This document shows positions 1-64,000 of a stretch of 64,000 nt of DNA, piece by piece. The DNA comes from Nitrospira sp. ND1 (GTDB lineage: Bacteria; Nitrospirota; Nitrospiria; Nitrospirales; Nitrospiraceae): positions 171,073-235,072 of the forward strand of contig NZ_FWEX01000005.1 in the NCBI RefSeq assembly GCF_900170025.1, written 5' to 3'. The position numbers were made by a program, and so were the translations under genes. The notes beneath the pieces are model-generated. The model ran no database searches. It had not been told where the DNA came from and saw only the letters and a program-made list of their open reading frames with translations. Positions within the stretch are counted from its first letter, which is position 1; each line of letters begins with the position of its first letter.

Positions 1-316
1 CTAGCGTTCTCAAAGATGCCTGGGTCGCTTTATCGCGCTCCTGGTTGCGAGCAACTTTGTTGGTCCAGTAAGCATTATTATGGATCGGCACTCGCGCACC
101 TCGCGAGCAGTCGTGGCCGTGCCAGAAACAGCCATGCACGAAAAGTGTCTTGTGAAGCCTGGGAAACACGAGATCTGGTTTCCCGGGAAGGTCACTGCGG
201 TGCAGCCGAAACCGGTACCCCATGCCGTGCACCAGGCGGCGCACCGTCCATTCCGGTGCGGTGTCTTTGCTTTTCACCGCCTGCATGGTCCGCCGCCTGA
301 CTACAGGAGATTCCAT
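1..316 (-). CDS. vsr: Very short patch repair endonuclease (Vsr), 3'-truncated by window edge
   Basis: Nicks DNA 5' of T:G mismatches that arise when 5-methylcytosine deaminates, so it protects genomes carrying a C5-cytosine methyltransferase. The frame runs off the left edge with 105 codons visible. Motifs match Vsr closely: PGKPDLVF around residues 44-51 (catalytic Asp48), then VHGCFWHGHDC at 60-70 (His61, His66 and zinc-type Cys63, Cys70), offset by three from the E. coli catalytic residues. The ATG (316-314) overlaps the preceding gene's TAA by one base (TAATG), so translational coupling is likely. It sits last in a minus-strand set with the methyltransferase and putative restriction enzyme, as expected for a restriction-modification locus carrying its own mismatch repair nuclease. 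Confidence 0.9.
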   Translation of the reverse strand, partial: MESPVVRRRTMQAVKSKDTAPEWTVRRLVHGMGYRFRLHRSDLPGKPDLVFPRLHKTLFVHGCFWHGHDCSRGARVPIHNNAYWTNKVARNQERDKATQASLRTL

Positions 317-1173
317 TATGATCTTCTGATAGCCGTTAACTTAGATTCCCGAACAATTGCGCCACCACGCCAAATCCGCGTTTTTCGCATCGTTTCAATG
401 CCACGGTGCTCGACCTCGAAATCAACGTAATTCACTTCCTCTTCTTTCCCGACAAAACACTCATGAAAGGCTTTCAACAATTGAACGTCATTCAGACTTT
501 GCGCAACGGGATTCGGATTGTTTCTTGGACTTGCAATAGTGGCCGGCAGCACGTAGATGCACGGTGGGGGCAGCATGTAATGGGCGACCGTGGTCGCACG
601 ATCCGTCATCCCTCCTAGCTTTGGACATGGCCTGCCGATGGTCCCGCACGCCATATCCCAGATTATGACTCCATCAACTCTTTGTTGCCGCGAGATAATT
701 TCTGCACTCAGCCGCGTGTGGATCCCAGACCAGGCATTCAACCTGGGATTTGCGCCGGGATTCGTGCAAATACTCCAGATCAAAAATTCCTGCGCATTCG
801 CCGGTCGCTCAAAAATGTTCGTATTATTGCCGTCAAGACAGCCCTTGAGCTCGATTGCGGCCACCCGCCCGGTCTTCAGTCTGACTATATAATCATGACG
901 ATTGGCTTCCCCCGCCGATTCCCAATCCTGAATGAAACCCTGATCCTGCATGTAGTTCAATATATGACGCCCGAATTCGCGCTTTTCTCGCATCGTCGCG
1001 GAGAACTGCCCACGTGTTCTTTCAATCGCTCCCCGAAATAGCCCACTATTGTAGAACTCCTCCTCACTGAGCCCGTGCGTTCCAAGCTTGTGAGCCTCAG
1101 TTTTTAGCACTTCTACGTAATCTAGAATTAACTTCTGAAGTTCTTTATTTTGTTGGCAGGGAAGAATACTCAT
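316..1173 (-). CDS. Putative type II restriction endonuclease (PD-(D/E)XK-like)
   Basis: A 285-aa protein of no family I can name with certainty. Its position between a C5-cytosine methyltransferase and Vsr makes it the likely cognate restriction enzyme. A plausible PD-(D/E)XK core is visible: Asp94 (RHDYIV) followed by Glu108-Leu-Lys110 (AAIELKG) on the next strand. The ATG overlaps the methyltransferase stop as ATGA, and the stop overlaps the vsr start as TAATG, so the three genes are probably translated from one message. No signal peptide or membrane segment is seen. The recognition site cannot be read from the sequence; it should equal the methyltransferase target if the assignment is right. 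Confidence 0.7.
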   Translation of the reverse strand: MSILPCQQNKELQKLILDYVEVLKTEAHKLGTHGLSEEEFYNSGLFRGAIERTRGQFSATMREKREFGRHILNYMQDQGFIQDWESAGEANRHDYIVRLKTGRVAAIELKGCLDGNNTNIFERPANAQEFLIWSICTNPGANPRLNAWSGIHTRLSAEIISRQQRVDGVIIWDMACGTIGRPCPKLGGMTDRATTVAHYMLPPPCIYVLPATIASPRNNPNPVAQSLNDVQLLKAFHECFVGKEEEVNYVDFEVEHRGIETMRKTRIWRGGAIVRESKLTAIRRS

Positions 1174-2315
1174 GCGGCAACTATTGTGCGGCCTTCAAGG
1201 TCACTTAACAAGGGCTGGAAGATATGCTTTGCCAAATGTCGCACCACAGGAACTACCACGCCGTCGCCCGTCAAATGGTATGCCTCGTTGTAGTTTTCCG
1301 GAAGTCTATATTCATCCGGCAATCCCATAAGTCGTGCCGTCTCTCTGCTCGAAATTAACCGGGCTTTCACAGATTTTCCCTCTACCACCACTACCAATTG
1401 TCGACTCGACCCGCCCGCTGGTGTCCGCAAACATCCTGAGACATCATCGAAACGTATTTCCGCGCGCTGCACTTTCTGTCCTTTTTCATCCGGCCGCGTC
1501 CGCTTGTAGACGCCCCCGACAATTTGGCGCCCCTGCCGCTTCGCATTCAGAACCTTCTCCCGGTTAATATCGCTCATCATGGCAAGCAACTGGCGCGTTT
1601 CGTCCGCCGAGAACCAAGTCGCGCTCTGCGGACTTTCTTCGATAATATCCGCAAACCCGATAGAGCGTTTCGGCGGAAGAGGGAGCTTCCACCATAGCCA
1701 TCCGGCCTTCGTTTTTGCTGAAAGCTTTTCGTAGGCTGTTTTAAGCGTCCCAGTGTGCCACGGCGACAAAGGCCCGTCAGTTGTCATGCCCGCCGGAATT
1801 CTAATGTCCTGATGGACGCCAATGACGAACAGTCGGGGCCGCGACTGCGGTACGAACAACGCGGCGTCTACTACCACTGCACCAACAGCGTATCCCGCGT
1901 GCTGAAAGCCACCGCAAATCGTCGCGAAATCTTTTCCGTCATGGGACGTGAGAGTTCCGCATACATTCTCGAGCACGATTAGACTCGGAGCACGCTTCTC
2001 TTTAACCAAGCCCTTCATCAGGTTCCAGAACGGCCAGAACGTACCCGATCTATCTCCCTTCAGACCAGCTCCACCCCCCGCAAGCGAAAGATCCTGGCAG
2101 GGAAACGACGCCCATGCCATGTTTGCTATGCCCGGAATATCCTTGGTCGTCAGCGATCCGATATCCGCAGTCTTCAACTCCGCGCTACCCCAATTTTCCC
2201 GGTAAATTCGCCCCTTTTTATGGTCGAAATCATTCGCAAAGATGCAGCGCCATCCTTCATCCAATCCGGCACGCACCATCCCGCCTCCCGCAAAAAACTC
2301 ATAGAATGTCAGCAT
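1170..2315 (-). CDS. DNA (cytosine-5-)-methyltransferase
   Basis: Transfers a methyl group from S-adenosylmethionine to C5 of cytosine in a specific DNA site. The family's motifs appear in order: FFAGGGMVRAGLDEG near the N-terminus (motif I, SAM binding), FPCQDLSLAG with the catalytic Cys near residue 73 (motif IV), LENVCG near 117 (motif VI), PQSRPRLFVIG near 157-167 (motif VIII), a target-recognition stretch, then RLMGLPDEY near the C-terminus (motifs IX/X). A GTG at 2318 lies one codon upstream of the chosen ATG (2315) and could also serve; an AGGA sits just before them. About 380 aa is normal for a type II enzyme. It abuts the small ribbon-helix-helix gene upstream and overlaps the restriction gene downstream. 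Confidence 0.92.
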   Translation of the reverse strand: MLTFYEFFAGGGMVRAGLDEGWRCIFANDFDHKKGRIYRENWGSAELKTADIGSLTTKDIPGIANMAWASFPCQDLSLAGGGAGLKGDRSGTFWPFWNLMKGLVKEKRAPSLIVLENVCGTLTSHDGKDFATICGGFQHAGYAVGAVVVDAALFVPQSRPRLFVIGVHQDIRIPAGMTTDGPLSPWHTGTLKTAYEKLSAKTKAGWLWWKLPLPPKRSIGFADIIEESPQSATWFSADETRQLLAMMSDINREKVLNAKRQGRQIVGGVYKRTRPDEKGQKVQRAEIRFDDVSGCLRTPAGGSSRQLVVVVEGKSVKARLISSRETARLMGLPDEYRLPENYNEAYHLTGDGVVVPVVRHLAKHIFQPLLSDLEGRTIVAA

Positions 2316-2318
2316 CAC

Positions 2319-2519
2319 TCATTCCTGCCTTTGAAAAAGCGGCCATTGATCCGCCACATATTTTTCAGCGGCCTCCCTCACCACCCACGCCAGAGACACC
2401 TTCTTCTGCTTCGCCATCTTTTCCAGTGTGCGATAAAGCTCTGGCGGAAACCCCACAGACGCACGTAGGGCACACTTGCTTTCCATCTTCATGCTTCCTT
2501 TTATTTTACTCGCCATCAT
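2319..2519 (-). CDS. Small ribbon-helix-helix (CopG/MetJ-type) protein, possible R-M regulator
   Basis: Up to 66 aa. The body (ALRASVGFPPELYRTLEKMAKQ, split by a turn, then SLAWVVREAAEKYVADQ) has the beta-helix-helix pattern of ribbon-helix-helix DNA-binding proteins. The start is uncertain: an ATG at 2486 has a well-placed AAAGGA upstream and would give a 55-aa protein beginning just before the strand, which suits the fold better than the ATG at 2519. Its stop codon directly abuts the methyltransferase start, so it is first in the R-M operon. A regulatory (controller-like) role is inferred from position only. Confidence 0.65.
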   Translation of the reverse strand: MMASKIKGSMKMESKCALRASVGFPPELYRTLEKMAKQKKVSLAWVVREAAEKYVADQWPLFQRQE

Positions 2520-3067
2520 CCGTTATCTTGATTTGCACCACTTTACACCAGTTCGATGCAACAAGGAATAGGTTTTGTTGGACGCCCAATGCATGCAGAT
2601 CCGCCTGAACGGCCTCAGGACGATCCTGTTGGAATTCTAACCCCCGTTCCAAGAAGATCTTCGACAGTACTCAAGAAAACCTTGCTGCCGCCTTGCTACT
2701 GCAATGTACCAGACCGTCCCAAATAACATGACCTATTCGGCACCGAGGGTTCTTTGTTTTGCACTGGATACATCACCTTGGTTGGTTATGTCGCGAGCTT
2801 GTAAACAGCAAGTTGGAGGTTGATTTCCCTTCACTAGCTCTCAGGTTTCTGAGACTATCCGCACTGAGGGTTCAAACAAATTAATGAGACGCGGTTATTG
2901 CTAGCCGGGATTGTCGGCACCAGCCACGCAGTCAAGGGAAACGAATTGGAGTCAAGTGCCACTAGTGGCACCTGACACTGTAACTCCTTGAATTTTTATG
3001 GCACAGAATGTTATTTTCTGCATCGTATTTTTCTCGCAACTGCTTGATTCTGTTGATTTTGAGTCTC
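2520..3067. other. AT-richer non-coding stretch inside the island edge
   Basis: About 550 bases without a convincing gene between the ribbon-helix-helix gene and the tRNA-Phe fragment. Base composition is visibly more AT-rich than the chromosome to the right. It should hold the promoter of the minus-strand R-M operon. The only clear structure is the palindrome at 2951-2976. Confidence 0.5.
2951..2976. repeat. 26-bp near-perfect palindrome
   Basis: Contains the perfect 16-bp palindrome GTGCCACTAGTGGCAC (2956-2971), extended by GTCA/TGAC on both flanks with one mismatched pair. It lies about 90 bp from the tRNA-Phe fragment. It could be a protein-binding operator or an integrase/excisionase arm site; no T-run follows, so a terminator is unlikely. 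Confidence 0.6.
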
Positions 3068-3114
3068 CCCTGAAAAGGCTGGTGTCGACAGTTCGATTCT
3101 GTCCCTCGGCACCA
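3068..3114 (+). other. 3' half of tRNA-Phe(GAA): integration scar (att site)
   Basis: From the anticodon loop to the CCA end this reads as tRNA-Phe: loop CTGAAAA (3070-3076, anticodon GAA), stem strand GGCTG, T-stem GACAG / loop TTCGATT / CTGTC (3087-3103), acceptor strand CCTCGGC (3104-3110), discriminator A and CCA. The 5' half is absent; the bases upstream do not form the D-arm or the GCCGAGG acceptor strand. A fragment starting in the anticodon loop is the usual crossover block of tyrosine integrases. The orientation predicts that the intact tRNA-Phe and the rest of the element lie to the left of the window. Confidence 0.8.
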
Positions 3115-3756
3115 TAAAATCGATACTCTAGAAACTCACGGTATGAACGACTGTGCGCGGCCCTCAACTGCTCACGCACTTCCCGGTTTCCCTCCCGACT
3201 TCAAATGGTTTCCGCAGCAAGACAGTGACAAGTCTTCATGTGGGCCACTCGGTCGAGATTCTCTGCTCCTAACACCCCCCGCCATTCCCTGTGGACGCGA
3301 AACGTTTCAAGTACGGCACGGTCAATTCCCATTCAAGCATAGAGACCGCACCAACAGTACTTAGATTTGACAATGGCACGATCGAATGCGCGACCCGGCC
3401 GACACACACCTTAGCCTCAATCAGTGATCACAATTTGCTAGCGCGACAGGCGACGCGAGACACTGACCTCACGAAGACCCATCGGTTGCTTCTGGTCTAA
3501 CGGATGGGACACGGTTGAGGGGACCTGACAATTTCTCCGAGACTGTTCTCAGAAACCGGAAAGAGCGGGCGCCCACCATTTCCCGGCAGAAATGAACCAG
3601 GCACACGAGAGAGAGAGAGAGAGAGAGAGCATGTATCGGCGTTCTGCGATTAATCCGAAAGTGGATCCGACGGGAGGAGTTTTCACACTCGCAAGGTTGG
3701 GGAGAACTTGGAGGAACGCAAATGGGGCCGGTCGTGGAGGAAAAGCGTTGGCGTTT
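3115..3756. other. Intergenic region with no supported gene
   Basis: About 640 bases between the tRNA-Phe scar and tRNA-Leu. The open frames here are tRNA shadows or random. The only notable feature is a short (GA)n run at 3607-3629. Confidence 0.5.
3607..3629. repeat. (GA)n dinucleotide repeat
   Basis: Eleven uninterrupted GA units plus a G. Such tracts can vary in length by slippage. No gene start lies nearby that it would obviously switch. Confidence 0.85.
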
Positions 3757-3843
3757 TGGTGCGGGAGGCGGGACTTGAACCCGCACACCTTTTACAGTAC
3801 AGGATTTTAAGTCCTGGGCGTCTGCCGATTCCGCCACTCCCGC
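3757..3843 (-). tRNA. tRNA-Leu(UAA)
   Basis: An 87-nt cloverleaf including an encoded CCA. Acceptor stem GCGGGAG/CTCCCGC, D-arm with GGCAGACGC, anticodon stem CAGGA/TCCTG around CTTAAAA (anticodon TAA), a class II-type long variable arm (TACTGTAAAAGGTGT) and T-arm GCGGG-TTCAAGT-CCCGC. The long variable arm and anticodon define a leucine tRNA. Confidence 0.96.
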
Positions 3844-3924
3844 AGTAGAAACTGCCGGGGCGAAATCTAACATCGGGCTCCCGGGGGGTCAAGCTGCCCG
3901 GACGAACATCTGCTCACATGCAAA

Positions 3925-3950
3925 CGGCCTGTCCCTCAGGAGACAGGCCG
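3925..3950 (-). terminator. Stem-loop terminator candidate downstream of the YtxH gene
   Basis: A 9-bp perfect stem (CGGCCTGTC/GACAGGCCG) with an 8-nt loop, between the end of the YtxH-like gene and the tRNA-Leu gene, both on the minus strand. Read on the minus strand the stem is followed by only three T residues, so intrinsic termination would be weak. Confidence 0.5.
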
Positions 3951-3998
3951 CTGCAGTATGCCTCTTTTGTCAGAACCGGTGCCGGCAAACCACCAGGC

Positions 3999-4250
3999 TT
4001 ACGCGGCTTCTTTATGATCGTCCCTCTTCACCAATGCCTTGCTACGTTCCACCATGGTGGAAACGCCACTCTTCACGGAACGACTGAAACGGGTGGCCTG
4101 GACTTGCGCCCGCTTGGCATATCGCGCAACATCCCGCCTCGTTTCCGCCCCGGTCTTCGGAGCCAGGAGTAATCCCAGCGCCGCCCCCACAACTGCGCCC
4201 CCTCCGATGATGGCTGCAATCTTCGCTGCTTCACGCCCCTTGGTAGACAT
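3999..4250 (-). CDS. YtxH-like membrane-anchored small protein
   Basis: An 83-aa protein with one hydrophobic segment at about residues 11-31 (IAAIIGGGAVVGAALGLLLAP), followed by PKTGAETRR and a basic helical tail. This is the layout of YtxH-domain proteins, small membrane-anchored proteins often linked to general stress in other bacteria. Their molecular role is poorly known. A GGGAGG Shine-Dalgarno sequence sits about eight bases before the ATG. It stands alone between tRNA-Leu and the divergently transcribed lgt. Confidence 0.8.
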   Translation of the reverse strand: MSTKGREAAKIAAIIGGGAVVGAALGLLLAPKTGAETRRDVARYAKRAQVQATRFSRSVKSGVSTMVERSKALVKRDDHKEAA

Positions 4251-4523
4251 CGTGACATCCTCCCTTTAGCACCACAAGGTTTACTGTCCACTGACTTCCG
4301 GCGAGAGCTACCGATGAGTACAGCATCAACCGTGCCACAGCCGCACGATGCGGATTCGTTGGGATTTCTGCGCTACGGCGACACCGGGTTAACGACTTCT
4401 CATAAAGGGTGCTGTTTTGTGAACAACGGAAGGAGACAACCGTTTCAGAAAAGCGACAGATGTGCGTAGGGAAAACAGCTGAACCGGCTGCAGGCCTTGC
4501 CAGGCGCCGCTTCGCGCCCTGCC

Positions 4524-4552
4524 TTGCATTGCAGAACAGGCTCACATAAGAT
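4524..4552 (+). promoter_or_regulatory. Sigma-70-like promoter for lgt
   Basis: TTGCAT (4524-4529) and TAAGAT (4547-4552) separated by 17 bases, 25 bp upstream of the chosen lgt ATG. Pattern match only. Confidence 0.45.
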
Positions 4553-4576
4553 CGCGAAACTATGTGGAGTCCTACT

Positions 4577-5410
4577 ATGCTGTCCTGGTTGCACGCCATC
4601 CCCTATCCCGACATCGACCCGGTCTTCCTGCGCGTAGGGCCGCTTCAGTTCCGGTGGTACGGCCTGATGTATCTCATCGGCCTCACGCTGGCCTATTTCA
4701 TCATCGCGGCCCGGGCCAGGGCGCAGAAGCTGCCGATGAACAACGATCAGGTCTACGACATGATCGTCTATGCAGCAGTCGGCGTCTTCGCCGGGGGCCG
4801 GTTGGGTTACGTGCTGTTCTATAACCTGTCTTACTACCTGGAGAATCCGCTCAAGATTTTTGCCGTCTGGGAAGGCGGCATGTCGTTTCATGGCGGGCTG
4901 ATCGGCACCATTGTGGCGTTGATACTGTTTGCCAGGCGGCAAAGTATGACGGTTCTGACCATTGCCGACCTCGCCGCCGGTGTGACCCCGGTGGGTCTCG
5001 GACTGGGGCGAATTGGTAACTTTATCAACGGCGAACTCTACGGCCGCCCCACAGATGTGGACTGGTGCATGGTGTTCCCGGCCGGCGGTATGGCCTGCCG
5101 CCACCCGTCACAGCTCTATGAAGCGTTCCTGGAAGGGCTCCTGCTCTTTACCGTACTCTGGCTGATCACCCGACGCCTGCCGCCATCGGGCACCGTCTTC
5201 GGCGCCTTCCTGATGGGCTATGGGATCTGCCGGATTGTGGTGGAGTTCTTTCGCGAGCCGGATGCGCAGATTGGATTCCTCGTCGGTACGATTTCGATGG
5301 GACAGATGCTCAGCATTCCCATGATCGTGGCGGGAGCGGTGATCCTGGCGATCGCGGCCCAGCGGAAACGTCCGCTTCAGCCGGACTCAGGTACAGCCGC
5401 CCCGCTCTGA
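4577..5410 (+). CDS. lgt: Prolipoprotein diacylglyceryl transferase
   Basis: Inner-membrane enzyme that moves diacylglycerol from phosphatidylglycerol to the lipobox cysteine of prolipoproteins, the first step of lipoprotein maturation. About seven hydrophobic segments are visible. The Lgt signature GLGRIGNFINGELYGRPTD lies mid-protein, with the SFHGGLIG loop before it and HPSQLYEA after it. The ATG at 4577 is preferred over 4562 because GTGGAGT lies eight bases before it. The length of 277 aa is normal. The window is rich in lipobox proteins, and lnt, which finishes the pathway, lies at 33.5 kb. Confidence 0.96.
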   Translation: MLSWLHAIPYPDIDPVFLRVGPLQFRWYGLMYLIGLTLAYFIIAARARAQKLPMNNDQVYDMIVYAAVGVFAGGRLGYVLFYNLSYYLENPLKIFAVWEGGMSFHGGLIGTIVALILFARRQSMTVLTIADLAAGVTPVGLGLGRIGNFINGELYGRPTDVDWCMVFPAGGMACRHPSQLYEAFLEGLLLFTVLWLITRRLPPSGTVFGAFLMGYGICRIVVEFFREPDAQIGFLVGTISMGQMLSIPMIVAGAVILAIAAQRKRPLQPDSGTAAPL

Positions 5411-5422
5411 AGCGTGGGCGGC
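5396..5422. terminator. Hairpin overlapping the lgt stop codon
   Basis: An 11-bp stem with a single bulged T: GCCGCCCCGCT pairs with AGCG-T-GGGCGGC around the loop CTGA, which includes most of the lgt stop codon. It separates lgt from the convergent gene at 5436. There is no T-run on either strand. Confidence 0.5.
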
Positions 5423-5435
5423 CGTTACGGCACTG

Positions 5436-5840
5436 CTACTTGGGATTGGCATCCATCCAGGATTTTCTGTCCAATCCGATCTCGCGGTCATATTTCCGAA
5501 GAGGCGGCGCATCCCAAATCACCTTGTTCCCGGGAGCCAGGTTGGCCGCGGCGACATAGTGTTTCCTGGCTTCCGCTTTCCCTCCCAATCGCTCCAGCGT
5601 CAACGCAAGATTGTAGTGGGCTTCCGCCAGCGTCTGGTCTGCCTGGATCGTCGCCAGATACACCTGCTGAGCCCCAGCCCAGTCCTGTTGTGCAAACAAC
5701 TGATTGCCCTGCTCCAACTGCTGACTCACCACCGCGCTGGTCCCGGCCGCCGCATGCAGCGGCCGCACCTCCACCTTATGTTGACTCGCACAGCCGACGA
5801 CCGCCATCATGACCAACACCGCCCATCGAAACGCCCTCAT
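5436..5840 (-). CDS. TPR-repeat lipoprotein
   Basis: A 134-aa precursor with a lipoprotein signal (hydrophobic stretch, then VVGCAS, lipid-bearing Cys17). The mature part holds about two TPR units: QQLEQGNQLFAQQDWAGAQQ, then AEAHYNLALTLERLGGKAEA with APGN at the end of the repeat. Such proteins usually sit at the periplasmic face of a membrane as protein-interaction scaffolds. The partner is unknown. It lies 17 bp downstream of the AddA-like gene on the same strand and may share its transcript. Confidence 0.85.
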   Translation of the reverse strand: MRAFRWAVLVMMAVVGCASQHKVEVRPLHAAAGTSAVVSQQLEQGNQLFAQQDWAGAQQVYLATIQADQTLAEAHYNLALTLERLGGKAEARKHYVAAANLAPGNKVIWDAPPLRKYDREIGLDRKSWMDANPK

Positions 5841-5857
5841 GCCACCCTCCTTTGCAC

Positions 5858-8800
5858 TCAGACCGTGACCGCCACTCCATGTCGCAGGAAAATGAAGTCA
5901 AAACCCGCCACCGGTTCGCCCGACGACTGTTCGACCGCCGCCCGATACAGGCGCGCCTGTTCCCGATAGAGCTCAGCCCTTGCCGCCACCTGGTCGGCCG
6001 GGATCATATCCGTCTTATAATCGGCAATCCAGAGCGCGCCGTCGATCCGGTACAGCAGATCGATGACCCCTTCCATGATCTGACGACCGCCGTTCCATGG
6101 CACGAGAAACGGGACCTCGCGCCCGATCACCGTCGCCCGCCGCAGTCGATCGTAGGCCGCAGATTGGGCGAAGGTTCGCAACAGGTCCCGTACCTCCTCG
6201 ATCACAGCCTCCTGCATCGCCGTATCCGGTTCATCGAGCGCCAGCGAAGTGTGGTCGATCGACGCTACCTGTGACGCCACATCGGCGGTGAAATCCCAGT
6301 ATTGCAGAAGCCGGTGGACGATGGTCCCCACGGTCTTCCCCGGCGTCACCCGTCTCACCTGCCCTGGTTCCCTCTCGGATGCCGGGGCCGGTTTCTGAAT
6401 GAAGTCCGACGGAGAGACCAGCCATGGTTCCGATTGCTGCGCCTGCCAGTTCCGGTCGCGCTGCATCCAACGTTCGGAGAACGCCCGGTCCATGACCGCA
6501 CCTTCTAATGTGACGGGCCGTTCGCGCTGCCTGGCGGGCGGACGATCATCGCCCTGCAGAACGATCTGACGCAATCCGACAGCACCGACCGGAATGTCCT
6601 GCTGTTCGGCCAGGCCGAGTTCCGCTCCGGCCGCTTCCTCCAACAATTCCAACAATGCCCCTCGCACCCGTCGCCGCGGCAGGGCTCCGGACAACACCAG
6701 ACACTCCCGTGCGCGCGTCATCCCGACATAGAACAGCCGACGCCGTTCCGCCTGTTCACGAGTACGCGCTTTCTCGGCCACCAGCACCGCACCCAGGCTA
6801 CAGCGATCCCCCAAGTCGAGACCCTGCACGCCCGTCGACCAGTCATGCCAGATAAGCGGTCGCGCAGGACCACGTCCCGCGCCATCTCCATGGTGTAACC
6901 CGGCCAGAATCACCAGCGGGAACTCCAAGCCCTTTGCCTTATGGATGGTGAGCACACGCACCGCATCCAACGTGTCCTCCGAGAGCGCACTCTCCGCTTC
7001 TTCCGGTTGCTCCGTGAGCCGGTCCAGCATGAGCGAGACAAAGCCGTTCAACGTGAGATTCGGACGATCCGCCAGATCCGCCGCCATCTGGCGAACCTTG
7101 AAAAGATTGGCCACGGCCTGTTCTCCGTGCAGGGATGCCGCCGCGAGTTCGAGTACCGGGAGCTGCGCAAAAATGAGGTCCAGCACCTCAGCCAACGGAC
7201 AGCGGGGCGCCTGCTCATGCAGCTGCGCCAACAGGCCGTACAGCCGACGGAGCGGCTCGGCATGCGGACTGCTCCAGTCTGTCAGGCGCTCGACTTCGCG
7301 GTAATCCAGCGCCTGTCGTTCCTGCAGGCCGACCAGCGCGGAATCAGGCAGCCCCCCCACTGCCGACCGGAGCAACCCTACCAGGGCGATGCGGTCGTGA
7401 GGATTGTCGACGCACCGGAGAATGTTGACCAGGTCGATCACCTCCTGCCGGCGGTAAAAATGTTTCTCTCCATCGATGATGTAGGCAATGCCATGCCGCC
7501 GGAGGGCTTCCAGATAGTGCTCGGCCTGAGTCAATTTTCGAAAGAGGAGCGCGATATGCCCGGGTCGAAGCCCGCTTTCCGGCCCCCCCGCTTCGCCCCC
7601 TTGCCCGGCTGGCCGCAGCAAGCCCGACACCATCAGTGCAATCTGTTCCGCCTCCACTCGCGTGGCCGCTGCCGAATCCAAGTCGCCGTCGTCTTCCGAT
7701 GCGACCAACCGGAGTTCCACACCGGGATTGCGAAACTGACTCGATCGATTGGGCTGCACCGTCAGCGGAACGTTCGGCGGCTGAATAGCAGGTTGCGCCA
7801 CCAGGAGCCGGTTGAATACGCCGTTGACCAGATCGAGCACCTGCGCATGGCTGCGAAAGTTCGTGGCCAGTTCGCAGCGCAACGCCCCGCTGCCTTCCAG
7901 CCGATCGACGACGTGGTCGAACGCTTCGATATCGGCCCGACGGAAGGCATAGATCGATTGCTTCGGGTCACCGACGATGAACAGTTTTCCCGATTCGAGT
8001 TCCGTCTCCCGCCATGAACCGGCTTGTGTGCCGGGGCGCTCCGCCAGATAGAGCACAATCTCGTACTGCACGGGGTCCGTATCCTGAAATTCATCGACCA
8101 ACAGCGCGCGATAGTCCCGTTTCAACTGCTCACGGATGGGCGGATGATCGCGAAGCAGGGTCCGGGCCTTGCCGACCAAGCCGTCGAAGGTGAGCCAGCC
8201 GGAATCCAGGAACGACTTTCGCACTGACTGCACGAAGGGCGCGAGCAGGGCCAGAAGATTCTGCAGTAGTTCATGATCGACCCTGAGCAACCGTTTGGCG
8301 ATCCGCTGCAATGACTCGACCGCCTCGTAGTCGTCTTCCTTCCAACCGGTCGGGGCGGCGCCGAGATCTTTGGCCAACAATTCCTGCGACTCGCGTGGGA
8401 AAGAGCGCACCGCGCCCAACCCCTCGGCAAGCAGGAGGGCGAACAGGTCCGCGGCAGCGGCGAGCATCAGTTCGATTTTGCGTCGCTTCGGGCGGTCATA
8501 TCGTGCGAGCAGACGTTCCGCCTGCGCCTTACGGAGGGAGAACCAGTCACGCAATCCCTTATTCAGGCCGGTCCCGGCCACCTGTTGCATCAGCCCATTC
8601 AGATCGATCAAGTCACTGTGCAGGCTGTAGGCCAACTCGCGCAGTTCGTCCAGGCTGAACGTATCCAGGAGTATCCGCCAGCGACCGTGATCACTCCCCG
8701 CCGCCCCCAGCTCACCATCCAGCCACAACTCCCACTCGCTGGTGAAGTGTTCCTCAAACCGTGAACCGTCTTCGTCCGTTTGAAACGTCGGTGTGACTCC

Positions 8801-9244
8801 GGCTTCAATCGGGTACAGGCGCAAGAGATGCGCGGCAAAACTATGCAGCGTTCCGATCTGCGCTTTCTCGACGTCACGGAGTGCGGCATCGGCCCGGGCC
8901 ACGATCTCATCGGTCGTCCAGCCATACCGCATGCGCAGGTCGGCGATCGAAACCGTGCCACTACCGGCCGCAGGATTGTCGCGGCCTTCCACATTCACCA
9001 ACGAGCGAAGCCGCTCTCGTAAACGGAGTTTCATCTCAGTGGCGGCTTTGTTGGTGAAGGTCAGGGCCACGATGCGCGACAGATCCAACGGATCGGTCCG
9101 GCGCATGAGCAGGTACAACAACCGGTTCACCAGCAGTGTGGTTTTCCCGGTTCCTGCCCCGGCGATCACGACGACATTCCTGTCGAACGTGGTGGCGGCT
9201 GCTTCTCTGGCCGCCTGATCCGGAATCTGCGCCGGTTCAGTCAC
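5858..9244 (-). CDS. addA: AddA/RecB-like UvrD-family helicase-nuclease
   Basis: An 1128-aa superfamily 1A helicase, predicted to work with the gene just upstream in resecting double-strand DNA ends. Walker A GAGTGKTT lies at residues 29-36, TFTNKAA follows, motif II DEFQDTDP lies near 384-391, then GDPKQSIYAFRRAD and near the C-terminal third VLTIHKAKGLEFP. A RecB-type nuclease domain ends the protein (GVIDLLYR, IADYKTD, then QARLYRAAVE). The GTG at 9244 is chosen because it overlaps the end of the addB-like gene by eight bases and starts right before the helicase domain. The longer frame reaching 9406 has no known domain at its N-terminus. Confidence 0.88.
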   Translation of the reverse strand: MTEPAQIPDQAAREAAATTFDRNVVVIAGAGTGKTTLLVNRLLYLLMRRTDPLDLSRIVALTFTNKAATEMKLRLRERLRSLVNVEGRDNPAAGSGTVSIADLRMRYGWTTDEIVARADAALRDVEKAQIGTLHSFAAHLLRLYPIEAGVTPTFQTDEDGSRFEEHFTSEWELWLDGELGAAGSDHGRWRILLDTFSLDELRELAYSLHSDLIDLNGLMQQVAGTGLNKGLRDWFSLRKAQAERLLARYDRPKRRKIELMLAAAADLFALLLAEGLGAVRSFPRESQELLAKDLGAAPTGWKEDDYEAVESLQRIAKRLLRVDHELLQNLLALLAPFVQSVRKSFLDSGWLTFDGLVGKARTLLRDHPPIREQLKRDYRALLVDEFQDTDPVQYEIVLYLAERPGTQAGSWRETELESGKLFIVGDPKQSIYAFRRADIEAFDHVVDRLEGSGALRCELATNFRSHAQVLDLVNGVFNRLLVAQPAIQPPNVPLTVQPNRSSQFRNPGVELRLVASEDDGDLDSAAATRVEAEQIALMVSGLLRPAGQGGEAGGPESGLRPGHIALLFRKLTQAEHYLEALRRHGIAYIIDGEKHFYRRQEVIDLVNILRCVDNPHDRIALVGLLRSAVGGLPDSALVGLQERQALDYREVERLTDWSSPHAEPLRRLYGLLAQLHEQAPRCPLAEVLDLIFAQLPVLELAAASLHGEQAVANLFKVRQMAADLADRPNLTLNGFVSLMLDRLTEQPEEAESALSEDTLDAVRVLTIHKAKGLEFPLVILAGLHHGDGAGRGPARPLIWHDWSTGVQGLDLGDRCSLGAVLVAEKARTREQAERRRLFYVGMTRARECLVLSGALPRRRVRGALLELLEEAAGAELGLAEQQDIPVGAVGLRQIVLQGDDRPPARQRERPVTLEGAVMDRAFSERWMQRDRNWQAQQSEPWLVSPSDFIQKPAPASEREPGQVRRVTPGKTVGTIVHRLLQYWDFTADVASQVASIDHTSLALDEPDTAMQEAVIEEVRDLLRTFAQSAAYDRLRRATVIGREVPFLVPWNGGRQIMEGVIDLLYRIDGALWIADYKTDMIPADQVAARAELYREQARLYRAAVEQSSGEPVAGFDFIFLRHGVAVTV

Positions 9245-12200
9245 GCGCCACCTTCTGCGATCGCACGTCCCGTAACGCCCTGGCCTGCGAGGACCGATAG
9301 GCCCGCCACCAGCTCGGTTGATGGGCGCGGCGGCAGGCGGTTGAGAATTCACAATGGGTGCAGTGGGCGTCCGGGACGATGAAATATTGTGCGGCGCGTA
9401 TGCCATCGAGCAGCACCTGCATCGTCCTGCTCAACATCGGACCGGAGGGTCCCTGCCAGGCCGAAGCGGCAAAGGACACACGCTCAACCGCAGGATCGGC
9501 ATGCGGGAGCAAATAGAGAAACTCGACCTGCTCCGGTAGAGCTTTCTCCCGGTCACCGGACGACCCGGCAGGGGTCATTAAGGCATAGAGCGCAGGCTGC
9601 AGCCGTTGAGCACGCAGGGCCGCTTGTAGGAGATTGCGATCCTTGGCCTCCACGCGGTCGTTCGCTCGATACTTATAATCGATGACCCTCACCGCGCCAG
9701 ACTCCGGATGCCGATCCACCCGGTCCCATCGTCCACGCAACGGAATGTCCTCCCCGCCGGAACCATCCGGCAAAAGTCCGTTGGCATCCAATTCGAATTC
9801 AGCGGGATGGAACCCCGAGGCCAACGCCGTTTCACGATCGAGTGTGACCGTCGCTTCGATCAACCGCCGGACCGACTCTTGTGCCAACTCCCAGGTCAGG
9901 GCGTACCCGGTTCCATGCGTCAGGGCATAGGCTTCAAAGGCCTGCGCGACAGTCCGATTCACCTCCGCAGTGATGACGGAGGCAGGCAACGCCGTCGCCG
10001 GCCAGCCCTGTTGGATCAGCGCCAAATAACAGAATCGCAACGCGTCATGGCAGAGTTGCCCCATCGCCGGAGGCGTGAGTTCCATGGAGGGGACGTGGCG
10101 CACCGATTCAAGCTTGAGCACCTGTCCGGAAAAATATTGAAAGGGACAACGAGCATACGTTTCCAGCGCCGTCGGCGAAAACCCGCGTTCCGTGACCGTA
10201 TTCCAATGGGCGCCTGCATGTTCAAGCATCCCGTCGTACGCGCTCAGCGCCGGATGACCGCTTTCAATCACTCCTTGCGCCCCCAGTCCATGGGAAAATA
10301 ACAACCCGTCACGTCCGACCACCTCCAACAGGGCTGTCACGTCGCGCCCCTGCAGTACCGTGCTCACGGCCAGTTCCTCTCTCGTCTGCAGGTGGGGCGT
10401 GAAGAGCGGAAGATCGACACGATCCGGCCACCGACGTGGGAGGGCGAACAGAGACTCAGGGTCCGACGGGTGTGGCACCACCCCGACCGCATCCAGATAA
10501 CCGGACGGCGCCAACGGGCGACCGGCGGCATCCGCCCGTTGATAGGAGAGATACAGGCGTTCCCCGGCCGACGCTCGCAACAGCTCGAACAGCAGCGCCT
10601 CCTCCCCATATCCCTGCAGCTTCTGGTCGATCTTGTAGCCCAGGGTTTCGCTCAGCACCAGGCGGTGCCGATCACGGAGAAATCCATCCTCATGGATATA
10701 CCGGGGAAACAGTTTTTCGTTCATTCCGACAAGAAAGAGGGCACGGAATCCCACGCCGCGGGCCGCCATCGCATCCAACACCTGCACGCCGTGATGGGAG
10801 GACGGCGCCAGGGCACGGGACGTTCGCGCCAATATCTCCGCAAACGTTTCTGTCCATTCGTCCCAGGTGAGGTTGATGTCGAGGCGATCGAGCGCCCGCA
10901 GCTGGGCGAAGACCCGGGAGAGCGCCTCATTCACATCCGGGGCATCGTCCCAGTGCGCCGTCGCGTCAATGGACGTGGAGACTCCGAGGGGAACGGTCAG
11001 ATGGGTCTCAGCGAGGGAGCAGAAGGCATCGGTCAGGGTGCCATACCCGCCCTGCTCAGGAAGGCGCTTCACATCGTCGATCAGCGGCGAGAGACAGCCC
11101 CACAGCAGACGCAGCTGCACGCCATCGATCGAGAGCGACTCGAGCTCTTCCGTCACGGGGTCGTCGGCATCGGACGACCAGGATTCCAGACGACCCAATT
11201 GCGCCAGCCGTCGCCACTCCTCCTCGCCGCGGGTAATCCCAAGTGCCAGCACCGCCAATCGCCAGAGGTCCGGGCGCGGTTCAACCCCGGCGCGGTTGGC
11301 CGTCAGGCGGCGATTCCACGGGGAGGTAATCACGTCCAACATGGCCGGTCGATGCAGCCCGCTTCCCTTGAGCCGAGCCAGGTGAAGCAGCGTCTTCACG
11401 GACGGTTCCTGTAACAGCGGCACCGTCGCGCTGGAGAGAAACGGAATGCGATGCTGGTCGAAAGTTCGTTTCAGGGACGCCTGGTACGGCACAAGGGTGC
11501 GACCCACCACACCGATTTCGTCGAACGCGAAGCCGTTGGTTTCCACCAGCGATAGGATTTGTTTGCAGACCAGCGTCAGCTCATCGTCAATCCCGGCGGC
11601 ATTTCGTACCTCAACCGATACATTTACTTCCTGAGAAGCATGCGCACCATCACCGGAGGGAGCCCCCGCTCGCTCGTCGCCCCCTCCGGCAATCGGGTAG
11701 AGGTGCCGCTCCAGAAACTGTCGCGCAAAACCGTAGGCCGGTCGTTCGCTGAGCGGGAAATATACCGTGACCGGCAGGGAGATGCTGAGCGATTCCAGGA
11801 GAGTCAGCTGGGTTTGCGTCAGGTCGTACGACCCATAGTACCAGAGACCGTTGAGACTACGAAGAAACGGAGAAGCGGGTACAAAATCGGTGACGAGCGC
11901 GGCCAAGTCATCCGGAGATCCCACACCCAGTGCGGCACTGCCGTTCCGCAGCGCGGCATATAAGGTAAACAATCCCTTAAGCTTCTCACCGTCTTCAGGC
12001 GGAAATTGGCCTTCCTCCACTGCGCGTAACGCCAGGGCAGAATCCACCGTGGCATCCTTGAGGTCTCGCACGCTGGCCCACAGAGCCGGCCAGGCTCCGG
12101 CCGGCAGCTGTGGCAAACGAAGCGCCCCGGTCTGAGGCACGTTGCGTTGCCCGAGGTGCTGAAGCAGGCGCTCGAAAAACGTGTCGGTGACGAGTTCGAG

Positions 12201-12467
12201 CTGCCGCACCGCACCAGCCGCTCCTGCTGTAGTGCGGCGCTCGCGCAGCAACTGCAACGCCAACTGGTGAAACGAGAGAATGTGGACGTTCAGTAGTGCC
12301 AGCCCCCGCTTGACGACCAGCAGCCGCTTGAGCGAGCGACGCAACTGATCCGAGGGCACCACCAGCGCGACTGCGGCTTGGGGGTCGCCGGACTTGAGAA
12401 CACGCAGATCGTGAACAAGTTGCGATTCGAGTGTGGGATGAAACGGACCGGTGACGAGGCGGAGCAT
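9237..12467 (-). CDS. addB: AddB-like nuclease/inactivated-helicase subunit
   Basis: A 1076-aa partner of the AddA-like protein. The N-terminal half resembles a UvrD-type fold without a usable Walker A motif, as in AddB, RecC and related inactivated subunits. The C-terminal region has PD-(D/E)XK nuclease signs (RGRWDRVDR, then VRVIDYKYR). Around it sit four cysteines suited to an AddB-type iron-sulfur staple: one in YARCPFQYF and three in CTHCEFSTACR. It overlaps the addA-like start by eight bases, indicating a two-subunit complex made in step. No recD-like gene is present, which fits AddAB rather than RecBCD. A distant AdnA/AdnB-type arrangement cannot be excluded. Confidence 0.8.
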   Translation of the reverse strand: MLRLVTGPFHPTLESQLVHDLRVLKSGDPQAAVALVVPSDQLRRSLKRLLVVKRGLALLNVHILSFHQLALQLLRERRTTAGAAGAVRQLELVTDTFFERLLQHLGQRNVPQTGALRLPQLPAGAWPALWASVRDLKDATVDSALALRAVEEGQFPPEDGEKLKGLFTLYAALRNGSAALGVGSPDDLAALVTDFVPASPFLRSLNGLWYYGSYDLTQTQLTLLESLSISLPVTVYFPLSERPAYGFARQFLERHLYPIAGGGDERAGAPSGDGAHASQEVNVSVEVRNAAGIDDELTLVCKQILSLVETNGFAFDEIGVVGRTLVPYQASLKRTFDQHRIPFLSSATVPLLQEPSVKTLLHLARLKGSGLHRPAMLDVITSPWNRRLTANRAGVEPRPDLWRLAVLALGITRGEEEWRRLAQLGRLESWSSDADDPVTEELESLSIDGVQLRLLWGCLSPLIDDVKRLPEQGGYGTLTDAFCSLAETHLTVPLGVSTSIDATAHWDDAPDVNEALSRVFAQLRALDRLDINLTWDEWTETFAEILARTSRALAPSSHHGVQVLDAMAARGVGFRALFLVGMNEKLFPRYIHEDGFLRDRHRLVLSETLGYKIDQKLQGYGEEALLFELLRASAGERLYLSYQRADAAGRPLAPSGYLDAVGVVPHPSDPESLFALPRRWPDRVDLPLFTPHLQTREELAVSTVLQGRDVTALLEVVGRDGLLFSHGLGAQGVIESGHPALSAYDGMLEHAGAHWNTVTERGFSPTALETYARCPFQYFSGQVLKLESVRHVPSMELTPPAMGQLCHDALRFCYLALIQQGWPATALPASVITAEVNRTVAQAFEAYALTHGTGYALTWELAQESVRRLIEATVTLDRETALASGFHPAEFELDANGLLPDGSGGEDIPLRGRWDRVDRHPESGAVRVIDYKYRANDRVEAKDRNLLQAALRAQRLQPALYALMTPAGSSGDREKALPEQVEFLYLLPHADPAVERVSFAASAWQGPSGPMLSRTMQVLLDGIRAAQYFIVPDAHCTHCEFSTACRRAHQPSWWRAYRSSQARALRDVRSQKVARD

Positions 12468-12573
12468 GGAGACCGTGGGCCGTTAATCGTAAAGCGCGGA
12501 GCGGAAGGCCGCAGAGAGTATCTCGGCAACCCTCCGCTCTTCACGCGTGAGAGGCGAAGAACGCCGTTGACTG

Positions 12574-12738
12574 CTAGCCGGTTTCCGGACCGAGCAGCTC
12601 ACCGTTGCAATCGACGCAGGCCCAATCGCCATCGATGAACTTCATCGGGTCTCCGCACGTCCCGCATTCAGGCGGCGGTCCCTTATCGATCATGGGAAGA
12701 ATCGGCAGTTCGAAATCGTCATCATCGGGAACGGTCAT
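12574..12738 (-). CDS. 54-aa zinc-ribbon protein
   Basis: A short gene of 54 codons plus TAG. The acidic N-terminus (TVPDDDDFELPILP) is followed by two CxxC pairs, CGTCGDPMKF and ACVDCNGELLG, spaced as a zinc ribbon. GGAGAG lies just before the ATG, which supports translation. It lies 12 bp downstream of the thioredoxin-like gene on the same strand, so the two are probably co-transcribed. No function can be assigned; candidates are a metal-binding adaptor or a nucleic-acid-binding ribbon. Confidence 0.75.
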   Translation of the reverse strand: MTVPDDDDFELPILPMIDKGPPPECGTCGDPMKFIDGDWACVDCNGELLGPETG

Positions 12739-12750
12739 ATCTCTCCAATC

Positions 12751-13017
12751 TCACGCGCCCTGCGGTTTCATCTTCAGCTGCAACGCCTTCTCGGCGCTTT
12801 GACGAGGCGGCACCCCCACGAACGTCAGACGGCCGTCGATAATCGTCGCGGGCACGGCCCGGACCGAATGCCGATTCGCCAATTCCTGACCATCCGGGGT
12901 CGTAATATCGACCTCGCGATAGCTAAAGCTATACTTTACCCTAAGTTCCTTCCACAAGCGTTTCGCTGATGGACAGGCTCCGCAGGTCGGTGAGTGCAAT
13001 AAGGTAATATTCGGCAT
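12751..13017 (-). CDS. Thioredoxin/glutaredoxin-fold protein
   Basis: An 88-aa protein with a redox motif CGAC (Cys12, Cys15) after the first strand (ITLLHSPTCGACPSAK). The cis-proline segment AVPATIIDGRLTFVG follows, typical of thioredoxin-like domains. This suggests a small thiol-disulfide oxidoreductase. No signal peptide is seen, so it is probably cytoplasmic. The ATG at 13017 follows GAGAGGGG at good spacing; a TTG two codons upstream is less likely. It is followed at once by a small zinc-ribbon gene. Confidence 0.82.
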   Translation of the reverse strand: MPNITLLHSPTCGACPSAKRLWKELRVKYSFSYREVDITTPDGQELANRHSVRAVPATIIDGRLTFVGVPPRQSAEKALQLKMKPQGA

Positions 13018-13087
13018 GGACAACCCCTCTCCTTAACGTAAGCGGATCTTAACACCCGCGCAGAGGACCGCGCAAGCAAACGCATGC

Positions 13088-13116
13088 CTGACATTGCTCA
13101 TCGAGCCGTATATACT
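13088..13116 (+). promoter_or_regulatory. Sigma-70-like promoter for pgm
   Basis: CTGACA (13088-13093) and TATACT (13111-13116) with a 17-bp spacer. It lies inside the longest possible pgm frame, which supports the downstream start at 13174. Confidence 0.55.
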
Positions 13117-13173
13117 GAGCGAGGCATCATTCAGAACCGCCTCATCCACCCATCATCGTTTGCTGAGGAATCT

Positions 13174-14826
13174 ATGGCTCTCCACCCTCGTGCCGGACAA
13201 CCGGCACAACCGGAACAACTGGTCAATCTCGAGAAACTTGAACAGGCCTATTATGGCGAAGTACCGGACCCGTCCGATCCCCGGCAGCAGGTGAGTTTCG
13301 GCACCAGCGGACATCGCGGTTCCTCCCTTCGCCGCACCTTCAATGAAGCCCACATTCTTGCGATCACCCAGGCCATCTGCGAATACCGGGCTCAGGCCGG
13401 AACCACCGGACCCCTGTTCATCGGCAAGGATACCCACGCCCTCTCCGCACCGGCTCAACGCAGTGCACTGGAGGTACTGGCCGCAAATGGTATTCAGGTC
13501 CGCATGGATCAGGCTGACGGGTATACCCCCACTCCGGTCATTTCGCACGCAATTCTGACCACGAATCAGGGCCGCACGTCGGGTCTTGCGGATGGCATCG
13601 TCATCACCCCTTCACACAACCCTCCGGAGGACGGCGGCTTCAAGTACAACCCGCCGCACGGCGGTCCGGCCGACACGGAGGTCACGAAGGCGATTGAGAC
13701 GCGCGCCAATGCATTGCTGGCGACCAAACTACACGGCGTCAAACGCGTCCCTTATAACCAGGCGTTGAAGGCCGCGTCCACGACGCGACACGATTTCGTC
13801 GGCCACTATCTCGCCGATCTGGCCAACGTCGTGGATCTCGAACGCATCAAAGCGGCGAAGTTGCGTCTGGGCGTCGATCCGTTGGGTGGCGCCGCCGTGG
13901 CCTACTGGCGTCCACTGGCAGAACGGTATGGATTGGACCTGCACATCGTCAACGAGTCCGTCGATCCGACCTTTCGTTTCATGACGCTGGATTGGGACGG
14001 CAAGATCCGCATGGACTGCTCTTCCCCCCACGCCATGGCCTCGCTCATCAAACTCAAAGACCGCTTCGATCTTGCCTTCGGCAACGACACCGATACCGAT
14101 CGCCATGGCATTGTGACACCCGGGGGCGGTCTGATGAACCCCAATCACTACCTCGCTGCCGCGATCTCGTATCTGTTTACCCATCGCCCAGGATGGAACG
14201 CCGGCGCAGGAATCGGCAAGACCGTCGTCAGCAGCAGCATGATCGACCGGGTAGCGAATGACTTACAACGTCGTATGGTCGAGGTGCCGGTCGGCTTCAA
14301 GTGGTTCGTCGCAGGTCTTCGAGACGGTTCGTTAGGATTCGGCGGTGAAGAAAGTGCGGGGGCGGCATTTCTCCGTCGTGACGGCGCCACATGGGTCACC
14401 GACAAAGACGGCATCATCATGGATCTGCTCGCGGCGGAAATGCTGGCGGTCACCGGAAAAGATCCGGCGCAACTCTATGCGGACTTGACGGCCCGCCTCG
14501 GCGAGCCGGTCTACGAACGGATCGATGCCCCGGCCACCAGAGCGCAAAAGGCCGCGCTCCAGAAATTCTCCCCGCAGCAGGTGCAGAGTCGGGAACTCGC
14601 GGGAGAACCGATTACCGCCATGTTGACGGCAGCGCCCGGCAACATGGCTTCGATCGGAGGGTTGAAAGTGACGACGGCCAACGGCTGGTTTGCCGCGCGC
14701 CCCAGCGGAACGGAAGACGTCTATAAACTCTATGCGGAAAGCTTCAACGGCCAGGCCCATCTCAGGCGGATTCAGGAAGATGCGCAAGCGTTGATCAAAC
14801 AGGTCTTCTCCAGCGCCGGAGCCTGA
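13174..14826 (+). CDS. pgm: Phosphoglucomutase (alpha-D-glucose-specific)
   Basis: Interconverts glucose 1-phosphate and glucose 6-phosphate, linking glycolysis or gluconeogenesis with glycogen and cell-surface sugar synthesis. The active-site phosphoserine loop is [11 protein letters not shown], the metal loop is [10 protein letters not shown], the sugar loop is [10 protein letters not shown] and the phosphate loop near the C-terminus is [10 protein letters not shown]. All four catalytic loops are intact. The ATG at 13174 is preceded by GAGGAA and gives 550 aa, close to the usual 546; the longer frame from 13084 would begin upstream of the -10 of the predicted promoter. Confidence 0.96.
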
Positions 14827-14865
14827 CCGGATGCCGGAATGTTCCGTAGAAAAGTTCACATGAGT

Positions 14866-14940
14866 CGTCAAACGTGAGACGTGGGACGACAGAACGCTCT
14901 TTTTAGACACCTGCAACACGCGACGTTTCACGTCTTACGG
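14866..14940. repeat. Intergenic imperfect inverted repeat (ACGTGA-rich)
   Basis: CGTCAAACGTGAGACGTGG on the left pairs with GACGTTTCACGTCTTACG on the right (about 15 of 19 positions), around a loop containing CTCTTTTTAG. Related ACGTTTCACG motifs occur at 48830-48861. It may act as a terminator after pgm or belong to a dispersed family. Confidence 0.45.
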
Positions 14941-15021
14941 ATTTCTGGACGGTCATTTCCAGCCTGCAGTGAGTTGTTGCTATCGGGCATGATTCTGAAG
15001 ACCAGCTATACTTAAGTCAGT

Positions 15022-15720
15022 ATGTCCAGATTCTCTCACACGCTGTGCACCCTGCTTGTCGGCGCCGCCCTGAGCGCCTGCGCCGCACCGGCATCCCAGG
15101 GTCTCCGCCAGGCGGTTACCCCGCTTCCTGACTGCTGCCGCACAACCCAAGCCGACCTTCGCAAACGGGCGATCGTACAAACCGCCGTCAACCTGGTCGG
15201 CGCGAAAACGATCGAGAGCCAGGGCCGCCGCATCTCTTACGATTGTGCCGGAGTGACCCGAGCCATCTACCTCGCCCACGGCATCGACCTCTTTGAAGGA
15301 GGTGCTGCAGACGGCAAGGCCAACGGCGTGGGTCTGATCTATAACCATCTTCGCAAGCATGGCCAACTCCATCGCGGTCCGGTCGTACAAGCCGGCGATC
15401 TGGTGTTTTTCGATAATACCTGGGACTACAATGGGGACGGTCTCGTCAACGATCCCTTGACCCATGTGGGAATCGTGGAGAGGGTGGAGAGCAACGGCAC
15501 GATTGTCTTTATCAGCCGCGTGGCCGGAGCGATCGAGCGCTACCGGATGAATGTGGCGCATCCTCACATTCACCGCACCGCCGACGGCCGCTTGCTCAAT
15601 GACTACATGCGGCGGAAGCATTGGCGGGATGGCGAACAGACGCCCTACCTGACCGGGGAGTTATTTGCCGCCTTCGGCACGAGGGTGGTAGAGTCAGCCT
15701 CATCACCAGACAGACGGTAA
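15022..15720 (+). CDS. NlpC/P60- or CHAP-like lipoprotein
   Basis: A 232-aa lipoprotein precursor: hydrophobic stretch, then ALSACAAP with the lipid-bearing cysteine. The mature domain has the cysteine of a papain-like fold in SYDCAGVTRAIY and a histidine in LTHVGIVERVE, with GDLVFFDNTWD between them, as in CHAP or NlpC/P60 peptidoglycan hydrolases. A role in cell-wall cutting or remodelling at the outer membrane is inferred from the family. The yacG gene follows six bases after the stop. The acidic loop DYNGDGLVND resembles a calcium-binding sequence. Confidence 0.75.
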   Translation: MSRFSHTLCTLLVGAALSACAAPASQGLRQAVTPLPDCCRTTQADLRKRAIVQTAVNLVGAKTIESQGRRISYDCAGVTRAIYLAHGIDLFEGGAADGKANGVGLIYNHLRKHGQLHRGPVVQAGDLVFFDNTWDYNGDGLVNDPLTHVGIVERVESNGTIVFISRVAGAIERYRMNVAHPHIHRTADGRLLNDYMRRKHWRDGEQTPYLTGELFAAFGTRVVESASSPDRR

Positions 15721-15725
15721 ACACC

Positions 15726-15926
15726 TTGTCCCCTGCTCCGTTGCGTACCACCCGCTGCCCCGAATGCCACCAGCCCACTACGTGGCAGGACAATCCCTGG
15801 CGTCCATTCTGTTCGGAGCGGTGTCAAACGATCGACTTGGGGGCTTGGGCAGGAGAGCAGTACAGAGTCGCAGGACCCAGCCTGACGGTGGGCGGATCGG
15901 AATCATCTTCACCGGACAACGAGTGA
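15726..15926 (+). CDS. yacG: DNA gyrase inhibitor YacG (zinc-binding)
   Basis: A small zinc protein that in E. coli binds GyrB and inhibits gyrase. The signature is clear: CPECHQPTTW, then WRPFCSERCQTIDLGAWA, giving four zinc-ligand cysteines and the DLGxW motif. No ATG lies in frame near the domain. A TTG at 15726 gives 66 aa and is the best start, although its Shine-Dalgarno sequence is weak, so translation may be coupled to the lipoprotein gene ending six bases upstream. The acidic C-terminal tail after the domain is usual for the family. Confidence 0.85.
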   Translation: MSPAPLRTTRCPECHQPTTWQDNPWRPFCSERCQTIDLGAWAGEQYRVAGPSLTVGGSESSSPDNE

Positions 15927-15936
15927 CCGGGTCGGT

Positions 15937-16302
15937 CTACTCGCAGCGACAGTTCGCCTTGTAGTCCATACACATCGGGCCGAAGCTCCGCTCGCAGTCA
16001 CAACTGCACTTGGGCGTCTTATCGGCCGGACAGGTGATCTGACAGGTCTGCTTGATCCCCATGCCACAGGACACGATCTCGCAGGAATTGGAGCCTTCGG
16101 CGAACAGCAGCGGCAATGACGGCGCCACCGGAGCCTGGGTCTGCTGAAGGACGCCGCCACGACTCTCCGGTATCTGGGTGATCGCTGGAATGCTCCCTGC
16201 TCCAGCCTCCTCTGCCCAAACCGGCGCAGTAACCCCGATCAGCAGGACGACCAGCAGAACCACTGCACTCCCCGCCATGCGTCGCGATGGATAACGTGTC
16301 AT
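15937..16302 (-). CDS. Exported cysteine-rich protein
   Basis: A 121-aa precursor with a signal peptide (basic start, hydrophobic run AVVLLVVLLIGVTAPVWA, cleavage after AWA-like residues). The last 50 residues hold ten cysteines (for example CEIVSCGMGIKQTCQITC, then CSCDCERSFGPMC, and a final NCRCE). That number points to several disulfides or to metal binding in the periplasm. I know no family for it. GGTGAGGGT precedes the ATG. It follows the DUF1501 gene by 67 bp on the same strand. Confidence 0.75.
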   Translation of the reverse strand: MTRYPSRRMAGSAVVLLVVLLIGVTAPVWAEEAGAGSIPAITQIPESRGGVLQQTQAPVAPSLPLLFAEGSNSCEIVSCGMGIKQTCQITCPADKTPKCSCDCERSFGPMCMDYKANCRCE

Positions 16303-16369
16303 ACCCTCACCTTCCTTTCAGACGGCAGCAGAATAGGAAGAATGGCCTGTAAAATCAAGTCTCGACTCA

Positions 16370-17581
16370 CTAAGTAAGACAGTCGAGCGCCGGATAGCGC
16401 CCGGTTCCGAAAGAAACGGCAGGCAATCCCCACCATTTCTCAATGACGGTCGCATACACAGCCCGATAGTCGAGCGTATGCTTCAGATCCCCGTCCTGGA
16501 GATCTCTCAGTGAGGGAGATACTCCATAGAGGCCGCCCTTCACGCGCCCGCCCATGAAAAAGTGCGGGGCCGCCGTGCCATGGTCGGTTCCATGGCTGGC
16601 ATTCTCTCCTACTCGGCGACCGAACTCCGAATAGGTCATGACCAGCACATCCTTCCAGGCGCCCAGCTTCTCCATTGCCGCGCGGAAGGTCGTCAGGCCC
16701 TGCGCCAGTTCCTCTAACAACCGGTGATGTGTCGCCGACTGGCCGGCATGGGTATCGAAACTTCCTTGCGTCACTTTGATGACTGCGACCGGCACCTGCG
16801 CGGCGATGAGCTTGGCTGCGACCTCCAGCTGTTTGCCGATCTTATTCGCCGGAAAGTCGCTCGTGAGTGGCGGCGCCTGCCGAATACGGCCCTGTAGATC
16901 GGAAGCGGCCTGGGAGATTTCCCGCTGGACCTCCAGAATATGGGCCAGAGCAGGGTTGCTCGTCGAGAGGGAAGCCGGTCGAACGGACCCGGCCTGCTGC
17001 AGAAACTGCCCCGGATCATGCAGGGCAATGGTGCGTGCCTTCCCTCCACTCAATGGACCGCTATCGCCCTTGCCAAGCACAATCCCCTCAGCGGTGAATC
17101 GCGCCGGCAGCGGATGTTGCTCAAACACACGCGAGAGCCAGCCGGTGTCCAGCACCTGCTCGCTGTCTGACGCCGTCTCCCAAATCTCGATGGATCGGAA
17201 ATGGGAACGATTCGGTCGGGGATACCCGACCCCATGCAGGCAAGCCAGCTCCTTGTTCTTCCAGAAGGGCATCAGCGGGGCCAACGCCGGATGGAGTCCG
17301 AACTGAGGGGTGAGTTGGCGGACCTGGTCACGCGAAATCGCTAATTGCGGTCGAGCCTGATAATAGGCCGCCTCTGCGTAGGGAATGAGCGTGTTGAGCC
17401 CGTCGTTCCCGCCATGCAACTCAACCAACAGCAACAGCCGTTCCCGGTTGCCCGCTCCGGCACCAACCCCGTTCTTCTCCGCTGCCCGGAGTTCCGGCAA
17501 CCACTGTGGACGCAACAGAACGAGCGGCAGAGCCACTGCGGCTTTCAGCAACGTTCTTCGATCCAACCCCTTCCCGTTCAT
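16370..17581 (-). CDS. DUF1501 family exported protein (Tat signal)
   Basis: A 403-aa protein that begins with a twin-arginine signal (LDRRTLLKAAVALPLVLL). The alkaline-phosphatase/sulfatase-like fold of DUF1501 shows in LLLVELHGGNDGLNTLIPY, in the GVGYPRPNRSHFRSIEIW segment and in MTYSEFGRRVGENAS-HGTDHGTAAPHFFMGG near the end. The substrate of these proteins is unknown. It lies eight bases after the DUF1800 gene; the two are very commonly paired in bacteria and are thought to act together in export or outer-surface assembly. GAGG precedes the ATG. Confidence 0.9.
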   Translation of the reverse strand: MNGKGLDRRTLLKAAVALPLVLLRPQWLPELRAAEKNGVGAGAGNRERLLLLVELHGGNDGLNTLIPYAEAAYYQARPQLAISRDQVRQLTPQFGLHPALAPLMPFWKNKELACLHGVGYPRPNRSHFRSIEIWETASDSEQVLDTGWLSRVFEQHPLPARFTAEGIVLGKGDSGPLSGGKARTIALHDPGQFLQQAGSVRPASLSTSNPALAHILEVQREISQAASDLQGRIRQAPPLTSDFPANKIGKQLEVAAKLIAAQVPVAVIKVTQGSFDTHAGQSATHHRLLEELAQGLTTFRAAMEKLGAWKDVLVMTYSEFGRRVGENASHGTDHGTAAPHFFMGGRVKGGLYGVSPSLRDLQDGDLKHTLDYRAVYATVIEKWWGLPAVSFGTGRYPALDCLT

Positions 17582-17588
17582 GGCGGCC

Positions 17589-18911
17589 TCACTTGAGTTG
17601 ATACACCGGATCCAATACCAGTTGGTGCACGGCCTGGCCGCGCTCTTCCCCTTCCATCAAGGGCTGCACCGGGGGGAGCGGGAGCAGCGTAGCCTGCACG
17701 ACCTCGATGGGCTCCGTCGCGAGCCACAGCCAGCCGGGCACGTGGCCCATATCGGCCATCCCGTGCGAATGACCGGTCTCGTGGCCGCGAATCGCACGAT
17801 GCAGCATCTGCGTGCGGTCCAGCAGGCTCGAAGTTGTGATCCACCGTGTACCACCTGGCCAACCCTTCACGTTGGGAGGGTCGAAGAGATCCTGCCCGAG
17901 CCGGCGGGCCAACCCGATCTGTTGCACGGTGTCTTCGATCGGCAGACTGAAGAGTCTTGCGGTGCCCACAATGAGCTCGACCGGAGACTTGATCAGTACA
18001 CCACGGTTCTCGGGTGCCCAGAACTGCGGGCTCAGGAGCAGGTCCTGGAGCAATCCGGCGATCTCATAGTTCTTCTTTCTCAATGAGTCGGCCAGACGAT
18101 CCACTTCCAACGAGTCGGGCCGGTCTGAAATAAATTCACGCCAGAGCTTCCCGACGATGTACCGGGCCACCTGAGGCTGCTCCAGCGTCAGCGAGAGAAT
18201 ATCATCGCCCTCGAAGGGACCGGACTTTCCGAATACGACTTTGCGTCCGTCGTCATGATGACGCAGATCGACACGGAACGCGCCGGTATGGCAATCGAGA
18301 TGCCACCCGGTAAATGCCCGTGCAGCCTCCTTGATGTCCTGTTCGGTATAGTGGCCTTCTCCCAACGTGAAGAGCTCGAACAACTCACGGGCAAAATTTT
18401 CATTGGGATGTTCTTTGCGGTTGCTCTGTGTATCGAGATACAGAAGCATCGCCGGATTCCTGGCGATGGTGGTGAGCAGCGTGCGAAACGACCCCAGAGC
18501 ATAGAGCCGCAGCAGAACATTCTGCTGATACAAAAACGGCGGCCACTTCACCTTGTGCAAACTGGACGTAAAGTGGTTGTGCCACCATAACGTCATGCGC
18601 TCCAGCAGCGGGCACCGCGAAGTGAGGAGTTCCCGATACCACCAAGCCTTGAGTTCCTGCCCATCCGCCTTCAGTCCCTCGCGGAACGTCTTCCTCTGCG
18701 CCTCGCTCCAGTGCTTACGCACCTTCGGCAACGGAGGGAGACGATGGATCCAGGCAGGCGGCGTGGTCTGAGCCTTGTTCGTGGGAATCGCCAACGCCTG
18801 CGCCACCGCGGCGGCGCGATCCAGCTGCATCACACGCCGGATTTCTTCAGGCGTTCCACCGAACGCCGTGCGGGAGAGAAAGTGGCGGGCCTCGTCGAAG
18901 GTCAGACTCAT
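17589..18911 (-). CDS. DUF1800 family protein
   Basis: A 440-aa protein with the family's landmarks: FLSRTAFGGTPEEI at the N-terminus, MTLWWHNHFTSSLHKV, the segment NENFARELFELFTLGEGHYTEQD divided by variable residues, and the C-terminal PPNVKGWPGGTRWI. The biochemical function is unknown. It is first in a minus-strand pair with the DUF1501 gene eight bases downstream. No obvious signal peptide is present, in contrast to its partner. The divergent lipoprotein gene begins about 140 bp away. Confidence 0.9.
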   Translation of the reverse strand: MSLTFDEARHFLSRTAFGGTPEEIRRVMQLDRAAAVAQALAIPTNKAQTTPPAWIHRLPPLPKVRKHWSEAQRKTFREGLKADGQELKAWWYRELLTSRCPLLERMTLWWHNHFTSSLHKVKWPPFLYQQNVLLRLYALGSFRTLLTTIARNPAMLLYLDTQSNRKEHPNENFARELFELFTLGEGHYTEQDIKEAARAFTGWHLDCHTGAFRVDLRHHDDGRKVVFGKSGPFEGDDILSLTLEQPQVARYIVGKLWREFISDRPDSLEVDRLADSLRKKNYEIAGLLQDLLLSPQFWAPENRGVLIKSPVELIVGTARLFSLPIEDTVQQIGLARRLGQDLFDPPNVKGWPGGTRWITTSSLLDRTQMLHRAIRGHETGHSHGMADMGHVPGWLWLATEPIEVVQATLLPLPPVQPLMEGEERGQAVHQLVLDPVYQLK

Positions 18912-19052
18912 GCATGAACTCTCGGAACAATGAACGCGGCGCTCTCTCTGACAACGACCCTGTCGGAACCAGGTTGACAGGGTTTCTTCTCGTCGCCCTA
19001 CCTGGTAACAATCCTAGTAGCCAACGCGCGGCGTAGTTCTGTAGTATCGCGC

Positions 19053-19484
19053 ATGCTTCGAACGCTGTCGCTTCTGATTTTACTCGGCCTGCTCGTCGCC
19101 GAGGCCGGTTGCAGCACCCCATCCGGCCCGCGCCTCACCGGTGCGGTCCGCTATTTCAATATCCGCTCGGAGGTCGCGCCTCGTCATTTGATCGTGCAAG
19201 TCGGCGATGAAATCCGATGGCAGAACCTGAATTCCCAGGCAGTCCGGTTACGGATGCTCGAAGAAACCAACCCCGAGTTGATCTCCTGTCACAAAGGGTT
19301 TTCCCAATTTGGAGTCCTACAGGACTCGGTGACCATCGCTCCCATGCAATCCGTCAGCCTCTGCTTCTCGAAACCCACCACCGTGCGCTTCAATGTCTGG
19401 CTCGAGGCCGACAATCCACAAGGCGCCATGACTCCCACCGGAAGCATCCGGATCGAACCATCCGCCTCGAAACGCAGCTCCTAA
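19053..19484 (+). CDS. Cupredoxin-fold-like lipoprotein
   Basis: A 143-aa precursor with a lipoprotein signal (LLILLGLLVAEAGCST, Cys20). The mature part (RHLIVQVGDEIRWQNLNSQAVRLR, divided by a turn, then TVRFNVWLEADN) resembles the beta-sandwich of cupredoxin-like proteins. The usual copper ligand set (His, Cys, His, Met at the C-terminal loop) is not evident, so it may be a metal-free relative. No operon partner; it is divergent from the DUF1800 gene. Confidence 0.65.
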   Translation: MLRTLSLLILLGLLVAEAGCSTPSGPRLTGAVRYFNIRSEVAPRHLIVQVGDEIRWQNLNSQAVRLRMLEETNPELISCHKGFSQFGVLQDSVTIAPMQSVSLCFSKPTTVRFNVWLEADNPQGAMTPTGSIRIEPSASKRSS

Positions 19485-19542
19485 AACCAGCCATCACGCA
19501 GCCACGTGCGCCGGCCGAAGACTGGCTATCCGCAACGGTTCG

Positions 19543-19965
19543 TCAGCAGGGAATATTGATGGACGGATCGCAGAAGAGCGGAGGAATCACGGTAGGCCGC
19601 ATGTAGCGTGAGGACGGATCTTGCGACCCCATCGGCGCGGTGAGCGCCGGTCCACCCGTCATGCCGGGCAGCCCCTTGCCGATCGTGCCGAACGACTTGC
19701 CCTGACTGGAGGGAGTGGTGTTACTTTGCGGCGCGCTGGCGCCGGAAGCCGTGGCCGTAATCGACGACTGCTGCGCGAGGGGATTTTGGAGCGGGAGGGT
19801 TCCCAGTGATTGCGGGTTTTGTCCGGGCTGATTCTGTGGGGTCGATGCCGGTGGCGAAGTCTGGGCCGTCACGAACGACGGGGCCAGCATCATGGCCACA
19901 CTGAGGCCGAGGGCACAGATATTTACGTGACCGAGTCTTCGATACGATCTGCCGTGCCGACTCAC
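19543..19965 (-). CDS. Exported Pro/Gln/Ser-rich protein
   Basis: A 140-aa precursor with a signal-like segment (ICALGLSVAMMLAPSFVTAQ) and a low-complexity mature region rich in Pro, Gln, Ser and Thr, ending in FCDPSINIPC. No known domain. The GTG start at 19965 follows GGGGAG with six bases between. It lies 19 bp downstream of the PII-like gene on the same strand. Probably periplasmic or surface-exposed; function unknown. Confidence 0.6.
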   Translation of the reverse strand: MSRHGRSYRRLGHVNICALGLSVAMMLAPSFVTAQTSPPASTPQNQPGQNPQSLGTLPLQNPLAQQSSITATASGASAPQSNTTPSSQGKSFGTIGKGLPGMTGGPALTAPMGSQDPSSRYMRPTVIPPLFCDPSINIPC

Positions 19966-19984
19966 CGAGACTCCCCTTCTTCAA

Positions 19985-20290
19985 TTACACCAGCTGCCTG
20001 CAAGGCCAGCTGAATACCGTAATGGAGGGCTTCTGTCCACCGGGACGTTGGAGCACCTCATCACGCCACGCCTGAACGGCTCGTTCAACCCGCTCGGCAT
20101 GCGCATCGTCCACGGCGACCATGATCACCTTGTTGACCCCCGGATAGAAGGAGACACCGTCAGCAGGTCCCGTCTGTCCGGCTCCGGTCGTCTCGGGCAT
20201 TTCGGTGTAGGCGCGAACATCGCACTGTTCGAGTAACACATGCACCCGTTCCTTCAATGACGACCGGAAGGCCAACATCAGCATATTCAT
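19985..20290 (-). CDS. PII/DUF3240-like small regulatory-fold protein
   Basis: A 101-aa protein whose layout suits the PII-like ferredoxin fold: MLMLAFRSSLKERVHVLLEQ (strand-helix), a glycine-rich variable loop (ETTGAGQTGP), then VIMVAVDDAHAERVERAVQAW and a C-terminal strand. PII-like proteins bind small ligands and modulate partners, often transporters. The ATG at 20290 has GGAG seven bases upstream; the frame extends to 20347 without support. It follows the topoisomerase VI A gene by 72 bp. The assignment is a fold-level guess. Confidence 0.55.
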   Translation of the reverse strand: MNMLMLAFRSSLKERVHVLLEQCDVRAYTEMPETTGAGQTGPADGVSFYPGVNKVIMVAVDDAHAERVERAVQAWRDEVLQRPGGQKPSITVFSWPCRQLV

Positions 20291-20362
20291 ATCGTGACTC
20301 CAGGAACGTAACGATGCTCGTTCGACGCGAGGCCCGGTTGGAGGCAATGCGGAGCCCCTCCG

Positions 20363-21469
20363 CTAATCCAACCAGTCCTTTTCCTTCAGCTTGCGCGGCA
20401 GATACTTCTTGGTCAGGTATTGAAAGTCTTTGTTCGCGAGCGCGTCGAGTTCGTACTTCAGCCCGTTCGCGAGCATCCGTTTGATTTCCTGCTGCCAGGC
20501 CGGCTTCTGGAACCATTGATAGTTCAGCAGTTCCTTGGCGCGGGTGATGTCTTTCTCGTTCAGCTTGATGCCCACATTCCGCGGCAACTCGTAGCGCTCC
20601 GGATCGGCGCTGGAAAGCCCGATGAATTTCGCTTTCGGAATCGCCATACGCTGGCTCTCGAAGGCCAGATTGATCGAGCCCTGCTTCACCACGGAATAAA
20701 TATAGTATCCCCAGGGATCGTTGTCGACCAGCACATACACGGGGAGCTTGTGCTCCTCATGGAGGCGGCGCGCCAGCCGCCGCACCCCGCGCGGTGGCTG
20801 CCCGTTCCCCGTCAGAAGCACACAGTTGTATCGCCGCCAGAACTTATCTTCCGAGAGCCGGTTCCACTGCGTGCCTTTTTCAACCAGCAGGAGAAAATCG
20901 GCGGTACAGCGGCGGATCTCCAGATATTCCGGTTCGACGATCGAGGGCACAGAATATCCGCCCTTGCCCAGCTTGGCACAATCCACCCGGTCACCGTCGT
21001 CCCCGAACACCACCGGCCCGACGATGCTGCCGCTGTTTTCCGCGCGCACGTGGAGTTCTTCCCGGAGCGCGACCAGCGAGACTTCGAGATCCTCGATAAT
21101 GGGATCGGATTCGTCCTGTGTATCGAAGGTATTCTCATGGGAGTCCTGAATCGTATGTTTCGTACGATAATAGATTTCCCTGAGCGAGGTGGTCAGATCG
21201 GCTTGTTGCAACTCCGCCAGCGCATCGGCCACCAGCATCGTCTGCATGAATTTCTTCGCCATCCCGACGTTAAAAAACGAGCGGGATTGCTTCTTCTCGC
21301 CCATCTCGATCAGCCCCCTGCGGGGATTGAACGACACGTTCGACAACGCGCGGATCGGAATCTCAAACGTCGGGTCTTTGGCCCGTTGCGCCGCCGCAAT
21401 GACCACATCGGCCATCCCGACAAGCTTTTTCCCCACGGCCCCGTTCTTCTTCGTCTTTGCCTGTGCCAT
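20363..21469 (-). CDS. top6A: DNA topoisomerase VI subunit A (Spo11-like)
   Basis: The DNA-cutting subunit of a type IIB topoisomerase, which relaxes and decatenates DNA by a double-strand passage reaction. The winged-helix domain carries the catalytic tyrosine in SLREIYYRTK (Tyr101 by alignment with Spo11). A Toprim domain follows, with LLTGNGQPPRGVRR and the metal-binding VLVDNDPWGYYIYS. The length of 368 aa is typical. It starts eight bases after the subunit B gene, a standard two-gene operon. Topo VI is mainly archaeal and plant; bacterial copies are sporadic, so transfer from archaea at some time is likely. Codon use and GC do not stand out from the neighbours by eye. Confidence 0.92.
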   Translation of the reverse strand: MAQAKTKKNGAVGKKLVGMADVVIAAAQRAKDPTFEIPIRALSNVSFNPRRGLIEMGEKKQSRSFFNVGMAKKFMQTMLVADALAELQQADLTTSLREIYYRTKHTIQDSHENTFDTQDESDPIIEDLEVSLVALREELHVRAENSGSIVGPVVFGDDGDRVDCAKLGKGGYSVPSIVEPEYLEIRRCTADFLLLVEKGTQWNRLSEDKFWRRYNCVLLTGNGQPPRGVRRLARRLHEEHKLPVYVLVDNDPWGYYIYSVVKQGSINLAFESQRMAIPKAKFIGLSSADPERYELPRNVGIKLNEKDITRAKELLNYQWFQKPAWQQEIKRMLANGLKYELDALANKDFQYLTKKYLPRKLKEKDWLD

Positions 21470-21477
21470 ACCCTGTC

Positions 21478-23592
21478 CTATTTCCTTTTCCGGGTGGCGG
21501 ATACCTGCGCGGGTTTTTTCTTGAGCGGTGCCGACTGTTTCGTAGACGGCTGCTCATCGGCAAACAAGGCTTGCTGCCCGACTTTCGCCTTCGTTGCCCC
21601 GACAGACTTGCCCTTCCCGACCTTCGGTGTCTCCTTCGAGCCGCGCTTCGCCTTCACCGGATTTTTCGTCTCGGTGATCGGCTCAGCCTCCGCCGTTTTG
21701 GTCGCAGGCGCAGGCGATCCAGGAGTCTGCTGAGCCATCTCGGTCTCTCCCTCGATCCCCTCGGCCGTCACGATGATCGAATGCGGCAGCCCTTCCGGTC
21801 CCGCGCCGGTCTTTCCCAGGGCCTCATCGGTCTTGAGGCCCCCCGTCCGTGAACTGGCAATCTTGTGCAACTGTTCCTTCAATTTCTCCGTGGGAAGGTT
21901 TCCGCCTTTCAGGCGATTGCAGGCGGCCACAACCTCCTCGATATAGAGATCGAAGATATTGCGGCGACGGAACTCACTGGCAGCCCGCTCTCTTCTTCGC
22001 AGAAAAATCCCCAGCCGCCGGCCGGCTTCACGAAGCGCGAGCGTGATTTCCTTCTGAATTTCGTCGTAGTCGGCAATAGCTTCTTTCGACTCGCTGGTGA
22101 ACGGCACCCACACGGATGCCATGTGCACGAAGATCACCATCGGCCCGGCAGGCAGCGCGCCACGGGACTGCGACACCCCATAGTTTCGCCAGGTGGTGCT
22201 GAGCACCGCTTTGAACGTAGCACACGCCGATTGTTGATAGAGCAACGGCACCCGATTCGCGTAGCGGATCACCCGCGCCTGTTCGGTATCGTTCCCCTGG
22301 TCTTCACCCTCGGCCAACGGCACGGCGGCCTGCTGCGGCTTGGCCGCTTCGTCCGGTCCTTTCCCGAAGGCCAGCCCTGCCTCGATGATAAAGGGATAGC
22401 CGCGATAGACGGCCGGTGGACGACTCACGGCCGTATAAAACTCACCTTTGATTTGCTTATAGAGGCCCGAGAGGATCGCCTTCTCCCCGATCGGCGAGAT
22501 GCAGTTCGTCGGCGGCGCCATGATCTTGGTGGTCTGAATCGTCTTGTAGAGCGTTTCGGCCGCCTGATGCTTCACATCGCGAGGCTTGGTTGCGGGCGAC
22601 ACTTTCGCCGCCTTGCAGATCTCCTCGGCCAACGCAGGCGAAACCCGGCAGAAGTCGCTCGCGAGGAAACCGGCTACCGTATGGCTCTTCGTGTCCTGCA
22701 ACATCTTGAGCAGGGCCCCGAACTCGATGCCATAGGGATGCGGCTTGATTTCTTTCGGGGAAGGCGGCAGTTCGTGATAGGTCCGGGGATACTCTTTCGT
22801 TTCCCCTTCCGGCGTGTGATAGACCAGCCGCACATGCGGGTTGGCGATCGACGTCTGCTCCAGCCACTCATCGACGGACGCGCGGCCCTTCTGGTAACGC
22901 CCTTCGACCTCGAGCGCCACTTCGGTGCCCTGCGGCTGAGCCCAGTCGATCTGCTTGTTCTCGTGCACCAACGGCTCGTTCTTCTTCGTGTCGATTTGCA
23001 CTTCGAAATAGTGCGCCGCCGCGCGAGGCCCCGTGCGGGAAATCACTTTCACCGGCTTGCCGGTCGTCAATTGCCCATACATGCCGGCCGCTGAAATGCC
23101 GATGCCCTGTTGCCCTCGGCTCATCCGCATGCGATGGAATTTCGAGCCGTACAGCAATTTGGCGAACACACGGGGGATCTGTTGGCGCACAATGCCCGGC
23201 CCGTTGTCGGTCACCGTGATCCGGAAGCGTGTCGCCTGGCTGGGAGTAACCGGCGCCTGCCCGTTCGCGACCATTTCAAGCCTCACCGTCACCTCGGGCA
23301 GGATGCCTGCTTCTTCGCACGCATCCAACGAGTTGTCTACGGCCTCTTTCACGCAGGTCAGCAGCGCTTTGCGGGGATTGTCGAAACCCAGGAGGTGCCG
23401 ATTTTTCGTAAAAAATTCGGAGACGGAAATTTCCCGCTGCCGCGCCCCCATTTCGACCGCGGTCACCGCAGCGGACGATTCATCTCGGGAGGTGGATTTT
23501 TTTCGTGACGCGACTGATTCAGACACGGTGGTTTCGGACTGGGGCGCAGGAGCGGAGGACTGAGCACGTGGCGATGATGTCTTGGTGGCCAT
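21478..23592 (-). CDS. top6B: DNA topoisomerase VI subunit B (GHKL ATPase)
   Basis: The ATP-driven gate subunit of topoisomerase VI. The GHKL motifs are intact: EAVDNSLDACEEAG (N box), VTDNGPGIV (G1) and SRGQQGIGISAAGMYGQLT (G2). An H2TH-like stretch and a transducer domain follow, ending at DLYIEEVVAACNRL. After about residue 590 the protein continues into a 110-residue low-complexity tail, rich in Lys, Pro, Ala and Thr and finishing ATRKRK, which probably contacts DNA. The N-terminal 45 residues are also low complexity, so the core starts near residue 50. GAGAGG precedes the ATG. Confidence 0.92.
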   Translation of the reverse strand: MATKTSSPRAQSSAPAPQSETTVSESVASRKKSTSRDESSAAVTAVEMGARQREISVSEFFTKNRHLLGFDNPRKALLTCVKEAVDNSLDACEEAGILPEVTVRLEMVANGQAPVTPSQATRFRITVTDNGPGIVRQQIPRVFAKLLYGSKFHRMRMSRGQQGIGISAAGMYGQLTTGKPVKVISRTGPRAAAHYFEVQIDTKKNEPLVHENKQIDWAQPQGTEVALEVEGRYQKGRASVDEWLEQTSIANPHVRLVYHTPEGETKEYPRTYHELPPSPKEIKPHPYGIEFGALLKMLQDTKSHTVAGFLASDFCRVSPALAEEICKAAKVSPATKPRDVKHQAAETLYKTIQTTKIMAPPTNCISPIGEKAILSGLYKQIKGEFYTAVSRPPAVYRGYPFIIEAGLAFGKGPDEAAKPQQAAVPLAEGEDQGNDTEQARVIRYANRVPLLYQQSACATFKAVLSTTWRNYGVSQSRGALPAGPMVIFVHMASVWVPFTSESKEAIADYDEIQKEITLALREAGRRLGIFLRRRERAASEFRRRNIFDLYIEEVVAACNRLKGGNLPTEKLKEQLHKIASSRTGGLKTDEALGKTGAGPEGLPHSIIVTAEGIEGETEMAQQTPGSPAPATKTAEAEPITETKNPVKAKRGSKETPKVGKGKSVGATKAKVGQQALFADEQPSTKQSAPLKKKPAQVSATRKRK

Positions 23593-24025
23593 TCAACCTC
23601 TCACGCAAGGAATTCACACTGGAACGGCTCGCTTAGATTCACTTGACGAATACGTACGCTCTTCGTCGTTTACAGGGAACGACCAGGAGAGTCAAGCCTT
23701 GAGCGTATTCTCGTCGGCATCTCGATGCAGGAAAACACGGTGCAACGAGTGGACGAAATGCGGGGTGATCGAACCGGGAGTGATGAGGAGCGACGATGCA
23801 GGGTGGTGACGGAGGTTTGGGTGGGAGGAGGACGCACCTACCGAGGAGAGGTAGATACGGCGGAGATCTCGGGAGGATTTCAGGCTTCCCAGTACAAGCT
23901 GGGCATGCACACCACCCTCAACACTCAATCCCCTTTTTGTACATATTCCCCCGGGGCGTTAACTCCCCCCACCCGGTTACGATAGGCCTCCTCACGTCGA
24001 TGAGTCAAGAGCATGGGCAGGCGAT
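23593..24025. other. Intergenic region upstream of top6B
   Basis: About 430 bases with no supported gene. It must contain the minus-strand promoter for the topoisomerase VI genes; a TTGACT (23690-23695, minus strand) is a possible -35 with only a weak -10. Confidence 0.4.
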
Positions 24026-24499
24026 TTACGGACCGTCCGTGTCGGCCTGTCGATGTGTGATGGTCGGGTGATGGAGCCAGGCCGCCTCGATCCGGACCTC
24101 CGCCCCGATCGGACAGTACAACGGCACTGATGTGTTGTTACTCTCGACCAGCGCTCTCAAGGAACCGCGTTCGTTGTCGAGCTCCAACACACCCAGATGC
24201 TCATGGAGATCCACCACGCAGGTGATGCTCCGGGACTCGCGATCACTCACGATCGTCCTTGCCACCACCGGCTCTTGCAGCGTGAGCAGGTCATTCGGCC
24301 GGAAGGTCGGTTGATCCTTCATCTCGATGGCAATCAACACGCCTGCCCCGGCCAGGAGCAGACACACCCCGAACAAAACAGCATTGGCCCGCTGCGGATA
24401 ATGGATCTTCAACCAACGAACAGCCGTGCGGATGCCAATGACCAACAGCAGAACGATGAAACCCAGCGCGACGACGGTCAACACAAGCCGAAAGTTCAT
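24026..24499 (-). CDS. Small membrane protein coupled to the REC-PAS gene
   Basis: A 157-aa protein with two hydrophobic segments near the N-terminus (LVLTVVALGFIVLLLVIGI and AVLFGVCLLLAGAGVLIAIE), then a soluble part of about 100 residues rich in beta strands (SITCVVDLHEHLGVLELDNE). No domain recognised. The ATG overlaps the stop of the REC-PAS-PAS-PAS gene as ATGA, so the two are translated together and may act in one signalling unit. The frame extends upstream to 24616, but that part lies within the upstream gene and lacks a Shine-Dalgarno sequence. Confidence 0.65.
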   Translation of the reverse strand: MNFRLVLTVVALGFIVLLLVIGIRTAVRWLKIHYPQRANAVLFGVCLLLAGAGVLIAIEMKDQPTFRPNDLLTLQEPVVARTIVSDRESRSITCVVDLHEHLGVLELDNERGSLRALVESNNTSVPLYCPIGAEVRIEAAWLHHPTITHRQADTDGP

Positions 24500-26091
24500 G
24501 CGATCCCTTGTGCCTGGTTGACGGCAACCACTGAATACAGTCCGTTCGTCGTCATCAACGGAGTCAGCGTCATCGTGAATGGAAACTCCGTGCCGTCTTT
24601 CCGTAAGCCGACGCATTCACAAACAGGGCTCACCGATCGGTCGTCCGGGCGGATCAAAAAAACGCCAGCGTGGTCTGAGCCTTGCGGGCGCAGTCTCGCC
24701 GGCATGAGCCGTTCAACAGGCTGGCCGGGCAGTTCGCCTCGCTCATAGCCGAACTGCGTGTCCACATGGGGATTCGTCAACAGAATCATCCCTTCGGCAT
24801 CCACCACGATGATGCCATTCGAGGCCGATTCCATCACCAGGCGAAGGCAATCCGCGCTCTCACGCAACGCCTCTTCGGTCCGTTTCCGTTCAGTGATGTC
24901 CTGCGCGAACACCAAGACCCCGAGCACATTCCCCTGCGAGTCCAGGTACGGCACCTTGTCGGTTTGCACCCAGCGTTTTTCACCGTCCCCTGTCTGATAG
25001 GGCTCGATGATCCCGAGCTTCGGCCGCCCTGAAACGATCACCTCCAGATCATCCTGATGATACCGCTCGGCCTCTTCCGGATAAAATTCATCGGTTGACC
25101 GGCCCTCGATTTCCGCCACGGTTTTCTTGATGGATGCCGCCGCCCGGCGATTCGCGCGCAGGATCCGATTGTGCGCGTCCTTGTACCAGACCATGGCCGG
25201 GATCAAATCCAACAGCGCCTGCTGCTCAATCTGCTGTCGCAACAGTCGCGCTTCCGCCTCTTTCCGCGCCGTGATGTCCCGCACAATGCCGCAGTGCACG
25301 CGCTGACCGTCGGAGATCCAACTGCTCAGCGACATCTCAATCGGAAATTCACGGCCATCCTTGTGCAACCCGTGCATGGTCACGACCGTGCCCTTCAGGC
25401 GTAAATCGCCCGTGGTACGTACTCGCGCTAAGGCCTGTACGTGCCTGGCACGGTACCGTTCGGGCATGATCATCGTCAGGGACTCTCCTAACACCTCCCC
25501 GGCCAGATACCCGAACAGACGCTCGGCGGCGCTGTTCCAGGACAGGATTTTTCCCTCCCCATCCGCGAGCACAATCGCGTCGGGCGCGGTCTGCACAACT
25601 TCCCGAAACCGGTCTTCGCTGGCCGTCAACGCCTGCTTGGTCGCCGCAGCTTCGATGGAGAGATGCTTCACTCCCACGGCACGCCGGATCAGCGCTTTTA
25701 ATTCTTCGGCATCGTAAGGCTTCGTCAAATACCCGAACGCTCCTTCGGTGAGGGAGCTGTGCTTTTTCGCCACCTCGACAAACGCCGTCAGCATGATGAC
25801 CGGAAGCACCGGGTCGATTTGTTTCAGGAGGGCGAGAACCGAGAGTCCGTCCATATCAGGCAGCATCAGGTCCAGCACCACCGCGGACAGAGATTCCGCC
25901 TTTGCCTTGGAAAGGGCCTCGGCACCGGTGCCGGCGACTGACACACGGTAGCCGACGTGCTCCAGGAGATCATGCAGTACGAGTGCAATATCGGGGTCGT
26001 CGTCTACGATCAGGATTTTGGGAGGTGGAAGCTCGGTCACGCTGGGCGGGGTCTTTGACATGGCGGTCAACGAAACCATGGGTATCGTCAT
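24496..26091 (-). CDS. Response-regulator receiver with three PAS domains, no kinase or output domain
   Basis: A 531-aa signalling protein. The receiver domain (about residues 25-145) has acidic DDDPD, the phosphorylatable Asp in VLDLMLPDMDG, the Thr in IMLTAF and the Lys in YLTKPYD. Three PAS/PAC units follow: FREVVQTAPDAIVLADGEG, then MVWYKDAHNRILRANRRAA, then ESASNGIIVVDAEGMIL, each ending in a PAC-type segment. No HisKA, HATPase, GGDEF, EAL or DNA-binding domain is present, so it probably relays phosphorylation and redox or ligand signals by protein contact. The start is uncertain: ATGs at 26091, 26079 and 26061 all lack a clear Shine-Dalgarno. Confidence 0.85.
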   Translation of the reverse strand: MTIPMVSLTAMSKTPPSVTELPPPKILIVDDDPDIALVLHDLLEHVGYRVSVAGTGAEALSKAKAESLSAVVLDLMLPDMDGLSVLALLKQIDPVLPVIMLTAFVEVAKKHSSLTEGAFGYLTKPYDAEELKALIRRAVGVKHLSIEAAATKQALTASEDRFREVVQTAPDAIVLADGEGKILSWNSAAERLFGYLAGEVLGESLTMIMPERYRARHVQALARVRTTGDLRLKGTVVTMHGLHKDGREFPIEMSLSSWISDGQRVHCGIVRDITARKEAEARLLRQQIEQQALLDLIPAMVWYKDAHNRILRANRRAAASIKKTVAEIEGRSTDEFYPEEAERYHQDDLEVIVSGRPKLGIIEPYQTGDGEKRWVQTDKVPYLDSQGNVLGVLVFAQDITERKRTEEALRESADCLRLVMESASNGIIVVDAEGMILLTNPHVDTQFGYERGELPGQPVERLMPARLRPQGSDHAGVFLIRPDDRSVSPVCECVGLRKDGTEFPFTMTLTPLMTTNGLYSVVAVNQAQGIA

Positions 26092-26253
26092 ACGACCGGT
26101 CTGACGCTTCGGCTGTCATTGTCCTCTTTTCGATGACAAGAATCCAGGTGTCTATCGAGCCGCTGCTGAATGGCTCATCGGATAGGCACAGGAAAGACCT
26201 CGCCCGGCCTTCACTGGTCGATTACCCGATGAACCATTTCACCTCAGAGCGCC

Positions 26254-26430
26254 TCACTTCTTCCGGTAGACATTCAGGCCGATTTTCTCCTCTCGCCCCG
26301 GAATGGTGACATTTCCCTCCGTCGAGGCAATAATCGTGGTTTTCCCCGAGGCTGATGGCCCGAACTCTTTCGACAAATCCACCTTGATGGTCAGCACGGT
26401 CCCCTCGACGGTCATCTCTACATTCTTCAT
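26254..26430 (-). CDS. 58-aa conserved protein with SGKTTIIAST core
   Basis: Starts MKNVEMTVEG and runs TVLTIKVDLSKEFGPS, then ASGKTTIIASTEGN, ending in GLNVYRKK. I recall close relatives of this length as conserved small proteins in several bacteria, without assigned function. It is too short for a P-loop enzyme despite the SGKTT string; the pattern looks like a small beta-rich fold. It begins ten bases after the dodecin stop on the same strand, and GGGGAGC precedes the ATG. A two-gene unit with dodecin is likely. Confidence 0.75.
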   Translation of the reverse strand: MKNVEMTVEGTVLTIKVDLSKEFGPSASGKTTIIASTEGNVTIPGREEKIGLNVYRKK

Positions 26431-26439
26431 GTTGCTCCC

Positions 26440-26643
26440 CTAATCCTTCAGGACGAATGTGACCTTCAACGCCACACGATACTGGGTGATCTTTCCGTCT
26501 TCGATATCCACTTTCTGATCCTCGATCCAGGCGCTTTTCACATTCTGTAACGTCTTGTTCGCGCGAGCGATTCCAAGATGAATGGCATCGTCAAAACTCT
26601 TGGGGGATGCAGCAATGATTTCCGTCACACGTGCGACAGACAT
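26440..26643 (-). CDS. Dodecin (flavin-binding)
   Basis: A 67-aa protein of the dodecin family, which forms hollow dodecamers that store or buffer flavins. The pattern is typical: VARVTEIIAASPKSFDDAI, then NVKSAWIEDQKVDIEDGKI with the flavin-stacking Trp39, and the last strand QYRVALKVTFVL. GGGAGG lies six bases before the ATG at 26643, which rules out the longer frame. A 58-aa conserved gene follows ten bases downstream. Confidence 0.9.
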   Translation of the reverse strand: MSVARVTEIIAASPKSFDDAIHLGIARANKTLQNVKSAWIEDQKVDIEDGKITQYRVALKVTFVLKD

Positions 26644-26870
26644 GATAGCCTCCCTGATTTGAATGGTGGATACCACACTCGGCACCTCAGGCTAGGCCGA
26701 CCATACAGCCCTGTCAAGCCTGCATCTCATTGAACGGCCCGCCGGCAGTGACGGGTGAAGACGACGGCTGAATCTCAGTAGCCTGGGAAAACACCCAGGT
26801 TGACTTGTTGCCCCTCGGAGGATAGCGTGCCCCACATCGACGGTCGTAACACCCGTATGGGCTCCCCTCC

Positions 26871-27573
26871 ATGCCGACCGAGATCGAGATCCAAATCACG
26901 CATCTTTTCTCCACGCCTCTGCTGGTGTTCACGCCTGCGCATCACGAACGCATCAATGCCGAGCTCTCTCAACTGATTCTGGCGCGCGAGGCTTCCGTCC
27001 CGAGACACCGAAGTGATCCGGTGGTCCTCGCCTCACGACCTGTCGATGATGGATTGGGCAGGAAGCCCCCTGCGCGAGTTGTTTGCGCCCGTCATCGAAG
27101 TAGCCAAACAAGTCACAACCCTCTCCGACCGATGCCGCCATGCTGCCCGTGGACCCGATTGGGAAGTCGTCGAGGTGTGGGCCAACGTTCAACGAAACGG
27201 CGGGACCAATGCAGCCCACTCTCACCCCGGAAGTTTTTGGGCAGGCGTCTATTATGTCGATGTGGGCGAGGTCTGCCCGACCCTAGGAAAGGGAGGCGAA
27301 TTGCAGATTTACGACCCACGAGGCTGTCTGCCGCGTATGCTGGCGCCCTATCTCCAGTACAGCATGACCGAATTACATGATGCCGGAACCAGCATTTCCT
27401 ACTCCCCTGCGGCCGGACAATGCCTGCTGTTCCCTGGCTGGTTGTTCCATGCCGTGAATACGTATCGTGGAACGGCGCCCCGAATCAGTGTGGCGTTCAA
27501 TCTCGATCCCGTCTTACAGCAGGGCCCCCTGAGCAGCGCTCACGCGGATGCCGTCGGCGGATCACGCCGGTGA
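26871..27573 (+). pseudogene. 2OG-Fe(II) oxygenase family gene (TIGR02466-like) with a frameshift
   Basis: The two halves lie in different frames. The N-terminal part (EIQITHLFSTPLLVF...LSQLILAREASVPR) is in the frame of the ATG at 26871. The catalytic part (VEVWANVQRNGG, then HSHPGSFWAGVYYVD with the first iron ligand, and FPGWLFHAVNTYRG with the distal histidine and arginine) is in the frame +1. The switch falls near 27003-27006, where the family would read straight through. Either the gene is broken by one missing or extra base, or the assembly is wrong at that point. A GTG at 27013 could express only the C-terminal part, which would lack the N-terminal strands. Predicted activity: 2-oxoglutarate-dependent hydroxylation of an unknown substrate. 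Confidence 0.7.
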
Positions 27574-27639
27574 GAGACCCCTCGCCGCAGCCTGCGCAGC
27601 TCGCACTCAGGCGATGCGCATCGTGGCCTCCGGCTCTCG

Positions 27640-28230
27640 CTATGGCAGCGCGTTCGCCTGAATGAAGAGAGCCTGCTCGAGCGCGCGAAAGAATTGCTGA
27701 TACGGCTCCGGGGACTCGATGGCCTTGAGGTAATACTGCGCACTGGCACGCACGATCAGCTGCCTGTTTCCGCGTGGCCGGACGGTGACCGTGAGGCGGA
27801 CAAGATTGCTGCGGTGATAAAACGGCCCCCAGCTCCGGAACTGCCGGGTAAGGATCAGGAGTCCGTCGTCCCGATACAGGTGATAGGAAGGATCACCCCA
27901 TGGCGAGGATTCGTAGTCATCAAATTTCTTGCCCGAGACAATGCCCAGAGTTTCATCCAATACCTCCACCGCAAAACCTAAGTCCTGACAAGTGGCAACA
28001 ACCCCCTGAATCGTCTTGAGACGATCAGCGGTATCGAAGACGCGGCTTTGAGCCGCCCGCACCTTGACCTGGCTGGCCTCGGCAAGCCAGATCTGGTCGC
28101 GCGACTCCCATTGGTTCTCATGTCGCCACTCATAGGGCGAACAGCCGGCAGTCAAGGCCATCAAGGCGAGGCCAACCACGACCATGCAGTTGTTCGACCG
28201 GCGGCATCGATACATGGCGGGGCGAGCCAC
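27640..28230 (-). CDS. Lipoprotein, paralogue 3 of a tandem family
   Basis: A 196-aa precursor with a lipoprotein signal (VVVGLALMALTAGCSP). The mature part carries the domain shared with the next two genes upstream: AAQSRVFDTADRLKTIQGVVATCQDLGFAVEVLDETLGIVSGKK near the centre (segment shown in pieces: QSRVFDT, CQDLGFAVE, LGIVSGKK) and RLTVTVRP...YQQFFRALEQALFIQ at the end. The GTG start at 28230 follows AAGGA. It is the last gene of a four-gene minus-strand operon, with three bases between it and the stop of its neighbour. The function is unknown; the outer membrane is the likely location. Confidence 0.75.
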   Translation of the reverse strand: MARPAMYRCRRSNNCMVVVGLALMALTAGCSPYEWRHENQWESRDQIWLAEASQVKVRAAQSRVFDTADRLKTIQGVVATCQDLGFAVEVLDETLGIVSGKKFDDYESSPWGDPSYHLYRDDGLLILTRQFRSWGPFYHRSNLVRLTVTVRPRGNRQLIVRASAQYYLKAIESPEPYQQFFRALEQALFIQANALP

Positions 28231-28233
28231 CGA

Positions 28234-28671
28234 CTAGTCCTTCACCAGAAATAACGAACGTTCCACCGCCGCGAAGAAGTTCTGATACACCTTGGGATCT
28301 TCGATCGGCTTGTTGTTGTAGATCGCATTGGCACGGATCATCGTCTTGCCGTCCTGTTGTGAGCGCACGGTCACGGTCACGCCGAGCACATCGTAATAGT
28401 TCGGTTCGGCAAACCGGGCCGCCGTCACCAGCCCGAGCGGTTCGTTCGCGCGTTCGATGATAAATCCCAGGTCTTGCAGAGCCGCGATGACGCCGCGCAT
28501 GGCGACGGTCTGTTCCTTGACCTCGAACGTGCGGGTCTGCGCGCTGCGGATCTTCATCTGCGCATCGGTCGGCGCAAAGAGCTCCTGCCTCGGCTCCGGC
28601 GCAACGCAGCCTTGCAAGATGACACTTCCCATCACGACCACCACTGCGCCGACGGCCTGTGTCCAGTTCAT
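28234..28671 (-). CDS. Lipoprotein, paralogue 2 of a tandem family
   Basis: A 145-aa precursor: signal VVVVMGSVILQGCVAP (Cys22), then RSAQTRTFEVKEQTVAMRG, LQDLGFIIERANEPLGLVTA and the C-terminal VYQNFFAAVERSLFLVKD. These match the flanking genes in order and spacing, which shows local duplication. GAGGATTC precedes the ATG. It is shorter than its relatives because the central loop is reduced. The function is not known. Confidence 0.78.
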   Translation of the reverse strand: MNWTQAVGAVVVVMGSVILQGCVAPEPRQELFAPTDAQMKIRSAQTRTFEVKEQTVAMRGVIAALQDLGFIIERANEPLGLVTAARFAEPNYYDVLGVTVTVRSQQDGKTMIRANAIYNNKPIEDPKVYQNFFAAVERSLFLVKD

Positions 28672-28683
28672 GAATCCTCGTAA

Positions 28684-29259
28684 TTAAATCGAATGCGGCT
28701 CCAGGAACACAGCCTTAGAGAGCTTCGCAAAAAATTGCTGATAGATCTCAGGGTCCCGGATCATTTCCATTTTCTGTTCACCGGGTGGAATGTAGTTGCG
28801 GTCGGCCTGCCCGTCCCCCTTCCATACCGCCCGATAGAAGACAATCCGGACTTCCTGCCGCGATTGTGCCTCGTTGAGCGGCCGCGTCACGAGGCTGGCC
28901 GCAATTTTTTGGTGCAGGTCGATCGGGATGACGACGTGCCCGAGTGACAGCAGCCAGATAAAGAACCGGTTTCGGTACTGACCGTACTCACGAGCGCTAC
29001 GTTCCTTCGCGGCTCGCAGGAGCCCGACTTCCCGCACACTTTCCTCGACTTGAAACCCGAGATCCTGCAGCGCGGCAGCCGAGGCGGACAACAATTCCTG
29101 ATCGTTCTCCGTGTCGAAGAAACGGGTCTGCATGGCCCGATTGGCGCTGCTCTCCGGCGTGAGTTGAAACAATTCCGCCGGCTGCGTCTGTTGCACGCAG
29201 CCCTGGGGCAAGACCAACAGCCCCATGAGCAGAAGAACGGCCGCAGGGAGCCGCTGCAT
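28684..29259 (-). CDS. Lipoprotein, paralogue 1 of a tandem family
   Basis: A 191-aa precursor with the signal VLLLMGLLVLPQGCVQQ and the family domain: MQTRFFDTENDQELLSASAAA, LQDLGFQVEESVREVGLLRA, then IYQQFFAKLSKAVFLEPHSI. An inserted hydrophobic stretch (FFIWLLSLGHVVIPIDLH) distinguishes it from its paralogues. The ATG at 29259 is used rather than 29325, because the longer frame overlaps the upstream gene and adds no signal feature. Second in the operon, 16 bp after the SmpA/OmlA-like gene. Confidence 0.75.
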   Translation of the reverse strand: MQRLPAAVLLLMGLLVLPQGCVQQTQPAELFQLTPESSANRAMQTRFFDTENDQELLSASAAALQDLGFQVEESVREVGLLRAAKERSAREYGQYRNRFFIWLLSLGHVVIPIDLHQKIAASLVTRPLNEAQSRQEVRIVFYRAVWKGDGQADRNYIPPGEQKMEMIRDPEIYQQFFAKLSKAVFLEPHSI

Positions 29260-29275
29260 CAATCGACCGGCTCTC

Positions 29276-29677
29276 TCAGAATTGGGTGGAGTTGTAGGCA
29301 AAGTCCCGGACCTTCTTGTCTTCATCGTACTTGATGATAATGGTGAGGGTGCGCTGACGCTGCGAACTGGACCGATCGCTGGAGTTGGCTCCGAGGATGA
29401 TCAATCCGGCATAGGAAGAACTGGCCGTATCGACACGATCCGTGGACACCTTGTCGTAAATCCACACTTCACGGCGCTTGTCGTCGGTCGTGACGATATT
29501 CGGCGAACCCAGCAGTTCCGCCACCTGCGCCGCCGACATGCCGACTTTCACCTCGCCCTGGACCCGCCCGACCGTCAACCGGTCTTCCTTGATCTCCGCT
29601 TGCCTACCGCCGCACCCGGTTACGCCCGTCAGCACACAGAGCCCGAGCACTGCCACTCCCCATCGCATGTGTCTCAT
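29276..29677 (-). CDS. SmpA/OmlA (BamE)-like lipoprotein
   Basis: A 133-aa precursor with the signal VAVLGLCVLTGVTGCGG. The mature domain has the BamE/SmpA pattern VKVGMSAAQVAELLGSPNIV, then REVWIYDKVSTD, and a final strand TLTIIIKYDEDKKVRDFAY. In BamE this fold supports outer-membrane protein assembly. The present protein is likely a relative rather than BamE itself, given its operon with three other lipoproteins of one family. GGGAG lies nine bases before the ATG at 29677. It is the first gene of the four-gene operon. Confidence 0.78.
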   Translation of the reverse strand: MRHMRWGVAVLGLCVLTGVTGCGGRQAEIKEDRLTVGRVQGEVKVGMSAAQVAELLGSPNIVTTDDKRREVWIYDKVSTDRVDTASSSYAGLIILGANSSDRSSSQRQRTLTIIIKYDEDKKVRDFAYNSTQF

Positions 29678-29802
29678 CGTATACGTCTCCCTTCCTGACA
29701 TGACCATGTCTGCACCACACCGTTGGGCCATCTTATCCTGCCGACAACCTCGTGGCAAAGGACGATCTGTGCGACGGAATCACATCGCTCCCCTCAGATT
29801 GC

Positions 29803-29830
29803 TGGACAATTCACCGGAGGCCGCTACAAT
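29803..29830 (+). promoter_or_regulatory. Sigma-70-like promoter for the HugZ-like gene
   Basis: TGGACA (29803-29808) and TACAAT (29825-29830), spacer 16 bp, just upstream of GGAGG and the ATG at 29853. Pattern match only. Confidence 0.5.
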
Positions 29831-29852
29831 TGGCTGATCAGGAGGTACTGCG

Positions 29853-30365
29853 ATGCCGATACCGGATGCCATAGCGAATGATGATGTTGAAGCAGCGTGG
29901 AGAACGTTGGTCGAACAGACACGAACAGGCGTGTTACTGACACTCCGGAACGGGCATCCCTTCGGCTCCCATGTACCCTACCTGCTCGGAGACGACTGGG
30001 CTCGCGTGTATCTTCACCTCAGCCGGCTGGCCTTACATACCCAGCATCTCCTTGAAGACGCCCGTGTCAGCCTGTTTCTCGCCGAGCCGGACAAGCCAGG
30101 CAAAAACCCGCTGGCTCTGCAACGCATCAACCTGCAGGGAACGGCCTCAATCCTCCCCCAGACCGACATGGCCTATGAATCGGTGAAGCAGCGTTATCTC
30201 GCAAAGTTCCCACAGTCACACATGATGTTCAGTTTCGGCGACTTTGCCTTGTGGGAGCTACGGATGCAGGATGCCCACCTCGTGCTCGGATTCGGCCAGG
30301 CCTATCAGGCCCGTTCAAGCGCCCCCGGACAGTGGCAACATCAGAAACCCGACAAAAAGTCCTGA
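29853..30365 (+). CDS. HugZ/pyridoxamine-oxidase-fold protein
   Basis: A 170-aa split-barrel protein. The FMN/heme-binding region shows in GVLLTLRNGHPFGSHVPYLL, LSRLALHTQHLLEDARVSLFL, then LQRINLQGTASIL, and the C-terminal FGDFALWELRMQDAHLVLGFGQA, a feature of the HugZ-type heme-utilisation branch of the pyridoxamine 5'-phosphate oxidase superfamily. A flavin or heme ligand is likely; the reaction is unknown. GGAGG lies seven bases before the ATG. It is divergent from the lipoprotein operon. Confidence 0.82.
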   Translation: MPIPDAIANDDVEAAWRTLVEQTRTGVLLTLRNGHPFGSHVPYLLGDDWARVYLHLSRLALHTQHLLEDARVSLFLAEPDKPGKNPLALQRINLQGTASILPQTDMAYESVKQRYLAKFPQSHMMFSFGDFALWELRMQDAHLVLGFGQAYQARSSAPGQWQHQKPDKKS

Positions 30366-30530
30366 CCCGGTTCATTCGCGACACCCGTCGATCAACGGCC
30401 AATCCCTCTGCCGAACACTCCTCGCCCCTCCAAAGCATTAGTCCCTTCGTCGAAGGACCGATGGTGATTCACGCACCCTGCACAGTACCCTGCGCAAGGT
30501 CACGTGAACTCATCGAAAGGACGTCCGTCC

Positions 30531-30971
30531 ATGTTGCTTGTCGTCGCCGTCATCGCCGGCTATATGTTGTTGCTGGCGGGTCTTGCCGTCGCTTCGCCCG
30601 GCATCGGATTCACCGGTTCGCTCCTGCACCTTGTCCCGGGTGACTGGCGTGATGCGGCGCACGTACCGGCCTACGGCCTCCTGGCCTGGTTGGCTATGGT
30701 TGGGTTCCGCCTGCGTGGCTGGCCTATTCGCTACGCCCTGCTCGTTGGAATCGCGTTTGCCGGGGTCTTTGGCTTATGGACGGAGGTGGTCCAGGGGAAG
30801 GCCCCGGGACGCGAAGCCTCCCTCTCTGATCTCTTGAACGATCTCACGGGTGCCATGATGGCCGGCGCCCTGATGCTGTGGCTGCACAGCACCTCCAGAC
30901 AAACTGACCGGTTCGTACCGGCTCTGAGAGCGAACGTACACCCCCTGAGGAAAGGAACGTCGTCGAAATGA
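30531..30971 (+). CDS. VanZ-like membrane protein
   Basis: A 146-aa protein with about four hydrophobic segments (LLVVAVIAGYMLLLAGLAVA, then AYGLLAWLAMVGF, YALLVGIAFAGVFGLW and GAMMAGALMLWLH). The conserved VanZ pieces are DAAHVPAYGLLAW and TEVVQGKAPGREASLSDLLNDLTGA. VanZ-like proteins are diverse and mostly of unknown function. The ATG at 30531 has AAAGGA upstream. The stop overlaps the PilZ gene as ATGA, so the two are coupled. Confidence 0.82.
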   Translation: MLLVVAVIAGYMLLLAGLAVASPGIGFTGSLLHLVPGDWRDAAHVPAYGLLAWLAMVGFRLRGWPIRYALLVGIAFAGVFGLWTEVVQGKAPGREASLSDLLNDLTGAMMAGALMLWLHSTSRQTDRFVPALRANVHPLRKGTSSK

Positions 30972-31309
30972 ACACTGCCCATCGTGAACGCGGGGCCAGA
31001 CGTATTCCCGTGCAGTACCCCATTTATTATTCAAACGGCACATTTCAAACCATCGGCGTCACTGAGGACTTCAACGCCTCAGGCGGGCGCATTCGCGGGA
31101 AAGAGCAAGTCAGCGTGGGAATGGAACTGGTGGTGATCGTCATCCAGCCGACCCCCGAGACGCCCATGCTCATCCGCCGGGCCACGGTCCGCTGGTCGAA
31201 GGGCCACAACTTCGGTATCGCGCTCTCGGGCGTTCCCCCACAGTCTGAGTCCGAGCTCAAGGCCATGGCCAAAGTGATGCTCCCCGGCCTCTGGTCCTGT
31301 CTCAACTAG
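30968..31309 (+). CDS. PilZ-domain protein (c-di-GMP receptor candidate)
   Basis: A 113-aa single PilZ domain. The first c-di-GMP-binding motif RxxxR is present in ERGARRIPVQYPIYY. The second, normally (D/N)xSxxG, appears as NASGGR and seems one residue short, so ligand binding may be weakened. The barrel continues as ELVVIVIQPTPETPML and RRATVRWSKGHNFGIAL. It overlaps the VanZ-like gene by four bases, which suggests cell-surface or membrane control in response to c-di-GMP. Confidence 0.82.
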   Translation: MNTAHRERGARRIPVQYPIYYSNGTFQTIGVTEDFNASGGRIRGKEQVSVGMELVVIVIQPTPETPMLIRRATVRWSKGHNFGIALSGVPPQSESELKAMAKVMLPGLWSCLN

Positions 31310-31348
31310 AAGGGGCTTCACCAGCTCGGGAGGTCCTCCGAACCGAAT

Positions 31349-31368
31349 GGGAGCGCCACGCCGCTCCC
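31349..31368. terminator. Hairpin between convergent genes
   Basis: A 7-bp stem GGGAGCG/CGCTCCC with the loop CCACGC, between the convergent PilZ gene and the 40-aa membrane ORF. No T-run. Confidence 0.4.
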
Positions 31369-31396
31369 TCGCTTCGAGACGGACTCCTCCGCGGCC

Positions 31397-31519
31397 TCAT
31401 TTTCTTCGCACATGATCCAGTGGCTGCCGCGGACCGGCAAAGAACAACTCCATCAACACAAAAAACATCATGAGGAGTGCGCCCAGCCCGATGGCGACGG
31501 CCCAGTTTTCCCACGACAT
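31397..31519 (-). CDS. 40-aa single-span membrane protein
   Basis: Reads MSWENWAVAIGLGALLMMFF, VLMELFFAG, then a basic tail PRQPLDHVRRK. One transmembrane helix with the N-terminus probably outside and a positive C-terminal end. AGGAGGT lies six bases before the ATG, a near-perfect ribosome-binding site, which is strong support for translation. It lies 53 bp after the 314-aa membrane protein gene on the same strand and may be a small subunit of the same complex. No known family. Confidence 0.7.
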   Translation of the reverse strand: MSWENWAVAIGLGALLMMFFVLMELFFAGPRQPLDHVRRK

Positions 31520-31572
31520 GTCTGACCTCCTCTTGCCCATGAAAATCGTCGAACGATTCCCAGGGGGCAGCG

Positions 31573-32517
31573 TTACCTGCCTGAACGGTGCAACTGCAAC
31601 AACGTCTCCAGCTTCCACAGCGGAATACTGTCCACCTCCCTCTTGCTGCTGAACGCCAAACCGCCCACGAACAATGCAATCAGCCCCAGACAGGCCAGCA
31701 CCAAGGCCCCGCGTGAAATATCCGCAGTGGCAGTCGAGTGGTATGCGACTATCGGACGGCCGGCCGGCATCTCCTTGAGCAGAGCCAACCGATCCACCGA
31801 TGCATCCGTGCGAACGGCCGCACTCATCGCACTGGCGAGTTGAATCTGCCCGGCCGCCTTCGCCTCCGCATACCCTTCTTGCGCCTGCGTCACCTGAATG
31901 ACGGCCCGCCCGATTCGCTCCTGGACCGCCGCCGCCATACCATCCTCCTCCTGAATCGCCTCGACTATCGAGCGGCCAAGTGTCGCCTGCCTGGTCGATT
32001 CAAACTGATCGTGCATGCGCTGCCCGATCGATTCGGCCCGCTGAATCAGGTTCGTGTTGAATTCGCCGGCATACTGATCGGCAGAGAGGACTCCGCTTGC
32101 AAGACCGCGGCGAGTCTGGTTGACGACGGACTTGCCCATGACATACTGCATGCGCGCACGATGATCGGCTTCCTGTCCAAACGTGCGCAACTCTGCCAAC
32201 ACCAGCGGACTCAGCAACGTCGTCGAGATCAGCTGAGACTCACTCACCGCCCGGTTTAACTCCATGGCTGAAGCAGAGAGGGCGGCACCGGCCTCCCGGT
32301 CGAGCAAGACATCGTGAAGAATCGCCTGGCCTAAAACCGGCTGCAGATACTGCATTCCGGTGGAGGGGTCGTGAGTCACGATGGTCATATTGGCAACGGG
32401 AGCGACCGGCGCCTGCCAGAAACCATCGGCAGCCGTCACCAATAGGTACCCGCCGAACAGCGTCGCCACCAATCCGACGGCGACCACCACATCAACGAGG
32501 TCATATTTTCGTCCCAT
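31573..32517 (-). CDS. Membrane protein with long extracytoplasmic helical domain
   Basis: A 314-aa protein anchored at both ends: hydrophobic residues about 9-30 (VVVAVGLVATLFGGYLLV) and about 270-290 (GALVLACLGLIALFVGGLAF). Between them is a mostly helical, charged region of about 230 residues rich in Ala, Gln and Glu. No family recognised. GGAGG lies five bases before the ATG. It follows a predicted 30-aa ORF by nine bases and is followed by a 40-aa membrane ORF; all three have strong ribosome-binding sites, which argues for one functional unit. Confidence 0.7.
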   Translation of the reverse strand: MGRKYDLVDVVVAVGLVATLFGGYLLVTAADGFWQAPVAPVANMTIVTHDPSTGMQYLQPVLGQAILHDVLLDREAGAALSASAMELNRAVSESQLISTTLLSPLVLAELRTFGQEADHRARMQYVMGKSVVNQTRRGLASGVLSADQYAGEFNTNLIQRAESIGQRMHDQFESTRQATLGRSIVEAIQEEDGMAAAVQERIGRAVIQVTQAQEGYAEAKAAGQIQLASAMSAAVRTDASVDRLALLKEMPAGRPIVAYHSTATADISRGALVLACLGLIALFVGGLAFSSKREVDSIPLWKLETLLQLHRSGR

Positions 32518-32526
32518 GATATCCTC

Positions 32527-32619
32527 CTATCCTGCCTCGGGTAGTTCGGCGCGTGGCAAACAGGCAGGACGCCGGCGCGCCGGAATCTGAGCCGCACCAG
32601 ATCGCTGTCGTTTAAGCAT
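32527..32619 (-). CDS. Candidate 30-aa basic peptide ORF
   Basis: Thirty codons: MLKRQRSGAAQIPARRRPAC, then LPRAELPEAG and a stop. Evidence for expression is the AAGGAGGAGG box five bases before the ATG. The stop lies inside the ribosome-binding region of the next gene (TAGGAGGATATCATG), as in a translationally coupled leader. The peptide is Arg-rich and has no membrane segment. It could be a leader that controls translation of the membrane protein, or a small protein in its own right. Confidence 0.45.
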   Translation of the reverse strand: MLKRQRSGAAQIPARRRPACLPRAELPEAG

Positions 32620-33023
32620 AGAGACCTCCTCCTTGGTGTGATGGAGCACTTGCAGAATGGAAATATATTCCCGGCCTGGCGAGGCACAAAGCGCGGGCTG
32701 CAGATCTTGATGTGGAACGTCGTTGATGAAGGATACCGGCCGGAGGAGACGGGACAAGGCTGGCTTGGTCAGAGCGGCGGTCATGTTCGCCACGGAAGAC
32801 CATGCGACCACCTGCAGAAAGGGTGGCATTGAATGACTCAGTTAGTCTATGCCTCGCTCAAAAAGCAGTCAATACGGCAAGAACTAAGAGCCGGCGCGGG
32901 TTGCCGGGCATGTGCTCTCCCGCATCATTCAACATTTGAATAGCGTGATTCACCTCTCAGGAATAGACATGCAGTACAATGTGGAAAGAGATCCCTATGC
33001 GTATCTTCGAGAGGGAGTGTCCT
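32620..33023. other. Intergenic region between divergent transcription units
   Basis: About 400 bases with no supported gene. It should carry the promoters of the minus-strand membrane-protein set and of the plus-strand gene at 33024. No clear -35/-10 pair was seen. Confidence 0.35.
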
Positions 33024-33422
33024 ATGCCAACCACCAGCCTGCTGATGCTACTTACCGCATGGACGCTATTAGGCCCGGTTTCCATCGCCGGCTCCCAGCC
33101 ATCGATCCTTCCACAGCGAGACGGGACCACCAGCACCCTGACCCCGCTGGGGGAGCGGGACGCCATCTATTCCGACGCGCATGGAGGCAAGGGCGTCACT
33201 CATCTCGGGTCCGGCATTCCGTCACACACCTTCAGTTCTCCCCATGGCGCAGTGCCCGGATCAGTCACACCATTCGGAACACCGACACCGCCGAATCTCG
33301 TCACACCGGCGCCGTTACTGCCGCTCCAACCAAGAGATATGGCGACTCCATACCCTCAGCCCCCCGCATCATCCGATAGTCCAGGCGGATACAGCAGGTT
33401 CGGCGGGCGATCGGGGCGCTAG
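33024..33422 (+). CDS. Exported Pro/Gly/Ser-rich protein
   Basis: A 132-aa precursor with a signal peptide (MPTTSLLMLLTAWTLLGPVSIAGS). The mature part is low complexity, with repeated Thr-Pro-Pro, Pro-Leu and Gly-Ser stretches and a Gly/Arg-rich end (GGYSRFGGRSGR). No domain recognised. The ATG at 33024 has GGGAG six bases upstream; the frame from 32979 adds only a non-hydrophobic N-terminus. Probably periplasmic or surface-attached. Confidence 0.6.
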   Translation: MPTTSLLMLLTAWTLLGPVSIAGSQPSILPQRDGTTSTLTPLGERDAIYSDAHGGKGVTHLGSGIPSHTFSSPHGAVPGSVTPFGTPTPPNLVTPAPLLPLQPRDMATPYPQPPASSDSPGGYSRFGGRSGR

Positions 33423-33517
33423 CCGGTCGAACGACCAGTCTGGGATGATCCTCCCCCAAGCCCATCCGCCAAAGAGCACGGTTGAATCTCTTCAGGTCTT
33501 TCGTTAAGTTACAGGCA

Positions 33518-35152
33518 ATGACCATCTCCCGCGCACGCCTCATTCTGCTTGCCTGCGCGAGCGGTCTTCTCTATCCCCTCTCCTTCCCCGCGTTCGACCT
33601 CGGCATAGTGGCCTGGTTCGCGCTGGTCCCGCTGCATATCGCGGTCGAATACCTGTCGCCGGGTCGCGCGTTCCGTATCGGCTGGCTTTCCGGCACGCTG
33701 GCCTTCACGGGCTCGATGTTTTGGGTCATTACCGCCATGAACGTCTACGGTAAGGTCCCGTTCCCGATTGCCACCCTGGTGATGTTGTTGCTCACGGTCT
33801 ACCTCGGACTCTACATGGCCGTCTACGCAGGCGGACTTTCGTGGATCCGGACAGCGTTCCCGACTCTGGGCTTCCTACCCGCGCCTTTTCTCTGGGTGAC
33901 ATTGGAACTGATCCGTACCTACTTTCTCTCCGGCTTACCCTGGGCACTATTCGGATATTCCCAATACCAATGGCTCCCGATCATTCAGCTGGCCGACCAT
34001 TTCGGGGTATACGGCGTCTCCTTCCTCCTCGTGTTGGTCAACTCTGCGCTGGCTGAAACAATTATCTGGGGCTTCAAGGCCTATCGCGGATTTCAGATTC
34101 GTTCGTTTCCCTGGCCCTCGTCGGTGGCGGCTACCGCCGGATTCAGCGTCGCCCTGTTTTATGGCACCACCCTCTTGTCGTCCGTCCAGCATGTCCCGAC
34201 CCGAACGTTGTCGGTGGGAGTCGTACAACCGAATGTGGAACAGGCGCAGAAATGGGATGTGGCATTTCGCCAGGAGACGATGGCACGCTACGATCGGCTC
34301 ACGGCGGGACTGGGCGACAATCTGGATCTCATCGTCTGGCCGGAAGCCGCCACACCCTTTGTATTTGAAATGGAACCGCAGTACCGCGCAGTTGTGAACG
34401 ACATGGCTCGCCGTTCCGGCGCCCCACTGCTGTTCGGCAGCCCGGCTTTGCGACGTCATCCGGACGGTCGCCCGTTCTTGCTCAACAGCGCGTACCTGCT
34501 CGCCACCGACGGCCAGATCCTCGGTCGCTACGACAAGCAACATCTGGTTCCCTTCGGCGAATACATTCCGTTTCACAATTCATTCTTGTTCTTCCTGGAC
34601 AAACTCGTCGAAGGCATCGGCGACTTCGAGGCCGGACCGGGATCGACGTTATTGATGTTCAAGCCTCGCGGGAAGAACCCGCCCGCGGTGACCGCAGCCA
34701 CCCTCACCGATTTCCACGTGAAGTTCGGCGTCGTCATTTGTTACGAAGTGATCTTCCCCAACCTCGTGCGGCAGTTTGCGGCGAACGGAGCCGATTTCAT
34801 GGTCACGGTCACGAACGATGCCTGGTTCGGTCCGTCGTCGGCACCCTATCAACATTTCGGCATGGTGGTCTTTCGTGCCGTGGAAAATCATGTCGCCTTC
34901 GCGCGGGCGGCCAACACCGGCATCTCCGGCTTCATCGACCCCTACGGGCGTGTCGTGCAACAGTCACCGATCTTCACGCAGGAAGCGCTCAGAGGAACGA
35001 TTGCCGTCAGCCATCAGCAGACCTTTTACTCGCAATACGGTGATCTCTTCGCGTATGCCTGTGCTATACTCATCGCGCTTTTGTGCCTGACCGGCTACTT
35101 CTCACACGACACAGAACCCGCCGGTGGTGAACCAGCCGGGCGACCAGCCTGA
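33518..35152 (+). CDS. lnt: Apolipoprotein N-acyltransferase
   Basis: Inner-membrane enzyme that adds the third acyl chain to lipoproteins, so that they can be sorted to the outer membrane by Lol. Six to seven N-terminal hydrophobic segments precede a nitrilase-like domain with the Glu-Lys-Cys triad: Glu in VWPEAATPFVFE, Lys in YDKQHLVPFGEYIPF and Cys in VVICYEVIFPN. A final hydrophobic segment anchors the C-terminus. Of 544 aa, close to the E. coli length of 512. The ATG at 33518 is preferred to a TTG at 33482. Followed 18 bp later by prfB. Confidence 0.95.
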   Translation: MTISRARLILLACASGLLYPLSFPAFDLGIVAWFALVPLHIAVEYLSPGRAFRIGWLSGTLAFTGSMFWVITAMNVYGKVPFPIATLVMLLLTVYLGLYMAVYAGGLSWIRTAFPTLGFLPAPFLWVTLELIRTYFLSGLPWALFGYSQYQWLPIIQLADHFGVYGVSFLLVLVNSALAETIIWGFKAYRGFQIRSFPWPSSVAATAGFSVALFYGTTLLSSVQHVPTRTLSVGVVQPNVEQAQKWDVAFRQETMARYDRLTAGLGDNLDLIVWPEAATPFVFEMEPQYRAVVNDMARRSGAPLLFGSPALRRHPDGRPFLLNSAYLLATDGQILGRYDKQHLVPFGEYIPFHNSFLFFLDKLVEGIGDFEAGPGSTLLMFKPRGKNPPAVTAATLTDFHVKFGVVICYEVIFPNLVRQFAANGADFMVTVTNDAWFGPSSAPYQHFGMVVFRAVENHVAFARAANTGISGFIDPYGRVVQQSPIFTQEALRGTIAVSHQQTFYSQYGDLFAYACAILIALLCLTGYFSHDTEPAGGEPAGRPA

Positions 35153-35170
35153 GCGAGAAAGGACCGTGCT

Positions 35171-36314
35171 ATGTTAGATGATGTCCGAACCCGTGTGCGT
35201 ACCCTCGGCGAACAGTTGGCTCAACTACGGGGGCATCTTTGACCTGGCTCGAATGACCGCTGAACTCAACGACATCGAAGTCAAAACCTCTCAGCCGGAT
35301 TTCTGGAAAGATACGCAGGCAGCCGCCAAGGTGAACCGCCGCAAGGCCGCCCTCGATCGGGAACTGTCCCGCTGGCGGGAGACCGAACGCCGGCAGAACG
35401 ACATCGAGGCACTTCTCGAACTGGCGCTGGAATCCGGCGATGCCGGGCTGGAGCAGGAACTCCTGGCCGAACTCGAACCATTCGAAAAAGCCGTCGCCCA
35501 ATTCCGCATCGAGTTGCTGCTCTCAGGCGAATTGGACTCGAGCAACGCCATCTTCGCGATCCATCCAGGAGCCGGCGGAACCGAGTCGCAGGACTGGGCG
35601 CAGATGCTGCTGCGCATGTATGTGCGATGGGCCGAGCAAAAGGGATTTAAGGTAGAGACGTTGGATCTGCTGGCGGGGGACGAGGCCGGCATTAAGAGCG
35701 CCACGCTGTCCGTCAGCGGACCCTATGCCTACGGCTATCTCAAAGCCGAAGCCGGCGTGCATCGCCTTGTGCGGATCTCCCCGTTCGACGCCAACAAACG
35801 ACGGCATACGTCCTTCGCGTCGGTGTTTGTCTACCCCGAGCTCGATGACGATGTGCAAGTGGTGATCGACGACAAAGACCTGCGGGTCGATACGTTTCGA
35901 GCCGGTGGCGCCGGCGGTCAGAATGTGAACAAGGTCGAAACCGCCATCCGTATCACCCACATTCCGACCGGCATTGTGGTGCAATGTCAGAACGAACGGT
36001 CTCAATTGCAAAATCGCAACGGCGCCATGAAAATTTTGAAGGCGCGCCTCTTTGAAGTGGAGCAGCGGAAGAAGGAAGCCGAGTTCAATGCCATCGTCGG
36101 TGAAAAGAAAGACATCGCCTGGGGCAGCCAGATCCGGTCCTATGTGTTCCAACCCTACCAGATGGTCAAAGACCATCGGACCGGATACGAAGTCGGCCAG
36201 GTCTCCGCTGTCATGGATGGTGAGCTGGACGGTTTCATCGAAGCCTATCTCCAAAGAAAACTGACCGGCGGGAAAGCCCCGGAGCCGGTCGCCATGAAGG
36301 ATGATGACCTGTAA
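35171..36314 (+). CDS. prfB: Peptide chain release factor 2 (programmed +1 frameshift)
   Basis: Terminates translation at UGA and UAA. The frame starting at the ATG 35171 (AAAGGA upstream) reads 23 codons to CTT-TGA-C at 35237-35243, and a +1 shift onto GAC continues the protein to 36314, skipping one T (35240). The GGGGG just upstream is the expected Shine-Dalgarno-like stimulator. The recognition motif SPF ([14 protein letters not shown]) and the catalytic GGQ loop ([19 protein letters not shown]) are intact. Encoding is join(35171..35239, 35241..36314), giving about 380 aa. Translation read without the shift would stop at codon 24. Confidence 0.96.
35229..35243 (+). promoter_or_regulatory. 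prfB autoregulatory +1 frameshift site
   Basis: GGGGG, then CAT, CTT, in-frame TGA and C, the classic release-factor-2 sensor. Low RF2 slows termination at this UGA and favours slippage from CTT to TTT, which restores RF2 synthesis. Confidence 0.93.
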
Positions 36315-36409
36315 AGAAAGGGAGCTGATAGCCTATGGCCTATAGCAGATAGCAGAAAACGGAACCTGTTCCGGACCATCAGCTATTCGCCAGTAGCCAT
36401 ACGCTCCGT
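36315..36409. repeat. Intergenic degenerate inverted repeat between prfB and lysS
   Basis: The left arm (GGAGCTGATAGCCTATGGCC) and the reverse complement of the right arm (GGAGCGTATGGCTACTGGCG) share ATGGC/ATAGC-type units, around a small dyad CGGAACCTGTTCCG. Looks like a dispersed palindromic spacer element; a transcriptional role is not shown. Confidence 0.35.
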
Positions 36410-36415
36410 GTGATC

Positions 36416-37897
36416 ATGGATGAACTGAACGATCAACGCCAACAACGCATCAAGAAACTCGACCAACTTCGGCAACTCGGGGTGGCTCCATATGGCACGC
36501 GCTTTGAGGTGAAGGACCGGGCCGGACAACTCACGCGTCTGCACGGTGAAAAAACCAAGGACGTGCTCGAGCAGGAGCAGATCAGCTGCACCATCGCCGG
36601 CCGCATCGTCGGACTACGCCGGTTCGGTAAGGCCGCCTTCGCAGTACTGCAAGATGGGGCGGACCGCCTGCAGGTGTATCTGAAAAAGGACACATTGGGC
36701 GAGCAGGCTCACCAGATTTCCGAAGGACTGGATCTCGGCGACTGGATCGGAGTCACGGGTGTCTTGTTCCGCACCAAGACCAACGAATTTACCGTCGAAG
36801 TGAGGACCCTCACGTTTCTGAGCAAAGCGCTACGCCCGTTACCGGAAAAGTGGCATGGGCTCACCGATGTCGAAACCCGGTATCGGCAGCGCTACGTCGA
36901 TCTCATTGCCAATCCCCAGGTACACCAGATATTCGCGCTGCGCAGCCGCATCGTGTCCGGGATCCGCGCGTTTCTGATCGAACGCGGCTTTCTCGAAGTC
37001 GAAACGCCGATGATGCACCCGATTCCCGGCGGCGCCGCCGCAAAACCCTTCGTCACCCATCACAATGCCCTGGGCGCCGAGCTCTATCTTCGCATTGCAC
37101 CGGAACTCTATCTCAAGCGGCTGATCGTCGGCGGCTTCCCGCGCGTGTTCGAGATCAACCGGAATTTCCGGAACGAAGGCATCTCGACGATTCACAATCC
37201 TGAATTCACCATGTTAGAGTTTTACGTCTCCTACGCCGACTACCACGACTTGATCGTGCTGACCGAAGAACTCTTCGGCCGGTTGGCCCAGGACATTCTC
37301 GGCACCACCACCATCGACTATCAAGGCACACAGATCAATCTGGGATCGCCGTGGCGCCGATGGTCGTATCACCAATCGATTCTGGAAGTGAATAGCCTGC
37401 CGACCTCCGTCCTCACGAATCGCGATGAGGCCCTTGCGGCGGCCCAACGCCTCGGTGTCGAAGTCTCTCCCAAAGAATCACTGGTGAATATCCTCAACGA
37501 GATCTTCGAAGAGACCGTCGAGCCGCGCCTCCAACAGCCGACCTTCATCACCGACTACCCGATCGAAATTTCCCCGCTCGCGCGAAGGAAAGACTCCGAT
37601 CCGTCGCTCACCGACCGGTTCGAGCTCTACATCGCGGGGCGTGAAATCGCCAACGCCTTCTCCGAGTTGAACGATCCGCTCGATCAGCGCGAGCGCTTCG
37701 AGACTCAGGCGGCGAAACATGCGGCCGGAGACGAGGAAGCCCACCGCGTCGATGAAGACTTCCTGCGCGCCCTCGAATACGGCATGCCGCCTACTGCGGG
37801 CGAAGGGATCGGCATCGATCGGCTGGTCATGCTCTTCACCAATCAGTCCTCTATCCGGGATGTCGTCCTTTTCCCGCAGCTGAGGCCTGAAAAGTAG
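36416..37897 (+). CDS. lysS: Lysine-tRNA ligase, class II
   Basis: Charges tRNA-Lys. An N-terminal OB-fold anticodon-binding domain (about 60-160: SCTIAGRIVGLRRFGKAAFAV) is followed by the class II catalytic core: motif 1 region FLEVETPMMHPIPGGAAAKPF, motif 2 FRNEGISTIHNPEFTMLEFY and motif 3 GEGIGIDRLVMLFT. Of 493 aa, typical. The ATG at 36416 is chosen; a GTG two codons upstream is in frame. It follows prfB by about 100 bp, as in many bacteria, and precedes the lolC/E-like gene by two bases. Confidence 0.96.
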   Translation: MDELNDQRQQRIKKLDQLRQLGVAPYGTRFEVKDRAGQLTRLHGEKTKDVLEQEQISCTIAGRIVGLRRFGKAAFAVLQDGADRLQVYLKKDTLGEQAHQISEGLDLGDWIGVTGVLFRTKTNEFTVEVRTLTFLSKALRPLPEKWHGLTDVETRYRQRYVDLIANPQVHQIFALRSRIVSGIRAFLIERGFLEVETPMMHPIPGGAAAKPFVTHHNALGAELYLRIAPELYLKRLIVGGFPRVFEINRNFRNEGISTIHNPEFTMLEFYVSYADYHDLIVLTEELFGRLAQDILGTTTIDYQGTQINLGSPWRRWSYHQSILEVNSLPTSVLTNRDEALAAAQRLGVEVSPKESLVNILNEIFEETVEPRLQQPTFITDYPIEISPLARRKDSDPSLTDRFELYIAGREIANAFSELNDPLDQRERFETQAAKHAAGDEEAHRVDEDFLRALEYGMPPTAGEGIGIDRLVMLFTNQSSIRDVVLFPQLRPEK

Positions 37898-37899
37898 AC

Positions 37900-39177
37900 A
37901 TGGCGCTGCCCTACGAAATCTTCATCGGATTGCGGTACCTGCGCGCGAAGCGACGCAACCGCACCATCTCCTTCAATACGATCGTCTCGATCGCCGGGAT
38001 TACGCTCGGCGTCGCCGCCTTGATCGGCACGGTCGGGATCATGACCGGGTTCAAGGAGGATGTGCAGGCCAAGATTCTCGGCACCACTGCGCACATCCTG
38101 GTGAACGACCGCATGAAGGAATCGATGGTCGACTACGAGGAACAGGTGAAGAAGGTGGCAGCCGTCCCGGACGTCGTCGCCGCCACCCCGTTCATTTTCC
38201 GCCAGGTCCTGCTCACTTCTCCGTCCGGCGTCCAGGGCATTATTCTTCGCGGGATCGACCCTGCACGCGAAGGCACGGTCACCGAGTTGGCCCACAACCT
38301 CGTCAACAGCAACCTCGACGACCTCGCGCGTCAGAATAAAGTCGTCATTCCCGAAAAAGAACGGGAACCGAACGGTCCCGACACAGCCATGCGGCCGGGA
38401 ATCATTCTGGGGAAAGAACTCTCAATGCGACTCGGCGCCTTCCCCGGCGACACCCTGAATGTGGTCTCCCCCGTCGGCCCGGTCACGGGCGCCAGCATGA
38501 CGCCGAAAATCCGGCAATTCGTCGTCGTCGGCATCTTTCAGTCCGGCATGTACGAATACGATTCCTCCCTCGCCTACATCGAACTGGGAGAGGCGCAGAA
38601 GTTTTTCAACATGGGCGCCAGCGTGACGGGTATCGAAGTCAAAGTGACCGATGTGTTCCGCGCGGCGGACATTGCCCGCGCGATCGAGCACCATCTCGGA
38701 TTCGCCTTCTGGGCCAGAGACTGGATGCAGATGAACCGCAATCTGTTTTCGGCGCTCAAACTGGAAAAGACGATGATGTTCCTCCTGCTGGTCTTGATCA
38801 CCATCGTGGCCTCCTTCAATATCGTCAGTACCCTCACCATGATCGTGACGGAAAAGCAGCGCGAGATCGCGATCCTCAAAGCGATGGGCGCGACGCGTAA
38901 GGGCATCATGCGTATTTTCATGCTCAATGGTCTGATCATCGGCTGTTCCGGTGCCGCCATCGGCGTCCCGCTGGGGTATACATTTCTGTGGCTGATCCAG
39001 ACTTTTTGGACCTTCGACCCGACCGTGTACTACATCTCCCGCATTCCGGTCCATGTGCTCGGTTCAGATGTGTTGCTGGTTGCCGGTTCGGCGATTCTGA
39101 TCAGCTTCGTCGCCACGCTCTATCCGTCACTCCAGGCGGCCAAACTCGATCCGGCGGCGGCCTTGCGCTATGAATAA
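37900..39177 (+). CDS. lolC: Lipoprotein-releasing ABC transporter permease (LolC/LolE family)
   Basis: Inner-membrane subunit of the Lol transporter, which pulls mature lipoproteins from the inner membrane for transfer to the carrier LolA. An N-terminal membrane segment (FNTIVSIAGITLGVAALIGTV), a periplasmic MacB-like domain of about 220 residues and three C-terminal segments (from MMFLLLVLITIVASFNIVSTL). The FtsX-type coupling helix EKQREIAILKAMGATRKGI is present. Only one permease gene is seen, so it may form a homodimer. It starts two bases after lysS; the lolD gene follows. Confidence 0.9.
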   Translation: MALPYEIFIGLRYLRAKRRNRTISFNTIVSIAGITLGVAALIGTVGIMTGFKEDVQAKILGTTAHILVNDRMKESMVDYEEQVKKVAAVPDVVAATPFIFRQVLLTSPSGVQGIILRGIDPAREGTVTELAHNLVNSNLDDLARQNKVVIPEKEREPNGPDTAMRPGIILGKELSMRLGAFPGDTLNVVSPVGPVTGASMTPKIRQFVVVGIFQSGMYEYDSSLAYIELGEAQKFFNMGASVTGIEVKVTDVFRAADIARAIEHHLGFAFWARDWMQMNRNLFSALKLEKTMMFLLLVLITIVASFNIVSTLTMIVTEKQREIAILKAMGATRKGIMRIFMLNGLIIGCSGAAIGVPLGYTFLWLIQTFWTFDPTVYYISRIPVHVLGSDVLLVAGSAILISFVATLYPSLQAAKLDPAAALRYE

Positions 39178-39239
39178 GAGAGTCGGGGCATTCCGGGCAG
39201 TACGATTGAACGTGAACCATTACAGATCGCAGCACCGAC

Positions 39240-39908
39240 ATGATTGACGTCGTCGATCTCTACAAATCGTTTCCGATGGGCGGGCGGGAACTCGTCGTGT
39301 TGAATAACATCAACCTGCACATCAAACGCGGGGAATTGATCGCGATCATGGGCGCCTCCGGAGCCGGCAAGAGCACCCTGCTGCAAATCCTCGGAACCCT
39401 GGATCGCCCGACCAAAGGCACCGTGTCGTTCGACGGCCAGAATCTTTTTACGCTCACCGAGCAAGAGCAGGCGGAATTCCGCAACAAACGTGTCGGGTTC
39501 GTGTTTCAATTCCACCATCTGTTGCCGGAATTTTCCGCCCTCGAAAATGCCTGTCTCCCGGCGATGATTCAAAAACGCGATATGGCCGATGTCGTCGGCG
39601 AAGCGACGAAACTTCTCGGCGAGGTCGGTCTGGCCGATCGACTCCACCACAAACCGGGCGAACTCTCAGGCGGCGAGCAACAACGTGTCTCCGTCGCGCG
39701 CGCCTTGATGCAGCAGCCCGATCTGGTGCTGGCCGATGAACCGACAGGCAACCTTGACTCTCACACCGGCGACGCCCTCTTCACCTTGCTCCGTCAATTG
39801 AACCGCTCACGGGGAACTACGTTCGTCATCGTCACCCACAACGACAAGCTCTCATCGCAGGCCGATCGTATCGTCTCCATGCAGGACGGGATGATCGTGT
39901 CCTCATAG
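39240..39908 (+). CDS. lolD: Lipoprotein-releasing ABC transporter ATPase LolD
   Basis: A 222-aa ATP-binding subunit that powers lipoprotein release. All ABC motifs are present: Walker [14 protein letters not shown]-loop [11 protein letters not shown], signature [15 protein letters not shown], Walker [13 protein letters not shown] and the H-loop His in VIVTHN. It lies 62 bp after the permease gene. No clear Shine-Dalgarno is present before the ATG, but the start fits the family's N-terminus ([10 protein letters not shown]). Confidence 0.94.
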
Positions 39909-39981
39909 GCCGATACCATCAGCGATGGCCCGCGCCGGCTCACGCGGCACGGCTGAGTCGTCCGACCTTGATTGGGATTTC

Positions 39982-40010
39982 TTGACGGCGTCAGCATCTT
40001 TTCGTAGACT
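39982..40010 (+). promoter_or_regulatory. Sigma-70-like promoter for the TraF-like gene
   Basis: TTGACG (39982-39987) and TAGACT (40005-40010) with a 17-bp spacer, 40 bp upstream of the ATG at 40050. Confidence 0.6.
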
Positions 40011-40049
40011 GACCCATCCTCGCACTGAAGTGGGAGTTCGACCTGGTTT

Positions 40050-41195
40050 ATGAAGACATCGTTCGCACCGTACGTCCGGCTCACGACCCTATGTCTGGCC
40101 ATCCTCCTGCCTCTTCAGGCGGCGGCAGTGGAATTTGTGTTTGTCGGATCGCGCCAAATGGGCATGGGCGGAGCCGGAGTGGCCACGACATCCGACTCCC
40201 TCGCCACCTATTGGAATCCGGCCGGCATGGCGATGAGCAAGAAATTCGATATCCGTTTTCAGGGCAGCGGTCAGGTCGTCGATCGAGGCGACGTGTTCGA
40301 TTCCCTGAAAGACATCAACAACCTGAATTTGAACGATACGTCGGCCGGCAACATCGCCCGCCTCCAGCAACAGATCGATCGCATCAACCGTCCCGGCACC
40401 AACCTCACCGCAGCTGCCTCCGGCGGATTGTACGTCAAAGGCAACTTCGGCGAACATGCACTGGGGTTCAACGTCTCCGACGTCGCCACCGCAGGCGGCT
40501 TCCTGCGCGGCCCGGTCGGATTTACGAATAACGGCACCAATCTCAGCGTGAACGGGCAGTTCGCCATGAACGGGCTGGAAGTCCGCCAAGCCGCCCTCTC
40601 CTACGCCTACGCCTTCATGGACCGGATGTTTTCGATCGGCGTCACCGGTAAGGTGATCCAGGGCGCGGCCTATACGGGGTCTACCAACATCCGTGGCGCC
40701 AGCGACGACGTGAGAGTGTTCGAAGACATCGGGCGCGCGAAGATCTCGACCGCCATCGGGATCGACGTGGGAGCGATGTTCCGGCCTTCGTCCTGGTTAC
40801 GGATGGGGATCGTGGCGAAGGACATTAACGCGCCGACCTTCGATGCGCCGAACGGAGACAAATTCAAATTGCTCCCGCAGGTCCGCACCGGCGTGGCCGT
40901 CAACCCCTATAACTCGTTGACCTTGTCTGCCGATGTGGATATTACGAAGAACAATACGCTCACCCCGGGCGTGTACAGTCAGGTCCTGAGCCTGGGCGCG
41001 GAGCAGACGATCCTGTCCGAACTCCTGTCTTTCAGGGTCGGCGCATTTAAGAATATGCAGGATGCCAAGACACCGTTCATTCCGACGGCAGGCTTCGGAC
41101 TTCGCATCCTTGCCTTGCGCATCGATATTGCCGGCGGGTATGATTTCAGAGACCAGGCTGCCCTGGCATCCGGGTCCGTAGCCTTGACCTTCTAA
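40050..41195 (+). CDS. TraF/UPF0164-like outer-membrane beta-barrel protein
   Basis: A 381-aa precursor with a signal peptide (LTTLCLAILLPLQAAAVE). The mature N-terminus (FVFVGSRQMGMGGAGVATTSDSLATYWNPAGMAMS) has the conserved pattern of TraF/FadL-like outer-membrane proteins. Alternating hydrophobic strands follow to the final aromatic residue (GSVALTF), typical of a beta-barrel ending in Phe. The name refers to a sequence family only; no conjugation genes lie nearby. The lipoprotein gene at 41242 follows on the same strand, and the two may serve one envelope function. Confidence 0.8.
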   Translation: MKTSFAPYVRLTTLCLAILLPLQAAAVEFVFVGSRQMGMGGAGVATTSDSLATYWNPAGMAMSKKFDIRFQGSGQVVDRGDVFDSLKDINNLNLNDTSAGNIARLQQQIDRINRPGTNLTAAASGGLYVKGNFGEHALGFNVSDVATAGGFLRGPVGFTNNGTNLSVNGQFAMNGLEVRQAALSYAYAFMDRMFSIGVTGKVIQGAAYTGSTNIRGASDDVRVFEDIGRAKISTAIGIDVGAMFRPSSWLRMGIVAKDINAPTFDAPNGDKFKLLPQVRTGVAVNPYNSLTLSADVDITKNNTLTPGVYSQVLSLGAEQTILSELLSFRVGAFKNMQDAKTPFIPTAGFGLRILALRIDIAGGYDFRDQAALASGSVALTF

Positions 41196-41241
41196 GGTTA
41201 CGTTCGCACTGAATCAATCTGCTACACTTGCTATATCAACC

Positions 41242-41847
41242 ATGACACGACACACAGTACGCACTATCAGTGTTGTTTTCTGCCTCGTGATGACCGGCCT
41301 CCTGACCGGCTGCGGAGGCTTGCAAGAAATGTGGGAAGGGCCGGCCGCGCGCGGGTTCTACCCCAAGACCATGGCCATTCTCCCGATTTCCGGCACCTAC
41401 GATAGCGCCCGGGAAGACGTCGAAGAAGTGGTGGCGAAAGTGCTGATCAAGAGCCGTCGCGTAGAGAAGGTCGTCCCCCCCGATCAGGTCACCGATACCT
41501 TCCAGACCACGAAAGATGCGTTCGATGCGCTCGTGACCTACTTCTCACGGATGGAAACGACAGGCCAATCGGACAAGAATTCCGCGATCAAGATCGGGCA
41601 CGCGTTGGGTGCCGACTCTCTGCTGGTGGTCAAGGTGAATGCCTGGGAATATACGAGGGAAGAAGGCGATAACATCGCCCGCGTGGGCCTGAGCATGCGG
41701 CTGGTCGATGCCGTGAACGGCGCCATTGTCTGGAAAGCGCGCCACCAGGTGCAGGAAAGTTACCTCTTCATCCGTCCGGATATGCGGGATCTTGCCACGA
41801 AGCTGGCAACGGACATGATCAAGTACATGCCGCCGGAAAAACGGTAG
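41242..41847 (+). CDS. GNA1162/DUF799-like lipoprotein
   Basis: A 201-aa precursor with the signal FCLVMTGLLTGCGG. The mature domain (YPKTMAILPISGTYDSAREDVEEVVAKVL, in pieces, then KIGHALGADSLLVVKVNAW and LSMRLVDAVNGAIVWKARHQ) fits the periplasmic lipoprotein family that includes GNA1162 (DUF799). These are envelope lipoproteins whose role is not settled. It starts 46 bp after the TraF-like gene on the same strand and ends two bases before the convergent GAF gene. Confidence 0.8.
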   Translation: MTRHTVRTISVVFCLVMTGLLTGCGGLQEMWEGPAARGFYPKTMAILPISGTYDSAREDVEEVVAKVLIKSRRVEKVVPPDQVTDTFQTTKDAFDALVTYFSRMETTGQSDKNSAIKIGHALGADSLLVVKVNAWEYTREEGDNIARVGLSMRLVDAVNGAIVWKARHQVQESYLFIRPDMRDLATKLATDMIKYMPPEKR

Positions 41848-41849
41848 CC

Positions 41850-42923
41850 TTAGCCGACCCGTTTCGGCCCGCCCTCCCCGACGGTTCCTCTGCGCAAATT
41901 GTCGATCGCCAATCCGAACTGATTCGAGAGACTCGCCAGTTCCAGCACATCCCAGTTGCTGAACGGCTTGCCGCTTCGTCTATTCACCACCTCCAACACA
42001 CCCACGGCCTGCGTTCCCATGCGGACAGGCACAGAGACGAGGGACGCCACCGGCAAGGCGGCTTGCCATCCCTGACCGGCAACCAATCGGGCATCCTGCT
42101 CTCCTCGCGTGATCAATACCGCCTGACCTGTGCGATGCACGCCAGTCGCGATGGACGAGTGAAGGGCCGAGAGACCCGTTACGCGCTCGCCGGCGACCGT
42201 GCAGAGTGTCAATGCTCCATCACCGGCACTGAGGAACAACGCCCCGGCCTCCGCTTCCACCAAGCGAACCGCGGCATCCAACGCCCGGCGTAACTTCTCC
42301 TCTTCGGCCAGCGACGAATTCAAAAGATCGCTCACCTGCTCCATATGCTGAATCCGAAGAATCTTCGCCGCGTACTTGACGGTCAGTCGCGCATGGTCCA
42401 GCAGGACCGCCAGCCAGGGCTCGACTGCCGTCAACACAGTCAGCAACTTCCGCGAGGGCAACCGCTGGGACTTCCCGGTCTGAAACATCACGACGCCGTC
42501 CATCCGGCCGATCCGGTGCAATCGTAAACCATACAAGTCGCCGCTGCTCACCTGTGCATTCTGTTCCGCCCTGGCCAGGCCCTCCCGCCATTTCCCGGCC
42601 ACAGAGGCATCGCTGCTCCCGGCCTCCGCCAGACAGGTCATCTCGCGGGTCTGCTCATCACGCACGTACACGGCGATCGCCTGAACCTTCGTCAGCTGCA
42701 GGAACGATTGGACAAATGCCGCCGAGACGCTGATGGGTGAACGGCCCTCCCCTTCGGAACCGGACAGGGTATCGAACAATCCCTGTTGCAGGGTGCGGAT
42801 GATGCGCTCTTCACCCATTGCCGCAGGCACACGCGCCGTAGCTTTGCGGCGTGGAGCGACCGATGCGGTTTTCGATGTCGTCTTGCGGTTGGTTCGGCTG
42901 ACCTTACGACGAGCTACGGCCAT
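41850..42923 (-). CDS. GAF-domain protein
   Basis: A 357-aa protein without an output domain. The first 40 residues are basic and low complexity (RRKVSRTNRKTTSKTASVAP). A partly conserved sensor-like region precedes a central helix (EQVSDLLNSSLAEEEKLRRALDAAVRLVEAEAGALFL), from which a clear GAF domain runs to the C-terminus: SLVSVPVRMGTQAVGVLEVVNRRSGKPF. It probably senses a small ligand and signals through protein contact. Nothing adjacent suggests the partner. Confidence 0.85.
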   Translation of the reverse strand: MAVARRKVSRTNRKTTSKTASVAPRRKATARVPAAMGEERIIRTLQQGLFDTLSGSEGEGRSPISVSAAFVQSFLQLTKVQAIAVYVRDEQTREMTCLAEAGSSDASVAGKWREGLARAEQNAQVSSGDLYGLRLHRIGRMDGVVMFQTGKSQRLPSRKLLTVLTAVEPWLAVLLDHARLTVKYAAKILRIQHMEQVSDLLNSSLAEEEKLRRALDAAVRLVEAEAGALFLSAGDGALTLCTVAGERVTGLSALHSSIATGVHRTGQAVLITRGEQDARLVAGQGWQAALPVASLVSVPVRMGTQAVGVLEVVNRRSGKPFSNWDVLELASLSNQFGLAIDNLRRGTVGEGGPKRVG

Positions 42924-43023
42924 GGCGTCTCCTCATGTGAAGCGTCAAACGTTGCACGGCAGGGAACATCTCCGCTGCCACGAATTCCTTGGATCAGGAC
43001 AATACGCAACCAGGAGCCGCCGT

Positions 43024-43042
43024 CCCGGTCGGAACGACCGGG
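43024..43042 (-). terminator. Hairpin downstream of trpA
   Basis: An 8-bp perfect stem CCCGGTCG/CGACCGGG with the loop GAA, about 85 nt beyond the trpA stop. A candidate end of the trp transcript, although it lacks a T-run. Confidence 0.35.
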
Positions 43043-43125
43043 CGGACAGGACTCCACAGGAATCATGTACGAAGATGTTGGCTGAAAAGTTGAACAGAAT
43101 ACGGAGGGGGGAGAAGAGCTGCCGG

Positions 43126-43926
43126 CTAGCCCGGCTGCATCGCCTCCTTGAGGGATCGCACGAACGCACCCACTTCCTGAACGAGTCGGCCATCCTGCCC
43201 ATGCTCTCCAACACGACGCACAATTGCGCTGCCCACGATCACGCCATCGGCGACCTGAGCAACCCGCGCGGCATCCTCCGGAGTCGCCACGCCGAATCCC
43301 ACAGCCACCGGGGTCTTGGTGTGCTTTCTGATCTTGGCGACGTTCTCGCGTACGCCCGCCACGTCCTGTAGTTTAGCCCCAGTAATGCCCGTGATGGAAA
43401 CATAATAGACAAATCCGCCGGACTCCTTCGCCACATAGGCCCGCCTCGACGCAGTGCTGGTCGGAGCCAACAGAAAGATCAGATGGAGTCCGGCCTCACC
43501 AGCCGGACCACGCAACGGCCCCGCCTCATCCGGCGGCATATCCGGCACGATCAATCCATCTACACCCGCATCCGCAGCGATCCGGCAGAATTCCGCCTCA
43601 CCGAACGCGTGGATGTTGTTGTAATAGGCCATCAATACGATAGGGATCTGGGTCGAGGTCCGAAGATGCCGCACCGATTCCAGAATCCTTCGAAGCGACG
43701 TACCGCTTTGGAGACCACGCTCGGCTGCTTTCTGAATCACCGGTCCATCGGCGATGGGATCGGAAAAGGGCACCCCCAATTCGATGACGTCGGCGCCGGC
43801 CCGCTCCAATTCGAGCACCAACTGCTCCGTCTCCTGCAACGACGGGTCCCCCGCCATGATGTAGGTGATCAGCGCCTTCTCCCCCTTCGCCTTCAACTGC
43901 CCCAATGTGTGATCCAAACGATTCAT
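43126..43926 (-). CDS. trpA: Tryptophan synthase alpha chain
   Basis: Cleaves indole-3-glycerol phosphate to indole and glyceraldehyde 3-phosphate; indole passes to TrpB through a tunnel. The catalytic Glu and Asp are in DVIELGVPFSDPIADGPVIQ. The TIM-barrel phosphate site (VGFGVATPEDA, then VIVGSAIV) is intact. The ATG at 43926 is chosen because the frame upstream to 44007 crosses an inverted-repeat element and has no matching homology. Of 266 aa, typical. Last gene of the trp operon; the element at 43969-44091 separates it from trpB. Confidence 0.96.
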   Translation of the reverse strand: MNRLDHTLGQLKAKGEKALITYIMAGDPSLQETEQLVLELERAGADVIELGVPFSDPIADGPVIQKAAERGLQSGTSLRRILESVRHLRTSTQIPIVLMAYYNNIHAFGEAEFCRIAADAGVDGLIVPDMPPDEAGPLRGPAGEAGLHLIFLLAPTSTASRRAYVAKESGGFVYYVSITGITGAKLQDVAGVRENVAKIRKHTKTPVAVGFGVATPEDAARVAQVADGVIVGSAIVRRVGEHGQDGRLVQEVGAFVRSLKEAMQPG

Positions 43927-43968
43927 ATGGATATACCTATGCCTCTCGCTCGTCCTTCCAATCAATTG

Positions 43969-44091
43969 CAGGAGGTTCAAAACGGTCATCCAGCGCGGCC
44001 GCAGCAAGCGCGGAGGTGAGGCGTACTCCTGCAGTACGTCGAACCTGTGCGCGCCGCGAGAACAAAGCTGGAGGCCGTTCTCAACCTCCTG
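43969..44091. repeat. 123-bp element with 17-bp terminal inverted repeats
   Basis: Bounded by CAGGAGGTTCAAAACGG (43969-43985) and CCGTTCTCAACCTCCTG (44075-44091), which are inverted repeats matching at 15 of 17 positions. A perfect inner stem CGTACT/AGTACG with the loop CCTGC lies at 44022-44038, and further arms (CGCGGAGGT / ACCTGTGCGCG) are partly complementary. It begins at the base next to the trpB stop codon. It resembles a REP/BIME- or MITE-like palindromic unit. Confidence 0.75.
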
Positions 44092-45282
44092 CTACAGCGT
44101 CACGCCTTTGATTCTCGCCACCTGCTGCACATCCTTGTCGCCGCGCCCGGAAAGGTTCACGATCAGGATCTGGCTCTTCTTCATTGTGGGCGCGCACTTC
44201 ACCACTTCGGCGATGGCATGGGCGCTTTCCAGCGCGGGCATGATGCCCTCCTCCCGCGCGAGCAGATCGAACGCCTCCAACGCCTCGTCATCCGTGACCG
44301 ACGTATACTGGGCACGATTCGTTTCCTTGTAGTAGCTGTGCTCCGGCCCCACGGCCGCATAGTCCAAGCCTGCCGAGACGGAATGGGTGAGATTCACCTG
44401 ACCGTTCTCGTCCTGCAGCAGATAGGTCATGGTCCCTTGCAACACGCCGGGGCGACCGCCCGCAAACCGGGCCGCATGTTTGCCGCTCTCGACACCCAGC
44501 CCCCCAGCTTCCACTCCCACCATCCTGACCTTCTTATCCGGAACGAAAGCGTGGAACAGCCCCATCGCATTACTGCCGCCGCCGACACAGGCGATCAGAC
44601 AATCGGGCAGACGCCCTTCCGCGGCCAGAATCTGTTTGCGGGCTTCACGGCCGATGACGGACTGAAAATCCCGGATCATCATGGGATAGGGATGCGCGCC
44701 GAGGACGGAACCCAGCACATAGTGGGTCGTCCGCACGTTGGTCGTCCAATCCCGCATCGCTTCACTGATGGCGTCCTTCAACGTCCGGCTGCCGGCATCC
44801 ACGCCTGTGACCGTCGAACCCAGGAGCCGCATCCGGAACACATTCAGCGCCTGCCGCTGCATGTCTTCCGTGCCCATGTAGATTTCACATTCCAGGCCGA
44901 ACATGGCAGCCACGGTGGCCGTCGCCACGCCGTGCTGACCCGCGCCGGTCTCTGCAATGAGGCGCGGTTTCTTCATGCGCCGGGCGAGCAGCGCCTGCCC
45001 GATCGCATTGTTGATCTTATGGGCGCCGGTATGGCACAGGTCTTCGCGCTTGAGGTAAATCTTCGCGCCGCCCAATCGTTTCGTAAGGCGCTGGGCAAAA
45101 TACAGCGGCGTCGGCCGCCCGACATATTCTTTCAAATAGTGCTTGAGTTCGGCTTGAAACCCCTTATCCCGTCGTGTGCGTTGGTACACCTCTTCCAACT
45201 CCAGCAAGGCCGGCATGAGAGTTTCAGGGACATACCGTCCGCCGTAAGGGCCGAACCGCCCATGTCGATCTGGTATCGCCAT
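44092..45282 (-). CDS. trpB: Tryptophan synthase beta chain
   Basis: Condenses indole with serine using pyridoxal phosphate. The PLP lysine lies in [19 protein letters not shown], the phosphate-binding loop is [14 protein letters not shown] and the substrate region [17 protein letters not shown] is intact. Of 396 aa, TrpB1 type, as expected when trpA is adjacent. AAGGAATTCAC precedes the ATG. It lies 48 bp after trpF. Its stop codon abuts the inverted-repeat element. Confidence 0.97.
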
Positions 45283-45329
45283 GTGAATTCCTTCAGCTAG
45301 TCGTGAAAAATGAAAGTATAGACGCTGAC

Positions 45330-45962
45330 CTAGCGGGAGACAAGCCTGACGGCTTGCACAAAAGCCCGGACCTTGTCATGGTCTTTCCTGCCTGGCGAGG
45401 CCTCGACTCCGCTGCTGACATCGACGCCGTAGGGCCGCACCTGTTCGATGGCTTGCGCGACATTCCCCGGAGTCAGTCCTCCGGCCAGCAGAATACGCGC
45501 CACCGTGGCCGCTTCAGCAGCCAGCGCCCAATCGGCCACCTGTCCCGTACCGCCATAGGCGTCGGGAGAAAAGGCATCCACCAGAAATCCCCGCACGCCG
45601 GCGCGCCCTTGAAACTCGGCAAGCGCCAGAAATGAACATCGATCCCGGAGACGAATCGCCTTCAGCACCGGCCGCCCCAGCATCTCGCAATAGGCCGCCG
45701 TCTCATCGCCATGAAGCTGCGCAAGGGCAAGACCGCAACTGTCCATGATGTCCCGCACCACCTTCGCATCCTCATTCACAAACACGCCGATCGGCAACAC
45801 AAACGGCGGCAGTTCCTTCACGATGGCCTTGACCGCCGCCGGTTCCGCGCACCGAGGGCTCTTTTTATGAAACACGAACCCGACCGCATCCGCGCCGGCT
45901 TCCACCGCCACGGCCGCGTCCTCGGCATTCGTTAGACCGCAGATCTTAACCTTTACAGCCAT
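45330..45962 (-). CDS. trpF: Phosphoribosylanthranilate isomerase
   Basis: Third dedicated step of tryptophan synthesis, an Amadori rearrangement of phosphoribosylanthranilate. The TIM-barrel motifs are complete: catalytic Cys in [23 protein letters not shown], the Asp in [16 protein letters not shown] and the phosphate loop [11 protein letters not shown]. Of 210 aa. It starts four bases after the stop of the small lipoprotein gene within the trp operon, so it must share that transcript. Confidence 0.95.
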
Positions 45963-45966
45963 GGCG

Positions 45967-46281
45967 TCAGCAGCTCTGCTTGCTCTTCTGCATGCCGTAG
46001 AACCCGCGATAGGACCACTGGCAGGCCTGCCCCTTGGCGTTGAAGGTCAGGCCGATCAAGTCCTGCCGCCCGTCCTGCTGGGGAACAGACCACTCGCACA
46101 CTTCGCCGCCGTCCTTGAACGAATGGCACTTCGTGGGGATGCCCATGTCCTTGATGCGGTCGTCTTTGCTGCTGCCCATCCAGGCATCCCACTTCGGGGA
46201 ATATTCATGGATCTCCTGATTCATACAACCGGCCAAGGTCAGCAACGCCGCCATCACACCGAGAGAAAGTCGCGTCTTCAT
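45967..46281 (-). CDS. Small lipoprotein embedded in the trp operon
   Basis: A 104-aa precursor with the signal LSLGVMAALLTLAGCMNQ (Cys19). The mature part (EIHEYSPKWDAWMGSSKDDR, then TKCHSFKDGGEVCEWSVPQQ and CQWSYRGFYGMQK) has three further cysteines in pairs plus a final one. No known domain, and no evident link with tryptophan synthesis. Its ATG overlaps the trpC stop by four bases (ATGA), and its stop lies four bases before trpF. This makes it a true operon member rather than an insertion with its own promoter. Confidence 0.85.
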   Translation of the reverse strand: MKTRLSLGVMAALLTLAGCMNQEIHEYSPKWDAWMGSSKDDRIKDMGIPTKCHSFKDGGEVCEWSVPQQDGRQDLIGLTFNAKGQACQWSYRGFYGMQKSKQSC

Positions 46282-47102
46282 GGCTTCTCCTTGTTGGATT
46301 CATCGCCCAGCAACTCACGAATCTTCACGCCGATATCCTGAGCCCGGATCAGCGACTCGCCGATCAGCATGGCATGGACACCGGCCTCCACCAATCGCGT
46401 GACATCCTCCCGCTTGTGAATCCCGCTTTCACTCACGATCAGCTTATCGCCGGGAATGCGCTTCGCCAGTCGCAGGGTCACGCCCAGATCCGTCGAGAAG
46501 GTTTTGAGGTCACGATTGTTGATACCGATCAGACGGACATCCGGGAGCCATTCCAACACGGTATCGAGTTCACGCTCATGATGCGTCTCCACCAGCACAT
46601 CGAGCGACAACTCTTTCGCCAATGCGGAAAAGTCGATCAATTGGCGCTTCTCCAACCCGGCCACGATCAACAGGACCGCGTCCGCGCCATAAGCCCTGGC
46701 TTCATAGAACTGAATATCCGCCACCATGAACTCTTTGTTCAGCGCAGGCAGGCCGACTTTCCGCTTCACATCGGAGAGATACTCCAGGCTGCCCTGAAAA
46801 AATTCCTTATCCGTCAATACGGAGACAGCCGCGGCCCCATGCTCCCGATAGGCTTCGGCGATGGCCACCGGCTCGAAGCGCTGCTCGAACTCCGGCCGCA
46901 ACAGACCGAGACTCGGAGAGGCCTTCTTGACCTCCGCGATGAGCGCGGGCCTGGTCCGAGTCCGGCGCGCGTCCAGGTTCACGGCAAACCCCAGTGTCGG
47001 GCCGGCATCGCGAATTCTGGTTTTCAGATCCGCGAGATAGCCACGGCTGTTCTTGTGGCGAATTTCCGCTTTTTTATGTTCGAGAATCCGATCGAGAATC
47101 AC
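46278..47102 (-). CDS. trpC: Indole-3-glycerol phosphate synthase
   Basis: Closes the indole ring from carboxyphenylamino-deoxyribulose phosphate. The signature is ALIAEVKKASPSLGLL with the catalytic Lys, followed by LLIVAGLEKRQL, IGINNRDLKTF and the phosphate site IVSESGIHKREDV. Translation begins at a GTG (47102), five bases after the trpD stop, which fits the family's N-terminus (LDRILEHKKAEI). The longer ATG frame to 47246 is a shadow inside trpD. Of 274 aa. The stop overlaps the following lipoprotein gene. Confidence 0.95.
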   Translation of the reverse strand: MILDRILEHKKAEIRHKNSRGYLADLKTRIRDAGPTLGFAVNLDARRTRTRPALIAEVKKASPSLGLLRPEFEQRFEPVAIAEAYREHGAAAVSVLTDKEFFQGSLEYLSDVKRKVGLPALNKEFMVADIQFYEARAYGADAVLLIVAGLEKRQLIDFSALAKELSLDVLVETHHERELDTVLEWLPDVRLIGINNRDLKTFSTDLGVTLRLAKRIPGDKLIVSESGIHKREDVTRLVEAGVHAMLIGESLIRAQDIGVKIRELLGDESNKEKP

Positions 47103-47106
47103 GATG

Positions 47107-48123
47107 TCACGACGCCTTCTTCGTAAATGCGATGAGCTGATCCAGTTTCTCCATCGCCGCACCCGAGTCGATCGTCTGCTGGGCGAGTTGAAACCCTTCC
47201 TGCAGCGTCTTCGCCTTGCGTCCGGCCACGAGCGCCGGTGCGGCATTCAGACACACAATGTCGCGCTTCGGTCCTTTCCGTCCCCGGAAAATATCGCGCG
47301 TGATGGCGGCATTGTCTTCCGCACTCCCACCGACCAGTTCTTTCGGCCTGACACGTGTGAGGCCGAATTCGGTCGGATCGATGGTATAACTCGACACCAC
47401 GCCGGCTTTGCCCTCTGAAATCCGGGTCCGGTCCGTGACGGTGATCTCATCCAATCCGTCCATGCCGTGCACGACAAAACAATGTTGCGCGCCTAGGTGG
47501 AGCAGCACCTTCGCCAACAACTCCGTCAAGCCGGCATCGAATACCCCGACGACCTGTATGCGGGCACCGGCCGGATTGGTCAGGGGGCCGAGAATATTCA
47601 GCAGCGTCCGAATCCCCAGTTCCTGCCGCGGCTGGGCACAGTGTTTCATCGCACTATGATAGAGCGGCGCGAAGAGAAAGCCGATCCCTACCTCGTTCAC
47701 ACAGTCGGCGACCCGCTCAGGCGGGAGATCGATCGCCACACCCAGCGCGGCCAACACATCGGCACTGCCTGACTTGGACGAGACCGACCGGTTGCCATGC
47801 TTCGCCACCGTCAGCCCGGCGCCCGCCGCCACGAACGCCGCAGTAGTCGAAATATTGAAGGTATGCGCCCGATCACCGCCGGTCCCACAGGTATCTACGA
47901 CCTGAGAATCCCGCACCCGGATTTTGGTCGCGCGAGCTCGCATGGCCTGTACGGAGCCGGCGATCTCGGCCACGGTCTCCCCCTTCATCCGAAGCCCCAT
48001 GAGATATCCGGCGATCTGGGCGGAGGTCGCCGCGCCGTCCATGATCTCGCCCATCACGGTCTCAGCCTCTTGTTCGGTGAGGTCCGACCGTTCGGCCAAT
48101 GTATTGATTGCGTCTTTGATCAT
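47107..48123 (-). CDS. trpD: Anthranilate phosphoribosyltransferase
   Basis: Joins anthranilate with phosphoribosyl pyrophosphate. The PRPP-binding loop is VDTCGTGGDRAHTFNIST, and the anthranilate/phosphate region AKHGNRSVSSKSGSADVLAALG follows. The metal-binding Asp-Glu pair is in HGMDGLDEITV. Of 338 aa, normal for a stand-alone TrpD without a fused TrpG domain. Between trpG (87 bp upstream) and trpC (five bases downstream). Confidence 0.97.
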   Translation of the reverse strand: MIKDAINTLAERSDLTEQEAETVMGEIMDGAATSAQIAGYLMGLRMKGETVAEIAGSVQAMRARATKIRVRDSQVVDTCGTGGDRAHTFNISTTAAFVAAGAGLTVAKHGNRSVSSKSGSADVLAALGVAIDLPPERVADCVNEVGIGFLFAPLYHSAMKHCAQPRQELGIRTLLNILGPLTNPAGARIQVVGVFDAGLTELLAKVLLHLGAQHCFVVHGMDGLDEITVTDRTRISEGKAGVVSSYTIDPTEFGLTRVRPKELVGGSAEDNAAITRDIFRGRKGPKRDIVCLNAAPALVAGRKAKTLQEGFQLAQQTIDSGAAMEKLDQLIAFTKKAS

Positions 48124-48209
48124 GAGGGGCGCGATCAGCGATCCGCGGTCGGTAATCAGTCGGAAGGCCTCATAGAGAGCACTGATTGCCGGTGGCCGAC
48201 AGCCGTGGA

Positions 48210-48773
48210 TTAGAGTTTCAAGAAATTCCTGAGCAGCTCCTTGCCGGCGGTGGTGAGAATCGACTCCGGATGGAATTGCACCCCTTCGATGCCCAACATC
48301 TTGTGGCGCATCCCCATGATCTCGCCTTCGGCGGTCTCGGCGCTGATCTCGAAACAGTCCGGGAGATTCTTGCGATTCACGATGAGAGAGTGATAGCGGG
48401 TGGCCTCGAACGGATTCGGCAGATTGCGGAAAATGGTGCGACCGTCGTGGCGAACCATGGACGTCTTGCCGTGCATGAGACGCTCGGCGCGGATCACTTC
48501 GCCGCCGAACGCAACTGCCAGCGATTGGTGACCGAGACAGACGCCCAGCAGCGGTAATTTGCCGCCGAAATGCCGAATCGCTTCCACCGAGATTCCCGCC
48601 TCGTTCGGCGTGCAGGGGCCGGGCGAAATGACGAGCCGGCGCGGCTTCAACGCCTCGATCTCCTGGATGGAAATCTTGTCGTTTCTGTAGACGACCACAT
48701 CTTCCCCCAACTCGCCGAAATATTGCACGAGGTTGTAGGTGAAGGAATCGTAATTATCGATCATCAACAACAT
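48210..48773 (-). CDS. trpG: Anthranilate synthase component II (glutamine amidotransferase)
   Basis: Provides ammonia from glutamine to TrpE. The nucleophilic Cys lies in [17 protein letters not shown], and the His-Glu pair in [11 protein letters not shown]. The N-terminus [19 protein letters not shown] fits the family when translation starts at the ATG 48773 (a GTG at 48782 is also in frame). Of 187 aa. It may also serve p-aminobenzoate synthesis (PabA), as is common; no pabB is seen in the window. Confidence 0.95.
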
Positions 48774-48829
48774 ATGGACCACTCGTCGCTCGTCGTTCGT
48801 GAATCGTATCTCGTGGGGTCGCCGTTCCT

Positions 48830-48861
48830 GCGTTTCACGTCTGACCTTTCACGTTTCACGC
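48830..48861. repeat. ACGTTTCACG-type intergenic repeat
   Basis: Three closely spaced copies of a TTTCACG motif (cgtttcacgtc, ctttcacg, tttcacgcg) in the 90-bp gap between trpE and trpG. The same motif is seen after pgm (14921-14932). Confidence 0.4.
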
Positions 48862-48863
48862 GC

Positions 48864-50360
48864 TCATTCCAAACCCTGCTCGGCGAGTTCGATGGCTTTC
48901 ATCATTGCCCGCGCCTTGTTGCAGGTTTCTTCGTATTCATGTTCAGGAATCGAATCGGCGACGATACCGGCTCCCGCTTGAATATAGGCCTGCCGCCCCT
49001 TGATCACGACGGTCCGGATGTTGATGCACATGTCCATGTTGCCGGAAAATCCGAAATAGCCCACCGCGCCCGCATAGGGACCACGGCGTGTCGGCTCCAA
49101 CTCTTCGATGATTTCCATCGCGCGAATCTTCGGCGCACCCGACACGGTCCCCGCCGGGAAACAGGCTCGCATGACGTCGTACACGGATTTCCCCTTCTCC
49201 AGCTGTCCCGTCACCTGCGACACGATATGCATGACGTGCGAATACCGCTCGACCTGCATCAGCGACTCCACCTTCACCGAGCCTCTGGCAGCCACCCGTC
49301 CCACGTCGTTGCGTCCAAGGTCCACCAGCATCACATGTTCCGCTCGCTCTTTTTCATCTGCCAACAGCTGTCGCGCCAGGTCCTGATCTTCTTCCGGCGT
49401 CTGCCCGCGGCGACGCGTCCCGGCAATGGGACGCAACGAAATCTGGCCATCCTCACACCGCACCAGGGTCTCCGGCGAGGACCCCACCAACTCCACTCCG
49501 GCCACCCGCAGGTAATACATGTAGGGCGAGGGATTGATGACACGGAGGGCACGGTATAACTGGAACGGAGTCGTATGGATCTGTGTTTCCCATCGTTGAG
49601 ACAGGACCGCCTGCACGATATCGCCCGAACGGATGTACTCCTTGGTCCGCGTGACCATCTTCTCGAAATCGGCCTTGTTCATGTTGGACGTAAAGGTGAT
49701 CGGCTTCCGGCGGCGTCTCTGCCGCGGTTGCCGCACCGGCCGCTTCAACCGCGCGATCATCTTTTCGATCCGCGCGGTCGCATGGCGATAGGCGTCACGG
49801 ATGTCCCGTTCCTTGGTCGATTCCAGGTAGGCGTTCGCGACCACTTTGATTTTCTGCGAGACGTTGTCGAAGATCAGCAGCGTGTCGGTGAGCAGAAAGG
49901 CGAAGTCCGGCATCCCGAGGCTGTCTTTACGCAGCGCCGGCAGGTCCTCGAACGTGCGCACCATATCGTAACTGAAGTAGCCGACCGCGCCGCCCACGAA
50001 CCGGGGCAGGCCGGGCACCGTCACCGGACGATATTCTTCCATCAATTCGCGCAATCGCTCCAGCGGATTGCCGCGACTCTGAATCCGCAGGTTCTTCTTC
50101 CCTCGGATCAACACCAGATCGCCCTTCTCCTCCCGGATCACCGCCGAGGAGCCGCTTCCCAAAAACGAATACCGCGCCCAATTTTCACCGCCGGCCACAC
50201 TCTCCAGCAGATAGGCCGTCGGCCCATGGTCGATTTTGGCAAACGCCGACACCGGCGTCTCATAGTCCGCCAGAATCTCCCGATAGAGCGGAATCAGATT
50301 GCCTTCCGCCGCCAGGGCTCGAAACTCATCCAAGGTGAGAGAGTATTGCTGTCTGCTCAT
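48864..50360 (-). CDS. trpE: Anthranilate synthase component I
   Basis: Converts chorismate to anthranilate with ammonia from TrpG. The N-terminal region includes YLLESVAGGENWARYSFLG with the LLES element of the tryptophan feedback site. The chorismate domain is intact: GSSPETLVRCEDG, RPIAGTRRRG, ERAEHVMLVDLGRND, VMHIVSQVTG and CFPAGTVSGAPKIRAMEII. Of 498 aa. The start lies 20 bp after the stop of the LysM gene, leaving no room for a leader peptide or attenuator directly before trpE. Confidence 0.96.
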   Translation of the reverse strand: MSRQQYSLTLDEFRALAAEGNLIPLYREILADYETPVSAFAKIDHGPTAYLLESVAGGENWARYSFLGSGSSAVIREEKGDLVLIRGKKNLRIQSRGNPLERLRELMEEYRPVTVPGLPRFVGGAVGYFSYDMVRTFEDLPALRKDSLGMPDFAFLLTDTLLIFDNVSQKIKVVANAYLESTKERDIRDAYRHATARIEKMIARLKRPVRQPRQRRRRKPITFTSNMNKADFEKMVTRTKEYIRSGDIVQAVLSQRWETQIHTTPFQLYRALRVINPSPYMYYLRVAGVELVGSSPETLVRCEDGQISLRPIAGTRRRGQTPEEDQDLARQLLADEKERAEHVMLVDLGRNDVGRVAARGSVKVESLMQVERYSHVMHIVSQVTGQLEKGKSVYDVMRACFPAGTVSGAPKIRAMEIIEELEPTRRGPYAGAVGYFGFSGNMDMCINIRTVVIKGRQAYIQAGAGIVADSIPEHEYEETCNKARAMMKAIELAEQGLE

Positions 50361-50380
50361 ACAATACGACGATCGCTACA

Positions 50381-51079
50381 CTAGGGCCGGCTGACAATCA
50401 ACTTCTGCCCGACCACAACCGTGTTATTGTCCAAATTGTTCCACTTCCGCAATTGATCCACACCAACGTGGTACTTCTGCCCGATGCGATACAGGGTTTC
50501 ACCGGATCGCACCGTGTGAGTGTTGCCGGTTGCCGATGCCGAAGCTGCACCGAGGGCATCCACTGCCGCCTGCTCGTGACCGAATGTATCCTTGGCCGCG
50601 TCCTTCGCCGACTCCAGGCTCAACTCCGACGACACATCCGTCTTCAACGCCTCATCAACGGCGGCCGTAAAGTCTTTCTTCGCCGCCGCTGCCGCCTTTT
50701 TCGTTTTGGATGGAATCGTCGTCAGGCGCTTCATATCTTCATGCGCCCGCTTCTCAAGCAAACTGGCTTCCTTCATCGCCTGAGCCTCTTCCTGAATCTG
50801 TGCCGCCTGCTGACGCACCGCTTCCACCTGAGCGCCGAGTTCCCGATTGCGCGCCTCATACTCACTCAGTTCGCGTTTGCTCCGTTTGACTTCGCTGTCC
50901 AATTCGGCGCTTCGCTTTTCTTCCTGCGCCAGGAGCCGCTGGAAGTTCAGGCTGCGCGCTTTCTCGGCCTCGTACTTCTCCGACATCACGCATCCGCCCA
51001 GATTCAGGCCGCTCAATACGAGCAACCCGATCGGAACTACTACCGCGCGTCTCATCCGTGAGTTTCGCTGACTCATCAT
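50381..51079 (-). CDS. LysM-domain lipoprotein with coiled coil
   Basis: A 232-aa precursor: signal VVVPIGLLVLSGLNLGGCVM, then a long charged coiled coil (EKYEAEKARSLNFQRLLAQ to about residue 125), an Ala/Lys-rich linker (TKKAAAAAKKDFTAAVDEAL) and a C-terminal LysM domain (THTVRSGETLYRIGQKYHVG, then LRKWNNLDNNTVVVGQKLIV). LysM binds peptidoglycan, so it probably links a membrane to the wall. It lies 20 bp upstream of trpE in the same direction, so the trp operon may be read from its promoter. Confidence 0.88.
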   Translation of the reverse strand: MMSQRNSRMRRAVVVPIGLLVLSGLNLGGCVMSEKYEAEKARSLNFQRLLAQEEKRSAELDSEVKRSKRELSEYEARNRELGAQVEAVRQQAAQIQEEAQAMKEASLLEKRAHEDMKRLTTIPSKTKKAAAAAKKDFTAAVDEALKTDVSSELSLESAKDAAKDTFGHEQAAVDALGAASASATGNTHTVRSGETLYRIGQKYHVGVDQLRKWNNLDNNTVVVGQKLIVSRP

Positions 51080-51316
51080 GTCGCTCCTTCGTTGCTGTCT
51101 TCTCCAGGGGGCTTCCGAATGCCATCAAAACAACCCGCTCGTGGCGCATCCGCTTCCGATTCGTAGCCTTCGAAAGTGGGTAGAATACGGTGCAAGGCAG
51201 CGAAAGTCAAAGTGAAATGGGCCGCTCAGACGTTTGACCCCCTCCCCACCCCTATGCTACCGTTCGCACGAGATTGCTGTTCCGCCTATTCTATCCAATC
51301 GCCGGCACGAAAGACC

Positions 51317-52269
51317 ATGTCACCTAACACACAACCGGGCACCTCCCGCACCGTCACCATCGAGGGCATCACCCTGCACCTGGCACAACCCATGACCATG
51401 GACCAGGAATGGATCGGGAACCGGGAGATTCTCAAACAGTTGCTGGCCTGCTGGCTGGTGATCGACGAGCGTGACCTGCCGCTGTCTCCCCGCATCACCG
51501 GCCAACCGGGGATCGGCAAGACCACACTGGCCATGGCTGGAGCCCGCGAACGCAAGCAGGACCTCTACGTATTCCAGTGCACGGCCGACACCCGGCCGGA
51601 AGACCTGCTGATCACGCCCGTCCTGGCAGAATCCGGCACCATCAGTTACCACGCCTCGCCGCTGATCACTGCGGTGCTCACAGGCAGCATCTGCGTGCTG
51701 GACGAAGGCAACCGCATGAACGAGAAAAGCTGGGCCTCGCTGGCTCCGCTTCTGGATCACCGGCGCTGCGTGGAATCCATCATCGCCGGCATTCTGATCA
51801 ACGCCCATGCCGAATTCCGCTGCTGCGTGACCATGAACGAAGACGCGTCCACGTATGAGGTGCCCGACTATATTCTCTCGCGCTTGCAGCCGACGCTGGG
51901 CATGGGGTTCCCTGCGCGCGAAGACGAACTGGCGATCCTCCGGTATCACCTGCCCTTCGCGCCCGCAGAGATGCTGGCCATGACCGTCGACTTTCTCCAG
52001 GAGGCCCACCAGCTCAGTCTCGAATATTCCGTGCGCGACGGCATTCATCTCCTGCAGTACGCGCTGAAGCGTCGCGCGCAGGACCCGACGCACCCGCTGT
52101 CGGCCGATGCCGCCTGGCGGGAATCACTGATGAAAGTCCTCGGCGAAGAAGCGCTCGATCTGCCGACTCAGTCACGCCGGCGAAAGCGCGCCCTGGGCGA
52201 CCAGGCCCTGCCGCAGGGCCTCGGCGATTTCTTTTTCGAAAGCGACGACCCTCTACATCCCGGCCGATA

Positions 52270-52270
<1 letters not shown>
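51317..52270 (+). CDS. MoxR/CbbQ-type AAA+ ATPase
   Basis: A 317-aa ATPase. Walker A is [18 protein letters not shown], Walker B is [16 protein letters not shown], sensor 1 lies in [19 protein letters not shown] and the arginine-finger region in [11 protein letters not shown]. MoxR-type ATPases usually remodel or load metal cofactors into a partner complex, often with a von Willebrand factor A protein; none is present here. The ATG at 51317 is used because residues before it in the longer frame (51176) match nothing. Its stop overlaps the next gene's ATG by one base (TAATG), so the two are translated as a pair. Confidence 0.82.
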
Positions 52271-57476
<5,206 letters not shown>

Positions 57477-57743
57477 ACAACCTATCGAGGTTAGAGGTGC
57501 AGACTCACGTTGAAGGAGTGATTGGTGGAACCTTGGATCAGTCCGAAGCCTTGGGTTCGAACTGCAAGACTTGCCCTCTGTCGTGAGAAGACGACCAGAC
57601 CGGGTCCTCTCGGGTCACTTTCATCCATTGCGTATTACAATTAGCACAGGCAGACAGACGCATCAAGCATTACGACACTTCCATGCCGAGCACAATTATT
57701 TAGCATATCAGTCATTTAGACCATTTGCCATGCTCCCGCACCC
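57477..57743. other. Intergenic spacer upstream of the CNNM-type gene
   Basis: About 270 bases between two minus-strand genes with no supported gene. An AT-rich part at about 57630-57730 could hold the promoter of the CNNM gene. Confidence 0.35.
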
Positions 57744-58451
57744 TCAAGGATTCCCCGTAGTCGCCCCCGGCGCATCGTCGCGCACGATGAATGGATCGGT
57801 CTCCAATGCCCGTCTCAGATGTGCGGCAGCCTGCTCGGCTGCGGCCTCCGTTTGAAATTGTCCCGCATACACCCGATACCGGCGACCATCCGGAAGATCG
57901 ACGCCGACGATCTTTGAACCAGGATAGGCACTCCTCAACCGTTCGACCAACGCTCGTGCGTTGGCCGGATCGGCAAAGGAACCGACCTGCACGCGCAACA
58001 CCCCCATCCCCCCGGCTCGTCCCTCGTAACTGATCACCCGGAGTTCGATCTCATCGGTGCCGCGCCCGACCATCCCTACAGCCTGGGCTCCGGCCAAAGA
58101 CAGGTCCAGAATTCTCCCGCGCGCAAACGGCCCCCGATCGTTGATCCGCACGGTCACCTGCCGGCCGGTGCTCAGAGATCGCACGACCGCCACCGACCCC
58201 AGCGGCAACGTCCGGTGCGCCGCCGTCAATTTATGCATGTCGTAGACTTCACCGTTCGCCGTGCGGTTGCCGTGGAAGCCGGGCCCATACCAGGACGCGC
58301 TGCCCCGTTCGATAAACCCCAACGGATAGCCGGGCGGATAAGAAGGACGCGCCGGACTCCAGCCGGAGCAGCCGCTGAGCCATGTGGTGAGGAGAAACGC
58401 GAACAGGGGGAGAAGAAGACGGCTGGTGCTTGTCCTCTTCTCCCCCGGCAT
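57744..58451 (-). CDS. rlpA: RlpA-like lipoprotein (septal peptidoglycan-associated, SPOR domain)
   Basis: A 235-aa precursor with the signal LLLPLFAFLLTTWLSGCSG. The double-psi beta-barrel has ERGSASWYGPGFHGNRTANGEVY in pieces, then VTVRINDRGPFARGRILDLSLAGA with the catalytic Asp. A C-terminal SPOR domain (VLRVQVGSFADPANARALVERL) binds denuded peptidoglycan at the division site. In some bacteria RlpA is a lytic transglycosylase. The ATG at 58451 begins ten bases after the ACT-domain gene; the longer frame to 58574 is a shadow of that gene. Confidence 0.9.
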   Translation of the reverse strand: MPGEKRTSTSRLLLPLFAFLLTTWLSGCSGWSPARPSYPPGYPLGFIERGSASWYGPGFHGNRTANGEVYDMHKLTAAHRTLPLGSVAVVRSLSTGRQVTVRINDRGPFARGRILDLSLAGAQAVGMVGRGTDEIELRVISYEGRAGGMGVLRVQVGSFADPANARALVERLRSAYPGSKIVGVDLPDGRRYRVYAGQFQTEAAAEQAAAHLRRALETDPFIVRDDAPGATTGNP

Positions 58452-58459
58452 AAGGCGGA

Positions 58460-58870
58460 TTAGAATTCGTCGAGTGAATGGGTGCGCAGCACCCCGAGGG
58501 CTTTGGTCGTGTTCGAAACGGTCAGCACCACGATCGCGCGTTTGCCTTCCCGCGACGGGGTGCAATAGCCGCACTTCACATTGATGCGAGCCCTGGTGAG
58601 CGAATCGGCCACCTGTTTCAAGGCGCCGGGCTTATTCTCCAGACTCAAAATCAGGGCGGTCTCTTCACGGAACTTGATCTTGGATTTTCTGAGTGCAATA
58701 CGAGCCGTATCCACATCCGCCACGATCAATCGCAGCTTCCCGGGGCCGGTGACCTCGGGCGCGGAGAAGGCCTTGATGTTGACTCCCGCAGCCCCGAGCA
58801 CGGCCGCCACTTCAGCCAGCACTCCAGGCTTACTCTGTCCACTCACCACAAATTGCGTCGTTGTCGGCAT
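58460..58870 (-). CDS. Tandem ACT-domain protein
   Basis: A 136-aa protein built from two ACT domains: TTTQFVVSGQSKPGVLAEVAAVLGAAGVNIKAF in pieces (about residues 3-60), then EETALILSLENKPGALKQVADSLTRA to the end. ACT pairs bind amino acids and regulate partner enzymes or transcription; this one has no enzyme domain attached. The cysteine in KCGYCTPSREGKR is unusual for the fold. It precedes rlpA by eight bases. Confidence 0.85.
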   Translation of the reverse strand: MPTTTQFVVSGQSKPGVLAEVAAVLGAAGVNIKAFSAPEVTGPGKLRLIVADVDTARIALRKSKIKFREETALILSLENKPGALKQVADSLTRARINVKCGYCTPSREGKRAIVVLTVSNTTKALGVLRTHSLDEF

Positions 58871-58909
58871 GGGCTCCTCTCCCTCTGCTGAGTCAGTTCG
58901 TCTCGGATG

Positions 58910-59200
58910 TTAGCGACTGTATCCATACAGCCACTTCACGCTGGTGCCGCCGATGTTTCTGACGGTATGGGACACTCCGGCCGGAATCAGGATTTCCTCG
59001 CCCGGTTCGGGCCTGACACACCGGCCCCCGAATTCCAGTTCCAACCGGCCCTCGACCGGCATCACCAACTCGTCGGCCGCGTGGCGGTAATCCTCCCACA
59101 CTTGCCCGGGCGGATCAACCCAAAGATCACAACTGAAGCCCCGCGCCCGCCATTCCCGGGCGACTGCCTCCTGATCGACCGTGACCTTGTTGTCCCGCAT
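58910..59200 (-). CDS. Cupin-domain protein
   Basis: A 96-aa single cupin. The first motif region EDYRHAADELVMPVEGRLELEFGG and the second, PGEEILIPAGVSHTVRN, place it in the RmlC-like barrel superfamily. The metal-binding His-Glu set is partly present (His41-Glu44 region, His near the second motif). It may bind a small ligand or serve as a sensor. It lies four bases after the FBP aldolase/phosphatase gene, so a connection with sugar phosphate metabolism is possible. Confidence 0.85.
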   Translation of the reverse strand: MRDNKVTVDQEAVAREWRARGFSCDLWVDPPGQVWEDYRHAADELVMPVEGRLELEFGGRCVRPEPGEEILIPAGVSHTVRNIGGTSVKWLYGYSR

Positions 59201-59204
59201 CCTG

Positions 59205-60332
59205 CTACACCTTCGCCCAGCGACCTTCCAACTTCTTCATGATCTGCGGCATCGTCGTGTACTCCATGTCGTCGAGGGGCAACCGGTGCGGTTCAAAGGG
59301 ACCGTGCATCCGTAACACATCGGCGATCCGGTTCGCATCCCGGCGCGCTTCATCATACGACGGATCGTCGAACATATCCCGCGGCCCGACGAGTTTGCCG
59401 TCAGCCAATTGAAATCCCAAACAGGCGACGCGCGGAGGCCCATCGAAGCGGGTCGGCGTCGCCTGCTTCACCGAGACCGGCATGAGCGGACCGTAATGCG
59501 AACCACGCATCCAGCCCTCGATGATCCAGGGATACCGGAACGGATCGAGCACTTCGCCCACCGCCGGAAAGTTCTGCTGCGCGCGGACGATCATCACGGG
59601 ATCGTCTTTCCCGACATACTTGCCCGCAATGAGCGAAAGCCGCTCCGTGGACGAGGCCGCCGCAATCGTCCCATCCGCCCGTGAGTACACGTACTTGATC
59701 GTGTACTTACCGGGGGAACCGATGAACATCAATATGTCGTAGAGTTCTTCGGGACAATCGAACGAGATCTTCTTGTGCTCGTAGATATCGTGCACTTCGA
59801 ACCGGAATCCCTGGTGCAGCGTGGGCGCGATGACGAGACCCGCCGTATTGAAGGGATCGGCGAACATCTTATACAGAGGGAGATTCCAGGCACCCGCCGA
59901 CGTCTTGTCCGCCATGAAAATCAGCACCGGATCGGACTTCCGCTCCACGAATTCCATTTCAGCCACACCCGGCCCCTGCCCGCGGACATTTCCACTGAAG
60001 GCATCGGCCAGTAGATCCTGCCCTGCGCCGTAGAGATGCAGCTCCTTCGCGACCGCAGTGCCGGCCTCGAATGTATCCCACGCAAGCCGGTGGATCCCCT
60101 CGTGATCGACGCCCTGGCGATGCGTCATGATCAACTGCAGATCATCCCCGCAAGCCGAGACGTGATAATCGACAAGCAACCCGCTGGTCTTCGCTACCGC
60201 AAGCTTCTCCTTCGCACAATCCATCAAGGCCGGATGCATGGCCGAATGCCCGACGAACCCGCCGATGTCCGCCTTGATCACACTTAACGTGATGCTCTGT
60301 GTGCTCTCCGCTGCCTTCTGTTCAGTCGCCAT
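59205..60332 (-). CDS. Bifunctional fructose-1,6-bisphosphate aldolase/phosphatase (archaeal type)
   Basis: A 375-aa enzyme that in archaea and some deep-branching bacteria makes fructose 6-phosphate directly from triose phosphates, which drives gluconeogenesis in one direction. Family landmarks: SVIKADIGGFVGHSAMHP at the N-terminus (metal-binding Asp and His), SACGDDLQLIM, FMADKTSAGAWNLPLYKMF, GSPGKYTIKYVYS (probable Schiff-base Lys and Tyr), and RFDGPPRVACLGFQL near the end. Sequence length and order match the family. AGGGG precedes the ATG. A cupin gene follows four bases after the stop. Confidence 0.92.
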   Translation of the reverse strand: MATEQKAAESTQSITLSVIKADIGGFVGHSAMHPALMDCAKEKLAVAKTSGLLVDYHVSACGDDLQLIMTHRQGVDHEGIHRLAWDTFEAGTAVAKELHLYGAGQDLLADAFSGNVRGQGPGVAEMEFVERKSDPVLIFMADKTSAGAWNLPLYKMFADPFNTAGLVIAPTLHQGFRFEVHDIYEHKKISFDCPEELYDILMFIGSPGKYTIKYVYSRADGTIAAASSTERLSLIAGKYVGKDDPVMIVRAQQNFPAVGEVLDPFRYPWIIEGWMRGSHYGPLMPVSVKQATPTRFDGPPRVACLGFQLADGKLVGPRDMFDDPSYDEARRDANRIADVLRMHGPFEPHRLPLDDMEYTTMPQIMKKLEGRWAKV

Positions 60333-60697
60333 AATGCACCCCTGGGTGAAGAATGGTTTGAGTTGGTCTCCTCGCCGTAGAGACTCTAGTCCTCGAAGAT
60401 CTTCATCATGGAATGAGCAAAGGCAATGCCTGGGCGTGGAGAGAGTGGGAAAGTCGAATGTGCGGTGTTTGTCGCTTGAACAGCCGCCGCACGTATCAAA
60501 CCCGTGGAGAGGCGCTACAATTGGGCGCCGTAGACTGTAGCAGAAGGCAGCAACGGAACAGTCAGAGGTGGCACAGTCCGAAAGGAGGCCGGGAAAGACA
60601 TTATCGACGAAACGGTAGAATGGACTTTGGCATGAGGATTCTCCGTCCCCAAGATCGGAGGGCGATCGCAGTTACCAATGAGCAGAAGGTTACTGCG
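60333..60697. other. Intergenic region with no supported gene
   Basis: About 365 bases between two minus-strand genes. No tRNA, hairpin terminator or gene could be supported. An open frame of 122 aa on the plus strand (60413-60781) has no hydrophobic or domain pattern and overlaps the next gene, so I reject it. Confidence 0.4.
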
Positions 60698-61723
60698 CTA
60701 GGATGTATGATGCTTTCTGCCGAACCTTTCAACTGCATCCGTGGCGAGTTCTCGAAGAATGTCCCTCCACTGTTGTGTTAGTGATGGTTGATCAAGAACT
60801 GGTTGCGCTACGATTGCGCCTCTCTGATCATATTTCGCGTGAACGACGGCATTCCGAAAATCATAGATTGCTGAGCCAAGGAGCTCTCCCTTTGGCTCAG
60901 CAATGAGACCTGCCTTAGCCGCACGACGTAGGAGCGAGGTACGCGCAAGTTTGCCAACTAGGCGTATGATTGGTGTTCGCTCATCTCGAGCTATCGTGTT
61001 CGCTACCTTCACCAAGAAGTCCCGGTCGGTTAGTTTTCGGTCGTGACGAAGATTGGAGATATTAGTCTCAAGATCGAAGAAGGCGTAAAACTCAAGGATT
61101 CGATAGTACTGCACACAGGCAGCCGAATCATCGGATTCGCGACTTGCATGGTATTCAAATCGTAAGGGCTCTAGATCAATCGGTACGGCAGATTGACTGG
61201 TTGGCGGCTTCTTATTTTTGTCGGAATCCCAATACTCAATAGGTTCGATACGCATAACTGATGGCTCGATTCTGTACCGGCTACTATACAGCCTCATCGC
61301 ATTCAGGAAATACGCTTCGGCATACTCGGACGTCACTCCTATTAGCCGGACGCTTGCAAGATCTTGCCACTCACCATGCACATCGTCATCATAGTAACGG
61401 TCGAACAAGAATATCCCAAGCGGAGTGATTTCGCCCATGGACACTGCCACAGTTCCAAGCCGGAATGAGCAGTATTCTGGCAAACCTTGGAGAAAGAATT
61501 CATGGAATTCCTGGATTGAGTAGCCGGAGTGCCCATGAAAATAGAGCCCCGGGGTATGACGCATTGCTTCGTCGTGCGGTGGATATTCGCGCTTAGTGAC
61601 CAGGAGTTCGATCCCGATCAGAGGCCATGACACCGTAACCAATCCATCTCCTTCGATTTCATTAAATATAAGATGGCTTTCATCATACGCCGGTGGATCA
61701 AACGAGGTAGGTAGGTCAACCAT
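60698..61723 (-). CDS. HEPN-motif protein (MauJ-like)
   Basis: A 341-aa protein whose C-terminal domain carries a HEPN-type RxxxxH motif: Arg290-Asn-Ala-Val-Val-His295 in YDFRNAVVHAKYDQRG. HEPN domains are often ribonucleases of defence or toxin-antitoxin systems. The N-terminal half is beta-rich (LVTVSWPLIGIELLVTKREY in part) and has no recognised fold. I recall MauJ-like annotation for similar sequences, but the name is historical. The ATG at 61723 follows AGGTG; a GTG at 61732 is possible. The gene is more AT-rich than its neighbours, which suggests horizontal transfer. No cognate antitoxin is obvious. Confidence 0.55.
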   Translation of the reverse strand: MVDLPTSFDPPAYDESHLIFNEIEGDGLVTVSWPLIGIELLVTKREYPPHDEAMRHTPGLYFHGHSGYSIQEFHEFFLQGLPEYCSFRLGTVAVSMGEITPLGIFLFDRYYDDDVHGEWQDLASVRLIGVTSEYAEAYFLNAMRLYSSRYRIEPSVMRIEPIEYWDSDKNKKPPTSQSAVPIDLEPLRFEYHASRESDDSAACVQYYRILEFYAFFDLETNISNLRHDRKLTDRDFLVKVANTIARDERTPIIRLVGKLARTSLLRRAAKAGLIAEPKGELLGSAIYDFRNAVVHAKYDQRGAIVAQPVLDQPSLTQQWRDILRELATDAVERFGRKHHTS

Positions 61724-62055
61724 TGATATCACCTCTTACTGGTTCACTACAGTGATCCGTTTGCTCAATACTCGTAATCAGCCATGTATGATGTCGCTCT
61801 CAACCCACTCGGACAGTCCTTCATCGTCTAGGCTACTTGGCGATGTTCAGGTCATTCTGACAAGTTCTACTCGTTCCCCATTCTCGGCAAGCACTACACC
61901 AATCCTCGCGCATCTCATAGACGGCCAGAAACGGCGAAGGGGATGCAGCCTCAGCTGCATCCCCTTCCCGATTTCTACAGACAGCGCGCTATTTCACTCG
62001 CCAAGATTCTTTTGTCGTCCTCTGATACCGAGCTGATTAGCAGGCCTACATTGCA
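61724..62055. other. Spacer with a strong hairpin between minus-strand genes
   Basis: About 330 bases upstream of the HEPN gene, with no supported gene. The main feature is the terminator-like hairpin at 61936-61967. The region is AT-richer than the flanks, as is the HEPN gene. Confidence 0.5.
61936..61967 (-). terminator. 14-bp perfect hairpin, probable terminator
   Basis: GAAGGGGATGCAGC pairs perfectly with GCTGCATCCCCTTC around a CTCA loop. It lies about 90 bp after the zinc-ribbon gene that follows the ribonucleotide reductase. No T-run follows on the minus strand, so it could also be an RNA-stability element. Confidence 0.65.
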
Positions 62056-62247
62056 TCAAGTTAAACTTAACGGGTTAAATTCGCCTCGGACATTAACCTC
62101 GCCACAATGCCTACACGGAACAATCCAATTGCCAGCTTCACGTTTCACATTCGGGCTAAAGCCCACTGGCTTCGCACGTAGGTTGTCCCAGCGGAGAATC
62201 GGACGACGACAGTGAAAACAAATGAAAACGCTTTCTCTAGTTCCCAC
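62056..62247 (-). CDS. 63-aa zinc-ribbon protein
   Basis: A small protein with two CxxC pairs: FICFHCRRPILRWDNL near the N-terminus and PCRHCGEVNVRGEF near the C-terminus, suited to one zinc ribbon. Translation starts at a GTG (62247), with AAAGGAGAT eight bases before it. It begins 18 bp after the ribonucleotide reductase stop on the same strand, so it is probably co-transcribed. The function is unknown; a regulatory or redox-adaptor role is possible. Confidence 0.65.
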   Translation of the reverse strand: MGTRESVFICFHCRRPILRWDNLRAKPVGFSPNVKREAGNWIVPCRHCGEVNVRGEFNPLSLT

Positions 62248-62265
62248 GATCTATCTCCTTTTCTT

Positions 62266-64000
62266 CTATGAGCAACCGCTCGTTTCTCCGCAGCTCATGC
62301 ACTTGAGGCAGGTTCCGTTCCGCACCAGCGTGAACTGTTTGCAATTCTGGCAGGGGTCGCCTTCGTAGCCTTTTTCTTTGGCTTCCTGCCGCACCGAAGT
62401 GACGGTGACGGTCTCGCGTTTGAGTTCCACCTTGTGCGCGACGCTGCCGGTTCCCGGTCGGTGGCTATGGCCGTTGCCGCCGTTCATGCCGTTGCGTCGC
62501 ACGGGCAGATGTTCGGTGAGGATCGACGACTTGGCGAGCGCGGTCATGTCCGCTTCTTCATCCACGCATTCCGGATCCTGCTCATCCTTCTTCATCGAAT
62601 CCATGCGCAGGTCCTCTTCACGCACCTGCGACAGATCGGTCCGCTCAAGATACGTGATCGCGAGTTCGCGGAAGATGTAGTCGATGATCGACGTCGCCAT
62701 CTTGATGCGATCGTTCAGTTTCACCGGCCCGTTCGGCTCGAAGCGGGTGAACACGAACGCTTCGACGAACTCTTCCAGCGGCACGCCGTGCTGCAGGCCA
62801 AGAGAAATGGCGATGGCGAAGTTATTCATCAAACTACGGAAGGCGGCGCCTTCCTTGTGCATATCGAGGAAGATTTCGCCGAGCGTCCCGTCCTCATATT
62901 CGCCGGTGCGAAGATAGAGTTTGTGGCCGCCGATGATGGCCTTCTGCGTGTACCCGCTGCGTCGCGCGGGGAGCGACCGACGTTTATGGAGGTAGCGAAC
63001 CAGCACGCGCTCGGCCACTTTCTCAGCCACGGTCATGACGCTGGGCGACGCCTCCGCGCCCTTGCCGCTGTCGGACGAGGCGTTCAGCGGTTGGCTCAGC
63101 TTCGACCCGTCACGATACAGCGCCACGGCCTTGACCATGCTCTTCCACGCGAACAGATACGCCGCCTTCACATCTTCCAACGTGGCATCGGCCGGCATGT
63201 TGATGGTCTTGCTGATCGCGCCGCTGATGAACGGTTGCGCCGCCGCCATCATGCGGATATGCGCATCGACGGCGATATATCGCTGACCGATCCGTCCGCA
63301 ACGATTGGCGCAATCGAAGATCGGCAGGTGCTCGAGCTTGAGGTGGGGCGCGCCCTCGACCGTCATGGTGCCGCAGCAATAATCGTTCGCGGCCGCCACA
63401 TCTTCCTGGGTAAAGCCCAGGTGCTTGAGCATGTTGAAGGTCGGGTCCGCCAGCTGCGCATCGCTGATGCCCAGTTTCTGCCGGCAGAAGTCTTCTCCCA
63501 ACGTGTACTTATTAAAAACGAACTGGATTTCGAACGCCTGCGCCAACGACCCTTCCAGCCGATCCAGCGCCGCATCGTCGAAGCCCTTTTGACGCAGCAC
63601 TTCGTGATTGATGAAGGGTGCGCCTTTCAAGGTTTGATGTCCCGCGCAATAGGCCCCGATGTCCCTGATCTGGGCATCGGTGTACCCGAGCGCCTGCAAG
63701 GCCGGCGGCAGACTCTGGTTGATGATCTTGAAGTACCCGCCACCCGCCAGTTTCTTGAACTTGACCAATGCGAAATCCGGTTCGATGCCGGTCGTGTCGC
63801 AATCCATGACCAGTCCGATCGTGCCGGTCGGAGCGATGACGGTCACCTGCGCGTTGCGGAATCCATAGGCCGCGCCCAATTCCAAGGCGCGATCCCAGGC
63901 GCGTCGCGCCGCCAGCAACATGGCCGGCGGACAATGCTCCGGCTGAATCGAGGTCGGCAGAATCGTGAGGCCTTCATACTCTTCATGCGCCGCGCTGTAC
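62266..64000 (-). CDS. nrdJ: Adenosylcobalamin-dependent (class II) ribonucleoside-diphosphate reductase, 5' end beyond the window
   Basis: Makes deoxyribonucleotides with a B12 radical and needs no oxygen. The visible part is the C-terminal 577 codons. It reads on in frame through the right edge ([24 protein letters not shown]), so the start is outside the window. Markers include [27 protein letters not shown] in pieces and [16 protein letters not shown], typical of the class II family. The C-terminus ends in a zinc-ribbon-like tail ([13 protein letters not shown], then [14 protein letters not shown]), which may recycle the active-site disulfide. A zinc-ribbon gene follows 18 bases downstream. 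Confidence 0.92.

Follow-up and report, generated by a model that had tools for sequence, protein, structure and literature searches.

A MITE-family hairpin behind trpB in Nitrospira and its probable retention as an RNA element

The trpB-trpA junction

The window, by which we mean the whole 64-kb stretch (64,000 nucleotides) of Nitrospira sp. ND1 DNA that was analysed, carries the trp genes on its minus strand in the order trpD, trpC, a small ORF, trpF, trpB and trpA; the gene names were taken from ORF reading, and TrpB alone was also searched as a protein. The small ORF, which lies between trpC and trpF at 45967-46281, is 104 aa long and has a start that we take to be lipoprotein-like by motif. 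Between trpB and trpA an imperfect palindrome of 123 bp was read from the sequence at 43969-44091, exactly where the first-pass annotation had placed an inverted-repeat element. The features of the junction, with the evidence for each, are as follows:

44092-45282, minus strand: trpB (ORF list; TrpB protein search, positive in 28 of the 29 genus genomes)
44092-44095, minus strand: GTAG, made up of the trpB stop TAG (44094-44092) and one further base, at the position of the left duplication of complete copies
43969-44091, minus strand (trp sense): MITE hairpin core, short form (sequence, inverted-repeat detection, RNA fold, family members)
44075-44091, minus strand: left arm, counterpart of the left terminal repeat of complete copies, consensus CAGGMTGNNGAAAAA (inverted-repeat detection, family alignment)
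44022-44038, minus strand: apical stem-loop with a 6-bp stem and a 5-nt loop (sequence, RNA fold)
43969-43985, minus strand: inner right arm, the hairpin partner of the left arm and not a true transposon end (family comparison)
43927-43968, minus strand: 42-nt spacer from the element to trpA, without an outer right arm (sequence, arm scan)
43126-43926, minus strand: trpA, with its start codon (ATG) at 43926 (sequence, ORF list)

The first base of the element, 44091, directly follows the TAG stop of trpB, as had been noted before, and the trpA start given in the mechanical ORF list (44007) is false and falls inside the element. The two 17-bp arms are inverted copies of each other with 15 of 17 positions matched, and the same arms were also detected as an 18-nt pair at 89%; the inner stem-loop, which had been described as perfect, is so. 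For the sequence from 43965 to 44095, taken as RNA of the trp sense strand, the folding energy was -71.8 kcal/mol in comparison to -46.7 (sd 3.5) for shuffled sequences, i.e., a z score of -7.2, and none of the 200 shuffles was equally stable. The Rfam search of the 64-kb window returned a tRNA only and nothing at the trp element, and one weak terminator-like match was observed in the hairpin against 0.6 expected.

A dispersed family, its ends and its candidate partner

The trp element used as a blastn query gave 42 places in the ND1 genome (E<=10), while a covariance model built from 35 aligned copies gave 112 (E<=0.1), and because the same sequence recurs at all these places its ends are not a product of chance. 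After removal of 6 opposite-strand doubles, 11 weak places and 6 places below 53 bits (3 of them without sequence), 89 of the 112 model places were analysed. The genome thus holds about 90 copies, each 123 to about 200 bp long and too short for a transposase gene. Some of them are clustered: three tandem copies about 130 bp apart (C5:860846-861235, L090) belong to a group of eight within about 10 kb, and another five lie within 4.4 kb (C6:40109-44542, L089). Outside the ND1 genome, blastn matches were obtained in 35 of 41 genomes, comprising 11 of 16 others of the order and 24 of 25 of the genus, which bears out the earlier remark on similar sequence in other Nitrospira; the one genome of the genus with no blastn match to the element was G004. 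A scan of named genomes with the core pattern found at least 118 stretches, and the 80 that were listed all came from Nitrospira, Nitrospiraceae, Nitrospirales or Nitrospirae, while the plasmid collection gave three 28-base matches and nothing more. No description of this family was found among listings of open-access literature on Nitrospira MITEs, palindromes or repeats.

The complete copies are about 200 bp long with CAGGMTGNNGAAAAA ends, and in them the hairpin is followed by a tail and then by another right arm, whose sequence complements the left end. The first-pass annotation had taken the 123 bp as the whole unit and both 17-bp arms as its ends; the complete copies are about 76 bp longer with a second right-hand end, so that the left arm stands as a terminal repeat while the right arm is an inner copy. 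This outer right repeat was recognised in 15 of the 89 ND1 copies (at least 13 of 18 positions matched). Among 45 long copies from ND1 and other genomes, some of which are misregistered, the flanking 4-mers were identical in 19, in comparison to a mean of 9.7 and a maximum of 17 in 5000 shuffles; these were CTAG in 14 cases, TTAG in two, and CTAA, ATAG and GGAG in one each, so that 17 of 19 agree with YTAR and ATAG and GGAG fall outside it. An unoccupied site, the one site examined, was found in the sister genome G023, where GGTTATAGACCC stands against GGTTATAG-element-ATAGACCC in ND1, and both flank matches include the same four bases, ATAG, which occur there singly. The identical 4-mers and this empty site therefore indicate a 4-bp target duplication, and they also indicate that the occupied gene already ended in TAG prior to the insertion. 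Target-site duplications, to which the annotation had drawn attention, are accordingly present in complete copies, but none can be verified at the trp copy, where the right-hand 4 bp is not recognisable. With many dispersed gene-less copies, terminal inverted repeats in the long copies and a target-site duplication, the family is, by its sequence, a MITE family. Since the trp copy lacks both its true right end and the duplication, it is probably no longer able to move.

Candidate partner loci were collected through Pfam DUF772 and DDE_Tnp_1, and up to 30 loci for each were scanned for ends (for DDE_Tnp_1 in ND1, 2 of 6 loci were located for the end scan). Elements of 1.3 kb that begin and end with CAGGCTGCGGAAAAAC, each flanked left and right by CTAG or TTAG, were found twice in G001 and also in G019 and G023. 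The protein encoded in G001 has 363 aa and is an IS5-family transposase (NCBIfam NF033581, 285 bits against a cut-off of 140) that also carries both Pfam domains; the G023 copy has an in-frame stop codon and the G019 match ends before the C-terminus. Relatives were detected at E<=1e-20 in 9 of the 41 genomes; close relatives (>=86%) are limited to 3, and none was found in ND1. A complete MITE of G023 and the IS have 20 to 23 identical bases in common at the outer right end, the duplication included, and a left-end match of 19 nt (95%) or 18 nt (94%), with no other noteworthy match outside the ends. The family thus has ends in common with an IS5-family element and mostly the YTAR duplication described for IS5 (PMC10359306). 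Judging from these common ends and duplications, we infer that an IS5-family transposase likely moves the MITE in trans. Of the earlier proposal of mobilisation in trans, the part on a source holds in so far as a candidate with the same ends exists in three relatives, but no close relative was found in ND1 and the trp copy itself would hardly move.

Other candidates were rejected. None of 29 PF13358 (IS630) loci had these ends at its own borders, and the family copy near 6 of the 29 was taken as chance. IS701 elements have YTAG as their target, and PF13546 was found in 1 of 41 genomes. A pair of ends 4.2 kb apart in G023 turned out to belong to two distinct copies and not to one element, and the 35 exact end-pattern matches in ND1 included no inward-facing pair 0.5 to 4 kb apart. 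Four further loci with related transposases (L318, L325, L327 and L328) have the variant ends CAGTCTGCTGAAAAA, CAGTGTGTTGACAAAC and CAGGCTGTTGACAAAC and mostly NTAG-type flanks, which suggests further IS groups with the same type of target. The only Y1 transposase found in ND1 (L060, C5:725832-726155) is flanked by GGGGTCAGGTCTTGCAA-type inverted repeats that resemble the TIRYT motif GGGGWSAS given in PMC3733652.

A same-strand gene lies upstream of the left end in 59 of the 89 ND1 copies, and in 28 of these 59, based on gene calls from a simple purpose-written caller, its stop codon is the exact three bases before CAGG (TAG in 22, TAA in 4, TGA in 2); the upstream stop is within 5 nt of the model edge in 45 of the 59, and only 1 of the 89 copies overlaps a called gene. 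With open frames of at least 100 codons in place of the gene caller, an exact stop was found for 27 of 89 copies in ND1 and for 31 of 75 copies taken from other genomes. Nine genes face the far end of long copies, and the stop codon of 5 of them coincides with that end; 10 of 15 long copies have a stop exactly at one end. The excess is partly a matter of target choice, because stop codons already hold 57 of 276 YTAR sites lying outside genes or at stops, a rough count from the stretches around copies, against those 10 of 15.

Conservation and variation of the trp hairpin across the genus

The TrpB search yielded 29 trpB-trpA junctions, two of which come from G013, an assembly with 8% contamination. 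The hairpin was present at 19 junctions (including G006, where it has an 11-nt deletion), the hairpin with another repeat inside at 3, remnants at 3, and no element at 4 (G004, G007, G010 and G041). The last two groups indicate that the element is dispensable in some lineages. An empty trpB-trpA junction was among the things the annotation had suggested looking for; four junctions do lack the element, but a clean alignable pre-insertion site was found among them in no case, and the empty site described above belongs to another locus. In L133, L143 and L149, the trp junctions of G014, G012 and G017, a second repeat was inserted within the hairpin, and a piece similar to that repeat lies in ND1 near C6:3263480.

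Fifteen of the 19 hairpin junctions were compared, G013 (identical to ND1), G006, G018 and G024 (gapped or with another spacer) being omitted. The mean identity was 0.83 for the element in comparison to 0.64 for the spacer and 0.58 for the four-fold sites of trpB. Among the 105 pairs, the element was more conserved than the spacer in 104 and more than the four-fold sites in 101; it changes more slowly than either. For two lineages with the same hairpin type (A), identity jumps at the element borders: the final 100 nt of trpB are at 0.79, one half of the element is at 0.94 and the other at 0.91, and the 20 nt that follow are at 0.50. Orthologous copies elsewhere gave a mixed picture: in six pairs whose upstream genes are 88 to 94% identical the elements were 0.90 to 0.98 and the next 70 nt 0.59 to 0.96 identical, while in seven more diverged pairs the elements were at 0.69 to 0.81, the level of random copies.

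Two hairpin types occur at trp, which are about 0.72 alike in comparison to 0.76 for random copies of the family, and their distribution is discordant with the trpB tree. The two types being as unlike as random copies and discordant with the tree, replacement or recombination has taken place, and the paired changes which separate them count few events. The trp junction of G023 (L129) is a mosaic, with trpB like that of ND1 and the element, spacer and start of trpA like those of G016 and G042, suggesting that the junction has recombined. Pairing is kept in 95% of cells at trp and in 94% family-wide. At trp, pairing, the number of cells with double changes (42) and the covariation score exceeded all of 500 shuffles, while the number of pairs with double changes and the number of pair types were not above shuffles (101 and 206 of 500 reached them); the double changes mostly separate the two hairpin types. 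Family-wide, all five covariation measures were above every shuffle, for a structure that was derived from those same sequences. The comparison of types and their similarity to random copies weaken a reading of the paired trp changes as stepwise compensation.

Interpretation and relation to known systems

We consider it probable, at roughly 0.7, that the trp element is the retained hairpin core of an old MITE copy, from a family of the Nitrospirales, which has been kept as an RNA hairpin. According to this model a complete MITE would consist of a left repeat, the 123-bp hairpin, some 60 bp of tail and, last, the true right repeat, with the outer stem of the hairpin formed by the left repeat paired with the inner arm. 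Most likely served in trans by an IS5-family transposase, the MITE would insert mostly at YTAR, usually CTAG, with a 4-bp duplication, and as such sites are often TAG or TAA stops, a gene would retain its stop and gain a long hairpin right behind it. The insertion behind trpB would be old, its right end lost and its mobility probably gone, and the hairpin would be held by selection, most likely through the stability or processing of a trpB-trpA message, the two genes presumably being co-transcribed. Since the conservation has sharp borders, action in the trp message appears to be the most economical account that can be inferred, and a regulatory role would fit the conservation of the hairpin.

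The same junctions could also be read as a dead, functionless MITE copy that is still recognisable through replacement or recombination between lineages and not through selection, which we regard as unlikely. The recombined tract of G023 over element, spacer and trpA start, the discordance of the two hairpin types with the trpB tree, the remnants and losses at some junctions, and the diverged orthologous pairs elsewhere which do not rise above random copies would all agree with it. The type-A hairpins (0.91 to 0.94, in comparison to 0.79 for the end of trpB and 0.50 for the first 20 spacer nt) are, however, difficult to obtain by exchange, because homologous recombination should bring the flanks along, and the excess over four-fold sites in 101 of 105 pairs likewise speaks against this reading.

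Two other origins were weighed for the palindrome. As a native regulatory RNA of the trp operon (attenuator, terminator or riboswitch-like), unrelated to any mobile family, it would account for a strong hairpin within an operon and for the one weak terminator-like match, but that match stands against 0.6 expected, Rfam gave nothing in the window beyond a tRNA, and a mobile origin is shown by the roughly 90 copies scattered over the genome, by their target duplications and by the empty site; as an origin this is refuted, and we hold it to be very improbable overall. Even less credible is a REP-type (GTAG) palindrome moved by a Y1/RAYT enzyme. A palindrome behind genes with GTAG or NTAG on one side does recall REPs, which are described as lying mostly downstream of genes (PMC3733652), but the complete copies have 4-bp duplications and paired terminal repeats, the sole Y1 gene found in ND1 is surrounded by other repeats, and it is a DDE-type IS that has the same ends.

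Beyond the reading of the trp element as a retained MITE hairpin, we tentatively suggest a wider role, in which the family might serve as a delivery system for 3'-end hairpins: the choice of YTAR would place conserved RNA hairpins behind stops across the Nitrospirales, and copies such as that at trp may have been domesticated as operon punctuation, setting the ratio of the cistrons on either side or their stability. Members of Nitrospira are of importance as nitrifiers and are difficult to grow and manipulate. About 90 structured copies, often at stops, with one held in trp across much of the genus, offer a concrete and testable case in which transposon hairpins become intercistronic elements or elements of mRNA 3' ends. 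Annotation of the family is also advisable, since gene calling was misled at trpA by a false start inside the element.

Compared with known systems, the family is a further example of IS5-related MITEs: it has ends in common with an IS5-family element (NF033581), it is gene-less and present in many copies, and its 4-bp duplication is mostly YTAR, as is described for IS5 (PMC10359306). Unlike in that class, the inner arm pairs with the left end to form a 123-bp hairpin that outlasts decay of the right end, ATAG and GGAG duplications occur, and insertions are often exactly at stop codons. REPs with RAYT or TIRYT are likewise dispersed palindromes often found behind genes, but they are described as 20 to 40 bp long and moved by Y1 enzymes (PMC3733652), neither of which applies here. 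For RUP, a small repeat of Streptococcus pneumoniae, and IS630-Spn1, the IS partner was assigned by common ends and target, in the same way as here (PMC2229807), but the target is TA and the partner an IS630 element. The Correia/NEMIS elements of Neisseria are MITEs with an RNA stem-loop for which a part in directing RNase III processing of mRNA has been proposed; they differ in host and sequence and are described as TA-ended with 24-bp terminal repeats (PMC2229807). The ERIC sequences of enterobacteria are likewise intergenic palindromes, of about 127 bp, that are co-transcribed with their neighbours and have a proposed effect on mRNA stability (PMC2229807, PMC10969869); compared by description, they are TA-ended (PMC2229807), whereas the Nitrospira family has 4-bp duplications, an empty ATAG site in place of a TA dinucleotide duplication, and an IS5-like partner. 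ERIC and NEMIS, as described in these sources, are precedents for MITE hairpins that affect mRNA (PMC2229807, PMC10969869).
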